In this document: in pieces, positions 1-51,659 of the stretch
Layout of the letters: each line of letters opens with the position of its first letter
How positions within the stretch are numbered: the first letter of the stretch is position 1
Origin: Peptococcaceae bacterium
GTDB lineage: Bacteria > Bacillota > Desulfitobacteriia > Desulfitobacteriales > Syntrophobotulaceae
Direction of reading: 5' to 3'
Assembly (NCBI GenBank): GCA_012839895.1
Contig: DUML01000022.1
Coordinates: 1 to 51,659, forward strand
Length of the DNA stretch: 51,659 nt
The notes under the pieces: generated by a model
The model's input: only the letters and a program-made list of their open reading frames with translations
Database searches by the model: none
Told to the model about the DNA's origin: nothing
Position numbers and translations under genes: made by a program

Positions 1-24
1 AAATTTCGGTTAGTATTAGAGTAG

Positions 25-92
25 ACCATCGGTAAACACTCCTTCTTGGTTTGCTCTTCACTTACCAATTTCGGAGTTACCGATGGTTTTTC
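25..92 (+). terminator. Possible intrinsic terminator at the window edge
   Basis: Perfect 11-bp inverted arms (ACCATCGGTAA at 25-35, its complement at 77-87) enclose a loop with a second small hairpin (TTGGT at 46-50, ACCAA at 64-68). The outer arms extend by CTCC/GGAG past a three-base bulge. TTTTTCC follows on the plus strand only, so it would terminate plus-strand transcription from a gene left of the window, converging on rsmG. The 41-base loop is long for a terminator, so another structured RNA is possible. Confidence 0.45.
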
Positions 93-133
93 CTTTTACT
101 TTTGCGAACTTAATTGTACTTCATCCAAAAAAT

Positions 134-892
134 TTATAGCGGATTTTTCTTAGGTTTACCCGCCGGACGGGGATACTTGGCAGGAGTAAGGCCCAACTTT
201 TGAATAATTATCATTGAACGGTAATCGGCACCTTGACCTAAAGTGTATTTTTCAAGTTGTTCTTCACGGCAATTTAAAATATCCATAGCCTTTGCCGCAG
301 CCTGTAACTCTTTTTCTGGTTCCATTCCTTTCGCCGCCAAAAGACGGCCGCCAACTTTTAGTAAAGGTATTGCGTACTCCAGCAAAACAGGTAGCTCAGC
401 TACAGCCCGGGCAGTAATAACATCAAACTTTTCGCGAAATTTTGGGTCCTTGCCGATATCTTCAGCACGGGCATGTAAAACTCTTATACCGGTTAATTTT
501 AAGGTTTCAATCACTTCCGTTAAGAAATTAATTCTCTTAGCCAAAGCGTCAATTAAAACAACCTCAAGCTCAGGTTTGACAATTTTAAGAGGTATCCCCG
601 GAAACCCCGCTCCTGTCCCCAAATCTCCCAGGTAAATACTCTGTTCTTGGTAATGCTCTTGCAACTTTTTTACAAACACTAAAGAATCTAAAAAATGTTT
701 AACCCTTATTTCTTCCGGATTGGTAATCGCAGTAAGGTTAATGCGCTCATTCCAATCTAAGATTAATTTAGTATAGACTGAAAACTGCTCCAGTTGATTG
801 GGGCTAAGCTTTATTTTAAGTTCTTCTAAAGCCTGCAGGCTTAGCATTTCCATCTGTAAATTTAATTCTGGCTCGAGATTATGTTCCTCCAT
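134..892 (-). CDS. rsmG: 16S rRNA (guanine-N7) methyltransferase RsmG (GidB)
   Basis: RsmG methylates N7 of a guanine in the 530 loop of 16S rRNA using S-adenosylmethionine. The 252-residue protein carries the family's SAM-binding signature GTGAGFPGIPLK near residues 93-104 and the N-terminal motif WNERINLT that precedes it. Length is slightly above the usual 210-240 because of about 15 extra residues at each end; an internal start is possible. The ATG at 892 lies inside the end of mnmG (14-base overlap), so the two are probably translationally coupled. It is last in the mnmE-mnmG-rsmG group, the usual order near Firmicutes origins. The lysine-rich tail (PAGKPKKNPL) looks like an ordinary basic extension. 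Confidence 0.96.
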   Translation of the reverse strand: MEEHNLEPELNLQMEMLSLQALEELKIKLSPNQLEQFSVYTKLILDWNERINLTAITNPEEIRVKHFLDSLVFVKKLQEHYQEQSIYLGDLGTGAGFPGIPLKIVKPELEVVLIDALAKRINFLTEVIETLKLTGIRVLHARAEDIGKDPKFREKFDVITARAVAELPVLLEYAIPLLKVGGRLLAAKGMEPEKELQAAAKAMDILNCREEQLEKYTLGQGADYRSMIIIQKLGLTPAKYPRPAGKPKKNPL

Positions 893-2792
893 CTATGGAA
901 TTCCTCCGTCTTTGCTCCAAATAAACGAGAAGTACGGAAATATCCGTTGGATTTACACCATTAATACGTGAAGCCTGGCCTATATTCCGGGGCTGTACTT
1001 CTGTCAGGCGCTCTTTGGCTTCGTTGGATAATCCCCTTATAGTATGGTAATCAATATCCGGGGGCAAGAGCTTTTCTTCCATATTAATAAAGCGCTTAAC
1101 TTCTTCCTCTTGTTTAGCAATGTAGCCGCTATATTTCAATTTCACAACAGCCTCTTCTAAAATATCGTAGTCATAATTAGCCATTTCAGGTAAAAGCTCA
1201 AGAATGTTTTCTATTGTAATTTCAGGTCTTTTGATTAATTCCTCGGCTTTTGCCCCACTCTTTAAAGGCGAGGACCCAATTTTTATAAGCAGTTCCTGGA
1301 TACTGTAATTAGTTGGCGAATAGGTAGTAGTATTCCAAATATTGCTAATTTCTTCCAGTTGTCTGACTTTGGTTTGAAACTGCTGCCAGCGAAAATCATC
1401 TACTAGACCAAGCTGGTAACCTTTTTCCGTTAAGCGCAGATCCGCATTACTTTGCCTTAACAACAAGCGGTATTCAGCTCTCGAAGTCAGCAAGCGGTAA
1501 GGTTCTTTTAAATCTTTATTAACCAAATCATCAATTAAGACTCCGATGTAACCATCGGAACGTTTCACTATAAAAGGCTCTTTCTCTTTAACCTTTAAAG
1601 CCGCGTTTATTCCGGCAATTAGTCCCTGTCCGGCTGCTTCTTCGTAGCCGGAAGTGCCGTTTAATTGCCCTGCCGTAAAGAGCCCCGGCCAGCTGCGGAC
1701 TTCCAAGTTCAAAGCCAGTTGATACGGCTTAACATAATCATACTCAATAGCATAGCCCGGCCGTAGAATTTTTACCTGCTCCAACCCCGGTACACTCCGG
1801 AAGATTTTAATTTGGATTTCTTCCGGCAAGCTTGTGGAAAGACCGGCTACATAAAGCTCCTCACTGTTATGTCCTTCCGGCTCCAAAAATATCTGATGGG
1901 CTTCTCTTTGGGCAAAACGAACTACCTTATCTTCAATGGAAGGACAATAACGAGTTCCAATACCTTCTACAACACCGGTAAAAAGAGGCGCGCGATGGAG
2001 GTTTTCCCGAATAATGGCATGGGTTTCCGGCGTTGTATAACCTAACCAACAAGGCCATTGTTTTTCCGGGTCACGTCCCCAAAACATACTCTCCGTAGGT
2101 AAAAAAGAAAACCTGCGGGGAATAGAGTCACCCGGTTGGATAACAAATTTGCTAAAATCCACAGAACTTTTGAGAATTCTGGGAGGTGTACCGGTTTTAA
2201 AACGACCTAATTCTATTCCCATTTCTTTTAAAAAGTTAGAAAGGGCAGTTGATGGAATATCTCCACCAGGACCTCCTTGATAAACGGCTTCACCGATTAT
2301 TATTCTGCTGTTTAAATAGGTGCCACTGGTTAGAACTACGCTTTCAGCTTCAAAACGAGCCCCTGTACGGGTGATGACCCCCTTAACTTGGTTGTTTATT
2401 AAGTAAAGCTTTTCCACCAGAGCTTGAATTAAAGTCAGTCGCGGCTGCTCAAAGAGCACTTTAAGCATTTGTTGATGGTAAGCTTTTTTATCGGACTGCA
2501 CTCTTAGAGCTTGCACAGCCGGGCCTTTTCCTGTATTTAACATCCTAGCCTGCAAGGATGTTTTATCGGCGACAATCCCCATTTGTCCGCCGAGAGCATC
2601 TATTTCTTTAACAAGATGCCCTTTGGCCGGACCTCCTACAGAAGGGTTACAAGGCATACTCGCAACCTTATCCAAATTAATAGTAACAAGCAACGTTTCA
2701 CAACCTAAACGTGCTGCGGCAAGAGCGGCTTCACAGCCCGCATGGCCGGCTCCGACTACAATTACATCATATTTACCTGCGAAATATTCCAT
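879..2792 (-). CDS. mnmG: tRNA uridine-34 carboxymethylaminomethyl modification enzyme MnmG (GidA)
   Basis: MnmG is the FAD-dependent partner of MnmE. Together they add a carboxymethylaminomethyl or aminomethyl group to C5 of wobble uridine in certain tRNAs. The 637-residue length is typical. The N-terminal dinucleotide-binding motif GAGHAGCEAALAAARLG is at about residues 15-31, followed by the conserved MPCNPSVGGPAKGHLVKEID region and a later FTAGQLNGTSGYEEAA motif. The C-terminal helical domain ends with EAKERLTEVQPRNIGQASRI, also conserved. The gene starts 5 bases after the mnmE stop and overlaps rsmG, so the three form one transcription unit. Confidence 0.98.
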   Translation of the reverse strand: MEYFAGKYDVIVVGAGHAGCEAALAAARLGCETLLVTINLDKVASMPCNPSVGGPAKGHLVKEIDALGGQMGIVADKTSLQARMLNTGKGPAVQALRVQSDKKAYHQQMLKVLFEQPRLTLIQALVEKLYLINNQVKGVITRTGARFEAESVVLTSGTYLNSRIIIGEAVYQGGPGGDIPSTALSNFLKEMGIELGRFKTGTPPRILKSSVDFSKFVIQPGDSIPRRFSFLPTESMFWGRDPEKQWPCWLGYTTPETHAIIRENLHRAPLFTGVVEGIGTRYCPSIEDKVVRFAQREAHQIFLEPEGHNSEELYVAGLSTSLPEEIQIKIFRSVPGLEQVKILRPGYAIEYDYVKPYQLALNLEVRSWPGLFTAGQLNGTSGYEEAAGQGLIAGINAALKVKEKEPFIVKRSDGYIGVLIDDLVNKDLKEPYRLLTSRAEYRLLLRQSNADLRLTEKGYQLGLVDDFRWQQFQTKVRQLEEISNIWNTTTYSPTNYSIQELLIKIGSSPLKSGAKAEELIKRPEITIENILELLPEMANYDYDILEEAVVKLKYSGYIAKQEEEVKRFINMEEKLLPPDIDYHTIRGLSNEAKERLTEVQPRNIGQASRINGVNPTDISVLLVYLEQRRRNSIDGGT

Positions 2793-2797
2793 TTAGC

Positions 2798-4189
2798 CTA
2801 CTTCCCTATACAAAATCTAGAAAAAATAGTTTCTAATAAATCCTCTTGGACATTATGCCCCGTTATTGAAGAAACTTCTTCCAAAGCTGAACGAACATCA
2901 ATGGAAACCAAATCAAAGGGGACATTAGCATAAACAGCCTCGATTGCTTTTTCCAAAGAATGAATACTATTTTCTAAAGCCTGGATCTGGCGGATATTGG
3001 AGAGAAAAGGCTCCGTGGTCAAGGCTAATTTGCCTTCAAAGACACGGCGCAATATTTCATCTTCCAATTCGGTAAAACCAATATGATTTTTTACCGAGAA
3101 AGGTAAAGCAAAAACTCCATCCGGCAATAAAGCCGGATCCAAATGAAAATCAGGTTGTAAATCTATTTTATTTATTAGAACTATTGTTTTATCAGCATAT
3201 TCTTCCAAGATATTTCTTTCTTCTTTGGATAATCTCTTAACTTGCAATTCGGGAGCTTCCAGTAATAAGAGTATTATATCTGCCATATTTAAGGCTTTCC
3301 AAGCCCTTTCAATCCCAATCATTTCAACGGGATCTTCACTTTCCCTGATCCCGGCTGTATCAATTAAATGCAGAAGGATCTCTCCAACTTTAACATATTC
3401 ATGAATTTCATCTCTTGTTGTTCCGGGAATATCTGTAACAATCGCTCTTTCTTCTTTCAAAAAAGCGTTAAGCAAACTGGATTTACCGACATTAGGCCGG
3501 CCGGCAATCACTGTAGCCAAGCCTTCCCGAATTATTTTACCCGTTTTACTCCCTTTAAAAATTTCTATGGCTTTTCCTTTCACTTTTATTAGTTTTTCAT
3601 AGAGCTCAGATAAAGCCAAATCATCTATTTCGTCCTCCGGGAAATCCACCGTTGCTTCAATATAAGCCAATACATCTAAAATGTCCTGCCGGACTTCTTC
3701 AATTCGGGAAGAAAGTCCCCCTTCTAATTGCCTTACAGCTAAATTGGCGGAAAGTTCGGTACGAGCTTCTATTAAATCCACAATAGCTTCAGCTTGTACT
3801 AAATCCATCTTACCATTTAAAAATGCCCTTTTGCTAAACTCTCCGGCTTCTGCCAAACGGGCGCCTTGATGCAGGCAAGCTTCGATAATCCTGCGTACCG
3901 GGATCATTCCTCCATGACAATTAATTTCATAAACATCTTCGCCTGTATAAGAATAAGGCGCCTTCATCCTGCTTATTAAAACTTGGTCTATTTTCATATT
4001 TCCATCATAAAACCAACCAAGATGCAAAGTATAATTAGATCCTGACAACCACTTTTCTTTATTTTTAGGCTGGAAACAAGCTTTAACTATTTCACCTGCC
4101 TGTTTGCCGCTCAAGCGGATAATATGGATAGCTCCTTCACCAGGGGGAGTGGCTAAAGCCACTATAGTATCCATAGTCTCATCATTCAT
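2798..4189 (-). CDS. mnmE: tRNA modification GTPase MnmE (TrmE)
   Basis: MnmE is the GTPase half of the MnmE-MnmG wobble-uridine modification complex. The N-terminal tetrahydrofolate-binding domain is followed by an inserted G domain: G1 GRPNVGKSS near residue 220, G3 DTAG, and G4 NKID. The protein ends in FCIGK, the C-terminal C(I/L)GK motif whose cysteine is required for activity. The open frame extends to 4216. I chose the ATG at 4189 because GGAG at 4200-4203 lies 10 bases upstream of it, inside the longer frame, and because the family begins near MNDETMDTIVALATPPGEG. This gives 463 residues. A separate promoter sits at 4239-4266. Confidence 0.96.
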   Translation of the reverse strand: MNDETMDTIVALATPPGEGAIHIIRLSGKQAGEIVKACFQPKNKEKWLSGSNYTLHLGWFYDGNMKIDQVLISRMKAPYSYTGEDVYEINCHGGMIPVRRIIEACLHQGARLAEAGEFSKRAFLNGKMDLVQAEAIVDLIEARTELSANLAVRQLEGGLSSRIEEVRQDILDVLAYIEATVDFPEDEIDDLALSELYEKLIKVKGKAIEIFKGSKTGKIIREGLATVIAGRPNVGKSSLLNAFLKEERAIVTDIPGTTRDEIHEYVKVGEILLHLIDTAGIRESEDPVEMIGIERAWKALNMADIILLLLEAPELQVKRLSKEERNILEEYADKTIVLINKIDLQPDFHLDPALLPDGVFALPFSVKNHIGFTELEDEILRRVFEGKLALTTEPFLSNIRQIQALENSIHSLEKAIEAVYANVPFDLVSIDVRSALEEVSSITGHNVQEDLLETIFSRFCIGK

Positions 4190-4238
4190 TATTATTTCAC
4201 TCCAAGATAACAACACTCAAAAATCTTCTCATTTTTAT

Positions 4239-4266
4239 AGTATACTAAAGATTAATTTTTAAGCAA
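4239..4266 (-). promoter_or_regulatory. Promoter for mnmE-mnmG-rsmG
   Basis: On the minus strand TTGCTT (4261-4266) and TATACT (4239-4244) are separated by 16 bases, a fair sigma-A promoter about 50 bases before the mnmE start. It lies just past the jag terminator, so the modification genes are probably transcribed independently of the rpmH-jag operon. Confidence 0.6.
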
Positions 4267-4290
4267 AATTTTTCTTTAGGTCTAAATAGA

Positions 4291-4317
4291 AGAAAAACTT
4301 GACCTAAGGCCAAGTTT
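4291..4317 (-). terminator. Intrinsic terminator after jag
   Basis: On the minus strand AAACTTG (from 4317) pairs with CAAGTTT (ending at 4295), with two inner G-C pairs and a G-U wobble around a TTA loop. It is followed by TTCTTC. It lies 9 bases after the jag stop and ends the rpmH-rnpA-yidD-yidC-jag operon. Confidence 0.65.
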
Positions 4318-4325
4318 CTTTATAT

Positions 4326-4958
4326 TTAAGAAGCATTGCGTTTTGGAGAAATAACTACTCTTCGGTGGGGTTCTTCACCTTCACTGAAGGTTGTAATTCG
4401 CCATTCATGTTGTAAGGCTGTATGAATTATGCGTCTTTCCTGAGGGCTCATTGGCTCCAATACTATGCGGTGCCCAGTTTTTTTAACTTTTTCAGCCAAT
4501 CTTTTAGCCAACTTGATTAATGTTTCTTCACGTCTTTTCCTGTATCCTTCCACATCTATTATAATGCGGCTGCGGTCTGACAATTTTTTGGCTACGGCCA
4601 AATTAGTCAAAAATTGAATAGCTTCCAGTGTATCACCGCGACGACCAATAAGTATTCCCAAATCCGAACCGGTAATATTAATAATGATTTGATCCTCACG
4701 CCGAAAAACTTCAAAATCAGCAGTTATTTTCATAGCTTCAGTAAGTTTTTTCAAGAAATTACAAGCCAACACACCGGGATCATCCTCATAGCTAACTCTT
4801 ACTTTTGCCAACTTAGTACCAAACAAACCAAACAAACCCTTTTTTCCCGGCTCTTCTAATACTTCTATACATACTTGATTTCTTTTGGCGCCAAGTTCCA
4901 CCAGGCAGGCTTCTATAGCTTCTTCTATAGTCCTAGCGGTTTTTTCAGCTACCTTCAT
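4326..4958 (-). CDS. jag: RNA-binding protein Jag/KhpB (Jag-N, KH and R3H domains)
   Basis: Jag (KhpB) is an RNA-binding protein whose gene follows yidC in most Firmicutes. With KhpA it affects cell division and envelope synthesis. The 210-residue protein has the Jag-N domain (residues 1-52, with the GKKGLFGLFG motif), a KH domain around residues 75-150 containing GILIGRRGDTLEAIQFL, and a C-terminal R3H domain with RRIIHTALQHEWRITTFSEG and HRRVVISPKR. It starts 21 bases after yidC and is the last gene before a terminator. Confidence 0.95.
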   Translation of the reverse strand: MKVAEKTARTIEEAIEACLVELGAKRNQVCIEVLEEPGKKGLFGLFGTKLAKVRVSYEDDPGVLACNFLKKLTEAMKITADFEVFRREDQIIINITGSDLGILIGRRGDTLEAIQFLTNLAVAKKLSDRSRIIIDVEGYRKRREETLIKLAKRLAEKVKKTGHRIVLEPMSPQERRIIHTALQHEWRITTFSEGEEPHRRVVISPKRNAS

Positions 4959-4979
4959 TGGTTACCCCTCCAGCGAAAA

Positions 4980-5945
4980 TTATTTACCCTTTTTTAATTC
5001 CGCTCTGCTGACTTTTTTTCTCGCTACAATTTTTCTACCTTTTACCTGGTGCTCAATTTTTTTGTTTTTCTCGTCAGCAGTTGACTTTGATTTATTTTCT
5101 TTGGACTTTTTTGTTTTCTCTTCTTTTACTTTTGTTTTTTCTTCTTTATCTTTAGCTTTAGCTTTAGTATCTTTAGCGCTTTTTTCTTTCTCGCCCTTTT
5201 GGGCTTTGGCTGCAGCGGGTTTTATATCAGCTTCAGCAGCCTTGGCACCGGCCATCTCCGCAGCTATCTTTTTATTAATATAAATTGTTTGGAAGATAGA
5301 GACGATATTCATTGTTAAAATATATATCCCTAAGCCGGATGGAAGGCTGGCAACAATATAGGCTAGGAAAAACGGCATAAATAAAAGCATCATTTTTTGC
5401 GTTTTCTCTGCCGAAGAAGGAACAGATCCGGTTTTAGGGGAAGTTGCCATTGATACTTTTGACATTAAATAAGTGGTAACACCGGCTAAAATAGGCAATA
5501 GCAAATGGTAATCTAACGCGAAACCGTAAGTTTGAGTAATATTAAAGCCTAAAAATTGAACCGAAGGCTCGTTCCCTTGTAATCCTAGTGTTTTGGGCAT
5601 CTCGTATAAAGTTCGGTAAAAAGCCCATAGAATGGGGAGTTGGACTAAAATAGGCAAACATCCGGCATAAGGGTTTACTTTCTCTTTGCTGTAGAGCTCC
5701 ATAATCTTCTGGTTAAGTTTGGCTTTATCATGTCCATATTTCCTCTGCAATTCTTGCATTTTAGGTTGTAGGGCGGTCATTTTCCGCATGGAAGTCATTT
5801 GCTTCCATGTTAAGGGATAAGTTAAAATTTTGATTAAAATTGTAAAGATAATAATAGCCACACCATAGTACGGCAAACCGATCATTGAAGAAAGATTAAA
5901 TAACCAGACTAAAAAAGTAGTCATCCCTTGAACGACTGTACTCAC
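4980..5945 (-). CDS. yidC: Membrane protein insertase YidC/SpoIIIJ
   Basis: YidC inserts membrane proteins alone or with SecYEG. This is the short Gram-positive form without the large periplasmic domain. Residues 1-230 contain about five membrane segments. The conserved cytoplasmic loop starts TYPLTWKQMTSMRKMTALQP, then comes the motif NPYAGCLPILVQLPILWAFYR. No signal peptide with a lipobox cysteine is evident. The last 85 residues are an extremely lysine-rich tail, typical of YidC proteins that contact the ribosome. The residue matching the functional arginine of SpoIIIJ transmembrane helix 1 appears to be Lys39 (TILIKILTYPL). It lies 11 bases after yidD. Confidence 0.96.
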   Translation of the reverse strand: MSTVVQGMTTFLVWLFNLSSMIGLPYYGVAIIIFTILIKILTYPLTWKQMTSMRKMTALQPKMQELQRKYGHDKAKLNQKIMELYSKEKVNPYAGCLPILVQLPILWAFYRTLYEMPKTLGLQGNEPSVQFLGFNITQTYGFALDYHLLLPILAGVTTYLMSKVSMATSPKTGSVPSSAEKTQKMMLLFMPFFLAYIVASLPSGLGIYILTMNIVSIFQTIYINKKIAAEMAGAKAAEADIKPAAAKAQKGEKEKSAKDTKAKAKDKEEKTKVKEEKTKKSKENKSKSTADEKNKKIEHQVKGRKIVARKKVSRAELKKGK

Positions 5946-5956
5946 AAAAACCCTCC

Positions 5957-6187
5957 TTAAACAGGATCATACCCTCCGGGATGAAAAGGATTGCACTTTA
6001 AAATCCTGATAATGGCTTTCCCTGTCCCTTGCAGTATTCCATATTTTTTTATCGCTTGTAAAGCATATTCCGAACAAGTTGGATAAAACCGGCAAGTGCG
6101 CGGCTTAAGAGGTGAAATAAACTTTTGGTAAAAACGAATTAGCCCTATAAGTAATTTTTCCAAAAAATTAGCTATTCTTTCCACCAT
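5957..6187 (-). CDS. yidD: Membrane protein insertion efficiency factor YidD
   Basis: YidD is a small amphipathic protein that assists YidC-dependent insertion and is usually encoded between rnpA and yidC. The 76-residue product holds the family core: [12 protein letters not shown], then [17 protein letters not shown] with its cysteines, and the C-terminal [11 protein letters not shown]. The frame is open to 6268, but I chose the ATG at 6187. AGGA at 6192-6195 precedes it with normal spacing, and the protein then starts at the usual place ([15 protein letters not shown]). It overlaps the end of rnpA by 20 bases. Confidence 0.93.
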
Positions 6188-6512
6188 AAATTCCTGCTTT
6201 TCTCCAAATATAAAGCACGGATTTTTCCACCTCACGAAATGTAGCTCCAATAATAAATCTCCGCGCAAGCAAAATCATCTGGCAATCAACAATTAACCCG
6301 TCTTGATTTAAACGTATAACTTCCCGTAATAACCTTTTGGCCCGATTACGTTGTACGGCATTGCCAATTCTTTTGGAAACAACTATTCCAAATTTAACAG
6401 GCAAACCTTGAAAAATATAGATGACAACATGCTTCGAAGAGTAACTTTTTCCCTTGGCAAAAACAGTCTGAAATTCGGCCTTTTTTCGCATTCTATACTT
6501 TTTTTTAAGCAT
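6168..6512 (-). CDS. rnpA: Ribonuclease P protein component
   Basis: RnpA is the protein subunit of RNase P, which with the M1 RNA trims the 5' leader of pre-tRNA. The product is 114 residues, as usual. It has the N-terminal [17 protein letters not shown] region and the RNR motif [20 protein letters not shown] that binds the RNA subunit. It follows rpmH by 65 bases, and its end overlaps yidD. Confidence 0.96.
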
Positions 6513-6577
6513 AGCGCCCTCCTTAAACTAAGGGCAATTATCATCTTGTATAAAAAAGGCCACAAAAGCATGCGGCC

Positions 6578-6712
6578 CTAAACTGTTAATCTTTTACGAC
6601 CCTTTAAACGACGGCGTTTTAAAACATTTCTGCCTGAATTAGATTTCATTCTGGCTAAAAAGCCATGAACTCTTTTATGACGACGGGTTTTTGGCTGGTA
6701 TGTCCTTTTCAA
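6578..6712 (-). CDS. rpmH: 50S ribosomal protein L34
   Basis: L34 is a 44-residue, highly basic ribosomal protein. Translating the minus strand from 6712 gives a product starting [18 protein letters not shown], then [15 protein letters not shown], and ending GRKRLTV, a full match to the family from first to last residue. The start codon is TTG (6710-6712), supported by a strong AGGGGG ribosome-binding site at 6721-6727. It is first in the leftward operon with rnpA, yidD, yidC and jag, under the consensus promoter at 6773-6802. Confidence 0.97.
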
Positions 6713-6772
6713 AGCAAACACCCCCTTAATGACCACCATTAGCACAAAAAAAATTATAAAGAGACTAGGGAA

Positions 6773-6802
6773 ATTATACTCTAAGTTTTTTTACTGTGTC
6801 AA
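6773..6802 (-). promoter_or_regulatory. Strong promoter for the rpmH operon
   Basis: A perfect TTGACA (6797-6802) and a perfect TATAAT (6773-6778) on the minus strand are separated by 18 bases and point at rpmH. The consensus hexamers suit high expression of a ribosomal protein. Confidence 0.85.
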
Positions 6803-7153
6803 GGAATTCGCATTTCTTACCATGCTTTCTGTTTAATTTAATTCTTTGATAAGTTCGATATATATGATGTTCGATATATTTATTTAAGTAGAAAAATTAC
6901 GTCTTTACATAAAGTCTGTCTATAAATTTGTTTATAAACTCTGCATAATTTTTGAATTAACTCTTTATAGCCGGTGGACAAACTCATGGCCATTTAAATT
7001 CCTGTTGATAACCATTGGAAAACTTGTTATGATTAGTTTACAGTCGAGGTCAAAATCTGCCTTGTCTAACTTTCTTATTTTTTCCTTAATAATGTACGAT
7101 AATCACACTATAACAAGTGTGTTTTTTGAATTATATATCAGGAGGTTCATAAA
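6803..7153. other. oriC, part 1 (rpmH-dnaA intergenic region)
   Basis: About 350 AT-rich bases with no gene lie between divergent rpmH and dnaA, where Firmicutes origins lie. DnaA-box candidates on the minus strand are the complement of 7003-7011 (TTATCAACA, one mismatch to TTATCCACA) and of 6973-6981 (two mismatches). An 11-bp direct repeat GTTCGATATAT occurs at 6853-6863 and 6869-6879. The dnaA promoter must lie in the last 100 bases. TTGTCT near 7063 with an AT-rich -10 about 18 bases on is only a weak candidate. Confidence 0.75.
7104..7127 (+). terminator. Terminator-like hairpin just upstream of dnaA
   Basis: CACACT (7104-7109) and AGTGTG (7116-7121) form a 6-bp stem with a 6-base loop, followed by six T residues (7122-7127). 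It ends 13 bases before the dnaA ribosome-binding site. It may terminate stray plus-strand transcription from the origin or attenuate dnaA. A protein-binding inverted repeat is the alternative. Confidence 0.45.
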
Positions 7154-8491
7154 ATGTCTCCTAATTCAATCTACTTAAATGCTTTTTGGGAAAACATTCT
7201 AGAAAAGTTAAAAAGTGAACTTCCGAGAGCAAGTTTTGACACTTGGCTTTCTTCAACTAAATTAATTGATTTTTCCAATAACAACCTTACTATTTGCGCT
7301 TGCAATGAATTTGCCAAGAATTGGTTGGTTAATAGATATGCTTCTTTAATCAAAACTACAGTCCAAAACTACTTAAACATTCCAGTTACAATAACATTCG
7401 TAGCCGACGAAGAATCTGGAGACGGAATGCTTTTCCAATTTAACAGTTTAAATTTTGGCACTTTATCCCATTCCCTTAACCCCAAATACACATTTGATAC
7501 CTTCGTTATCGGCAATGGCAATAGATTTGCTCATGCAGCCGCTTTGGCAGTTGCCGAATCCCCGGCAAAGTCATACAATCCTCTATTCATTTATGGAGGC
7601 AGCGGACTGGGTAAAACCCATCTCATGCACGCTATCAGTCATGTTATAACCAAAAAATTTCCCAACCTTAAACTTCTCTATGTCACCGGCGAACAATTTA
7701 CTAATGAATTGATTGATTCCATTCGCTACGAAAAACAAGTGGAATTCCGCAATACCTATCGCAAAATTGATGTCCTCTTGATTGACGATATTCAATTTTT
7801 AGCCGGTAAAGAAGGAACTCAAGAGGAATTTTTCCATACCTTTAATACTCTATATGAAGCCAATAAACAAATAATAATCTCTTCCGACCGGCCGCCCAAA
7901 GAAATACCCACTTTGGAAGAAAGACTTCGCTCCAGGTTCGAATGGGGCCTAACAACAGATATTAATCCTCCTGATTATGAAACACGCATAGCTATATTAA
8001 GGAAAAAAGCTGAACTTGAAAACTTTAGCGTTCCGGATGAAATTAATCATTTTATTGCCAGCCATATTCACTCCAATATTAGAGAATTAGAAGGCGCCCT
8101 AAGTAAAATCACGGCATATTGCATGCTTACCAACCAGCCAATTACCATTAGTTTGGCAGAAGAAATATTAAAAGACATGATTCCACAAAAGAATAATAGG
8201 GTAATAACTATTGAAATGATTCAAAAAGCAGTAGCTGAGCATTACAAAATGCCGGTCCAAGATTTAAAACAAAAAAAGCGGACCAGAGTTATTGCTTTTC
8301 CCAGACAAGTCGCCATGTATTTATGCCGGGAATTAACCGAATTGTCTTTACCTCAAATCGGAGAAAAATTTGGCGGACGTGACCATACAACTGTTATCCA
8401 TGCCTGTGAAAAAATAAATGAACTAAAGAAAAATGACCCGTCTATCGAAAGAAGTATTAATGATATTATTGCCAAAATTAAAGCCCTTTAA
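7154..8491 (+). CDS. dnaA: Chromosomal replication initiator protein DnaA
   Basis: DnaA binds 9-bp boxes at oriC, oligomerises with ATP and opens the duplex. The 445-residue protein shows the four expected domains: an N-terminal interaction domain ([21 protein letters not shown]), a short linker at about residues 90-110, and an AAA+ domain with Walker [10 protein letters not shown] and Walker [10 protein letters not shown]. The C-terminal DNA-binding domain contains [21 protein letters not shown] at 7140-7145 lies 8 bases before the ATG. DnaA boxes flank the gene on both sides. Confidence 0.99.
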
Positions 8492-8773
8492 AACACGGCC
8501 TTAAAAGAAGGCCCTTTTCTCTAACTCTGTGGATAAAATTCAGACCTTTCCACAAGATATCCAACTTTTTATCCCTAGCCTAAAGAACAAGACTTAAGCC
8601 GCTTAAGATATCCTATCCACATTTTTTCAGGCTATACTACTACTATATCTACTAAATTAATATCTTATTAATAACTAAGTGCAAATAGAACTTAAAAATT
8701 AAAGAATTAAGGAAAAAATTTACGAAGGCCAGATCCAACATAATCCCTACATAGGGAATATTAGGAGGTTAAG
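8492..8773. other. oriC, part 2: DnaA boxes and DnaA-trio-like unwinding element
   Basis: The dnaA-dnaN gap carries a perfect DnaA box, TGTGGATAA at 8528-8536. It also has CTTTCCACA at 8546-8554 (two mismatches) and CTATCCACA at 8613-8621 (one mismatch). Twelve bases after the last box, 8635-8655 reads as repeated TAC/TAT/CTA triplets (TACTACTACTATATCTACTA), then AT-only sequence. This order (box, short spacer, trinucleotide array, AT-rich tract) matches the unwinding element described in B. subtilis. The dnaN promoter probably also lies here. Confidence 0.75.
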
Positions 8774-9871
8774 ATGATAATCTTATGTACGAAAGAGGAT
8801 TTACTGAGCGGAGTTAATACAGTACAAAGAGCGGTTTCCACCAAAAGCACTTTACCTATTCTGCAAGGAATAAAATTAAGTGCTACAAAAGAAGGACTAT
8901 GGTTTGAAGCAACAGACTTGGAGCTTGGTATTCGCATTCTACTGCCGGTTAATATTCAAGAAGAGGGTGAAGTTGTTCTTCCAGCCAGGCTATTTGCAGA
9001 AGTTGTCCGCCGTTTACCAGATTCTTCTATTCGTATTGAAAGCTCAGGTCATAATATTAATATCTTTTACAATGACTCCCATTTTGAGCTTAATGGCTAT
9101 GACCCTGAAGAGTACCCGGAAATGGCAGATATCCCCTCCGGGGATGTTATTGAACTGCCAGGCCCTACTTTTAAAAATATGATCAAACAAACTGTTTTCG
9201 CTTGTGCCGTAGAAGAAACCAGGCCGGTTTTTACCGGTTTGCTACTTCAAATTGAGAAAGAAAAAATTTCTTTGGTCAGCACCGACACTCATCGCTTGGC
9301 TTATAGCAAATCTTTGTTAAATGGTAATGAAAAAGAATTTAGCGGAATTATTCCCAGCAAGACTATGCAGGAAATTTACAGGCTAGTGGGCGATGAGGAA
9401 TTTTTAAATATTAAAGTAAGTAAAAGCAGGGTTATTTTTAACTTCAATAACATTCAAGTTTTGACCCGTTTAATAGAAGGTCAATTTCCAAATTATAAGC
9501 AGGTTATACCCCAAACTTGTAATACCAAATTATTAATTAATACGCGCAAACTTTTAGATACCGTAGAAAGAGCATCTCTCCTATCCAGAGATAATTATTT
9601 AAAGACTAACACCGTCCGTTTTAACATCGAAAATTCTTCAATTAACATAAACCAATATTCTGAACTGGGAAAAATATCAGAACAACTGGAGATTGAACAA
9701 GAAGGGGAAGACGTAGCCATCTCTTTCAATGCCAAGTATATCATCGACTTGCTAAAAATTATTGAAACTGATAAGGTTATATTAGAGACTTCAGGTCCAT
9801 ACAGTCCATGTGTTTTCCGACCGGAAAATAACGAAGATTATTTATGCTTGGTTCTTCCCTTACGTAATTAA
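8774..9871 (+). CDS. dnaN: DNA polymerase III subunit beta (sliding clamp)
   Basis: DnaN forms the ring-shaped dimer that tethers the replicative polymerase to DNA. The 365-residue protein has the three-domain clamp layout, with TKSTLPILQGIKLSA near the N terminus, FTGLLLQIEKEKISLVSTDTHRLAY in the middle, and a C-terminal end close to the usual MPLR (VLPLRN). AGGAGG at 8762-8767 precedes the ATG. It lies between dnaA and recF in the universal order. Confidence 0.98.
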   Translation: MIILCTKEDLLSGVNTVQRAVSTKSTLPILQGIKLSATKEGLWFEATDLELGIRILLPVNIQEEGEVVLPARLFAEVVRRLPDSSIRIESSGHNINIFYNDSHFELNGYDPEEYPEMADIPSGDVIELPGPTFKNMIKQTVFACAVEETRPVFTGLLLQIEKEKISLVSTDTHRLAYSKSLLNGNEKEFSGIIPSKTMQEIYRLVGDEEFLNIKVSKSRVIFNFNNIQVLTRLIEGQFPNYKQVIPQTCNTKLLINTRKLLDTVERASLLSRDNYLKTNTVRFNIENSSININQYSELGKISEQLEIEQEGEDVAISFNAKYIIDLLKIIETDKVILETSGPYSPCVFRPENNEDYLCLVLPLRN

Positions 9872-9879
9872 GCAAGAAA

Positions 9880-10980
9880 ATGGAAATTAAACAAATTGAA
9901 CTGCATAATTTTAGAAATTACAGTCAGCAAAAAATTGAATTTGAGGCCGGAATAAACCTTCTCGTTGGGGCTAACGGCCAAGGTAAAACTAATGCCCTGG
10001 AAAGTATTCATTATTTAGCGACAGGTAAATCTTACCGGGTTAAACAAGAAAGTGAACTGATCCTTTGGGGTAAAAAAAATTTTTACCTCAAAGGATCTTT
10101 CCAAACAGCGGATCGCCTTCTTACTTTAGAAAGTTATTATGAAGCAGGCAAAAAGGTAATGAAAATAAATCAGCTGGCCTGCAGACGACTTTCAGACTAC
10201 GTTGGAACTATAAACGCAGTTTTTTTTTCACCTGAAGATCTAAATATTGTCAAAAAAGGGCCCAGCGAACGCCGGCGCTTTTTAGATTTGCTTCTGGCCC
10301 AAATTAGGCCCAGTCACATAGCCTTGCTTAATGACTATATAAAAATAATTAAACAGAAAAATAATTTATTGAAAACAGTGAAAAACTCGACGGCTCTAAA
10401 AAGCCAGCTTCCCATATGGAATGAACAACTGGTTGCGGTCGGCTCAAAGATAATTGCCAACCGTTGGGAGTTAACTGTCACTCTGAACAGTTATTGCAGG
10501 CCAATTTTTAAAAGCATTTTTTCTCAAGAAGATAATATGGACTTATATTATCTGGCCTTAAATAAAAATAGCTTGGAAGAAGCGCTTGAGACATTTCCTG
10601 AAATCTTAGACAAAAAAATGAATCAGGAAATAGAGCGTAAGACAGTCTTAATTGGTCCCCACAGGGATGAGCTGCTTATTAATTTAAACGACAAGCCGGC
10701 CCGCTTATTTGCTTCTCAAGGCCAGCAGAGATCTTTGGTTCTTTGTTTGAAGCTGGCAGAAATGGAAATAATATTTAACAAAAAAGGTGAATATCCGATA
10801 TTGCTCTTAGATGATGTTTTGTCAGAGCTAGATGAAGAGCGTCGTCGCTATCTTCTAGCTTATATTAATACCTTTAAAAAACAAACTCTTATCACCATGA
10901 CAGAAGCAGACGAAAAAATAATAAAGGAAAAAACAGCGGTTTACAGAGTTTTTAAAGGAAATATAAGGAGGGAACGGTAA
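9880..10980 (+). CDS. recF: DNA replication and repair protein RecF
   Basis: RecF is an SMC-like ATPase that helps load RecA at single-strand gaps. In 366 residues it shows Walker A GANGQGKTNALES near residue 32, the signature SQGQQRSLVL near residue 282, and Walker B YPILLLDDVLSELD near residue 310. It starts 8 bases after dnaN, and its stop directly precedes the next gene's TTG start. Confidence 0.97.
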   Translation: MEIKQIELHNFRNYSQQKIEFEAGINLLVGANGQGKTNALESIHYLATGKSYRVKQESELILWGKKNFYLKGSFQTADRLLTLESYYEAGKKVMKINQLACRRLSDYVGTINAVFFSPEDLNIVKKGPSERRRFLDLLLAQIRPSHIALLNDYIKIIKQKNNLLKTVKNSTALKSQLPIWNEQLVAVGSKIIANRWELTVTLNSYCRPIFKSIFSQEDNMDLYYLALNKNSLEEALETFPEILDKKMNQEIERKTVLIGPHRDELLINLNDKPARLFASQGQQRSLVLCLKLAEMEIIFNKKGEYPILLLDDVLSELDEERRRYLLAYINTFKKQTLITMTEADEKIIKEKTAVYRVFKGNIRRER

Positions 10981-11241
10981 TTGTTTTTGCATTTAGGCAA
11001 TAACCACATGTTGCGAAAAGACAAAATAATAGCAATTTTAAATTTGGAGACAATCGGGAATTCGCCCTTGACACATAATTTGGTTCAGAACATTTTCCAG
11101 AAAGGTAAAGTTCATAGGATAGCGGAAGAAAGAAAAGAAAAATCCTTGGTTATAACAGAAGAAGGAGTTTACTTATCACCAATCTCCTCCAGCACTTTAT
11201 TAAAAAGGTCTTCAGCATTGGAAGACTTAATTGAACAGTAG
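10981..11241 (+). CDS. remB: RemB-like extracellular matrix regulator (DUF370 family, YaaB)
   Basis: The 86-residue product begins MFLHLGNNHMLRKDKIIAIL, matching the YaaB/RemB family, small DNA-binding proteins linked to biofilm matrix control in Bacillus. The family gene usually sits between recF and gyrB, as here. The start is TTG at 10981, immediately after the recF stop, with AAGGAGGG at 10965-10972 inside recF as ribosome-binding site. Residues 30-86 are more divergent than the N terminus. The regulatory role in this organism is inferred only from the family. Confidence 0.88.
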   Translation: MFLHLGNNHMLRKDKIIAILNLETIGNSPLTHNLVQNIFQKGKVHRIAEERKEKSLVITEEGVYLSPISSSTLLKRSSALEDLIEQ

Positions 11242-11290
11242 TTGGAACACGCCGTGGCTTTGCGGGCAAATAGGCGTTTTGGCCCTACAA

Positions 11291-11319
11291 TTGAAAATAG
11301 GACTTATTTGTAGTATAAT
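11291..11319 (+). promoter_or_regulatory. gyrB promoter
   Basis: TTGAAA (11291-11296) and a perfect TATAAT (11314-11319) are 17 bases apart, about 37 bases before the gyrB start codon. gyrB-gyrA thus have their own promoter in addition to any read-through from recF. Confidence 0.8.
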
Positions 11320-11337
11320 ACTAAGGTTAAAGGATAA

Positions 11338-13293
<1,956 letters not shown>

Positions 13294-13310
13294 GAAAAGG
13301 AGCGAAAAAA

Positions 13311-15782
13311 ATGTCTACGGAATTTTTTGGTGGCAAGGTTCTACCGATTGATATTTCGGAAGAACTTAAGAAGTCATTTATAGATTACTCAATGAGTGTT
13401 ATTGTAAGCCGTGCTCTGCCTGATGTCCGTGATGGGCTGAAGCCTGTCCACAGGCGGATTCTCTATTCTATGCACCAATCCGGAATGACTCCCAATAAAG
13501 GGTATAGCAAGTCGGCCAGGTTGGTGGGGGACACCATGGCAAAATTCCATCCCCACGGTGATGCTGCAATTTATGATGCCGTTGTGCGGATGGCTCAGGA
13601 TTTCTCCAGCCGTTACCCGCTGGTGGACGGGCACGGCAATTTTGGTTCAATTGACGGTGATGCTGCGGCAGCCATGCGTTATACTGAAGTTCGTATGGCT
13701 CCACTGGCTACTTATATGCTGGCAGACTTAGAAAAAGACACCGTTGATTTTGTCCCCAATTACGATGAAAAGGAAAAGGAACCGACAGTATTGCCGGCCA
13801 AATTCCCTAACCTTTTGGTTAACGGTTCTTCAGGCATAGCCGTAGGTATGGCCACTAACATACCGCCCCATAACCTCGGTGAAGTAATTAATGCTGTAAT
13901 TTTTTTGCTTGATCGTCAGGATGAAGGTACGGATAAACCCAAGCCTACTCTGAAGGAAATAATGAAATACATTAAAGGGCCGGATTTTCCCACCGGTGGC
14001 AAGATTATGGGAACAGAAGGAATTATCTCGGCCTATGCAACCGGCAAGGGCAGTATTAAAACCAGGGCCAAAGCCAGTATCGAAAAAATGGAAAAGTCCG
14101 GGAAAATGCAAATTGTGGTAACAGAAATACCCTATATGGTCAATAAGGCCAAACTTATTGAAAAAATAGCCAGCCTTGTGCATGAAAAGAAAATCGAGGG
14201 TATTACCGACCTGCGTGATGAATCCACCAGGAAAGGTATGCGGATTGTTATTGAGCTTAAAAGGGATGTTAACCCCCAAGTCATTTTAAATCAGCTTTAT
14301 AAGCATACCCAGATGGAAGACAGCTTTGGTATCATTCTTTTAGCTTTGGTGGACGGCACTCCCAAAGTTTTAACACTGATGGAATTGCTGGAGTATTTTA
14401 TTGCCCACCAAAAGAATGTCATTACCAGGCGTACCAAGTTTGAACTGAAGAAAGCTGAAGATGAGGCCCATATCGTCGAAGGCTTGCGCAAAGCCTTGGA
14501 TATTATTGATGAAATCATAGAAACAATTCGTTCTTCCAAAGATGATGACACAGCGAGAACCAGGCTTATTAATGACTTTGGTTTCAGCGAAAGGCAAGCT
14601 CAGGCCATTTTGGATATGCGCCTCAGGAGATTGACCGGCCTGGAAAGAGAAAAATTAGATGAGCAATACCAGAAATTATTAGACGAAATTGCTTATCTCA
14701 GAGCGGTTCTTGCTTCCGACAAAATGGTCCGGGAAATTATTAAGACAGAGCTTAAAGAAATAAGGGATAAATTTGCTGACCAACGGCGTACAGAAATAAG
14801 CTTTGATGATACAAAAATGGAAATTGAAGACTTGATAGCCGAAGAAGATGTTGTCATTACTGTCTCCCACCGGGGTTACATTAAAAGGCTCCCACTTACA
14901 ACCTATCACAGCCAAAGACGGGGCGGCAGGGGAGTAAGCGGCATGACAACTGGGGAAAATGATTTTGTGGAAGGTTTGTTTATTGCTTCAACCCATCATT
15001 ATATTTTGGTCTTTACTTCCAAAGGCAAAATGTACCGCTTACGTGCTTATGAAATTCCTGAAGCAAGCCGGACAGCCAAAGGAACGGCTATTGTTAACCT
15101 TTTAAACCTTGACCAGGACGAGAAAGTAACGGCAACTATCGCCATCAAAGAATTCCAAGATGACTATAACCTGGTAACGGCCACAAGAAAGGGTATTATC
15201 AAAAAAACGTCCTTAAAGGAATATGATACCAATAGAAAAGATGGATTAATTGCCTTAACTCTTGATGACAATGATGAGTTAATCGGGGTTAAATTGACCA
15301 AAGAAAATGACGATATTTTACTGGCTACCAGCCGCGGCTTAATAATTCGTTTTTCGGAAAATGATGTCCGGGCTATGGGCCGGGCGGCAAAGGGCGTTAA
15401 AGGCATTACTCTGGATGCTGAAGATTTTGTGATTGCCATGGATGTGGTGGACAACGAAAATGAGAATTTAGAAATACTAACCGTGACTGAAAACGGTTTC
15501 GCTAAAAGGACATCATTGGAATTGTTCCGTCGTCAAAACCGGAGCGGGAAAGGAGTTATCGGACATAAAGTTAACTCTAAGACCGGGCCTTTGGCTGGAA
15601 TTAAAGTAGTAACGGCCGAAGACGAAATAATGGTGATTACAGATGAAGGTGTTGTAATCCGCCAGGAAGTTAACGGCATCTCTGTTCAAGGGAGGGCCGC
15701 TCAAGGAGTTATGGCTATGAGAACCGGTGAAAGTAAAGTTGTTGCTATTGCCAAACTAGCATCTAAGGATGATAATAATTAA
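13311..15782 (+). CDS. gyrA: DNA gyrase subunit A
   Basis: GyrA carries the DNA breakage-reunion activity. The catalytic tyrosine is Tyr124 in [10 protein letters not shown]. The C-terminal beta-pinwheel that wraps DNA contains the gyrase-specific GyrA box QRRGGRG near residue 541, so this is gyrase and not topoisomerase IV. Length (823) is normal. In the quinolone pocket the sequence is [11 protein letters not shown]: the serine that contacts quinolones in E. coli (Ser83) is alanine here (Ala85), with the acidic partner Asp89 kept. Confidence 0.98.
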
Positions 15783-15854
15783 GTTCAAAAGAAAATTGAA
15801 GTATAGTTTGGAGTATAAGCATTTTACTTTGGATAATAATAGGAGGAATGAAAT

Positions 15855-16739
15855 ATGACTGAAGTAGCATCATGGAAAGTAAAAACAGGATTGGCCGAAA
15901 TGCTTAAAGGCGGCGTCATTATGGACGTAACTACACCGGAACAAGCCAAAATCGCTGAGGAAGCCGGAGCTTGTGCCGTAATGGCTTTGGAAAGAGTACC
16001 TGCCGATATTCGCGCCGCCGGAGGAGTAGCCAGGATGGCTGATCCTACCGTAATTAAAAGAATTATGGAAGCTGTTACTATTCCGGTTATGGCCAAAGCG
16101 AGGATTGGGCATTTTGTAGAGGCACAAATTTTAGAAGCTTTAGGAGTAGACTATATTGATGAAAGTGAAGTCTTAACCCCAGCTGATGAACTCTATCATA
16201 TTGACAAGCATAAATTTAAAGTTCCCTTTGTCTGTGGCGCCCGCAACTTGGGAGAAGCTTTGCGCCGCATAGGTGAAGGCGCTGCCATGATTAGAACTAA
16301 AGGCGAGCCGGGAACCGGCAACGTGGTAGAAGCTGTCCGCCATATGCGGACAGTTATGTCGGAAATTCGCCGGCTGACCACTATGCCTAAAGAAGAATTA
16401 ATGACCGCCGCTAAGGAAATGGCTGCCCCTTATGATTTAGTCCAATATGTAGCCGAGCACGGCAAATTGCCTGTTGTGAATTTTGCTGCCGGCGGAATTG
16501 CCACCCCGGCTGATGCCGCTCTGATGATGCAGTTAGGTTGTGACGGTATTTTCGTAGGATCAGGAATTTTCAAGTCTTCTAACCCGGCGAAAAGGGCCAG
16601 AGCCATAGTCCTGGCTACCACTCATTATAATGACCCTGATATGCTGGCTAAGCTGTCCGAAGACCTGGGCGAAGCAATGCCTGGATTGGAAATTTCCACT
16701 ATTGCTCCGGCCGAAAGAATGCAGGATCGAGGCTGGTAA
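15855..16739 (+). CDS. pdxS: Pyridoxal 5'-phosphate synthase, synthase subunit PdxS
   Basis: PdxS condenses ribose 5-phosphate, glyceraldehyde 3-phosphate and ammonia into pyridoxal phosphate. The 294-residue TIM barrel shows [20 protein letters not shown] near the start, [20 protein letters not shown], the lysine region MAKARIGH, and [17 protein letters not shown] lies just before the ATG. pdxT follows after 3 bases, so the synthase and its ammonia-supplying partner are made together. No PdxR-type regulator gene is nearby. Confidence 0.98.
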
Positions 16740-16742
16740 TAA

Positions 16743-17345
16743 ATGAAGGAAAAAATTGGTGTATTGGCTGTTCAAGGAGCTTTTCGTGAACATCGCCAAG
16801 TATTGGAAAAACTAGGGGCAGAAGTGGTTGAGGTCCGTTCGAAAAATGATTTGGAAGGAATTGAAGGACTCATTATTCCCGGCGGCGAAAGTACTGCTAT
16901 CGGCAAGCAGCTGGAGATGGACGGATTTGGTGAAAGAATTGTCCAAATGGCTCAGGCCGGTTGCCCGATTTTCGGCACTTGCGCCGGGATGATTCTTTTA
17001 AGTAAAAGAATTGAGCAATCTAAGCAGTATTCGTTAGGACTGTTGGATACTTTAGTCAGAAGAAATGCTTTTGGCCGCCAAGTTGCCAGCTTTGAAGCCG
17101 ATCTTCCGGTTAAAGGGTTCCAGGGAAAAGAGCTGCGAGCTGTATTTATCCGTGCTCCTTATGTACTGGAGGCTGATCCTCAAGTTGAGATATTGGCCAA
17201 GTACGAAGATAAGATTGTTTTTGTCCGCCAAGGCAATATTTTAGCTACTGCCTTCCACCCTGAACTTACGGAAGATACACGAGTCCATGAATACTTTTTA
17301 AAGATGGTTCCTGATAAGGCTGATAGGAAAGAACAGAGCTGTTAA
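16743..17345 (+). CDS. pdxT: Pyridoxal 5'-phosphate synthase, glutaminase subunit PdxT
   Basis: PdxT hydrolyses glutamine and channels ammonia to PdxS. The 200-residue class I glutaminase shows GVLAVQGAFREH at the N terminus, IIPGGESTAIGKQL, the nucleophile motif FGTCAGMILLS (Cys), and the FHPELTEDTRVHEYF region holding the catalytic His and Glu. It follows pdxS by 3 bases. Confidence 0.97.
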   Translation: MKEKIGVLAVQGAFREHRQVLEKLGAEVVEVRSKNDLEGIEGLIIPGGESTAIGKQLEMDGFGERIVQMAQAGCPIFGTCAGMILLSKRIEQSKQYSLGLLDTLVRRNAFGRQVASFEADLPVKGFQGKELRAVFIRAPYVLEADPQVEILAKYEDKIVFVRQGNILATAFHPELTEDTRVHEYFLKMVPDKADRKEQSC

Positions 17346-17393
17346 AGAATTTTTGAGCTCTGAGGCAGTGATCGGTCATTTAGGAGAAAATAG

Positions 17394-18671
<1,278 letters not shown>

Positions 18672-18993
18672 ACTTTTGTTTAATGCCAGCTCATCCAGTG
18701 AAAAATCTTAATGCAAATTTTTTAGTGTATTAAAAAAGAAAATTAAGAGGATAATTTTGCATGATAATTTGCATGAAATATTGCTGTATTTTATACAGGG
18801 AAATTTTATTGCTTTAAATAAATACCGATACTTTATCATGATATTTTATATGACCGTTTAAGTAGTAAAATTGTAATTCTAACCTGATAAAATTGGATTT
18901 CTTGATTTTAGGGTTATAAGAAAAAAACTTTCCTGCATATTACATGTTGTCTAACTAAAAAGATTATGTTATACTATCTTTCGCCTGACTATT
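18672..18993. promoter_or_regulatory. AT-rich gap with tRNA promoter
   Basis: No coding sequence is visible. Three short related words (ATGCAAATTTTTT near 18711, then two copies of AATTTTGCATGA or AATTTGCATGA at about 18753-18775) suggest a local repeat of unknown role. A clear promoter, TTGTCT (18947-18952) and TATACT (18970-18975) with a 17-base spacer, ends 18 bases before tRNA-Ser and probably drives both tRNAs. Confidence 0.65.
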
Positions 18994-19082
18994 GGAGGGG
19001 TGTCCGAGTGGTTTAAGGAGCCGGTCTTGAAAACCGGTGACACCGCAAGGTGCCGTGGGTTCGAATCCCACCCCCTCCGCCA
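18994..19082 (+). tRNA. tRNA-Ser (anticodon UGA)
   Basis: The acceptor stem GGAGGGG pairs with CCCCTCC before a G discriminator and an encoded CCA. The anticodon arm is CCGGT-CTTGAAA-ACCGG, giving TGA, which reads serine UCN codons. The long variable arm (GACACCGCAAGGTGCC) and GGTTCGAATCC T arm are typical of tRNA-Ser. Confidence 0.97.
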
Positions 19083-19115
19083 TGCTTAAGAATAAAAATG
19101 TTAACAGCTAAATGT

Positions 19116-19194
19116 GGCCTCGTAGCTCAGGTGGATAGAGCGGGGGTTTCCTAAACCCTGTCTTGCGGGGGTTCGAGTCCTCCCGGGGCCACCA
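19116..19194 (+). tRNA. tRNA-Arg (anticodon CCU)
   Basis: The acceptor stem GGCCTCG pairs with CGGGGCC (one T-G wobble), followed by an A discriminator and encoded CCA. The anticodon arm GGGGT-TTCCTAA-ACCCT gives CCT, arginine AGG. The D arm contains GCTCAGGTGGATAGAGC. It lies 33 bases after tRNA-Ser(UGA). Confidence 0.95.
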
Positions 19195-19388
19195 TTTTAG
19201 GAATATTCTAAGGTCTAAAGTTTTATGCAAATTTTAAAATTTGTGTAAGATTAAAGATCTTAAGTTTTCTTATTTTTGGACTACTTTGAATTCTCTTAAT
19301 GCCAATTCAGTGTATCAAGAGACAAAACCATTGCAACACTTCCTTTTGGGATGCCACCTATTATAAGAAGGGAGTCTGACGCAGCAGG

Positions 19389-19841
19389 ATGAAACACAGG
19401 GACTGGATGCGTCTAGCTCTTGAAGAAGCAGAAAAAGCTTACAGCTTGGATGAAATTCCGGTTGGGGCGGTAATTGTTCGCCAGGGAGAACTTTTAGCTC
19501 TTGCTCATAACGAAAAAGAAAAAACCCAAGATCCGACTGCTCATGCCGAAATTTTGGCTATCCGCAGAGCGGCAGAGAAAAACGGGAGTTGGCGTTTGAT
19601 AGATGCCGTCCTTTATGTAACCTTGGAACCCTGTCCGATGTGTGCCGGAGCTATCATTCAATCCCGAATTAAGCAACTTGTATATGGCGTGAGCGATCCC
19701 AAAGGAGGAGCCGTCGAATCGGTAATGAAGGTACTAAATCCTGAGCTCTGGAACCATAAAGTGGAAGTTATTGCGGGAGTCCGGGAAGAGGAGTGCTTAG
19801 CTCTTCTCAAAAAGTATTTTCAAACAAAAAGAACATCTTGA
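19389..19841 (+). CDS. tadA: tRNA-specific adenosine deaminase TadA
   Basis: TadA converts wobble adenosine 34 of tRNA-Arg(ACG) to inosine. The 150-residue protein has the zinc deaminase motifs TAHAEILAI (His and catalytic Glu) and EPCPMCAGAI (two Cys), and the N-terminal DWMRLALEEAEKAY typical of TadA. Placement after tRNA-Ser and tRNA-Arg near the origin is common in Clostridia, where SRP RNA and dnaX usually follow. Here the ICE is inserted shortly after, so those genes presumably lie beyond the window. The ribosome-binding site is weak: AAGGGAG lies 14 bases upstream. Confidence 0.95.
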   Translation: MKHRDWMRLALEEAEKAYSLDEIPVGAVIVRQGELLALAHNEKEKTQDPTAHAEILAIRRAAEKNGSWRLIDAVLYVTLEPCPMCAGAIIQSRIKQLVYGVSDPKGGAVESVMKVLNPELWNHKVEVIAGVREEECLALLKKYFQTKRTS

Positions 19842-19869
19842 AGAAGAACATTATTAAAATTTAGTTAGA

Positions 19870-19933
19870 TTAACTTCATAGAATTAATATAATAAATAGT
19901 TAGTTAATATAGTTAGTTAACTTCATAGAATTA
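19870..19933. repeat. 17-bp direct repeat before the disrupted tRNA gene
   Basis: TTAACTTCATAGAATTA occurs at 19870-19886 and 19917-19933, the second copy ending one base before the tRNA gene. TATAAT at 19888-19893 between them could be the -10 of the original tRNA promoter. Confidence 0.7.
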
Positions 19934-19934
19934 C

Positions 19935-19975
19935 GGAGAGATGGCTGAGTTGGTCTAAGGCACCGCACTCGAAAT
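19935..19975 (+). pseudogene. 5' half of a tRNA-Ser(CGA), cut in the anticodon loop
   Basis: GGAGAGA, a D arm GCTGAGTTGGTCTAAGGC and CCGCA-CTCGAAA-T form the first half of a tRNA-Ser with anticodon CGA. The 3' side of the anticodon stem should read TGCGG, but after the T the sequence is TCCACTCGG. No variable arm, T arm or acceptor 3' strand follows. The break lies in the anticodon loop, a known crossover position for tyrosine integrases. I infer the missing half lies beyond the far end of the ICE, outside the window. Confidence 0.82.
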
Positions 19976-20126
19976 CCACTCGGTCAGTTGCCTTGAAAAT
20001 GCGGGAAACCCTTGAGTTTCTGCGGGTTTGCGGGATTTTGAAAATTTAGCTTTTTACCGATTTCTACGGTTTTTCTACACTTTGCCTTGACTTCTACGAA
20101 AGGCTGTGTGTATTAAAATAAAATAT
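19976..20126. other. Element end between attachment junction and replacement tRNA
   Basis: This 150-base stretch has no gene. It holds three TTCTAC words (20062-20067, 20072-20077, 20092-20097), probable integrase arm-type sites. A promoter, TTGACT (20087-20092) and TATTAA (20111-20116) with 18-base spacing, lies 10 bases before the next tRNA. The first 70 bases contain GCGGG words (from about 20000) of unknown role. Confidence 0.6.
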
Positions 20127-20217
20127 GGAGGCGTATCGAAGTGGTCATAACGAGCCTGACTCGAAATCAGGTTGTCGAGCAATCGGCACGTGAGTTCGAA
20201 TCTCACCGCCTCCGCCA
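20127..20217 (+). tRNA. Intact tRNA-Ser (anticodon CGA) carried at the ICE end
   Basis: The acceptor GGAGGCG pairs with CGCCTCC, then G and encoded CCA. The anticodon arm is CCTGA-CTCGAAA-TCAGG (anticodon CGA), the variable arm TGTCGAGCAATCGGCA, and the T arm GTGAG-TTCGAAT-CTCAC. The sequence differs strongly from the broken tRNA-Ser(CGA) at 19935 but decodes the same codon. It has its own promoter and terminators, and lies on the element side of the junction. Confidence 0.95.
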
Positions 20218-20218
20218 T

Positions 20219-20297
20219 GAGCCTGTTTGCGGTCAATGTTCGCAGCAGGCTCTTCCTTTTTTCGCTCTTTTCTACACCCTCTTTTGAGGGCGTTTTT
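20219..20297 (+). terminator. Two terminators after tRNA-Ser(CGA)
   Basis: GAGCCTG (20219-20225) pairs with CAGGCTC (20246-20252) around an inner GCG/CGC pair and is followed by TTCCTTTTTT. A second hairpin, CCCTC-TTTT-GAGGG (20277-20290), is followed by CGTTTTT. Integrase arm-like words occur at 20268-20277 and, inverted, at 20307-20313 and 20373-20379. Confidence 0.85.
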
Positions 20298-20380
20298 CCT
20301 GCTTTTGTAGAAACCGGATGCTTATAAAATACTTATTTTACAAGGCTTTGCCGTGTTTCGACTCAGCAGTCCGTAGAAAA

Positions 20381-21628
20381 TCACTCAGCCATTTCAAGTG
20401 CGATAGGTTCTTCCCGCTTGGATTTTTCAAACATGCCATCCATAACCAGTCCGGATTCAATCTGCGCATGGAAGTCCAGATGCGAGTAAATATCCGCCGT
20501 GGTCGAGAACGTGCTATGTCCAAGCCATATCTGGATTTGCTTCATGGATATCCCGTTTGCGAGCAGTAAGCTGGCGCATGAATGCCTTAAATCGTGGAAC
20601 CTGATTTTCTTCAGGTTGTTTTTTTCGAGTATCCAGCTAAAATGCTCCGTTACATAGTTAGGACGCATCAGCTTTCCGGTTTGGTCGACGCAGATATAAT
20701 CCAGATAGTCCCGGCAGTAAGAACGCTTGAACATTCTGCGGTACATTTCCTGCTTCTCTTTTTCCGCCCACAGAATTTTTTCAACGGATGGCAGCAGCGG
20801 AAGGGTGCGGAAGCTGGATTTTGTTTTGAGCACATCCTCGCCGACAGCCACTGCTTTGCCATCGACTGTGTCCTCAATGACCTTGTGCTTGATGGAGATG
20901 GTCTTTTGTTCCAGGTTGATCGCATCCCATTTCAGACCAAGCACTTCACTTCTCCGCAGACCATAGTAAGCGGCCAGTTTTACGCAGACTTCCAAGGGAT
21001 CGTCCTCTACCGCATCGAAGAGAGCCATCATTTCCTCCGCCGAATAAAACTGTGCCTGATACACATTCTTTTTCGGCCTGTCCACCCTGTCAGCAGGATT
21101 ACTGCTGATAATTCCCTTTTTCACAGCGTTCTGCAGCGCCCTGCGAAGCACCGCATGATAGTGAATTACCGTATTTGCCGTATACCCTTCATCAAAAATG
21201 GATTGATGAAAATCCTGAATATGCTGCGGCGTAACTTCCGCTAAGGTGATGTTCAGTTCTTTAAAGTACCGGCTGATTCGGCCGTCCAGCATGGTGCGGT
21301 AGCCTTTAAACGTGGTCTTGGATATGGTGGGTTTTGCCTGAATAAGCCATTTTTGAAGGTAATCCATAAAGGGAACATCCGCCTGCGGGTTCCTTTTCTC
21401 CTCGATCAATTCTCGGGCTCGTTCTTCTGCCGCCCGACGCTCCTTTTCCTCCTGCTCCCGTTCATATTCCAAACGGATTTGGTCAAAGGCTTTTTTGGCT
21501 TTTCTTTCGCTGGTTCCCTCTACCGGCAATCCGGTGGGAATCCACTTTGTCTTTCTTTTGCCGTCCACTTTTGTATAAAGGACAGCGTAATAAGTATTAT
21601 TTTTTTGCTGTAGGCATCCTGTTATCAT
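20381..21628 (-). CDS. Tyrosine-type site-specific integrase of the ICE
   Basis: A 415-residue tyrosine recombinase of the Tn916-integrase type catalyses integration and excision of the element. It has an N-terminal arm-binding domain (residues 1-45, basic, ending PTGLPVEGTSERKAK), a helical core-binding domain (about 90-185) and a catalytic domain. The catalytic residues are visible: Arg225 (YYGLRRSEVL), His345 and Arg348 (FHDLRHSCASLL), His371 (LGHST) and Tyr381 (DIYSHL). It reads toward the attachment junction, with the xis-like gene and mazF upstream. AGGAGG precedes the ATG. The stretch from 21629 to 21776 holds no gene. Confidence 0.96.
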   Translation of the reverse strand: MITGCLQQKNNTYYAVLYTKVDGKRKTKWIPTGLPVEGTSERKAKKAFDQIRLEYEREQEEKERRAAEERARELIEEKRNPQADVPFMDYLQKWLIQAKPTISKTTFKGYRTMLDGRISRYFKELNITLAEVTPQHIQDFHQSIFDEGYTANTVIHYHAVLRRALQNAVKKGIISSNPADRVDRPKKNVYQAQFYSAEEMMALFDAVEDDPLEVCVKLAAYYGLRRSEVLGLKWDAINLEQKTISIKHKVIEDTVDGKAVAVGEDVLKTKSSFRTLPLLPSVEKILWAEKEKQEMYRRMFKRSYCRDYLDYICVDQTGKLMRPNYVTEHFSWILEKNNLKKIRFHDLRHSCASLLLANGISMKQIQIWLGHSTFSTTADIYSHLDFHAQIESGLVMDGMFEKSKREEPIALEMAE

Positions 21629-21776
21629 TGCTATCCTCCTTCGAAATAACAGCGTATTTGCCTACCATTGACAGCACCACAATACCACAGAAAGCTTAAG
21701 ATAGCTATTGCTTTATGCGGAAATCATCCACATGATTTTTCTACGCCTTATTGTCAATGATAGAAAAAAATCCATA

Positions 21777-21998
21777 TCAGCCAAGCTTGATATGGCACAT
21801 TTCTTCACCCAGCAGATATTCAATAACACATGCCTTTGGAATCTTATAGGTTCGTCCAACGCGAACGCTATGTATTTCCTTTTCCGCAAGCAGTTTGTAG
21901 GCCAGTTTACGGCTGATGCCGCCAAGCATTTCTCTTAATTGATTGACCTCGACTACATCGGGGTACTTTTCAAAAATTTTGATTTTGTCGTTCATCAT
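21777..21998 (-). CDS. Excisionase-like HTH DNA-binding protein
   Basis: A small protein of about 73 residues has a winged-helix layout: VVEVNQLREMLGGISRKLAYKLLAEKEIHSVRVGRTYKIPKACVIEYL (shown in parts by VNQLREMLGG and VRVGRTYKIPKACV). This is the excisionase/MerR-like fold that directs integrases toward excision. I chose the ATG at 21998 (or 21995) because AAAGGGG lies 5-8 bases upstream. The frame is open to an ATG at 22013 that overlaps the mazF stop (TAATG), so coupled translation is possible. Its place before int fits an Xis role, but a role in controlling mazF cannot be excluded. Confidence 0.75.
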   Translation of the reverse strand: MMNDKIKIFEKYPDVVEVNQLREMLGGISRKLAYKLLAEKEIHSVRVGRTYKIPKACVIEYLLGEEMCHIKLG

Positions 21999-22012
21999 GA
22001 CATCCCCTTTCA

Positions 22013-22381
22013 TTAAAAAAACGCCGGGTCAAGCCCAACGCTGATGGAAAGTGCCTGATTGATTTTTTTCATTTCATGACCGGAAAGAGTGCCAATCTTT
22101 TCTCTAAGGCGCATGCGGTCAATGGTGCGTATCTGCTCTAAAAGAGCAAAAGACTCTTTGGAGCAGCCGCAGGCAGTGCCGATGCGAACATGAGTAGGAA
22201 TATTGTTTTTCTCGGTTCTGCCGGTAATCGCACAGACAATGACCGTAGGGCTGTGACGATTTCCGACATTGTTTTGCAAAATAAGTACCGGACGGATTCC
22301 GCCCTGTTCGGAGCCCACAACGGGACTTAAATCGGCATAGAAAATATCCCCACGTTGTATGTTCATTTTATAATCTCTCAA
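22013..22381 (-). CDS. MazF/PemK-family toxin (endoribonuclease)
   Basis: The 122-residue protein closely follows Bacillus EndoA/MazF: RGDIFYADLSPVVGSEQGG, RPVLILQNNVGNRHSPTVIV, PTHVRIG, and LLEQIRTIDRMRLREKIG. This family cleaves mRNA at short sequences. The TTG at 22381 is the best start because AAAGGAGG lies 9 bases upstream; the ATG five codons later is badly spaced. No MazE-like antitoxin gene is visible on either side. The next gene overlaps its stop and encodes the excisionase-like protein. The 5' side is a long structured region with a terminator-like hairpin. Confidence 0.9.
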   Translation of the reverse strand: MRDYKMNIQRGDIFYADLSPVVGSEQGGIRPVLILQNNVGNRHSPTVIVCAITGRTEKNNIPTHVRIGTACGCSKESFALLEQIRTIDRMRLREKIGTLSGHEMKKINQALSISVGLDPAFF

Positions 22382-22414
22382 AATTGCGATCCTCCTTTGA
22401 AATTCTTAATGGCA

Positions 22415-22718
22415 CAAAAATAGGATCGCCCTTGGGTAGTTGCTTCACTGTGAGAGCAGCTGAAAACAGGGCGATCCCATTGCTTCTGACATTAAGTTGT
22501 TTTTAGTGATAACGGTGCTTAATTCGACACTACTCCCCAAGCACAAAAGGCAATGGTCTGAACTGCGGCTGGCTTTACCGCATCATGGGAATTTCACCCC
22601 CGCCAGGATCTCTGCCGGCTGCCCTCATTGCGTGATCCCCATATGTGGGGGCTGTGACTGGACAGAAGTATCATGATAGGCTGACGGGGTCATTGCGATA
22701 CAGGCCGCCACAGCCTGT
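22415..22718 (-). ncRNA. Candidate structured leader or small RNA with attenuator upstream of mazF
   Basis: No long ORF is present, but many complementary arms nest on the minus strand: 22700-22705/22713-22718 (ACAGGC), 22637-22640/22647-22650 (four G-C), 22606-22610/22634-22638 (GGATC), 22570-22573/22602-22605 (TGGC), 22587-22589/22597-22599, 22565-22568/22578-22581, 22515-22520/22539-22544 (GTGCTT), and 22477-22483/22550-22556 (CCATTGC). The last is a 10-bp stem, 22423-22432/22468-22477, around an inner AGTTGCT hairpin, followed by TATTTTTG and then the mazF ribosome-binding site. The motif GGTGAAATTCCC recalls part of the FMN riboswitch, but I could not fit any riboswitch consensus. Confidence 0.55.
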
Positions 22719-22787
22719 TTCCCGGTCGGATGGGTACCGCTCTGCACCTTATTGGGCCGTCTTTGATAGTCTGGGAAGAGAAACGTA

Positions 22788-22892
22788 ATGAACAGAAAGA
22801 AAAAGCTGATTCATCTTGTTCTCATCACCATCCTACAGGTGGTCTTGGCGCATCCTCCGGAGTCGCTGTTCCTTTTGGGAGCCGTCAGCTAA
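22788..22892 (+). CDS. Small hydrophobic ORF (34 residues)
   Basis: ATG at 22788 opens a 34-residue frame: MNRKKKLIHLVLITILQVVL, then AHPPESLFLLGAVS. The basic start and hydrophobic stretch would fit a single-helix membrane peptide. The ribosome-binding site is weak (GGGAAGAG). It lies opposite the presumed start of the structured RNA and may be chance. Confidence 0.25.
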   Translation: MNRKKKLIHLVLITILQVVLAHPPESLFLLGAVS

Positions 22893-22935
22893 CGTATTCA
22901 GATCATCGGATATGAAATTTTCAAAGTACCCTTGA

Positions 22936-22981
22936 GGGAATAAAGAAACCCCTCACTACTAATCCAGTTTCGTGAGGGGGT
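22936..22981 (-). terminator. Terminator after the sigma-like gene
   Basis: CCCCTCAC (22949-22956) pairs with GTGAGGGG (22972-22979). On the minus strand TTTCTTTATT follows. It lies 16 bases after the stop at 22997. Confidence 0.8.
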
Positions 22982-22996
22982 CTACAAAAAGAATTT

Positions 22997-23416
22997 TTAC
23001 TTCTCCATCATTTTTTTGAGTTTCATCCGAATCTGACGTTCCCGATAGCTAATGGTCTGCTGTTTAATGCCTGTCTCTTTTTCCAGTTCTACCTGCGTTT
23101 TTCTCTGGAAATACAGAGCATAGATCAAATCGCGCTCATCCTTGCTTAGGCAGGCAAGACATTTATGTAGCTTTTCTGCCATAAGCTTGTCCGTGATGAT
23201 ATCCTCTACTCGTGGGGAAACGAGATCGGGCATCGAATCTTCGCCGTTGGTTTCCTCGGTGTCCAGAGCGCTGTAGTAAAAAACGCCATGTGCTATGTCC
23301 TTTTCTTCCAGATGACGCTCATGGCGCCTCATGCGGTAATATGTCAGGTAGACTTCTTGACTGACCGGTACAAGCTGACCTTGTACCTTGATTTGATATT
23401 TCTTTTTTTCTGCCAT
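22997..23416 (-). CDS. Sigma-70 region 4-like regulator of the ICE (Tn916 Orf7-like)
   Basis: A 139-residue protein whose C-terminal half has the sigma-70 region 4 HTH pattern: LSKDERDLIYALYFQRKTQV, then ELEKETGIKQQTISYRERQI. The N terminus (YQIKVQGQLVPVSQEVYLTYYRMRRHERHLEEKD) resembles the small sigma-like proteins of Tn916-type elements, which influence transcription of element genes. The open frame reaches 23458. I chose the ATG at 23416 because GGAGG lies 9 bases before it. A terminator follows. Confidence 0.82.
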   Translation of the reverse strand: MAEKKKYQIKVQGQLVPVSQEVYLTYYRMRRHERHLEEKDIAHGVFYYSALDTEETNGEDSMPDLVSPRVEDIITDKLMAEKLHKCLACLSKDERDLIYALYFQRKTQVELEKETGIKQQTISYRERQIRMKLKKMMEK

Positions 23417-23454
23417 ATGGCTTGTCCTCCATTTTCTGAAATCTTGATGGTGAG

Positions 23455-23520
23455 TCAAAATGTCAGAAGCGGAGGGGCTCGTCCATTTGCAAAGAAGAGG
23501 TGCAAGAGGTATGTAATCAC
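23455..23520 (-). CDS. Possible 21-residue leader peptide
   Basis: GTG at 23520 with AAGGAG upstream opens a 21-residue frame, MITYLLHLFFANGRAPPLLT plus F, ending 38 bases before the sigma-like gene's start. The good ribosome-binding site and position suggest a leader peptide, but coding is unproven. Confidence 0.35.
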   Translation of the reverse strand: MITYLLHLFFANGRAPPLLTF

Positions 23521-23670
23521 GATGTTTGCTCCTTTTTATGGGAACCTCGCACCGTACATCATGGTAAATAGAAAAGACGACAGGCGAGGTTCACCCGGTT
23601 GGGGTGTTCCTCCGCACTGCCGTCTTGCGTTCTGGCGGATTTTAGGTATTAAGCTGTTCTTGGGGTGTGG

Positions 23671-23829
23671 CTATGCTACAGGTTCTACACGCTCGTGCGT
23701 TATGTTTAATGTGCCGTCGGGGGTTACTGTGATTCGAGTGACACAATCTTTTATTTTAATCACAAACAGACGCTCATCATCGCTCATATCGCCAATGCGC
23801 TTTTTATTCAGATTCCTGATTTCAACCAT
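23671..23829 (-). CDS. Small conserved-looking protein (52 residues)
   Basis: ATG at 23829, preceded by AGGAGG about 6 bases upstream, opens a 52-residue frame beginning MVEIRNLNKKRIGDMSDDER and continuing LFVIKIKDCVTRITVTPDGT. The codon choice looks coding and the start signal is strong. I do not recognise a family. The alternating hydrophobic pattern suggests a small beta-rich fold. It is first in a short group with the leader-like ORF and the sigma-like gene. Confidence 0.6.
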   Translation of the reverse strand: MVEIRNLNKKRIGDMSDDERLFVIKIKDCVTRITVTPDGTLNITHERVEPVA

Positions 23830-24010
23830 ATAAATCCTCCTCACTGCTATTGATTGGATTACTCTTTCTCACTGGGTTTCATCTGGTTAATTCCATTTTT
23901 ATCTTCCCGTGCCCTATTATCACATTTCTCAAATTTGCATGCCCAACTCGGCGAGTTGGTTGAAAGCTTTAAAAATGGCGAGGATTATTGGAATTTTTGC
24001 TTTTGGGCAT

Positions 24011-24035
24011 AAAAAAAGGACCCCTTTCGGGGTCC
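24011..24035 (-). terminator. Terminator after the restriction-modification operon
   Basis: GGACCCC (24018-24024) and GGGGTCC (24029-24035) form a 7-bp stem with a TTTC loop; seven T residues follow on the minus strand. It lies 30 bases after the metallopeptidase stop. Confidence 0.9.
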
Positions 24036-24064
24036 AAAACCAACTCTACGAGTTATCAAGTTTA

Positions 24065-25660
24065 TTAATTCTCATCAATTTTTATTGTGCTACCTAATTG
24101 CGGTATGTCTGCCTGCTCCAAAACACTGTTAAAATCTTGTATCGACAGCCCGGGCATATTCTCTAATATATGGATGTATGTTCTATCCGGGTCTTTATAG
24201 TAATTTAATTTGTTGCCAGACTTTTCAAATATTTTTTCAATAATACGAAGATTCAGCCTTAAACCGACACATATTGCCATCAAAACATCCGTACCCATAT
24301 TGTTGTATTTATCATTTTTGATTTTTCCATGGTAGTTCTTATGGAGCAGCGTTTTTTCATTAAATATTTCAGGGTACTTCCATTTCCTGTTCTCCATCAA
24401 AAACCACAAGCATTGACACAGCGTGGTGGTCGGATCTCCTAATTTCTTGACAAGCTCTATCTCTTCGTTTTCATCATAGGATAAGATATGTTTGTGGAAT
24501 GCTGCATAAACCTCTTTCGGCTCATAATTGAAGGTTGCCTGATATTTTGGATGGAACGTCAGCATCCGCTGATCAATTCCAGTAACGCTATACAGGACAG
24601 CAAACCCCATGAAGTCCTTTTGAATGTTCCGATAGGTCGTATATTTTTGCTCATGTATATTAATAGCACATTGAGCCAAGTTCTTCTTTGCTTTTGTGGT
24701 TAAGTGTAGGTTTCCATTCTTTGTTGTTATGTATTTGGGATCTGCCAGTACAAAATAACCGTCGGCAAATACGAATCGCCCACCGCTGACCCACTCTTGG
24801 AGAGAAGAGTCCACGCGCAGCAATTGATACGCTTCTGCAGGAGTCAACGCAACGAATTCTCTGCGGTTATTAATTTCGGCAAAGACTGCATCATAATCCT
24901 CAAATTCAGAAATTTTCCCGAGAATCCCTACCTCAATAAGACGATATTTTACAGATGCCCTCGATACAATAAAAAATTCACTTAGGTCTTCAATTAAAAC
25001 ATCGCAGGAGGGGACAATATCGTTCTGTGGATTCTTATAACTATCAATCAGTTCCAGTGCTTTTTGCTTGAACGGTTCGTATGGCATCAGTACTCTCGGA
25101 GCTAACCTGTGTGCCTGCCATTCCAGCCATTTTACTTCGTTCTCCTTTGTCTTTTTTCCTTCCGGCGGCTCGTAGAATGTTTCCGATTGGCGGCACATAA
25201 TCGGATACAGTTTTTCAGAAGCCTCAGCATTTTTGAGTGCCAGAATTTCAAAATAAGTTTTATCCTTCTCCCAATGCAATGCCTCGTGAATTAGGGTATT
25301 GCGCTTAGAGCCTTCGCCATACAGTGCTTCGGAATCGGGATCGACTAATATAGTCCCAGCAGGAAAGAAGGTAGGATGAAATGTACCAGACTCGCGGTTG
25401 TAGACTTCAACTTCACCATCAAGCAATAAGCAGCATCCAAAAATGTCCAAGTTTCCGGAAAGGGATACTTCCTTTACTGTAAGGCCGACTTCCTGCAGAA
25501 TCTTATCAACGGGCAGCGGCATCGGCGTTGCAAGAGCCTCTTTACAATGCCTTGTCAGGTATTTTGTTGCGTAATCATCAAGGCGATTCTTTCCGAGAAT
25601 TAAAGCACCGGTTTTTTTATTGACATCAAAGATATCGCTCAATGTCGGTCTGCTCGTCAT
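24065..25660 (-). CDS. Large ImmA/IrrE-type metallopeptidase
   Basis: A 531-residue protein has an HEXXH zinc site, TLIHEALHWEKDK, near residue 130. The preceding region (PLPVDKILQEVGLTVKEVSL, then FFPAGTILVDPDSEALYGEG) is typical of ImmA/IrrE peptidases, which cleave repressors in phages and ICEs. A small HTH-like stretch follows (EDLSEFFIVSRASVKYRLIE), and about 250 C-terminal residues match nothing I recognise. The ATG at 25660 follows GAAGG, so the start overlaps the previous gene by 35 bases. It is last in the restriction-modification operon. A repressor-cleaving or phage-sensing role is inference. Confidence 0.8.
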   Translation of the reverse strand: MTSRPTLSDIFDVNKKTGALILGKNRLDDYATKYLTRHCKEALATPMPLPVDKILQEVGLTVKEVSLSGNLDIFGCCLLLDGEVEVYNRESGTFHPTFFPAGTILVDPDSEALYGEGSKRNTLIHEALHWEKDKTYFEILALKNAEASEKLYPIMCRQSETFYEPPEGKKTKENEVKWLEWQAHRLAPRVLMPYEPFKQKALELIDSYKNPQNDIVPSCDVLIEDLSEFFIVSRASVKYRLIEVGILGKISEFEDYDAVFAEINNRREFVALTPAEAYQLLRVDSSLQEWVSGGRFVFADGYFVLADPKYITTKNGNLHLTTKAKKNLAQCAINIHEQKYTTYRNIQKDFMGFAVLYSVTGIDQRMLTFHPKYQATFNYEPKEVYAAFHKHILSYDENEEIELVKKLGDPTTTLCQCLWFLMENRKWKYPEIFNEKTLLHKNYHGKIKNDKYNNMGTDVLMAICVGLRLNLRIIEKIFEKSGNKLNYYKDPDRTYIHILENMPGLSIQDFNSVLEQADIPQLGSTIKIDEN

Positions 25661-26390
25661 CTGTATCCTTCTCTTCTTTCTCCATATAGTCAAGAGGCAT
25701 GGTAGCCAGAATCTTTTTTACTTCTTTCCAAGTCGGGCAAAACTCTTCAACAAGCGCGTGGAATCGGTGTGTATGGTTTTTCTCCACTAAATGTACCAGT
25801 TCATGAATCACCACATATTCAAGACATTCCATTGGTTTCTTAGCAAGCTGAAGGTTAATCCATATCCTACGTTTATCAATATTGCATGTGCCCCACCTGG
25901 TTCTCATGTTTTTAATTCGGAAATCCTCGGCATGAATTCCCGTCTTTTTCTCACAGTCTATTGCAACAGTCTCCAGTATCCGCTTTAATTCCTGCCTGTA
26001 CCATTCGATGAGCAGTTTTTCTCTTGCCTTAGTGTTTGTTCCTTCTGGTACTGTCATGATTATTTTAGTCGGCGTCTTGACAATTTTATGACGTGTTTCC
26101 TCATATACTACCTGCAGACGGTAGGGCTTACCCCACAAATAATATGATTCTCCGGAAACATATTCTCGCTTGCTTTGACGTTCCTGTGCCAGCATCCTGT
26201 CTCTGACTTTAGTGATCTCCGGCAGTTTTCTAAGGACAAACAATTCGATATCCTCGTCATTTAATCCGGCTGGTGTGCTGACAGTAACATCACCCTCTGG
26301 CGGATTTACACGGATATATAGATTTTTCAAATTTTTCTTTCTGATAATCTTAATCGGTAATCCTCCGATTATCATTTCTTCATTACGCAT
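25626..26390 (-). CDS. YgjP/DUF45-type (M48-like) metallopeptidase
   Basis: A 254-residue protein of the YgjP/DUF45 family has N-terminal strands (MIIGGLPIKIIRKKNLKNLY), MRTRWGTCN, and the zinc site VIHELVHLVEKNHTHRFH. Such genes commonly end type I restriction operons. Their substrate is not firmly known. The start ATG overlaps the last 8 bases of hsdR, so translation is coupled, and its end overlaps the next metallopeptidase gene. Confidence 0.88.
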   Translation of the reverse strand: MRNEEMIIGGLPIKIIRKKNLKNLYIRVNPPEGDVTVSTPAGLNDEDIELFVLRKLPEITKVRDRMLAQERQSKREYVSGESYYLWGKPYRLQVVYEETRHKIVKTPTKIIMTVPEGTNTKAREKLLIEWYRQELKRILETVAIDCEKKTGIHAEDFRIKNMRTRWGTCNIDKRRIWINLQLAKKPMECLEYVVIHELVHLVEKNHTHRFHALVEEFCPTWKEVKKILATMPLDYMEKEEKDTDDEQTDIERYL

Positions 26391-29300
26391 CGTATTCTTC
26401 CTGTCTTTGTACTATATCGAAGACATTATTGGCTTCTTCCGTGGCTCTGTCTTCGGTATACATATGAAGCAATAATTTTTTATAAATAGCAAGTCTAATC
26501 CGCTGCTGTTTTTGAAAATTTCTTTTCCAACCTGGCTGGATGGAAGTGCGGATCGCACTGTCAACATCAATTGTCAGTTCGACATTATTTTCAAAATAAT
26601 CATACAGAGCACGCCTTGTTGCGCTATCTTTGACCCCGTCGGGATAGTTGCTGGTTGTTTCCGGATGAAGAATAGCCTCTGCCAACTCCACGACCTGTCT
26701 GAGGTATTCCTCATAACTCATCGCTTCAGTCTTGCGCTGCAGGATGATTTTCTTAAGCATCTCTGACAGTTTGCCGTAATACACACTGTTTGAACTCATT
26801 TTTTTGACAATTTCATGCTGTAAGTTGTTGTCAATCATCTCTGCTTTTGCTTCGTCAGTACCAGGCAAATCTTTTACTAAATCGACAGGCGTGGTGGTTT
26901 TGCCCTTTAGGAGCAACTCGACAATCGACATATTCCCCAACTCACTGATAACCCTGGAATCTTCGGCGCGGATGTAAGTGTCAAGGATATAGCGCATATC
27001 CGCCTCATAAGGCTTGAGGTCGATATAGTCGCAGCTTGCCAGCTTGATCATTTCTTTAATTTTGTTGTATCCGGAAATCTCTTCGCGCAGATGATTGACA
27101 TCATTCTCTGAATAGCCATACTCAGATACAAGCTTGTCACAACAATTCGCAAAAGAACGAGAGAGCGCCGCAGTTAACGTGTACAGCGTGTCCCTGCGCG
27201 CCGTCTTTTCATCGCCATCGCTGTCATCTCCGCAGAAATACTCAATGAAGTCGATATCAGCTTTTGGTGCCGGAACATTCTCGAATAATGCCTCCAGCGA
27301 TGCAAGCGTTCCTTCCATTTCTGACTTTGCTTCATCATAGCGGTTTTTAATAAGCCCTTCGACATCCTCTTTGTCAAACCCATCAAATGCCTCTGTCGTA
27401 TAATCAGAAACGGCAAGCTGAAGATTACGGAATAAATCCATGTAATCCACAATATAACCATAGTCCTTATCTTCGCCGTCTGGTCTGTTGACACGACAAA
27501 TGGCCTGAAAAAGATCGTGGTCACGCATGGATTTATCAATATACAGATAAGTGGCACTTGGGGCGTCAAAGCCCGTCAGCAATTTATCAACCACAATAAG
27601 AAGCTTCATTTGTGCTGGATTTTCTTTAAATTGCTTCTTCGCATCTTTTTCAAATTCCGAGAGCTTCTTGCCGCCAAGCATCCGCTCATAAATGGATTTC
27701 TTGTATTCTTCTTCGCTTTCCTGTGAAAGATCAGAAGTGGCCGTCCGCACACTTTGCGTGGTTGGCTCATAGGAAGTTACGACGGCACATTTTGTGAAGC
27801 CCATGCTCATAAAGATTTCCCAATACTTGCAGGCTTCGTAGATGCTATTTGCAACGAGCATAGCAGTACCGCGATCTTCTTTCAATCTCGGTTTGAGGCT
27901 CATATCAAAGACTATATCAGACGCAATCTTTTCCAAGCGTTGCTTTGAACTGTATAGTTTATTGATGGAAGTCCAGCTTTGTTTGAGCTGGAGCTTTGCG
28001 CGTTCTGTCAAGCCTTTTGTCTTCTGTTCAAACCACAAGTCAACTTTATCTTGACTGGACAAATCCTGGTCAATGTCTCTTGCCTCATACCGCAAGTCCA
28101 AAACAACACCATCAGCCACACCCTCATCAAATTTATAAGTATGAATATACGGGCCAAAGATTTCAAGGCTTGTTTTCTTATCTTTCTTAAGCAATGGAGT
28201 TCCTGTAAAGCCAATTAAGACTGCATCCGGCATCAGCGTTTTTACTGCTTCGTGCAGCTTGCCGGAATTGGTACGATGGCATTCGTCAATAAAAGCAACG
28301 ATGTTTCCCTTTGCCTTAAAGTCCTTCGGAAGATCCTTCAGAAGTTCTTTACGATATTGGTCGATATCCACCTGTTTACCTGCATTATGACCATATTTAT
28401 GAATGAGCGAGCAAACAATCGGGTCTTCGCTTTTGTCCAAAATATCACGAAGGTCCTTACAACTTTTTGCTCTGCGTACTTTTTCGTTTACGTCTATAAA
28501 AAGACTCTCAATCTGATCATCCAGCTCATCTCTGTCCGTGATAATTACAACGCGGCTGTCAGAAACATTTTCTATAATCCATTTTGTGAGCCATACCATA
28601 ATAAGAGATTTTCCGGAACCCTGCGTATTCCAAATGATACCGCCCTTTTTCTCAAGAATGCTCTTTCTCGCAGCGATATTAGCAAAATACTGGTTATGTC
28701 GAGCAATTTTCTTAATGCCGGCATCAAAAATCACGAAATCATGTATAAGAGATAAGAAGCGTTCTTTTTGGCAAAGTGAAATAATACCATCTCTCAGACG
28801 GTTTACTTCCTTAAGCTGCAGCATTTTAATTTTTTCAGACAAGGCGTCCGTCGCCTTTTTATCTTCTTTCCATTTAAGGTAGTACTTTTCTGGTGTGTTG
28901 ATCGTACCATAGAGCAATCCTTCAGCTTCATTTCCTGCAAATAAAAGCTGTGCGGCGCCAAAAAAATTGAGTATGTTTTCCTTTTTCTGATTCGTTAACA
29001 TTTGTCGAATGCCCTTGCCCGAGCTGACATAGGAACTCTTCAACTCAAATACACCCATAGCGATGCCGTTAACGTACAATACCAAATCAGGCCGCTTTCT
29101 TGTTACTTTGTCATATCGAAGGACGGACACTTCCTCCGCTACGGCAAAATCATTATTGTCGATATGATCCAAATCCCAATCGATATAATGCACGGTCTGG
29201 CGATGTCCATTGGCATCTTTCGTTCCCTGCCGACCGTAGCGAAGGAGAGAATAAACCTTCTGGTTAATCTCATAAAGCGAATCAGCCTGGTTATTGATCT

Positions 29301-29499
29301 TGCTTATGAGTTCATTGATGGCAATCTTAATCTGGTCATCGCCATACCCGCGCTTTTTCAGATTCGCTTTCAGCAGCTCTTCCTTGACAGGTGTGTTATC
29401 GATATCCTCCAGATTGCCGAGATAGGTGTAGCCAAGGTCATCAACCAGCCAGTGAAGAACTCTATTCTGCAATTTTTTCTCAGCATCAACCGTTGCCAT
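26383..29499 (-). CDS. hsdR: Type I restriction enzyme, restriction (R) subunit
   Basis: HsdR translocates and cuts DNA lacking the system's methylation. The 1038-residue protein has the PD-(D/E)XK nuclease region near residues 130-160 (KRPDLVLYVNGIAMGVFELK), the helicase Walker A region (WNTQGSGKSLIMVWL), the DEAD-type motif FIDECHRT, the motif GFTGTPLL, and the later motif LLTGFDAPSATYLYID. The C-terminal part is helical. AGGAGG precedes the ATG. It lies 12 bases after hsdS. Confidence 0.97.
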   Translation of the reverse strand: MATVDAEKKLQNRVLHWLVDDLGYTYLGNLEDIDNTPVKEELLKANLKKRGYGDDQIKIAINELISKINNQADSLYEINQKVYSLLRYGRQGTKDANGHRQTVHYIDWDLDHIDNNDFAVAEEVSVLRYDKVTRKRPDLVLYVNGIAMGVFELKSSYVSSGKGIRQMLTNQKKENILNFFGAAQLLFAGNEAEGLLYGTINTPEKYYLKWKEDKKATDALSEKIKMLQLKEVNRLRDGIISLCQKERFLSLIHDFVIFDAGIKKIARHNQYFANIAARKSILEKKGGIIWNTQGSGKSLIMVWLTKWIIENVSDSRVVIITDRDELDDQIESLFIDVNEKVRRAKSCKDLRDILDKSEDPIVCSLIHKYGHNAGKQVDIDQYRKELLKDLPKDFKAKGNIVAFIDECHRTNSGKLHEAVKTLMPDAVLIGFTGTPLLKKDKKTSLEIFGPYIHTYKFDEGVADGVVLDLRYEARDIDQDLSSQDKVDLWFEQKTKGLTERAKLQLKQSWTSINKLYSSKQRLEKIASDIVFDMSLKPRLKEDRGTAMLVANSIYEACKYWEIFMSMGFTKCAVVTSYEPTTQSVRTATSDLSQESEEEYKKSIYERMLGGKKLSEFEKDAKKQFKENPAQMKLLIVVDKLLTGFDAPSATYLYIDKSMRDHDLFQAICRVNRPDGEDKDYGYIVDYMDLFRNLQLAVSDYTTEAFDGFDKEDVEGLIKNRYDEAKSEMEGTLASLEALFENVPAPKADIDFIEYFCGDDSDGDEKTARRDTLYTLTAALSRSFANCCDKLVSEYGYSENDVNHLREEISGYNKIKEMIKLASCDYIDLKPYEADMRYILDTYIRAEDSRVISELGNMSIVELLLKGKTTTPVDLVKDLPGTDEAKAEMIDNNLQHEIVKKMSSNSVYYGKLSEMLKKIILQRKTEAMSYEEYLRQVVELAEAILHPETTSNYPDGVKDSATRRALYDYFENNVELTIDVDSAIRTSIQPGWKRNFQKQQRIRLAIYKKLLLHMYTEDRATEEANNVFDIVQRQEEYDA

Positions 29500-29511
29500 C
29501 TTGTTTCCTCC

Positions 29512-30735
29512 TTATACAGTCAGGCGCACGCGGCCTGTTAAGAGATCGTCCATTGCGCCCTCACGGATTTGTATCATTTTTTCTCGTTCAGCTTCCAAGC
29601 TTTCAATTTCTTTGTCCATTGCTGTCAGTACAGCGGAGATTGCTCTTTGCTCTTTAATATCTTTGGGCATCTCAAACTTAAAGTTCTTCAAATCCTTTTG
29701 GTACAAATGCTTTATAGTGGAACCTGCTGACAGAATATCAATAAACTCTTTGAATACAGACGATATAAGCACCCTATAAAGGAAAGCAGGTGCAAGTTGC
29801 GGCTCCGTTCTAAAAACAAATACCCCACTATTCAATGTAGCTGGTTTGCTTAAGGCAGGGACCATTGCGACTTTTCCTATCGTACCATCTTTTGTAACAA
29901 GCACATCATTCTCTGTGACTTGAATATTTACATCCATATCATATCGTTCTTTAGAAACATACGATATATTATTTAAGGTAATTGTCCCATCCTTAAAATC
30001 TGTGCCACTAATTAAATAGCTGTACCCACTTCGCAAATACTCATGCTTTTTGAGACCTTGCCACCCGATCCTTGCCTTAGGAACAATAACCTGATTGAAA
30101 GACACCTTTACCCAATCATCATGAAATCCATCAAGCCTTGTCCTGCCGCTAATCAAATCCTCCAGCGCACCATCGCGGATGCTCTTTTTCTTTTCAATCA
30201 AATCGGAAAGGTCATCAATGTAGGCATCAAACTGTGAAAGGGTTCGAGCGATTTCTTCTTGCTCCGGAAGAGAAGGCAGAAACACCGATACCTTTTTCAC
30301 AACTTCCTTATTCAGATTTTGTACGCCGCTTCCAGCAGCAAATGCCTCATACTGCCTTTGCACATACGATGAGGAGAGCAAATAATAAAGAAACTCGTCA
30401 TCGGCTTCCGTTTGAAAATCATATAGGCGCAACCAGCCGTCATGTATACATCCGTCAATGCTTAGAATATAAGGCCTTCCAAAACTCATTGAATTTGAAA
30501 GTATAAAATCTCCGGGGAAAACGCTGACAGAATGTGCCGCACCTTGCAGTGTTATTTTTTCTTTTGTGGAGACGATATACTTTCCATACCTTGGTGCATC
30601 ACCGATTTTAATCCAATTCACACCGTCAGTACTTGATGTCAAATAGCTTTCAATCGGACGTGGGGAGGCACCTCGCTTAATTTTCATGAAGTTATTAAAA
30701 GACTTCTCTTTCCAATCTTGCGGATAAGTTACCAT
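29512..30735 (-). CDS. hsdS: Type I restriction enzyme, specificity (S) subunit
   Basis: HsdS recognises the split target sequence for both methylation and cutting. The 407-residue protein has two target-recognition domains (about 1-150 and 210-355), each followed by a helical spacer: LPEQEEIARTLSQFDAYIDD with SIRDGALEDLISGRTRL, and IKEQRAISAVLTAMDKEIES with QIREGAMDDLLTGRVRL. Length and layout are those of a full, functional S subunit. It overlaps hsdM by 7 bases. I saw no second S gene, recombinase or long repeat that would suggest phase switching. Confidence 0.95.
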   Translation of the reverse strand: MVTYPQDWKEKSFNNFMKIKRGASPRPIESYLTSSTDGVNWIKIGDAPRYGKYIVSTKEKITLQGAAHSVSVFPGDFILSNSMSFGRPYILSIDGCIHDGWLRLYDFQTEADDEFLYYLLSSSYVQRQYEAFAAGSGVQNLNKEVVKKVSVFLPSLPEQEEIARTLSQFDAYIDDLSDLIEKKKSIRDGALEDLISGRTRLDGFHDDWVKVSFNQVIVPKARIGWQGLKKHEYLRSGYSYLISGTDFKDGTITLNNISYVSKERYDMDVNIQVTENDVLVTKDGTIGKVAMVPALSKPATLNSGVFVFRTEPQLAPAFLYRVLISSVFKEFIDILSAGSTIKHLYQKDLKNFKFEMPKDIKEQRAISAVLTAMDKEIESLEAEREKMIQIREGAMDDLLTGRVRLTV

Positions 30736-33419
30736 TTGTACCCCATCCTTTCCAGAGCAGTCATGACCGCTTCTCTTGATTTTGCCGTTCTGTCCTCAAT
30801 CTCTCTAAGCGTATGCTCATAGCGTTTGGCAATGAGAAGTACCTTGGAAGACAGCATATTCAGCATCTGCTCAATCTCTCCTCTGACATCCGCTTCGAGT
30901 TTCGCCATCCACTTCATGTCAAAGAGCAGATATTTTATTTCTTCTACAGTAAGTTCCCCGTATTTGGCATGAACTTTGTCATCAAGGGCCTTTTGCGCTT
31001 CTTTTATAGCTTTGTCAGTTTCCTCTTTCTCTGTCATTTTAGCCTGATACGCAAGCAAAGCATCGTACTCTTCTTTATAAATATCGGGAACAACGGCGGA
31101 ATCCATAGCAAGCTTTAATGCCACTTTCAGTTTGGCTTTTCCGAAAGTGCCATTCTTGTTCCTGATGTCGAATTCAGCCAATTCCGGAGTTTTGCTGATG
31201 AGCGTCTCCATCTCGCCGATGTTTCCTTTGTCAAAGAGAGCCACCAGCTTTGTCATGGCATCCATAGCCACGGAGGTCTTCTTGCTTTCCAGTTCCTTCA
31301 GCCGCTTATTAAGATTTGCCTTCGGGATGCTGTCGCCCTTGTCATTGAGCGCTTCCTTAAGCAACCCGTCGTCGCCGGATTCTTCTTCACGCATTTCACC
31401 CAATTCGGCTTCCAGAGTTGCAGACTGTTCCCTTAAAGCATTGATGGCAGCCAGTTCTTCAAGAAAATAAACTGTCTCGATAATTTCTCTTGGGATCAAA
31501 ACACCATCAAAGGATTTCACTTTGGAGGTATCGTCTACGGAAACAGTTTCGCCGCTCTCGTCTTTGATTTTTTTCTGTGCATACTCGTATTCAATTTCTC
31601 TGCCGGCCTCATAGCCATCAGCTTTAATAGCATATACATCATCCTGCAGCTTTGCATTCCAGTAATTCATCAGGCAGTCGTAAACGTCATAATTGTCAAG
31701 AAGCAGCGCTGGTTTATATGCATCCAAAAGAATGGAGGAGATGGTGCGAATAAGTTGCTTAGGGTTCGTTTCACTGTCAATATTCAGCAGAATGCTTTTG
31801 ACTTCATCACGCCATTGTGTAAAAATTGTATCGACTTCGTTTCTTTTCTCGTTTTGCACATTGACGTCCTGCCGGATAGCTTCCTCTATATTTTCAGTGG
31901 GGAGGGCAAGATGGTAAATATTTTGCCGCTCGTCCGTGCAAGTGAAGATTTTTTGTTTCAAAGCCGGAGAAATATTCCAAAGTCTCTTAAGCGAGTCAAT
32001 ATCCGTTCCCGGAATACCGCCTTTCAAGTGTGCGGCAATATTCTGCGGCAATGTATCATCAATCTTTTGTATGTAACGGGGTACATTCAAATTGCCGGCA
32101 TTTTTCTCCAGAATATCTGTGTATTTCACAAAACGGGAATAGCCTTCAATTGTTTCTTGGTTGATAAAAGTCCGGACAATCTTCTCAATATCCTGTTCAC
32201 GCAGTCTATTCTTATTGCCATCCTTCTTAAAACCACGGCTGGCATCTATTAAGAAAATTCCCTCTCTTGTATCCGCATTCTCTTTGTCAATAATAACAAT
32301 GCAGGCGGGGATGCCAGTGCCGTAAAAGAGATTTGCCGGAAGGCTGACAATGCCTTTAATATATCGTTTCTTAAGAATTGCAATGCGGATTGTTTCTTCA
32401 GAATTACCTCTGAACAATATGCCGTGAGGCATGATGATGCCTGCTTTGCCATTGCTGTCAAGTGATTTCAGAACGTGTAAAAACCAGGCATAGTCTCCAT
32501 TCTTTTCGGGAGGAATGCCGTATCCGTCAAATCGTTTATATTTATCTTCTGTTGCTTTGATACCATCGCTCCATGATTTGTCCGAGAACGGGGGATTCAT
32601 GACAATAAAGTCAAACTTTTTGAGTTCTCCAAAATCGTCTGTAAAAGCGGGGGAAGCCAGGGTATTGCCTTTTTTAATTTCACCTGTACCTTTTTGATGG
32701 AGAATCAAATTCATTCTTGCTAAGCCCGCTGTAGCGTTATCTTTCTCTTGCCCGAAAATGGTTACAATTGAATCGCCATTTTCATCTACCGGCGCTTCAT
32801 CTGCGGCACGAATCAGTAGGCTGCCGCTACCTGCCGCAGGATCGTACAAGGTCCATTTCTTTGTTGGTGTCTGCTTGATGTTGCCAATCCCGATCAGTCT
32901 TGCAATAATACGGGAAACCTCACTCGGCGTGTAGAACTGTCCCTTGCTCTTGCCAGATTCCTGGGCAAATTTCATCATAAAGTATTCATAAGCATCCCCG
33001 ATGATATCATCGCCGCTCGCTCTGTTATTCTTGAAGTCAATCGCCTGATTCTGGAATACGGCAATTAAGCCGGATACCTTGTCCACCAATTCCTTGCCGG
33101 AACCCAACTCATCCGGATTATTAAAGCTGACATCAGGAAGTGAGCCTTGCAGCTTGTTATCCTCCAAGAATTTCTGGATAATTTTGTCTACACGTTCTCC
33201 AACATCACTCTTTCCTTTTGCTTTGACTAAATCATCAAAAGATGCACCGTTACTGATTTTAAACTCCGCAAACGGCTGCCCTTTATACCTGTCCGATACA
33301 TACTTAAAGAACAACAACACAAGCACATAATCTTTATACCGAGCTGGTTCAACGCCGCCCCTTAATTTATTGCAAGCCTCCCACAAAAGGGAATACAATT
33401 CTGATTTTTTCACGGCCAT
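30729..33419 (-). CDS. hsdM: Type I restriction enzyme, DNA adenine methyltransferase (M) subunit with long C-terminal extension
   Basis: HsdM is the N6-adenine methyltransferase. Motifs are the N-terminal CNKLRGGVEPARYKDYVLVL region, GQFYTPSEVSRIIARLIG, the SAM motif YDPAAGSGSLLIRA near residue 190, and the catalytic NPPF in FIVMNPPFSDKSW. Core M subunits are about 500 residues. This one has 896, with a strongly charged, coiled-coil-rich C-terminal half after residue 500 (for example AAINALREQSATLEAELGEM). The extension is in frame with no stop. Such long forms occur in some type I systems, but its job is unclear. Confidence 0.95.
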   Translation of the reverse strand: MAVKKSELYSLLWEACNKLRGGVEPARYKDYVLVLLFFKYVSDRYKGQPFAEFKISNGASFDDLVKAKGKSDVGERVDKIIQKFLEDNKLQGSLPDVSFNNPDELGSGKELVDKVSGLIAVFQNQAIDFKNNRASGDDIIGDAYEYFMMKFAQESGKSKGQFYTPSEVSRIIARLIGIGNIKQTPTKKWTLYDPAAGSGSLLIRAADEAPVDENGDSIVTIFGQEKDNATAGLARMNLILHQKGTGEIKKGNTLASPAFTDDFGELKKFDFIVMNPPFSDKSWSDGIKATEDKYKRFDGYGIPPEKNGDYAWFLHVLKSLDSNGKAGIIMPHGILFRGNSEETIRIAILKKRYIKGIVSLPANLFYGTGIPACIVIIDKENADTREGIFLIDASRGFKKDGNKNRLREQDIEKIVRTFINQETIEGYSRFVKYTDILEKNAGNLNVPRYIQKIDDTLPQNIAAHLKGGIPGTDIDSLKRLWNISPALKQKIFTCTDERQNIYHLALPTENIEEAIRQDVNVQNEKRNEVDTIFTQWRDEVKSILLNIDSETNPKQLIRTISSILLDAYKPALLLDNYDVYDCLMNYWNAKLQDDVYAIKADGYEAGREIEYEYAQKKIKDESGETVSVDDTSKVKSFDGVLIPREIIETVYFLEELAAINALREQSATLEAELGEMREEESGDDGLLKEALNDKGDSIPKANLNKRLKELESKKTSVAMDAMTKLVALFDKGNIGEMETLISKTPELAEFDIRNKNGTFGKAKLKVALKLAMDSAVVPDIYKEEYDALLAYQAKMTEKEETDKAIKEAQKALDDKVHAKYGELTVEEIKYLLFDMKWMAKLEADVRGEIEQMLNMLSSKVLLIAKRYEHTLREIEDRTAKSREAVMTALERMGYKW

Positions 33420-33480
33420 AATCCTCTTTTAATCTCCATTCTAATTTGTGTGATTTACGTTTTCATCAAATCTATGGTGT

Positions 33481-33675
33481 TTATTCCATAGCACTTTTTC
33501 CGCTTTTTACCCAATTATCAAGCTCTGAGATCTTGAATTTCCACTGCTTTCCTATTTTGTGGGCAGGGATTCCTTTGTCTTTTCTTATCCAGTCCCTTAC
33601 TGTAACAGGCTTTACCCCTAAATAGGTAGCTGCTTCATCAATATTAATCCAATTGTCATTGATAATATCGCTCAT
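33481..33675 (-). CDS. Small HTH protein, probable regulator of the restriction operon
   Basis: A 64-residue excisionase/AlpA-type HTH protein: WINIDEAATYLGVKPVTVRD, then WIRKDKGIPAHKIGKQWKFK. It is first in the operon, 61 bases before hsdM, under the promoter at 33722-33750. That promoter contains a short palindrome (TTGTA...TACAA at 33737-33750). Self-regulation and timing of restriction expression are plausible inferences. GAGGTG precedes the ATG. Confidence 0.82.
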   Translation of the reverse strand: MSDIINDNWINIDEAATYLGVKPVTVRDWIRKDKGIPAHKIGKQWKFKISELDNWVKSGKSAME

Positions 33676-33721
33676 TTTTTCACCTCATCGAGCTTCTGAT
33701 AGCTATAAAAATTCACATTCA

Positions 33722-33750
33722 AGTATACTATAAAATTTGTAGGTTTACAA
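33722..33750 (-). promoter_or_regulatory. Promoter of the restriction-modification operon
   Basis: On the minus strand TTGTAA (33745-33750) and TATACT (33722-33727) are 17 bases apart. The palindrome TTGTAGGTTTACAA (33737-33750) covers the -35 and could be an operator. The IS element's left flanking repeat starts only 4 bases beyond the -35. Confidence 0.75.
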
Positions 33751-33754
33751 CTGG

Positions 33755-33780
33755 TTTGATAATATTTGCTTGTGTTTGTT
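33755..33780. repeat. Left copy of a 26-bp direct repeat flanking the IS
   Basis: This 26-base sequence, starting TTTGATAATATTTGC, is identical to 34845-34870. The pair exactly brackets the IS terminal inverted repeats, as a target-site duplication would. Confidence 0.9.
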
Positions 33781-34844
33781 TGTAGGACTACAATACATAT
33801 TGGACAGAGAGGAGAAAAAATAAGAGCAGGAATAAGACACATCGGTTAGAATGGAGTTACCACACAACATTTTATCCGAAAGGAAGTGCCTATTCCTGCA
33901 TGAACAAGATAACACAGGACATGAAGTACAGGCAATCCCTAATTAAATACACAGAAAAATATGGGGTGTCGAAAGCGTCACGGAAGTACAACAAGGCACG
34001 GTCGTATATCTACTTCTGGCTGAACCGGTACAATGGGACGCTAGAATCACTGGCTTGCCAGTCACGAAGGCCGCACACGCATCCGAGGGCGCACACGGAG
34101 GCCGAGCTGAAGCTCATACGGGACGTACGACGGCGAAATCCAAGGCTGGGGACCTTGGAGCTTTGGGACCATCTTAGAAAGAACGGCTATGCCAGACCTC
34201 TCGGCAGCCTGTATCGGGTCATGAAACGTCTGGGCTATTTCCAGGCAGATAAGCCCAAGAAGAAATACGTCCCCAAGCCGATGGAACAGATGCAACATCC
34301 TGGGCAGCGCGTGCAGATCGATGTGAAATTCGTCCCCCTGAGCTGTATTACGACCAAAGGCGAAAGGTACTACCAGTATACGGCTATCGATGAGTACTCT
34401 CGGCTACGCTATCTCAAAGCATATGAGGAAAACTCTACTTATTCGTCAGCCGATTTTTTGAAGAACGCCGCGGCATTCTTCAAAAAACACGGCTTTGATA
34501 TTGAGTGTGTGCAGACCGATAACGGCTTCGAATTCACGAACCGTTTCTCTCAATCCCAAAGAAACCGTCCTACCCTTTTCGAGGTCACTGCCGCAAACCT
34601 GGGTATCAGGCACAAGCTGATCAGACCCTATACGCCTCGCCACAACGGCAAGGTCGAGCGTAGCCACCGAGAAGACCAAAAGCGATTCTATTCATGTCAC
34701 AGCTTTTATTCTTTCCAGGACTTCGCCGCCCAGCTAGCTGTCCATCTCCGCCGTTCCAATTCTATCCCGATGAGGCCGCTCCTCTATCTTTCTCCTGTCG
34801 ACTTCCTTAATTGTTGACTGTCCAAGATGTTTGACATTCCTACA
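33781..34844 (+). mobile_element. Complete insertion sequence, 1064 bp
   Basis: Terminal inverted repeats of 27 bp lie at 33781-33807 and 34818-34844, with 21 identities. Both start TGTAGGA and end TTGGACAG. They enclose a single transposase gene. Identical 26-bp direct repeats flank the element. The transposase is IS481-like. Such a long duplication is not typical of IS481 but resembles the related IS1202 group, known for duplications in the mid-to-upper twenties. The 27 bp TIR and intact gene suggest recent insertion. Confidence 0.9.
33900..34817 (+). CDS. DDE transposase (integrase catalytic core, IS481/IS1202-like)
   Basis: A 305-residue transposase. N-terminal HTH modules (SLIKYTEKYGVSKASRKYNK, and later AELKLIRDVRRRNPRLGTLE) are followed by an rve-type DDE domain: first Asp in QRVQIDVKFVPL, second Asp in CVQTDNGFEFTNRF, and Glu in HNGKVERSHREDQKRFY. 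The frame is intact and the stop abuts the right inverted repeat. Length fits IS481-family enzymes and is short for IS1202, so the family call is open. Confidence 0.92.
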   Translation: MNKITQDMKYRQSLIKYTEKYGVSKASRKYNKARSYIYFWLNRYNGTLESLACQSRRPHTHPRAHTEAELKLIRDVRRRNPRLGTLELWDHLRKNGYARPLGSLYRVMKRLGYFQADKPKKKYVPKPMEQMQHPGQRVQIDVKFVPLSCITTKGERYYQYTAIDEYSRLRYLKAYEENSTYSSADFLKNAAAFFKKHGFDIECVQTDNGFEFTNRFSQSQRNRPTLFEVTAANLGIRHKLIRPYTPRHNGKVERSHREDQKRFYSCHSFYSFQDFAAQLAVHLRRSNSIPMRPLLYLSPVDFLNC

Positions 34845-34870
34845 TTTGATAATATTTGCTTGTGTTTGTT
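34845..34870. repeat. Right copy of the 26-bp direct repeat
   Basis: Identical to 33755-33780 and starting directly after the right inverted repeat. Removing 33781-34870 gives an uninterrupted AT-rich sequence upstream of the restriction operon. Confidence 0.9.
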
Positions 34871-35165
34871 ATTATAATTATGATGCCAAATGTACTCCGT
34901 TAAAATTAGAGCAGTGGACTTTTTATGTTGTATCTACCAACATCATCAACGAAAAGCTCGGAAACAGACGAACGGTTTCCATCCCGACTCTTGAAAAAAA
35001 TCGGCTCGATCAAGTGCGGATTCCAGGAAATTCGCTTTGCAGTGCAATCGGTATTGCCACGACATGCTATGGTACTTCAAAACAAAAAATCGAAGCGGGG
35101 CCTTTGCATAAATCCACTCGGGCCATCGCTTCAATTTTAAGAATAGTATATATACAGTCTATTTC
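34871..35165 (+). pseudogene. Possible decayed gene fragment
   Basis: Between the IS and the cyclase lies a stretch with weak plus-strand coding character. One frame reads LEQWTFYVVSTNIINEKLGN, then RRTVSIPTLEKNRLDQVRI, which looks like part of a real protein (WTFYVVSTNIIN and VSIPTLEK resemble conserved segments of restriction-associated proteins). It has no start signal and soon loses sense; the match is from memory and weak. A remnant of a deleted cargo gene is the simplest reading. Confidence 0.35.
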
Positions 35166-36161
35166 TCATTTGCGTGCACATTCTGCAACCAAGTTTTTAA
35201 GAGCGGATGATTCATTTTGCCATACACGCTCATTTGGATTTTTGATAATGACATTGTCGTATGAAATGCAGTTTCTTCCGCTTTTTTTGGCATGATATAA
35301 AGCCATGTCCGCACGATTATAAAACTCTTTTAGCGAATCGCCTGTCTGTGGTATACCAGTTTCGATTCCTATGCTTACGGATAAGCATTTATATGATCCT
35401 GGGCATGCCTTAACTTTTAAGCTGGAAAGTGATGAAAGGAGATTCTGTGCCATTTCTACAATATGGTCGTTATCTATATCCTGAAGGAAAATTAAGAACT
35501 CATCCCCGCCGATTCGGCCTATAATATCGGTTTCTCTTTTAAAACATATTTTCATGCTGTGCGCAATTTGTTTTAGAATGTCATCGCCTTTCAAATGACC
35601 CAGTGTGTCATTGTAGCTTTTGAAATAGTCAACATCTATTAAGAGAAAACCGACATTTTTCTTTTTGCGTTTGCAAAATGCCCAAGCCGTAGGCAATGCT
35701 TGTTCCAGACCGTTTCGATTAAGGATCTGTGTCAAATTATCAGTAGTCGCTTCAATTTCCAGATGGCTCAGCGTCTCAATTTCATGGATAGCTGCCCGAA
35801 TAAAATTGTGGGTAATCTTTCCGGAGATCAAAAGTGTACATGAATTAATCAAAATAAGAATGACAAATGACTGAGGATGTATTTGTTTATAAACGAACTG
35901 CACGGTTACGATGGCTGTTGCCATAAAAAACAGCAACACGGCATTTCTGCCCGGAAGCACGAACAGTAAAGAAGATAAAATAAGGAGTGCAGAACAAAGC
36001 ACCGCAAAGCGCGTGGGCAGAGCTTCATTCCCAAGCGATGGAAATAACAGCAAAATTGCCGTTATTATGACGATAGGAATGGCTATGCCGATTCTCTGCC
36101 TATTGTAGCTTTTAATTTTATCCTTGAGTTGTTTTTCATTAAAATTTTTGTTATCTACCAT
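35166..36161 (-). CDS. Membrane-anchored diguanylate cyclase
   Basis: A 331-residue protein with five to six hydrophobic segments (about residues 24-115) and a C-terminal GGDEF domain, making cyclic di-GMP from GTP. The active-site motif GRIGGDEFLIF is intact (GGDEF at 218-222). An inhibitory-site RETD lies at 209-212, at the standard five-residue spacing. The substrate region LLIDVDYFKSYNDTLGHLKG and the later CLSVSIGIETG are also conserved. No PAS or receiver domain is present. It lies in the ICE as cargo, so the element may alter biofilm or motility of its host. GGGG before the ATG serves as ribosome-binding site. Confidence 0.93.
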   Translation of the reverse strand: MVDNKNFNEKQLKDKIKSYNRQRIGIAIPIVIITAILLLFPSLGNEALPTRFAVLCSALLILSSLLFVLPGRNAVLLFFMATAIVTVQFVYKQIHPQSFVILILINSCTLLISGKITHNFIRAAIHEIETLSHLEIEATTDNLTQILNRNGLEQALPTAWAFCKRKKKNVGFLLIDVDYFKSYNDTLGHLKGDDILKQIAHSMKICFKRETDIIGRIGGDEFLIFLQDIDNDHIVEMAQNLLSSLSSLKVKACPGSYKCLSVSIGIETGIPQTGDSLKEFYNRADMALYHAKKSGRNCISYDNVIIKNPNERVWQNESSALKNLVAECARK

Positions 36162-36202
36162 GATCTACCCCGAAACAAAATGTGTATCTTTTGATTTTAA
36201 AT

Positions 36203-36466
36203 TTAAAAATTGTAGCTTTGTTGCAAGTTGGTATTGTTGTCTATACCAAGCTGTGCTCGATATTCCAGATGTTCCTGCTCCAGCCGTTTCCATTCCTCAT
36301 CTGCCGTCTCAAATTCTGATAGGGCTTGCTTCATCTGAGGTGAGTCATAGGGAACCTTTTTCTCTACCAACCGGCGAAGTTTTTCTCTGCGCCTTTCTAC
36401 TGTCAAACCTAAAGTATATAGTTTTCCTGCTTGTTTAATCAGTTTTGCTTTCTCTTTTGTCGTCAT
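36203..36466 (-). CDS. Small coiled-coil protein of unknown function
   Basis: An 87-residue, charged, helix-rich protein (KAKLIKQAGKLYTLGLTVER, then EFETADEEWKRLEQEHLEYR). The pattern suggests a coiled coil. AAGGGG precedes the ATG at 36466. I do not recognise a named family. Its neighbours are the diguanylate cyclase (downstream) and an XRE regulator (upstream), and similar small proteins are usual in this part of ICEs. Confidence 0.7.
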   Translation of the reverse strand: MTTKEKAKLIKQAGKLYTLGLTVERRREKLRRLVEKKVPYDSPQMKQALSEFETADEEWKRLEQEHLEYRAQLGIDNNTNLQQSYNF

Positions 36467-36594
36467 CTCTATCCCCTTGTAATGTAGCGTTGTAATTATT
36501 TATGTGTCATTATAAGCTACAAACAGGATAAAAGCAAGACAAACAGGACAAGAAAAGGAGCCTCTTTTAGAGACTCCCCTTCGTTTGTTGGGTT

Positions 36595-36927
36595 CTATTC
36601 TTTTGTGGTGGTGTGCCGGATCATTACCTCCACCATTTCATTGATCATATCAATCTGGTCTGGTTCCAAATGCTTTAGCTGCTTGCCGAGCTGCTCCACG
36701 CTGTCAGGTATAACAGGGTGCTCCAGAAGATCTCCCAGCAGATAATCTGCCGAAGTCCCCAGTACGTTGCATATCTTCAGAAAAAGAGAAAAGCTGGGCA
36801 GGCTGCCGCCGCTTTCGATTCTGCGGATATGCACTGCATTCACTCCACACAGTTCCGATAGCTGTTCAGAGGTTAAGCCCTTGCTTTTTCGCAATTGGTT
36901 GATCCTTTTTCCCAATGCCTGCCGCAT
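36595..36927 (-). CDS. XRE-family transcriptional regulator
   Basis: A 110-residue protein with an N-terminal HTH_3 domain: RINQLRKSKGLTSEQLSELC, then GVNAVHIRRIESGGSLPSFS and LFLKICNVLGTSADYLLGD. It is the likely repressor of ICE genes, possibly the target of an ImmA-type protease as in ICEBs1. The ImmA/IrrE-type protein here lies far away (24065-25660), so that pairing is speculative. The 255 bases upstream (36928-37182) hold no gene. They contain AT-rich promoter-like sequence and would be a natural operator region. Confidence 0.88.
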   Translation of the reverse strand: MRQALGKRINQLRKSKGLTSEQLSELCGVNAVHIRRIESGGSLPSFSLFLKICNVLGTSADYLLGDLLEHPVIPDSVEQLGKQLKHLEPDQIDMINEMVEVMIRHTTTKE

Positions 36928-37182
36928 TCAATTCTCACCTCTCTTTTGTAACATCAAAATTTTATTTGTATATTCTTAGTCTACAAAAATAGTGTTTCCA
37001 TAAATAGCGCCCACTATGTTACATAAAAACATATAAAGATATACTTTTCTTCTTTTTCTGTAATGATCTTTTTCTTAGAGTGAGAGGTTCTGGTGGGTCC
37101 ACAGTGAGCCCCTCCTCGGTTCAGCGAAAGAACAGAATATCCCCTTGGCGGGAAATTCGTTGTTTCGCTATACCAAAGGCTG

Positions 37183-37446
37183 CTATTTTATTAAAAATCG
37201 GTTGGATGTATTGCTGCCATTCTCACGGAAGCGTGCTTCTTTTTCAATCAGCCCGGCTTTGATCAGATCATGCAGAGCACGCTTGACAGTACTGCGGGAA
37301 AGCTGCAAATCTGAGGCAATAGTCCTTACTGCAGGCCAGCAGTCCGAGCCTTTTCCGGCACGGTCACAGAGGTATATATAAACTGTCCTCGCCCGATGTG
37401 GAAGCTCATCCGGCGAGGCTGTGTAAATGTGGTTAAAGTAACTCAT
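37183..37446 (-). CDS. Helix-turn-helix protein after virD4
   Basis: An 87-residue winged-helix protein: LPHRARTVYIYLCDRAGKGS, then CWPAVRTIASDLQLSRSTVK, and LIKAGLIEKEARFRENG. This is the replication-initiator or GntR-like HTH common in conjugative elements of Firmicutes. AAAGGAGG, partly inside the coupling-protein stop region, precedes the ATG. Role unknown; regulation of transfer or replication is likely. Confidence 0.82.
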   Translation of the reverse strand: MSYFNHIYTASPDELPHRARTVYIYLCDRAGKGSDCWPAVRTIASDLQLSRSTVKRALHDLIKAGLIEKEARFRENGSNTSNRFLIK

Positions 37447-37457
37447 AGGAACCTCCT

Positions 37458-39281
37458 TTACGTTTTGAGGATGGAGCGGCGGCGTATGGTGCTTTCAGAA
37501 GGTTCTGCCACCGGCGTATGAAGGGTACCTGTTCCGGCTGGCGGTTCTGAGATTTCCCCGGTTTCCTCATCCACTGCAAGGCAGGCCGTGTGCTTGCGGA
37601 CGATATTTTCCTCCAGCGTTTGCTTGTCGGCATATACCACCTTTCGGTACGCCTTTTCTTCTACGGTATAATCCTCACCGAAGCGGATTCCCCAATCACG
37701 AAACAGCCGCAGCTTAGTCCGCATGGGATGGGTACCGGTTTTCATGACTACAAAATTCCCTTTGGGAATAGATTTCAGTTCATCCGGCGTCATCAGCGGA
37801 CGCTCAATCATTTGCAGGGACTGGCTGGGATCATTCTTGCCCCGGCTGACGGAGCCGCTCATGACGGTTCTGGAGCCCATTGCCTTGCTCAGCACTTCGG
37901 CGGTCTGGCTGTTGGGAGCGAAACCACCAAAGATGGTATCCTGGCAGTTATCTACGATGATTTCCGAACCCTCCTTGCCATAATTTTTTTCAAGCTGACC
38001 GAAGGACTGGATAATTGGCACCATAGAAAGGCGGCGGGAACGGCTGGCTGAAAAAATCAGTTCCAGCGACTCGATGGCCGGGAGCGTTCCAAGTTCGTCA
38101 CAATAGAATATCACGCGGTTTTTCAGCTTTCCGCCGTTTTCATCCGCAACCGCAAGAATTTCTCGGTAGAGCTGCTGAATCATAAGCGATACCATAAAAT
38201 ATTTGGTCAGATCTTCTTCCGGAAGGACGATAAAAAGTGCGGACTTTTCATTACAGAATTTCTCCGCATCAATGGCTGTTTCAAAACAAAGGATTTGCTC
38301 CATTTCACTGTCAAGAAATGAGTTGAGCCGGGAAAGTACGGTAGAGAGCACCGATGCCATGGCCTGTTCCGCAGAGTTGAGGGCGGCGCCTGCAAACCAG
38401 CGGGCTTTGTGATTTGATGGCAGCTTATCCATGAGGAGCTGAAACTGACTCTTGCCCTTTACCTTGCTTGGGGCAAGCAGATCCTGCACCAGCTTGAACA
38501 CACTGATGATGTGACGGCAGTCTACCTTTTTACCGTCCATTTCAACCGGCGGCAGATATTCGGCAATCAGGAGAATAACCGAGGACAGGAGTCCCTCGGC
38601 GGCATCGTAGAAAAACTGATTTTGTCCGTAATTTTCACCGCTGGCGTTGATAATGGTTTTGGCAATGATTTTTGCGTACTTTTCGGCTTTCGCTTTTGCC
38701 ACGAGATTTTTTTCATCTGCAAGGTATTGATCCATGTAGGTATTGACCAAATGGAGCATATTGTTGCCGTCTGAACGAGTGGGGTTTCTGAGATCAATAA
38801 CTGCCACATGGTAGCCATAGTGGTCATGGGCAATGGCGCCATATTTTCGATAGAGATCACCCTTGGTATCGGTGGTCAGAAAGCTCATACCGGAAGCGCA
38901 GGCATACTCCAGGTTGGGGTATAAAAAGAATGCTGTCTTGCCCACACCGGATGCGCCAATCATAAGGCAGTGGACATCATCGGTATCCACCAGTGCCGTC
39001 ACTTTGTTCTTCGTTCCCGTGCTGCCAAGGATGATGCCCTGCTCATCTATGGAGGGAAGACACTGCCCCTGCCGCCACAGTTCCGGCTGGAATGGGATGT
39101 GCCGATATGTCGCTTTGACTTCCTGCTTAGTGGCAAAACGTGCGGTACCGTGCTGGCCATCGCCCACCGTGCGAGACTTGATTCCGTTGAGTGTGTAATA
39201 ATGCGCCAAAAGTGAAAGACCGCCGATGACGAGAAACATCACGGCGGTCGCTGCGATCAGAATATAGATTTGGGATGACAT
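37458..39281 (-). CDS. VirD4/TraG-type type IV coupling protein
   Basis: A 607-residue ATPase couples the relaxase-DNA complex to the transfer channel. Residues 1-30 include one clear membrane helix (YILIAATAVMFLVIGGLSLL). Walker A GASGVGKTAFF is near residue 112. The Walker B region is VIFYCDELGTLPAIESL, and FSASRSRRLSMVPIIQSFGQ follows, as in TraG proteins. It lacks a long N-terminal membrane domain, normal for Gram-positive forms. AAAGGA precedes the ATG. The HTH gene follows within 11 bases. Confidence 0.95.
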   Translation of the reverse strand: MSSQIYILIAATAVMFLVIGGLSLLAHYYTLNGIKSRTVGDGQHGTARFATKQEVKATYRHIPFQPELWRQGQCLPSIDEQGIILGSTGTKNKVTALVDTDDVHCLMIGASGVGKTAFFLYPNLEYACASGMSFLTTDTKGDLYRKYGAIAHDHYGYHVAVIDLRNPTRSDGNNMLHLVNTYMDQYLADEKNLVAKAKAEKYAKIIAKTIINASGENYGQNQFFYDAAEGLLSSVILLIAEYLPPVEMDGKKVDCRHIISVFKLVQDLLAPSKVKGKSQFQLLMDKLPSNHKARWFAGAALNSAEQAMASVLSTVLSRLNSFLDSEMEQILCFETAIDAEKFCNEKSALFIVLPEEDLTKYFMVSLMIQQLYREILAVADENGGKLKNRVIFYCDELGTLPAIESLELIFSASRSRRLSMVPIIQSFGQLEKNYGKEGSEIIVDNCQDTIFGGFAPNSQTAEVLSKAMGSRTVMSGSVSRGKNDPSQSLQMIERPLMTPDELKSIPKGNFVVMKTGTHPMRTKLRLFRDWGIRFGEDYTVEEKAYRKVVYADKQTLEENIVRKHTACLAVDEETGEISEPPAGTGTLHTPVAEPSESTIRRRSILKT

Positions 39282-39364
39282 GATGTGATCCTTTCAATTT
39301 GATAAATTTTATGGTATCCTATAAACAAATAAATTACCTAAACAGGAATTGATGAGGTGGCAGA

Positions 39365-39760
39365 ATGGACATAAAGAAAATTGTTATTCCCGCCATTGGG
39401 ATAGGAACTGTAGTAACCAATGTATTATTATTAAAGGGTAACTTAAAAACGGCATCAAATGTATCAAGCGTAGCTACTGAAGCCATAAAAGAAACTGAAG
39501 AAACCTTTGGCGGTGTTCCATTATCAAAGTTTACTGAACTGGCAAAACAGTGTTATCATGGAATAAAATGCACTATAGACCAGTGGGGATTTTTAGTTTT
39601 TCATTCGACGTCTAATTCTGGTAGAACTAAATTTCATACACAGATGACTATTGATGGGGCAGGTAAGCTGGTTAACCTTGGCGGTCATTATCCTGGGCAA
39701 TGGTGGTCATCTGCTGATGAATTTACTAAAAAAGCTAATGAATTATTTTCATTCAAATAA
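39365..39760 (+). CDS. Small N-terminally anchored protein of unknown function, oriented against its neighbours
   Basis: A 131-residue protein with an N-terminal hydrophobic segment (IVIPAIGIGTVVTNVLLL), likely an anchor or signal, then a soluble domain (LAKQCYHGIKCTIDQWGFLV, and GGHYPGQWWSSADEF). It is the only confident plus-strand gene in the transfer region and is more AT-rich than its neighbours. Its own ribosome-binding site (GAGGTGG) and terminator make it an independent insertion. Function unknown. Surface location and place between coupling protein and primase would suit entry exclusion, which is only inference. Confidence 0.72.
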   Translation: MDIKKIVIPAIGIGTVVTNVLLLKGNLKTASNVSSVATEAIKETEETFGGVPLSKFTELAKQCYHGIKCTIDQWGFLVFHSTSNSGRTKFHTQMTIDGAGKLVNLGGHYPGQWWSSADEFTKKANELFSFK

Positions 39761-39831
39761 AATCACCTAAAGACAATATTTTGCTGTTAAAGGAAAGACA
39801 AATTTCACTTTGACTATAAATCAGATTTTTT

Positions 39832-39866
39832 GTGGAGCGGTCAGCACTTTGGCCGCTCCACTTTTT
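39832..39866 (+). terminator. Terminator after the plus-strand cargo gene
   Basis: GTGGAGCGG (39832-39840) pairs with CCGCTCCAC (39853-39861); TTTTT follows. The stem is perfect over 9 bp. Confidence 0.9.
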
Positions 39867-39867
39867 G

Positions 39868-40812
39868 CTATGCCATCCTCATCTCAAACCCGCCCTGTTT
39901 TTGCTGCATCATGCACACCAAATCATCATTCCAGTCTTTTCTCTGGGAGATACGCAGCTCAGATGCATATCCTTTTTCCGCAAGCTGATTTTTCAGCCGC
40001 TCGCTTGCCTTGTATCCGGCTTCATCGTTATCCAAGCAAAGCGATATATGGGAAATCTGCGGGCATTGCTCCAGCATCCACAGCATTGCCTGACAGCCGA
40101 CACCGCAGAGAGCTACATAGCTATGCCGCTGCCAGTTCTTTGGATAAAGCGTAATGTAGGACAGCATATCCACCGGCGCTTCAAAGACGTATAAGTCATC
40201 GCTTTTTCCAAGCCAGTGAAAGCTGTACCGTGGATCGCTGCCATCCACATTTCCTTTGAAGCCGATGCCCTCGGTATAGAGCCCTCGCTTATGAGCGTGC
40301 CTGGCAGTGCCAGTTTCATCCACACCTACAAACACAGCGTTATGGTACTCTTTAGCACCGTCCTTGGATCTTTCGCAGCTCTCATACAGGAGCTTTGCCT
40401 TGGCAAAGTAATTGACTACTTTACGGTCAATGCACCTGGTTTTTACCAGATAGGCATAGACGCGGCGCATGTCACTGTGGGGCCTCGGAAGCGAAAATGT
40501 TTTTTTCGTTTCCTGTATCTTTTGTGAGACAGGGCGGTAGGGCTCACCTTGTTCTCCGCCCAACAGCATAGTCACGGCTTCGGGAAAGGAAAGCCCATAA
40601 AAGTACCGCACAAAGTCAACGGCATACCCGCCTTTTTCCGCGGAGTGATCATACCACTCGTTTCCACGGATGGTGATGCTGTGATCGGAGGCCAGTCTTT
40701 TATCCCGGCCGCTGGGTAGCAGCTTTTCACCGCGCCGCCAAAGGAAATCCACAAGGTCCACATTATTGGCACGGCATTTTTGATCATCTGTAAAATGCAC
40801 ATACACGCCCAT
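39868..40812 (-). CDS. Toprim-domain primase-like protein (DUF3991/Toprim)
   Basis: A 314-residue protein with an N-terminal CHC2-like part (VDLVDFLWRRGEKLLPSGRD, then NEWYDHSAEKGGYAVDFVRYFYGLSF given in part) and a C-terminal Toprim fold (CGVGCQAMLWMLEQC, then ISLCLDNDEAGYKASERLKN). The CHC2 zinc cysteines are absent. Such proteins accompany relaxases of conjugative elements and are thought to prime the transferred strand or support element replication. AGGAGG precedes the ATG at 40812. Confidence 0.88.
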   Translation of the reverse strand: MGVYVHFTDDQKCRANNVDLVDFLWRRGEKLLPSGRDKRLASDHSITIRGNEWYDHSAEKGGYAVDFVRYFYGLSFPEAVTMLLGGEQGEPYRPVSQKIQETKKTFSLPRPHSDMRRVYAYLVKTRCIDRKVVNYFAKAKLLYESCERSKDGAKEYHNAVFVGVDETGTARHAHKRGLYTEGIGFKGNVDGSDPRYSFHWLGKSDDLYVFEAPVDMLSYITLYPKNWQRHSYVALCGVGCQAMLWMLEQCPQISHISLCLDNDEAGYKASERLKNQLAEKGYASELRISQRKDWNDDLVCMMQQKQGGFEMRMA

Positions 40813-40823
40813 GGTCGCACCTC

Positions 40824-40943
40824 CTACCTGTGGCGATTGCCGATTCTATGAAAAAAAGCCGCCCTTTTTACAGGATGGCAATGGTTCTGAAGCAATTTTT
40901 TCTTGATAAATGTCCGTTTCATTTTATCTTTCTGTTTTTTCAC
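40824..40943 (-). CDS. Small basic protein between relaxase and primase
   Basis: GTG at 40943, with GGAGG 6 bases upstream, opens a 39-residue highly basic frame: MKKQKDKMKRTFIKKKLLQN, then HCHPVKRAAFFHRIGNRHR. It stops 11 bases before the primase ATG. The strong start signal and tight packing support translation. No family recognised. Confidence 0.5.
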   Translation of the reverse strand: MKKQKDKMKRTFIKKKLLQNHCHPVKRAAFFHRIGNRHR

Positions 40944-41025
40944 GGTTATCCTCCAATCGATATAATGATTTGCAAGTCCCGGAGCACCTGCTCAAAATCT
41001 TTTATTTTTCCAGTAAACCAAATGC

Positions 41026-43143
41026 CTATAATGACATGGTCTGCTCATGGTCATCCCTCGCATGACCCTGCGCCTGCTTTTTCTCCCGGAGCTTGCGAAG
41101 AAGCTTCCGGTCGATCCTCTGTTCGTACGGTTTTAATGGCGGAGCGTTGTCTGCAAAAATACGGCTCATGTGATGCAGAAGCCGTGTTGCCGCTAGCAGA
41201 ACGGAAGGTTCTTTGAAATCCTTGATATGGTCAAGGAAAAACTTGGCATAAAGATTGCCCTGCGCTGCCGATAGGGTGAGCCAGCGGACAGCGACATCCT
41301 TGTCTTTGGGGACGTCTTTCCCCATCAGATACAGCTTGCCGAGAGTATACTGCGCATACTGATTTCCATGTTCAGCCGCAGCCGTTAGGAATTGCAGCGC
41401 AGTCTGTATATCCTTGGGCATATCCTCATCCATGAGATAAATCTTGCCCAGTCGGTATTGTGCAAGCTGGTTTCCCTGATCGGCAGCCTGTTTCAGATAC
41501 TCCACGCCCTTGGCAGTATCCTTGGAAACATCACTTCCTTTGAGATATACGATACCGAGAGCATATTGTGCAAACGTATTTTTTCTGTCTGCGGCAAAGG
41601 TCAGCCAGCGAATGGCGGACTCCACATCCTTCAGAACACCATCACCGCCAAGGTACAACTTGCCCAGCCGGTATGCGGCAAAGATATTTCCGTGCTCTGC
41701 GGAAAGCGTATAAAGCCGTACCGTCTCAGCAGCATTCTGTGGAACGTGGTGTCCCTTTTCATAGAGCTTGCCGAGAAAATATGCGGCAAAGGGATTTCTG
41801 GCTTCTGCCGCTTTTCTGAGATGGCCAAGGGCTTTTTCCGCCTCCTGCGGCTGCACTTTTTCATCGGAAAGGATAAGTCTCGCAAGCTGGCAGCAGGCAA
41901 GAGGATTTCCCGCGGATGCCGTTCTTTCTAATTCTTCCTCTGCCATGTCATAGGAGGGTATCTCCAAATCGTCCTCCGAGTCCGGCAGAGCTGTTTCCAT
42001 GGATGCCGGTTCCTCAAAGGTTATGCTGCCAATCAGCAGAGCTTCCTGAATGACCATGTTGCGGATAGGCTTGAAATCATTGCAGCGGGAAAGGGGCGGA
42101 GGTTCCGATGGAGTTTCTGCGTAGATGGATTCGATCCTGCCTTTGGTTTCCCACCACAAGCGATAGGCTTCAGCAACTCGACTGTCCTTGGCAAGCTCAT
42201 CCACAATTTCATCCACCACATTTTTAAGATCTGCCTTGAGATAGCCATACTGCTTTTTGCCGCCGACAGTTTGAAGCTTCTCCGCCAGGTATATGAATAG
42301 ATGTTCCATGCGGTCGTTTTGCAAAACACCGTTTTTCATTTGAGGAATCAGTTCCCGCATGGATTCGGCAGCCTGTTCCTTCAGGATATCCCGGTGCTGG
42401 GTCTTTTCTCTGTAGAGCGGAATAAGCTCCTGGCGAAAAATCTCCTTTGCCAGTGAGGACTTCATTTTTTTGATTCCTTGTTTCGTAAGATAGCCCTCTC
42501 TTGGATCGGTGCTATAGCAGATCATGTGGACATGGGGATGATGGGATTCGTTGTGAAAGGCGGCATACCATCTGAGGTGGTCGGGATGGATTTTCAAATT
42601 CTCCGCAAGCTCCATTGCCTTTTCCGAAAGGAGAGCCTTCCATGCAAGAGCATTGTCGTATCCCAGCCTTGCCGCATCCTCCCGCCGCAGAGAAATAATG
42701 GGCGTCCACACATTTCCGGTATGACAAGATACCTCGTCAGCAATCTGCGATAAGATCAGCGGCTCGTCACCGGCCGTGAATAGACCGTGGCGATCAAGCT
42801 TCTCGACGCGGGGGCGGTTTGCGATGTAGTCCAGGTATTTTTCCCGGCCGCTGATTCTATCAAGGTTCTGTTCCAGCGCGATGGTGATAAATTCTGTAGC
42901 GTTTCCCCGGTTGGGATTTTCACAGTAGTCTGCATATTCAAATAAATCCTTGGTATCGGGAAACTCCCGGAGGATCTGTGCAATCAGATCTTTTTGCTTC
43001 TTGGTGGACCGCCAAAGCTTATGACCGCTTTCCATCTTTTCTACACCATCGCGGGTGGCAATATATTTTACGAGATTATTCAGATGGGCTGCGGTCTTTT
43101 CCCCGCCCTTAAGATAGGGGCATTTGAGAATGATACGGGCCAT
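41026..43143 (-). CDS. MobP-type relaxase fused to Sel1-like repeats
   Basis: A 705-residue relaxase nicks oriT and pilots the strand. The N-terminal domain carries the metal-binding histidines in FHNESHHPHVHMICY near residue 200, and a candidate catalytic tyrosine in the first 30 residues (NNLVKYIATRDG). Residues from about 405 to 660 hold some seven Sel1-like repeats, such as AAYFLGKLYEKGHHVPQNAA and AQYRLGKIYLMDEDMPKD. Sel1 repeats mediate protein contacts. The MobP3 subgroup is the best fit. The start ATG overlaps the stop of the RHH gene (TAATG). Confidence 0.92.
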   Translation of the reverse strand: MARIILKCPYLKGGEKTAAHLNNLVKYIATRDGVEKMESGHKLWRSTKKQKDLIAQILREFPDTKDLFEYADYCENPNRGNATEFITIALEQNLDRISGREKYLDYIANRPRVEKLDRHGLFTAGDEPLILSQIADEVSCHTGNVWTPIISLRREDAARLGYDNALAWKALLSEKAMELAENLKIHPDHLRWYAAFHNESHHPHVHMICYSTDPREGYLTKQGIKKMKSSLAKEIFRQELIPLYREKTQHRDILKEQAAESMRELIPQMKNGVLQNDRMEHLFIYLAEKLQTVGGKKQYGYLKADLKNVVDEIVDELAKDSRVAEAYRLWWETKGRIESIYAETPSEPPPLSRCNDFKPIRNMVIQEALLIGSITFEEPASMETALPDSEDDLEIPSYDMAEEELERTASAGNPLACCQLARLILSDEKVQPQEAEKALGHLRKAAEARNPFAAYFLGKLYEKGHHVPQNAAETVRLYTLSAEHGNIFAAYRLGKLYLGGDGVLKDVESAIRWLTFAADRKNTFAQYALGIVYLKGSDVSKDTAKGVEYLKQAADQGNQLAQYRLGKIYLMDEDMPKDIQTALQFLTAAAEHGNQYAQYTLGKLYLMGKDVPKDKDVAVRWLTLSAAQGNLYAKFFLDHIKDFKEPSVLLAATRLLHHMSRIFADNAPPLKPYEQRIDRKLLRKLREKKQAQGHARDDHEQTMSL

Positions 43144-43559
43144 TATTCTTCATCATCCGGACTGTTCTGGAAATCCACTGCATCCTCCAGCCGGATTTTA
43201 CCTTTGGTTCGTTTGACTTCGGCAACGCAGCGGCCACGAAGCCGGTGCAATTCCTCATCGGTAATCTCCAGCGTAACCGCAAGCAGATGCATCATCATGC
43301 TGATTTCCACCGAAAGCCGGAATAGATTATTTGCCACCCGGTTTTCAGTTTTTTGCAATGTGCCTTGTATCGAGGCAAGCAATGCCTTGGAAAGATAGGA
43401 GGAGATATCCTCTGTTCCAAGGTATCCCATGTAAAAGCTAAGTGCCTTTTCAATAAATTCGCTGCGGCTTTTGCAGTTGTCCCTGCTTAGCCAGCCGTCC
43501 AGCCGTTCCATGGTTTCGGGATACAGCCAGACTGCTGTCCGTTCCTTATTGTTTTTCAT
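43143..43559 (-). CDS. Ribbon-helix-helix relaxosome accessory protein (MobC-like)
   Basis: A 138-residue protein with an N-terminal ribbon-helix-helix (ERTAVWLYPETMERLDGWLS, then NCKSRSEFIEKALSFYMGYL) and a helical C-terminal part. Such proteins bind oriT and help the relaxase. The frame opens at a TTG at 43565, but the ATG at 43559 has GGAGG 7 bases upstream. Stop and relaxase start overlap. The candidate oriT lies directly upstream. Confidence 0.86.
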   Translation of the reverse strand: MKNNKERTAVWLYPETMERLDGWLSRDNCKSRSEFIEKALSFYMGYLGTEDISSYLSKALLASIQGTLQKTENRVANNLFRLSVEISMMMHLLAVTLEITDEELHRLRGRCVAEVKRTKGKIRLEDAVDFQNSPDDEE

Positions 43560-43937
43560 ATACAAGCCTCCGTTTCATGGATGTACACCTGTGGGGTGAC
43601 CGTCCAAATCCCTTTTGTTATCTGCTTTTTCTTCAATTTCGACCACTCTGACCGTGACAAATCCGCAATCCGACCACCTCATAGGAAGTGGCAAAAAACG
43701 CCCAGCACTGCTGGGCGAAGTGAGCGGCGGGAGGGCGCTTGCGACCACCCGCCTTTATCCTGCTCTTTTTTAGACCCAAGGACGGTGCAAGGGCAACGCA
43801 TATTGTGACCGAATGGCGATAGTCGGGCATCTCCGCACAAAGCCCCCACAATCGGTTTTACTTGGCTTGGCGGGGAACTATGCCACCTATCGCTGAATAA
43901 GCCCACACAGGGGCACACGGGCGGCAACACGGGCGCG
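43560..43937. other. Candidate origin of transfer (oriT)
   Basis: A gene-free GC-rich stretch of 378 bases lies just upstream of the relaxosome genes. A strong hairpin, CGCCCAGC-ACT-GCTGGGCG, lies at 43699-43717. An imperfect inverted repeat GGCGGG (43726-43731)/CCCGCC (43748-43753), with inner GG/CC and CGC/GCG pairs, ends three bases before TATCCTGC at 43756-43763. That octamer fits the nick-region consensus YATCCTGY of IncP/RP4-type MobP relaxases, which cut between G and Y (43762/43763). ACACGGGCG is repeated at 43915-43923 and 43927-43935. Confidence 0.7.
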
Positions 43938-44381
43938 TCACATCTGTTGGGCTGCCTGGCTCGTCAGCGGCTCCGGTTCCTCCTGCAGACGGAGGCCGTA
44001 ATCCTCCAGCGTCAGCCCTTCCTGATGTATGCAGTAGTCCTGCATTTTTTTCAGCAGGATTTCTCTTTCCTGATCGTCCAGCTGGTAGACCAGTTCTTGG
44101 CAGGAGCCGTCCCCGCGATTCAGGACGATGTCCAGCGTATCGCATACCTGCCCTTGGCCGATGTCATAATTGGCATAGACATTGATCCAGTCATTGTTCT
44201 CCACCGTTTCCACATGGGTTCCGAATACCTCATCTACGTTGAAGAAGGTATCCATATAAAAATTGAGTCTGCCATCCGTTTCCATGATTTCATCGGAAAA
44301 GGTGATATCGCTGTCCGTCAGTTTCCGGCTGCCTGCGGTCAGAAACGGACCAGTTGCCTGTTCCATCGAATTTTCTTTCAT
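43938..44381 (-). CDS. Acidic ICE protein of unknown function
   Basis: A 147-residue acidic protein (TDSDITFSDEIMETDGRLNF, WINVYANYDIGQGQVCDTLD, and VYQLDDQEREILLKKMQDYC). GGAGG precedes the ATG at 44381. The pattern is that of conserved accessory proteins in clostridial transfer regions, but I do not recognise a family with a known function. Confidence 0.75.
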   Translation of the reverse strand: MKENSMEQATGPFLTAGSRKLTDSDITFSDEIMETDGRLNFYMDTFFNVDEVFGTHVETVENNDWINVYANYDIGQGQVCDTLDIVLNRGDGSCQELVYQLDDQEREILLKKMQDYCIHQEGLTLEDYGLRLQEEPEPLTSQAAQQM

Positions 44382-44457
44382 TCAGATTCCTCCATTGCCG
44401 AATTTTCCAAGGCTCGCAGCGCGAACCTCAGAGAGAAAAAAGGACGGTGCACATTTT

Positions 44458-44637
44458 TTACACACCGCCGCTGCCTGCTGCTTCAATGCGTTCCCGTACA
44501 TCAGTGGGAACATGCTTTTCATAGAGAGCCTGAAGCACAGACTCCAGTTCCTCCTGTAATTGTTCGCCTGTCCGGTACTGCCGGAGAGCCTCCAGTTTCT
44601 CTGTATTGAACGGAACAGAAATAGTTTCCCTTTTCAT
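44458..44637 (-). CDS. Small DUF6103-like protein
   Basis: A 59-residue frame from ATG at 44637, with AAGGAG 9 bases upstream: MKRETISVPFNTEKLEALRQ, then EELESVLQALYEKHVPTDVR. It is paralogous to the N-terminal part of the 116-residue protein at 45941-46291 (VPFNTEKLEALR against LSFPTEKLEALR, YEKHVPTDVRE against YEKAVPAQVWE). Function unknown; an RHH-like DNA-binding start is possible. Confidence 0.75.
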   Translation of the reverse strand: MKRETISVPFNTEKLEALRQYRTGEQLQEELESVLQALYEKHVPTDVRERIEAAGSGGV

Positions 44638-44739
44638 AAAATTCCACTCCTTTGGTTGATTTCGAGCAGAAAGTGAGCCATGTTGGTGCAGACAGCCTGT
44701 GTTCTGATAGAAGCATTCAGGAAAAGTGAGCCAACATGG

Positions 44740-45024
44740 TTACAATTCCTCCAGTGCGTGAATCAGGCTGCCGGGCAGTTCCTTCAGCTGAACAGCCGTA
44801 TCCGGCGTCAGTGTCTGCGGGACTTCCGCCAGCCGGAGGTTTTGAAGTTCTTCCCGAACAGCTTGCCGAACCAGCTGCTCCAGTCGTTCTGTTTGTGCGG
44901 CGGCAAGAATACTGGACACCACAAAGTCGGTGCGCTGGCGGTTGGCCTGTTGCGAAAACAGACGCTCGGCCTCCCGGTGCCTGGGATCGTCCATGTCAAA
45001 GGACAGATAGTATCGCTTCCTCAT
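44740..45024 (-). CDS. ParR-like partner of ParM (StbB-type)
   Basis: A 94-residue protein (MRKRYYLSFDMDDPRHREAE, then RLFSQQANRQRTDFVVSSIL) starts 4 bases after the parM stop. N-terminal ribbon-helix-helix character and position match ParR/StbB centromere-binding proteins, which link DNA to ParM filaments. The frame is open further upstream, but the ATG at 45024 fits the context (GGGG just upstream). The centromere site itself was not identified. Confidence 0.7.
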   Translation of the reverse strand: MRKRYYLSFDMDDPRHREAERLFSQQANRQRTDFVVSSILAAAQTERLEQLVRQAVREELQNLRLAEVPQTLTPDTAVQLKELPGSLIHALEEL

Positions 45025-45028
45025 AGGC

Positions 45029-45910
45029 TTACCCCAGCAGGAGCTTGTACCCGTCCACATTGGCAAACCGGTTCAGTACAGCCACGGTATTGAGTCCATC
45101 CCCGCACAGCCGGGATTCCAAAAGCTCCGCACCGCCACCCACGAACACGGTAGGAAGCCTTAAATCCAAGCCCCGTTCCCGCAGTGCGTTCAGCAGCTCC
45201 TTGCAGTAGGCGGACACCTCCTGCTCCACAGCTTCTTCGATTTTCCTGCGGTCAGTATGCTGGATTTTGCCCCGAATAGCATCGGTGATCAGCACATCCG
45301 AAAGAAGAATGCCGCTTTTCTGCAGGGCATCCTGAATGCGGCTGTAAAGAATGATCGTGCCCATCCGCAGACTGGCGCAGCTTGCCCTGTCCAGCCTGAA
45401 ATTGTGGACGGTGAGAACATCCACCGTGTATCCGCCGATGTCAACGAGGGTAATGCTGCGATATTCCTGCAGACGGGGATAGTACCGGCACAGAGCCGCA
45501 TGTCCCTGAGCGAACACCTTACAGTCTGCAATGCGACAGCGGTAGGCTGCTCCTTCGAACACAAAGGATACATTTTCCCGCAAAAAATATCGCCGAAACG
45601 CTTCCTTCTGCGTGCCATAGCTGTCAATGGGAAGCCCCACCCCCAGCATAATATCCGCGTTGGCCACTCCGGAACGCTTCATGGCCTCGGCAATGGCCGG
45701 CAGGGTGAGAATAAAGGTATCCTGCTCTCTGGTTTTATCCTGCTGAAAGCGCAGACGGCGTTCCCCGATGGCGTAATAGTTGCCTTCATAATAGAGCTGC
45801 AGCTCCGGCGTAATGAATTCCCGGTCGCTGACCGCGAAGCCGGAGGCGTAAAGCATCCCCTCCGAGGATTTGGTATTGTAGTTTCCGTTGTCTATGCCAA
45901 GCTTGATCAT
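45029..45910 (-). CDS. ParM/StbA-type actin-like ATPase
   Basis: A 293-residue actin-like protein: phosphate-1 loop LGIDNGNYNTK at the start, DIGGYTVDVLT (phosphate 2) near residue 158, and VFVGGGAELL (adenosine motif) near residue 255. ParM polymers push DNA copies apart in plasmids. In an ICE this suggests stabilisation of a circular, replicating form. The ATG at 45910 has AAGGAGG 8 bases upstream; the GTG at 45919 would overlap that signal. A ParR-like gene follows. Confidence 0.9.
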   Translation of the reverse strand: MIKLGIDNGNYNTKSSEGMLYASGFAVSDREFITPELQLYYEGNYYAIGERRLRFQQDKTREQDTFILTLPAIAEAMKRSGVANADIMLGVGLPIDSYGTQKEAFRRYFLRENVSFVFEGAAYRCRIADCKVFAQGHAALCRYYPRLQEYRSITLVDIGGYTVDVLTVHNFRLDRASCASLRMGTIILYSRIQDALQKSGILLSDVLITDAIRGKIQHTDRRKIEEAVEQEVSAYCKELLNALRERGLDLRLPTVFVGGGAELLESRLCGDGLNTVAVLNRFANVDGYKLLLG

Positions 45911-45940
45911 AGCCGACACCTCCTTGTTCTTTTTCTGATG

Positions 45941-46291
45941 TTACATACTCATGCTCATGCCCTGCGTTTCCTGCAGAGAGTCCTCCGCAGGTGCGTCGGG
46001 CTGATGGGCGGCTGTCTGCGGCTCTGCGGGAGCCTGTTCACTCTGGCGGCGGTTCTGAGGCGCAGGGCGTTCTCTGGCTGCGGGGGCCGCCTGTGTTTCC
46101 TGCGATGCGGGAGCCTGCTCCATGCGACTCTCCACATATTCCCATACTTGGGCCGGAACCGCCTTTTCATAGGTTTTGTCCAGATAATTCTGAAGCTCCT
46201 GTTCGATGGCAAGCTCCTTTTTGTCCATGAAGAAGCGGAGCGCCTCAAGCTTCTCCGTAGGGAAGGATAATTTCAGTTCGGTTGTGCTCAT
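45941..46291 (-). CDS. DUF6103-like protein with Ala/Pro/Gln-rich tail
   Basis: A 116-residue protein with a conserved N-terminal part (MSTTELKLSFPTEKLEALRF, then QELQNYLDKTYEKAVPAQVW) and a low-complexity tail rich in Ala, Pro and Gln. The first half is paralogous to the 59-residue protein at 44458. GGAGG lies 8 bases before the ATG at 46291. It sits between the wall hydrolase and parM. Function unknown. Confidence 0.75.
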   Translation of the reverse strand: MSTTELKLSFPTEKLEALRFFMDKKELAIEQELQNYLDKTYEKAVPAQVWEYVESRMEQAPASQETQAAPAARERPAPQNRRQSEQAPAEPQTAAHQPDAPAEDSLQETQGMSMSM

Positions 46292-46365
46292 ACAGATTTC
46301 CTCCATTCATGGAAAGATTGGCAGACCTGCCACAGTCAAGGTGACAGGTCTTGGGAAGAACACGT

Positions 46366-47874
46366 TTACGGCAGATAGTTTCTCGGATTTTTCGCCGAGC
46401 CGTTTATCCGTACTTCAAAATGCAGATGGTTTCCGGTGCTTCGCCCGGTGGAACCCACCTTAGCAATGGTTTCTCCGGCCTTGACTGTCTGCCCCTCCCG
46501 GACGAGAATTTGTGAGCAGTGCCCGTATAAAGTGACCATGCCATTTCCGTGGTCAATGGTCAGATAATAGCCGTAGCCGGTGCTTCCATAAACCACGGTT
46601 TTCACCGTTCCCGCTTTTGCAGAGCGGATGGAAGTACCTTTGGCAGCACCAAGATCAAGACCGGAATGTCCCACCCACTTCCCGGTGAGCGGGTCTGTTC
46701 TGCCTCCGAATTCAGAAGTTACCATCGCTCGCCATCCTTTGCTCAGAGGTGAAATAAAGCCGTCGGCAGAGGCTTTTTTCGTTTCGGCATAAGGTCTGGC
46801 ATATAAAACCTGTTTGTCGGAATCGAACAAATCCCGGTAAACAACCCGCCCTTTGGAGGAAGATGCGTCCACCACCTTACCGTCTCCGGCATAGATTCCC
46901 ACATGCGTAATGTTCATGAAATGGCCGTTGGGCTTGTGGCTCCAGAACACCAAATCGCCGGGAGCAAGGCTTGATTTGGAAATCGTCAACCCATTGTCCA
47001 CGCAGTATTTGCCCTGTGCCGCAGCGGTGCCGGGGAGGTTTATCCCCAACTTTTTGTACACCCACTGCACCAGATAGCTGCAGTCAGTATAGCTTCCCTG
47101 CCCCCGTTTCTCCTGAGAGTAGGGATCGCCAAGGCGGGAAAGTCCAAGGCGAACTGCTTCAACACCCGTTTCACCGGCAGGCAAATCGGAAAAAAAGCCG
47201 TCAAGCTGATCCGGTATCCAGTCCTCCCACATAGCGGAATCGTCACTCTCGATGGGCGCCGCTGTACCGTATAAGGCACGGTAATAGATTTCCGAAGCGT
47301 TGGCTTGATCTTCATAGGTGATGGCTTCTCCGAAGAGTGTCCTGATGTTGTTGTAGATAGCAGGCAGAGAGGTAATGGGAACGGCAACGGTATAGGTTTC
47401 TTCCGAAGTTGTATCATCCTCGTTTTCCACGGTGCGGGTGCGTTCCTCATAGGCGACAAAGCAGTCTACATATTTCCGGTATTCCAGCCGGGAGGGGGAC
47501 TCCGCACCAAAGAACAGAGAATAAAAAATTGCCTTGACACGGTAAGCGTCAAGGCTGTCGCCGTCCTCCATCTGTGCATTCACGGTGGCTATGGCACTGT
47601 CTATGAGGGTGAAGCTCTGTCGCATATCCCCGATGTACTCCCTGTAATCCGCAGGCATACTTCCCGGAATTGCACCGCCATGAAAACACAGCTCCACGGC
47701 CATGTTGTTGTGATTTGCCGTTCCGGAGAGCAGAGAGCAGATCAGCACAATCATTAAGATGAGCGGTGACAGGATGGCGGCGATAGTCCAGCCGATGGTT
47801 TTTCTTATGCGTTCATCCGAGAGTACGGCAGCGGCGGCCTTGGCTGCAGCCGTAATGGTAGCGGGATCAGCCAT
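46366..47874 (-). CDS. NlpC/P60 and M23 bifunctional cell-wall hydrolase of the transfer apparatus
   Basis: A 502-residue protein with a single membrane helix (residues 28-50, IGWTIAAILSPLILMIVLIC), an external region, an NlpC/P60 peptidase domain (about 235-365: catalytic Cys in GSYTDCSYLVQWVY, His in MNITHVGIYAG) and an M23 lytic endopeptidase domain (about 390-500: GHSGLDLGAAKG, HGNGMVTLYGHCS, GNHLHFEVRING). It would open peptidoglycan for the transfer channel, like VirB1 or Tn916 Orf14 proteins. It starts 4 bases after the cyclotransferase gene. Confidence 0.94.
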   Translation of the reverse strand: MADPATITAAAKAAAAVLSDERIRKTIGWTIAAILSPLILMIVLICSLLSGTANHNNMAVELCFHGGAIPGSMPADYREYIGDMRQSFTLIDSAIATVNAQMEDGDSLDAYRVKAIFYSLFFGAESPSRLEYRKYVDCFVAYEERTRTVENEDDTTSEETYTVAVPITSLPAIYNNIRTLFGEAITYEDQANASEIYYRALYGTAAPIESDDSAMWEDWIPDQLDGFFSDLPAGETGVEAVRLGLSRLGDPYSQEKRGQGSYTDCSYLVQWVYKKLGINLPGTAAAQGKYCVDNGLTISKSSLAPGDLVFWSHKPNGHFMNITHVGIYAGDGKVVDASSSKGRVVYRDLFDSDKQVLYARPYAETKKASADGFISPLSKGWRAMVTSEFGGRTDPLTGKWVGHSGLDLGAAKGTSIRSAKAGTVKTVVYGSTGYGYYLTIDHGNGMVTLYGHCSQILVREGQTVKAGETIAKVGSTGRSTGNHLHFEVRINGSAKNPRNYLP

Positions 47875-47878
47875 GCCG

Positions 47879-48376
47879 TCACCACCATTTCAGGTCACCG
47901 AAACCGAACAGGTTCTGCTGTTCCGGTTCGCTTTCCATGAGCTGCTCGGTGTAATCGATGGCCTGCTCCAGAATAGCGGTGTCAAACCCAGCGGTTTTAT
48001 AGCCTTCACGGATGGTATTGTAGTAATAGTCGGAGGGATACCCCAGACGATGCCCCGGCGTCATCACATAAACCATTGCCGAAACCGTTTTGCCGTCCAG
48101 TGTCAGTTCCATGGTTTCTTTACCGTAGAATCTGGGGAAGCCTTCGTAAACATCGAGGGCAGCTTCATCTTTCGAAGTGATTTCCCACAGCAAAACAGGA
48201 ACAGAAGCGCCCTCGCAAGGCTCGATGGTAGCCACAGCTCCATGCCTTCCGCCTCGAAACACAAGGGCATAATCCTTTATCTCAGATGCCCCAAGCACCT
48301 TGGCAGTAGGGCATCGTTTCGCCATTTGCGTCAGATTGAGGTTGCTGCCATAGGCAATATACAGTTTATTTTTCAT
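47879..48376 (-). CDS. Gamma-glutamylcyclotransferase-like (AIG2/GGCT) protein
   Basis: A 165-residue protein of the GGCT fold with the signature LYIAYGSNL near the start, then a Glu-rich catalytic region (ALDVYEGFPRFYGKETMELT). Such enzymes cleave gamma-glutamyl amides, releasing 5-oxoproline. The ATG at 48376 with AAAGGAG was chosen over the longer frame to 48421. It starts 10 bases after the amidoligase stop. The amidoligase-cyclotransferase pairing is known from comparative genomics as a putative ligation/removal pair. Confidence 0.88.
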   Translation of the reverse strand: MKNKLYIAYGSNLNLTQMAKRCPTAKVLGASEIKDYALVFRGGRHGAVATIEPCEGASVPVLLWEITSKDEAALDVYEGFPRFYGKETMELTLDGKTVSAMVYVMTPGHRLGYPSDYYYNTIREGYKTAGFDTAILEQAIDYTEQLMESEPEQQNLFGFGDLKWW

Positions 48377-48386
48377 AATAGCTCCT

Positions 48387-49424
48387 TTACATTGACATAG
48401 TAAAAGCGGGGGACTGTTCATCCTCCGCTTCCATCATAGTTTCCGGTACAGCTTGTTCCGGCGGCGCCGTCGCCTGAGCTCTCTCTGCTTCGCGCTTTTG
48501 TCGCAGCCGTTCTTTTTGCCTTTCTGCCTGTGCGGGGTCTTTCCACGCAATGCAGCCCTCCAGATGATCCAGCAGATGCTTACGGGCTGTTTTGAATTCA
48601 TCTCCAATCATGCCAAGACGCAGAAGCCACACACGGAAGGTGTATTTCTCATTGGTAGATTGAGTTTTGGCGGGACTTGCCGACCGTTGGTTGAGCGCCT
48701 GAGCGGTAATGGCAAGGCAGAATTGGATATATGCCTTGATTTTTCCGGCGTGAAGATTGCCATTGAAAGCGCGGAATTCCACCGTGCCTTTCTGGAACAC
48801 GCTGTGAAGATTGAGACAGTGGTAGCGGCTGTGATGGTAATGCTCCCGGCTGCCATCGCCGCCGTTGTACCAGATTCGTTTCAGCTGTTCCATGGTAGAG
48901 GGTTTCTGACGGTTGATTCGTTCCAAGAACAGAGGATCAATCTTTTGACAGTAGCTGGTTTCTCTACCGCGGGAAACCTGTAGCGCCTTATAAATCATAT
49001 CCTCTTTCGCCGCCATGATGTTGACCAGATTGCGGAGCTTCGGAGCGTTAAAAGGAGCGGCATTGATGTGAATATGAATACCGCAGGAGGGATTTACAAA
49101 AGCCCCGGCTTCCCGGAGCTTGCGGATCAGTTCCTGCACGGTTTCGATATCCCGGTACTGGCAAATTGGGCTTACCAGCTCCACACTGTAATTCCTGTCG
49201 GCACTGATTTTCCTGCGTCCGTCTCTCTTTTGGCAGTCAATGCTGCCGTCGCTCATGACTTTCCATTTGCGCCGCTGGCTGTCACAGGCGTAATATGCGT
49301 CGTAATAACCGCCCTCATATTCCTTGCTGGTTCCAAAATATTCGGCAATCACTTCGGCAGCACGGCTTCTTGTTATCCCGGTCATTTCAATTTCAATGCC
49401 GAAATCCTGAGCCTGTATCTCCAT
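48387..49424 (-). CDS. Amidoligase (glutamine synthetase-like COOH-NH2 ligase fold)
   Basis: A 345-residue protein of the amidoligase family, predicted to form amide bonds using ATP. Features: FGIEIEMTGITR with the metal-binding glutamates, then KVMSDGSI, SVELVSPIC, CGIHIHINAAPF, and GTVEFRAFNGNLH, the typical order. A charged C-terminal tail (KDPAQAERQKERLRQKREAE) follows. The substrate is unknown. It lies between a small protein and the cyclotransferase in the transfer operon. Confidence 0.88.
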   Translation of the reverse strand: MEIQAQDFGIEIEMTGITRSRAAEVIAEYFGTSKEYEGGYYDAYYACDSQRRKWKVMSDGSIDCQKRDGRRKISADRNYSVELVSPICQYRDIETVQELIRKLREAGAFVNPSCGIHIHINAAPFNAPKLRNLVNIMAAKEDMIYKALQVSRGRETSYCQKIDPLFLERINRQKPSTMEQLKRIWYNGGDGSREHYHHSRYHCLNLHSVFQKGTVEFRAFNGNLHAGKIKAYIQFCLAITAQALNQRSASPAKTQSTNEKYTFRVWLLRLGMIGDEFKTARKHLLDHLEGCIAWKDPAQAERQKERLRQKREAERAQATAPPEQAVPETMMEAEDEQSPAFTMSM

Positions 49425-49437
49425 TTACCCACCGCCT

Positions 49438-49917
49438 TTACCACATCCTGTGCTGCAGGGTGAGGTCTTTTTCCTGTGCAAGCCCCGCTGTTTCCGCTGC
49501 GGAATTGATAAAACTGCAGAGCCGTTCCCTGCGCCAGGTATCAATCAGATACCGTCCGCATTCCTCATTGAGTGCATTGATTTTCAAAACCGTTTCCCGC
49601 ACACATTCGGAAATAGCGGCAGGATCTCCCTCGGCTGCTATGAGGTCATCGATGTAGTCATCCAGGATTTTTCCCATGAGAGACACATCCTCCGGCGTAT
49701 AATGATAGCTGCCGGCATAGGGATTGGGGTATTCCTTCCCGTCCATGCAGCATCGCAGATGCTCCAGTATGACGGGGCGTTCCTCATGGTCCGCCTTCTG
49801 GTATTTCTCCATAAAAGCCAGAATATCCGCTTCCCGGTTGGGAGTGTAGCGGATAAAAGACAGCATATCCTCAAGGAGTCCTGCTTTGTTTTCTTTCTGA
49901 TTTTGAAGCTTATCCAT
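49438..49917 (-). CDS. Helical ICE protein of unknown function
   Basis: A 159-residue acidic helical protein (MDKLQNQKENKAGLLEDMLS, FMEKYQKADHEERPVILEHL, EDVSLMGKILDDYIDDLI). GGGAG lies 8 bases before the ATG at 49917; an ATG at 49938 overlaps the virB4 stop (TAATG). I do not recognise a named family. Its place between VirB4 and the amidoligase suggests a role in transfer or as the amidoligase partner, which is only inference. Confidence 0.75.
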   Translation of the reverse strand: MDKLQNQKENKAGLLEDMLSFIRYTPNREADILAFMEKYQKADHEERPVILEHLRCCMDGKEYPNPYAGSYHYTPEDVSLMGKILDDYIDDLIAAEGDPAAISECVRETVLKINALNEECGRYLIDTWRRERLCSFINSAAETAGLAQEKDLTLQHRMW

Positions 49918-49937
49918 GATTTTTTCTCCCTTCTTCA

Positions 49938-51659
49938 TTATCTTCCGCCTGCCTTTCCAAACAGCTTTTCCTTGTGAGAAGGAGCGTGAACCGCAAGGTT
50001 ATACCTTTCGATGCCGCATTTGTAGAGGCAGACACCGCGCTGCGGGTAACGGATAAGGTTGAATTCGCTTTCTTCGAGCTGCAGGGAGTCGATGTAAAAC
50101 TGTTTATCGATATTGCCCGCATTGAAGAGAAAAGCGTGAGTCGGGATAGAAAACAGCGGCTTGGTCAGCTCCCGGATGCCCTCGATATTGAAGTCCTCCA
50201 AGTTCTGAGAGGCCAGAATAACCGCCGAATCTTTCTTTCGCACACGTTTCATGAAATTTCGGATATACTCAATCGCAGTCAGGTTGGTCAGGAACAGATA
50301 CAGCTCATCAATCGATGCGGCAGTATTGCCCTCCGTCAGCAGCTTGTCACTCATAAAGGACAGCACGTTGAACAGCAGGGCGTTTTTCACGTTCCGGCTG
50401 GCTTGAAGTAAGCCTTTTACCCCGAACACAATAAAGCGGTCAGAGGTCACATTGGTGTGGCCGTTGAAGAATTGGCTCTCTGCACCCATGCACATGGAGT
50501 GGAGCCCCAGCAGAATTTCCTGCAGCAGTTCCGGCGGGTAGAGTTGATATTCGGTTTTGTCATAGCTGCGGAACTCGTCCTCAATAAAGGCATAAAGGTC
50601 GGATAGAATGGGATAGTCTGCGGCTGTCAGAGTTCGGAAATCGGTACGGTCGCTGATGCCGAATTTTTCGTACAGCTTACCCAGCATGATTTCAATGACA
50701 TCAATATGACGGTCGGAGAAATCCTTATAGCACCGAAAAAAATCCTTGAGAAAGCTGATGTGCTGACTGAGCTTGGTGGATTGACGGAATGCCTGAGGCG
50801 CATCGGCATCCTCCGGACTGCCGCCTTCGTCCCAGGTCTTTGGTTCCAGAGGGTTAATGAGATACCGACCTGACATGAGGTCGATGAAACAGCCGCCGAG
50901 ATTTTCAGCCAGTTCCACATATTCGTGCTCAGGGTCAAGGCACAGTACGGCCTTTCCCGATTCAAGGATGTTGCAGAGGATGAGTTTGAGAAGGTAGCTT
51001 TTACCCTGGCCGGAGTTGCCGAGAATTAAGACATTGGCGTTGGTTTTATCATCATCGCGCTTGTCAAAATCCGCGATGATATTCGAGCCGAACTTATCTC
51101 TGCCAAGATAGAAGCCGCAAGGATCGGTCTTGCCGCTGTAGTTGAAAGGATAAAGGTTCGCTACCGAGCTTGCCGGCAGAACACGCTCAAACTGACTGCC
51201 AAACACATTTCGTCCTGCAGGGCCCACCGAGAGAAAGCCCTCTCTCTGGCGAAGTATGAGCCGGTCTACATTGAGCTTTGAACGAACCAGTTCGGTCAGA
51301 ACATCGGTCTGCAGAAGCTTCAGTGCGTCCGAATCGTGCGCTGTAAGCTCAATGAAAACAGCGCAGTGCAGAAGAGGCTCCCGGTTCCGGTGCATGGTGG
51401 ACACCAGCGTGACCACATCCTGCAGATTGCTTTCAGCGGTGACTGTCTGCTGGAGGTCGTTGGTATTGCTCTTATCCATACGGTTTTTGTTGGCTGCATT
51501 GTGGATGATTTTCTTTTCCTCGGCTGCTGTTACCTGTCTGGTATAGATTCGCAGAGTTACACCGTCCTTTTCTCCAAGATGACGGAGGATGGCCTGTTCC
51601 TCGGTGGCGGTGGGGTACTCCCGAAGCGCCCAAACGCATCGGTAGGTGTTCCCGCAGAT
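49938..51659 (-). CDS. VirB4-type transfer ATPase (5' end beyond the window)
   Basis: VirB4 ATPases energise type IV secretion channels. Visible motifs are YPFNYSGKTDPCGFYLGRD, Walker A ILGNSGQGKSYLLK, and LCLDPEHEYVELAENLGGCF; the later Walker B region is SIDELYLFLTNLTAIEYIRN, and AVILASQNLEDFN follows. The methionine at 51479 is internal. The frame continues without a stop to the window edge (ICGNTYRCVWALREYPTATE at its start), so 573 residues are visible and the true start lies outside. Preceding transfer genes such as VirB6-like ones are expected beyond the edge. Confidence 0.94.
   Translation of the reverse strand: MCGNTYRCVWALREYPTATEEQAILRHLGEKDGVTLRIYTRQVTAAEEKKIIHNAANKNRMDKSNTNDLQQTVTAESNLQDVVTLVSTMHRNREPLLHCAVFIELTAHDSDALKLLQTDVLTELVRSKLNVDRLILRQREGFLSVGPAGRNVFGSQFERVLPASSVANLYPFNYSGKTDPCGFYLGRDKFGSNIIADFDKRDDDKTNANVLILGNSGQGKSYLLKLILCNILESGKAVLCLDPEHEYVELAENLGGCFIDLMSGRYLINPLEPKTWDEGGSPEDADAPQAFRQSTKLSQHISFLKDFFRCYKDFSDRHIDVIEIMLGKLYEKFGISDRTDFRTLTAADYPILSDLYAFIEDEFRSYDKTEYQLYPPELLQEILLGLHSMCMGAESQFFNGHTNVTSDRFIVFGVKGLLQASRNVKNALLFNVLSFMSDKLLTEGNTAASIDELYLFLTNLTAIEYIRNFMKRVRKKDSAVILASQNLEDFNIEGIRELTKPLFSIPTHAFLFNAGNIDKQFYIDSLQLEESEFNLIRYPQRGVCLYKCGIERYNLAVHAPSHKEKLFGKAGGR

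Follow-up and report, generated by a model that had tools for sequence, protein, structure and literature searches.

What does a gene-free stretch of DNA encode when it stands ahead of the toxin, excisionase and integrase genes of a mobile element, and how might it act on them? The question is raised by a locus in contig DUML01000022.1 of a Peptococcaceae bacterium (assembly GCA_012839895.1), which was analysed over a stretch of 51,659 nucleotides, referred to here as the window. Between the stop of a sigma-like open reading frame (22997) and the start of mazF (22381) the minus strand holds no plausible gene. An earlier note, made from the sequence alone, had described part of this region (22790 to 22415) as a minus-strand leader rich in complementary arms, laid out as a riboswitch or attenuator controlling mazF, xis and int together. 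Our analysis bears out both the absence of a gene and the placement of a structured leader from which all three genes could be controlled, and points to a different mode of action.

Results

All RNA features of the window described below, and the genes that flank the RNA, lie on the minus strand. Upstream of the RNA is a gene for an Orf7-like sigma-70 region 4 protein (22997..23458). The first gene after the RNA is the pemK/mazF toxin gene (22013..22381; PF02452, E 1.6e-34), followed by an excisionase-like gene (21777..22013; HTH_17/TIGR01764) and a tyrosine integrase gene (20381..21628; PF00589, E 1.5e-22) that adjoins tRNA-Ser. Genes for a MobL relaxase, a T4SS coupling protein (T4CP) and a VirB4/TraG-type ATPase are all on the same strand as the RNA, from which the conjugation genes can be reached solely across the circle junction. 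An integrase next to tRNA-Ser together with a MobL relaxase, a coupling protein and a VirB4/TraG-type ATPase indicates that this is most likely an integrative and conjugative element, the far end of which lies beyond the contig. A close relative with an integrase 89.8% identical, and with a match to the RNA family described below, is found in a complete genome (G069), where the gene order is the same between tRNA-Ser and, some 61 kb further on, a candidate repeat (29 bp, 86%) of the tRNA 3' end. At G069:C1 ~16.8-78.2 kb and beyond there are two integrase genes, each adjoining a tRNA-Ser end, which suggests a tandem insertion of elements at one tRNA-Ser. The element also carries cargo, comprising type I restriction-modification genes (HsdR-, HsdS- and HsdM-like; 26383-33419) and a YgjP-like metallopeptidase gene (25626-26390).

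An Rfam scan of the whole window returned above cut-off only tRNAs and RF02913, "pemK RNA", which has the Rfam type 'Cis-reg' and was the sole family found in the leader itself. The cmscan match (22677-22583) covers all 61 model positions, with 68.5 bits and an E-value of 2.5e-10, the gathering cut-off being 34.8 bits. The earlier note, which had held that no known riboswitch consensus fits, was wrong about the absence of a known family, and had named a strong match of this kind as an outcome that would count against its reading. It had also likened GGTGAAATTCCC to a piece of the FMN riboswitch, but this sequence is helix 3 of RF02913, and neither FMN nor any other known riboswitch was matched in the leader.

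The same model matches a Tn916-like element of pCF10, known as Tn925, at L161:3903-4003 (55 bits, E 7e-9). In the annotation of this element an orf8-type gene stops at L161:3620, and xis begins at 4081. The 452-nt region between orf8 and xis of Tn916, canT, brings about processive antitermination in cis, in one orientation only, and acts on heterologous terminators (Wirachman & Grossman 2024, PMC11658703). Two mutations, canT(S3), in which ATA is changed to TGC from nucleotide 283 after the orf8 stop, and canT(del162), in which nucleotides 229-390 are removed, each abolish reporter antitermination and lower conjugation about 100-fold, and an older Tn5 insertion at codon 41 of the antisense orf5 also blocked conjugation (PMC11658703). 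On the pCF10 element, nucleotide 283 after the orf8 stop is L161:3903 and positions 3903-3905 read ATA; the S3 site is exactly the first three positions of the RF02913 model. The del162 deletion corresponds to L161:3849-4010 and covers the entire match, and the Tn5 insertion computes to about L161:3976, within it. Since the model starts at the S3 site and del162 spans the whole match, the "pemK RNA" is, on the correspondence of sequence and position, the core of the cis-acting processive antiterminator canT.

The window RNA occupies a canT-like position, between the Orf7-like sigma gene and xis/int and in the same orientation, which matches the layout of the pCF10 element, and its homology to Tn916 spans the functional region of 5' domain, long-range helix and core. 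The S3 site falls within a block, AUAAUGAUAC, which in the window reads AUCAUGAUAC (an S3 hit is not a published criterion). The triplet itself is AUC, as against AUA in Tn916, and C is the third base in a few other relatives too.

In the window the core consists of AUCAUGAUACUUC, P1, P2, P3 (GGGUGAAAUUCCC) and AUGA (22583..22677), and is followed, outside the Rfam model, by hairpin P4 (UGCGGU...GCCGCA; 22564..22582), with two-sided changes at 6/6 pairs. RNAalifold gave little on alignments of mixed length, and helices were therefore assessed by counting pairs and by permuting cognate and non-cognate strands. Across P1-P3 and P4, 94.5% of cells are paired, and covariation, the check that the earlier note had proposed, is strong (0.667, against 0.256 when shuffled and at most 0.18 when slid). 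Ahead of the core lies hairpin P0 (ACAGGC-UGUGGCG-GCCUGU; 22700..22718), flanked by a GAGCGA-like conserved stretch (22743-22737) upstream and by GCAAUGA (22696-22690) downstream. Its stem is kept in relatives, with at least 6 bp in 94% of 48 loci compared with 54% of shuffles, and with 44 different arms. The leader from 22790 to 22382, which holds the complementary arms described in the earlier note, folds moderately better than dinucleotide shuffles (-136.7 vs -121.2 kcal/mol; z -2.5, 3/100 shuffles); the part from boxA to P4 taken alone is no more stable than shuffles (z -0.7), and the folding energy of the whole leader is therefore weak evidence.

Beyond P4 lie two further hairpins. P5 (GUGCUUGGGGAGUAGUGUCGAAUUAAGCAC; 22515..22545) is conserved in elements of the window type and of the serine-recombinase type and was not seen in Tn916. 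P6 (22405..22496), which precedes the ribosome-binding site in the same two types, folds at -39.1 kcal/mol (z -6.6 against dinucleotide shuffles) and comprises a 10-bp stem (GGATCGCCCT / AGGGCGATCC, then TATTTTTGTG), an outer stem (CUUAAUG/CAUUAAG) and a conserved internal loop. The earlier note was right about the 10-bp stem, its T-rich tail and the mazF ribosome-binding site behind them (AAGGAGGATCG, 22397-22387), but the tail is part of the larger P6 (outer stem CTTAATG/CATTAAG in the DNA), and a U-tract after P6 is not conserved in relatives. A second pairing is available to the 5' arm of P6 (B, GCAAUGG, within 22496-22468): it is complementary to a heptamer, A (CCAUUGC, 22556-22550), and pairing of the two precludes the inner stem. 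Many serine-recombinase elements retain this alternative, which Tn916 lacks.

Such an arrangement could be read as an attenuator, in which P6 would terminate transcription or switch translation ahead of mazF or of the first recombinase gene, while the A:B pairing would be the anti-hairpin and the upstream RNA the sensor. It would account for the position of the very stable P6 at the ribosome-binding site and for an A:B complementarity that persists with changes in 15 distinct combinations (6.53 of 7 pairs for cognate against 6.13 for non-cognate arms, permutation p 0.003), although this effect is small and relatedness is not removed from the statistic. However, the hairpin is conserved without a conserved U-tract behind it, and it was not listed by a terminator scan, the loop limit of which (8) would partly miss P6; a simple intrinsic-terminator attenuator was rejected on these two counts. 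P6 is moreover absent from Tn916, the RNA of which antiterminates anyway. We thus regard an attenuator as unlikely, although P6 may have a subordinate attenuating effect on the first gene. That the Tn916 homologue is a proven antiterminator (PMC11658703) and that the final hairpin has no conserved U-tract argue for antitermination rather than for a riboswitch or attenuator, and the direction of control supposed in the earlier note was wrong. As Tn916 is without P5 and P6, the 3' part of the leader may do something else.

At the other end the boundary of 22790 proved too narrow, the conserved RNA starting near 22930 and reaching P4 (22564). It begins with a boxA-like motif, GGTACTTTGAAAA (22918..22930), that differs from the consensus TGYTCTTTGAMAA by two mismatches and by itself is not significant. 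The motif is conserved upstream of the core in relatives, where it starts mostly 127-257 bases ahead of the core, and 52/57 loci score at least 14/20, against 41/2366 control windows. Because the window genome is a draft without 16S, the rRNA boxA was compared through another member of its family, whose genome holds a near-identical boxA, TGTTCTTTGAAAACTG, in the rRNA spacer; in a more distant genome, G107, no clear rRNA boxA was found.

The motif opens a conserved 5' domain (boxA ... UACGUU ... AGCGA ... GCGCCAAGACC; 22841..22929), matched at 39.9 bits (E 7e-11) by R1, a sequence model trained on 24 elements, with neither Tn916 nor any of the window's group among them. R1 also finds the Tn916-like element (E 1.2e-6), and its 14 matches in the 186 kb searched all fall where they are expected in the 14 elements. 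A long-range helix, PL, joins the stretch behind UACGUU (GCUGACGG, 22882..22889) to the stretch directly before the core and just ahead of its conserved block (CCGUCAGC, 22680..22687; pairing 22687-22680), the strands in the Tn916-like element being CGAUAAGAA and UUCUUAUCG. Cognate strands have a complementarity of 8.3 compared with 4.8 for non-cognate ones, and none of 100,000 permutations was as good (18 sequence clusters, 53 loci); with a cruder anchor the values were 7.0 and 4.9.

Between the sigma-like gene and the RNA, the window and about half of its relatives have a strong terminator-like hairpin at the same position (CCCCTCAC/GTGAGGGG, then TTTCTTTATT; 22949..22982 in the window). It precedes boxA in 24/50 loci, the window included, compared with 1.2% of shuffles, and ends mostly about 15-20 bases before boxA. 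With this hairpin in place a promoter would hardly fit between the sigma-like gene and boxA; transcription could reach the RNA either by read-through of the hairpin or from a start inside that stretch. The boxA-like CTTTGAMAA might be a promoter -35 element, with the RNA starting further downstream and boxA untranscribed, a reading that is compatible with antitermination by the remainder of the RNA. The motif does contain TTGAMA, and some loci show promoter-like spacing. Nevertheless there is no conserved -10, and several loci have an insertion of about 18-25 bases right behind GAAAA, by which the spacing is broken while TGCTCTTTGAAAA is kept. We consider the -35 reading improbable and treat the motif as part of the RNA.

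RF02913 occurs in 20/83 genomes of the class, in 26/398 sampled across the phylum and in 80/130 of one family, with up to six copies per genome, and was found in 0/14 control genomes. Neighbours were counted at the 65 loci with enough downstream sequence, the protein families checked including Tn916-Xis and the Orf8-type HTH_16. A recombinase lies just downstream, within 1.5 kb, in 59/65 (22 tyrosine integrases and 37 serine recombinases), and a sigma-like (Orf7-like) gene lies upstream in 51/65. In L062, L065, L078 and many others the RNA is followed by at least three consecutive serine recombinase reading frames, of which the first is short. At two loci, L107 and L131, ParA-like genes rather than a recombinase follow, which suggests that the RNA is used in other mobile-element operons too. 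A vanB element on pMG2200, of the Tn1549 type, has a match at L168:2998-3095 (57.8 bits), flanked by an orf8-like gene and by xis; the boxA of this element is weak. The mazF gene, by contrast, adjoins the RNA in 7/65 loci and is absent there in 58/65. The window RNA does sit upstream of pemK, as the family name implies, but with so few such relatives this location does not define RF02913, and it is with the recombination module, rather than with the toxin, that the RNA belongs.

These neighbourhoods also bear on two further readings. A riboswitch, in which the core would bind a small molecule and control the recombinase module, would suit the compactness of a multi-stem core in which many unpaired bases are invariant, and also the 'Cis-reg' type given by Rfam. 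Yet the RNA is found in leaders of mobile-element recombinases, rarely of partition genes, with no adjoining metabolic gene, and canT is active in B. subtilis when promoter and terminators are both foreign, and has no known ligand (PMC11658703), which makes a riboswitch very improbable. The earlier note's suggestion of a separate small RNA serving as the missing antitoxin of MazF, prompted by a mazF without an evident antitoxin gene, and which the family name might seem to favour, is hardly tenable when the toxin is no constant neighbour and the same RNA stands in Tn916 with no toxin gene adjoining it.

Discussion

The window RNA is a member of a known family; what is new is its putative functional assignment. 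By homology with canT, it is very probably a processive antiterminator leader of the canT type, the nascent RNA modifying polymerase so that transcripts through mazF, xis and int would run on into the conjugation genes of the excised circle. According to this model, transcription entering from the side of the sigma-like gene would produce an RNA from the boxA-like site (~22930) to P4 (22564), the 5' domain of which would be closed by the long-range helix PL. Nus factors would probably be recruited at boxA, NusB-S10 being the presumed partner, and the folded nascent RNA would stay with RNA polymerase, which would then ignore intrinsic terminators. The transcript would pass mazF, xis and int and, in the excised circle, cross the joined ends into the conjugation operon. 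We infer activity of the window RNA by analogy with canT, and it would presumably serve the whole operon.

A broader proposal, which in our judgement could equally well prove right or wrong, is that all RF02913 RNAs form one class of large boxA-containing RNA antiterminators, a common start-up module of Bacillota mobile elements with unrelated recombinases (tyrosine and serine integrases, some near parA), which would recruit the NusB-S10 rRNA antitermination factors of the host and add a polymerase-bound RNA fold. An antiterminator role would explain why one RNA precedes unrelated recombinases, including that of the vanB element. The link made here joins a structured-RNA family without an assigned function to a proven antiterminator; our literature search found no paper connecting RF02913 with Tn916, and the canT paper (PMC11658703) makes no mention of Rfam, boxA or NusB. 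RF02913 thereby gains a function, and canT, for which structure predictions were hard to interpret (PMC11658703), gains a structure supported by covariation. The action of canT on polymerase becomes directly testable through mutants of boxA and helix PL.

Several known systems invite comparison. The conAn system of pLS20 works in a similar manner, as processive antitermination with an RNA component at the start of a Gram-positive conjugation operon (PMC8955417), but conAn also needs the protein ConAn1, and homology was rejected, the pLS20 conjugation region having no match to RF02913 or to the 5'-domain model R1. A BsrG-family RNA match (L166:33437-33713, 72 bits) is present in pLS20, and its conjugation region also has a PemK/MazF gene. 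The put RNA of phage HK022 and EAR of the B. subtilis eps operon likewise work as RNA-only antiterminators (as cited in PMC11658703); as to sequence relation, the Rfam scan of the leader gave RF02913 only. With rRNA and lambda nut antitermination, which relies on boxA and NusB-S10, the window RNA shares a boxA-like motif at its 5' end, but here a large structured RNA follows boxA, and NusB/S10 would be putative partners. Within RF02913 the window RNA scores well above the gathering cut-off, although Rfam models 61 positions, whereas the conserved RNA of the window extends over about 370 bases and most relatives lack an adjoining pemK/mazF. The closest counterpart is canT of Tn916. The window differs from it in having mazF between the RNA and xis, in having the extra hairpins P5 and P6, in the AUC of the S3 triplet, and in that no orf8-like gene was found adjoining the RNA. 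The two nevertheless are homologous RNAs in a homologous place (sigma/orf8 - RNA - xis - int), with core, 5' domain, long-range helix and P4 in common, and the S3 and del162 mutations of canT fall on conserved parts.
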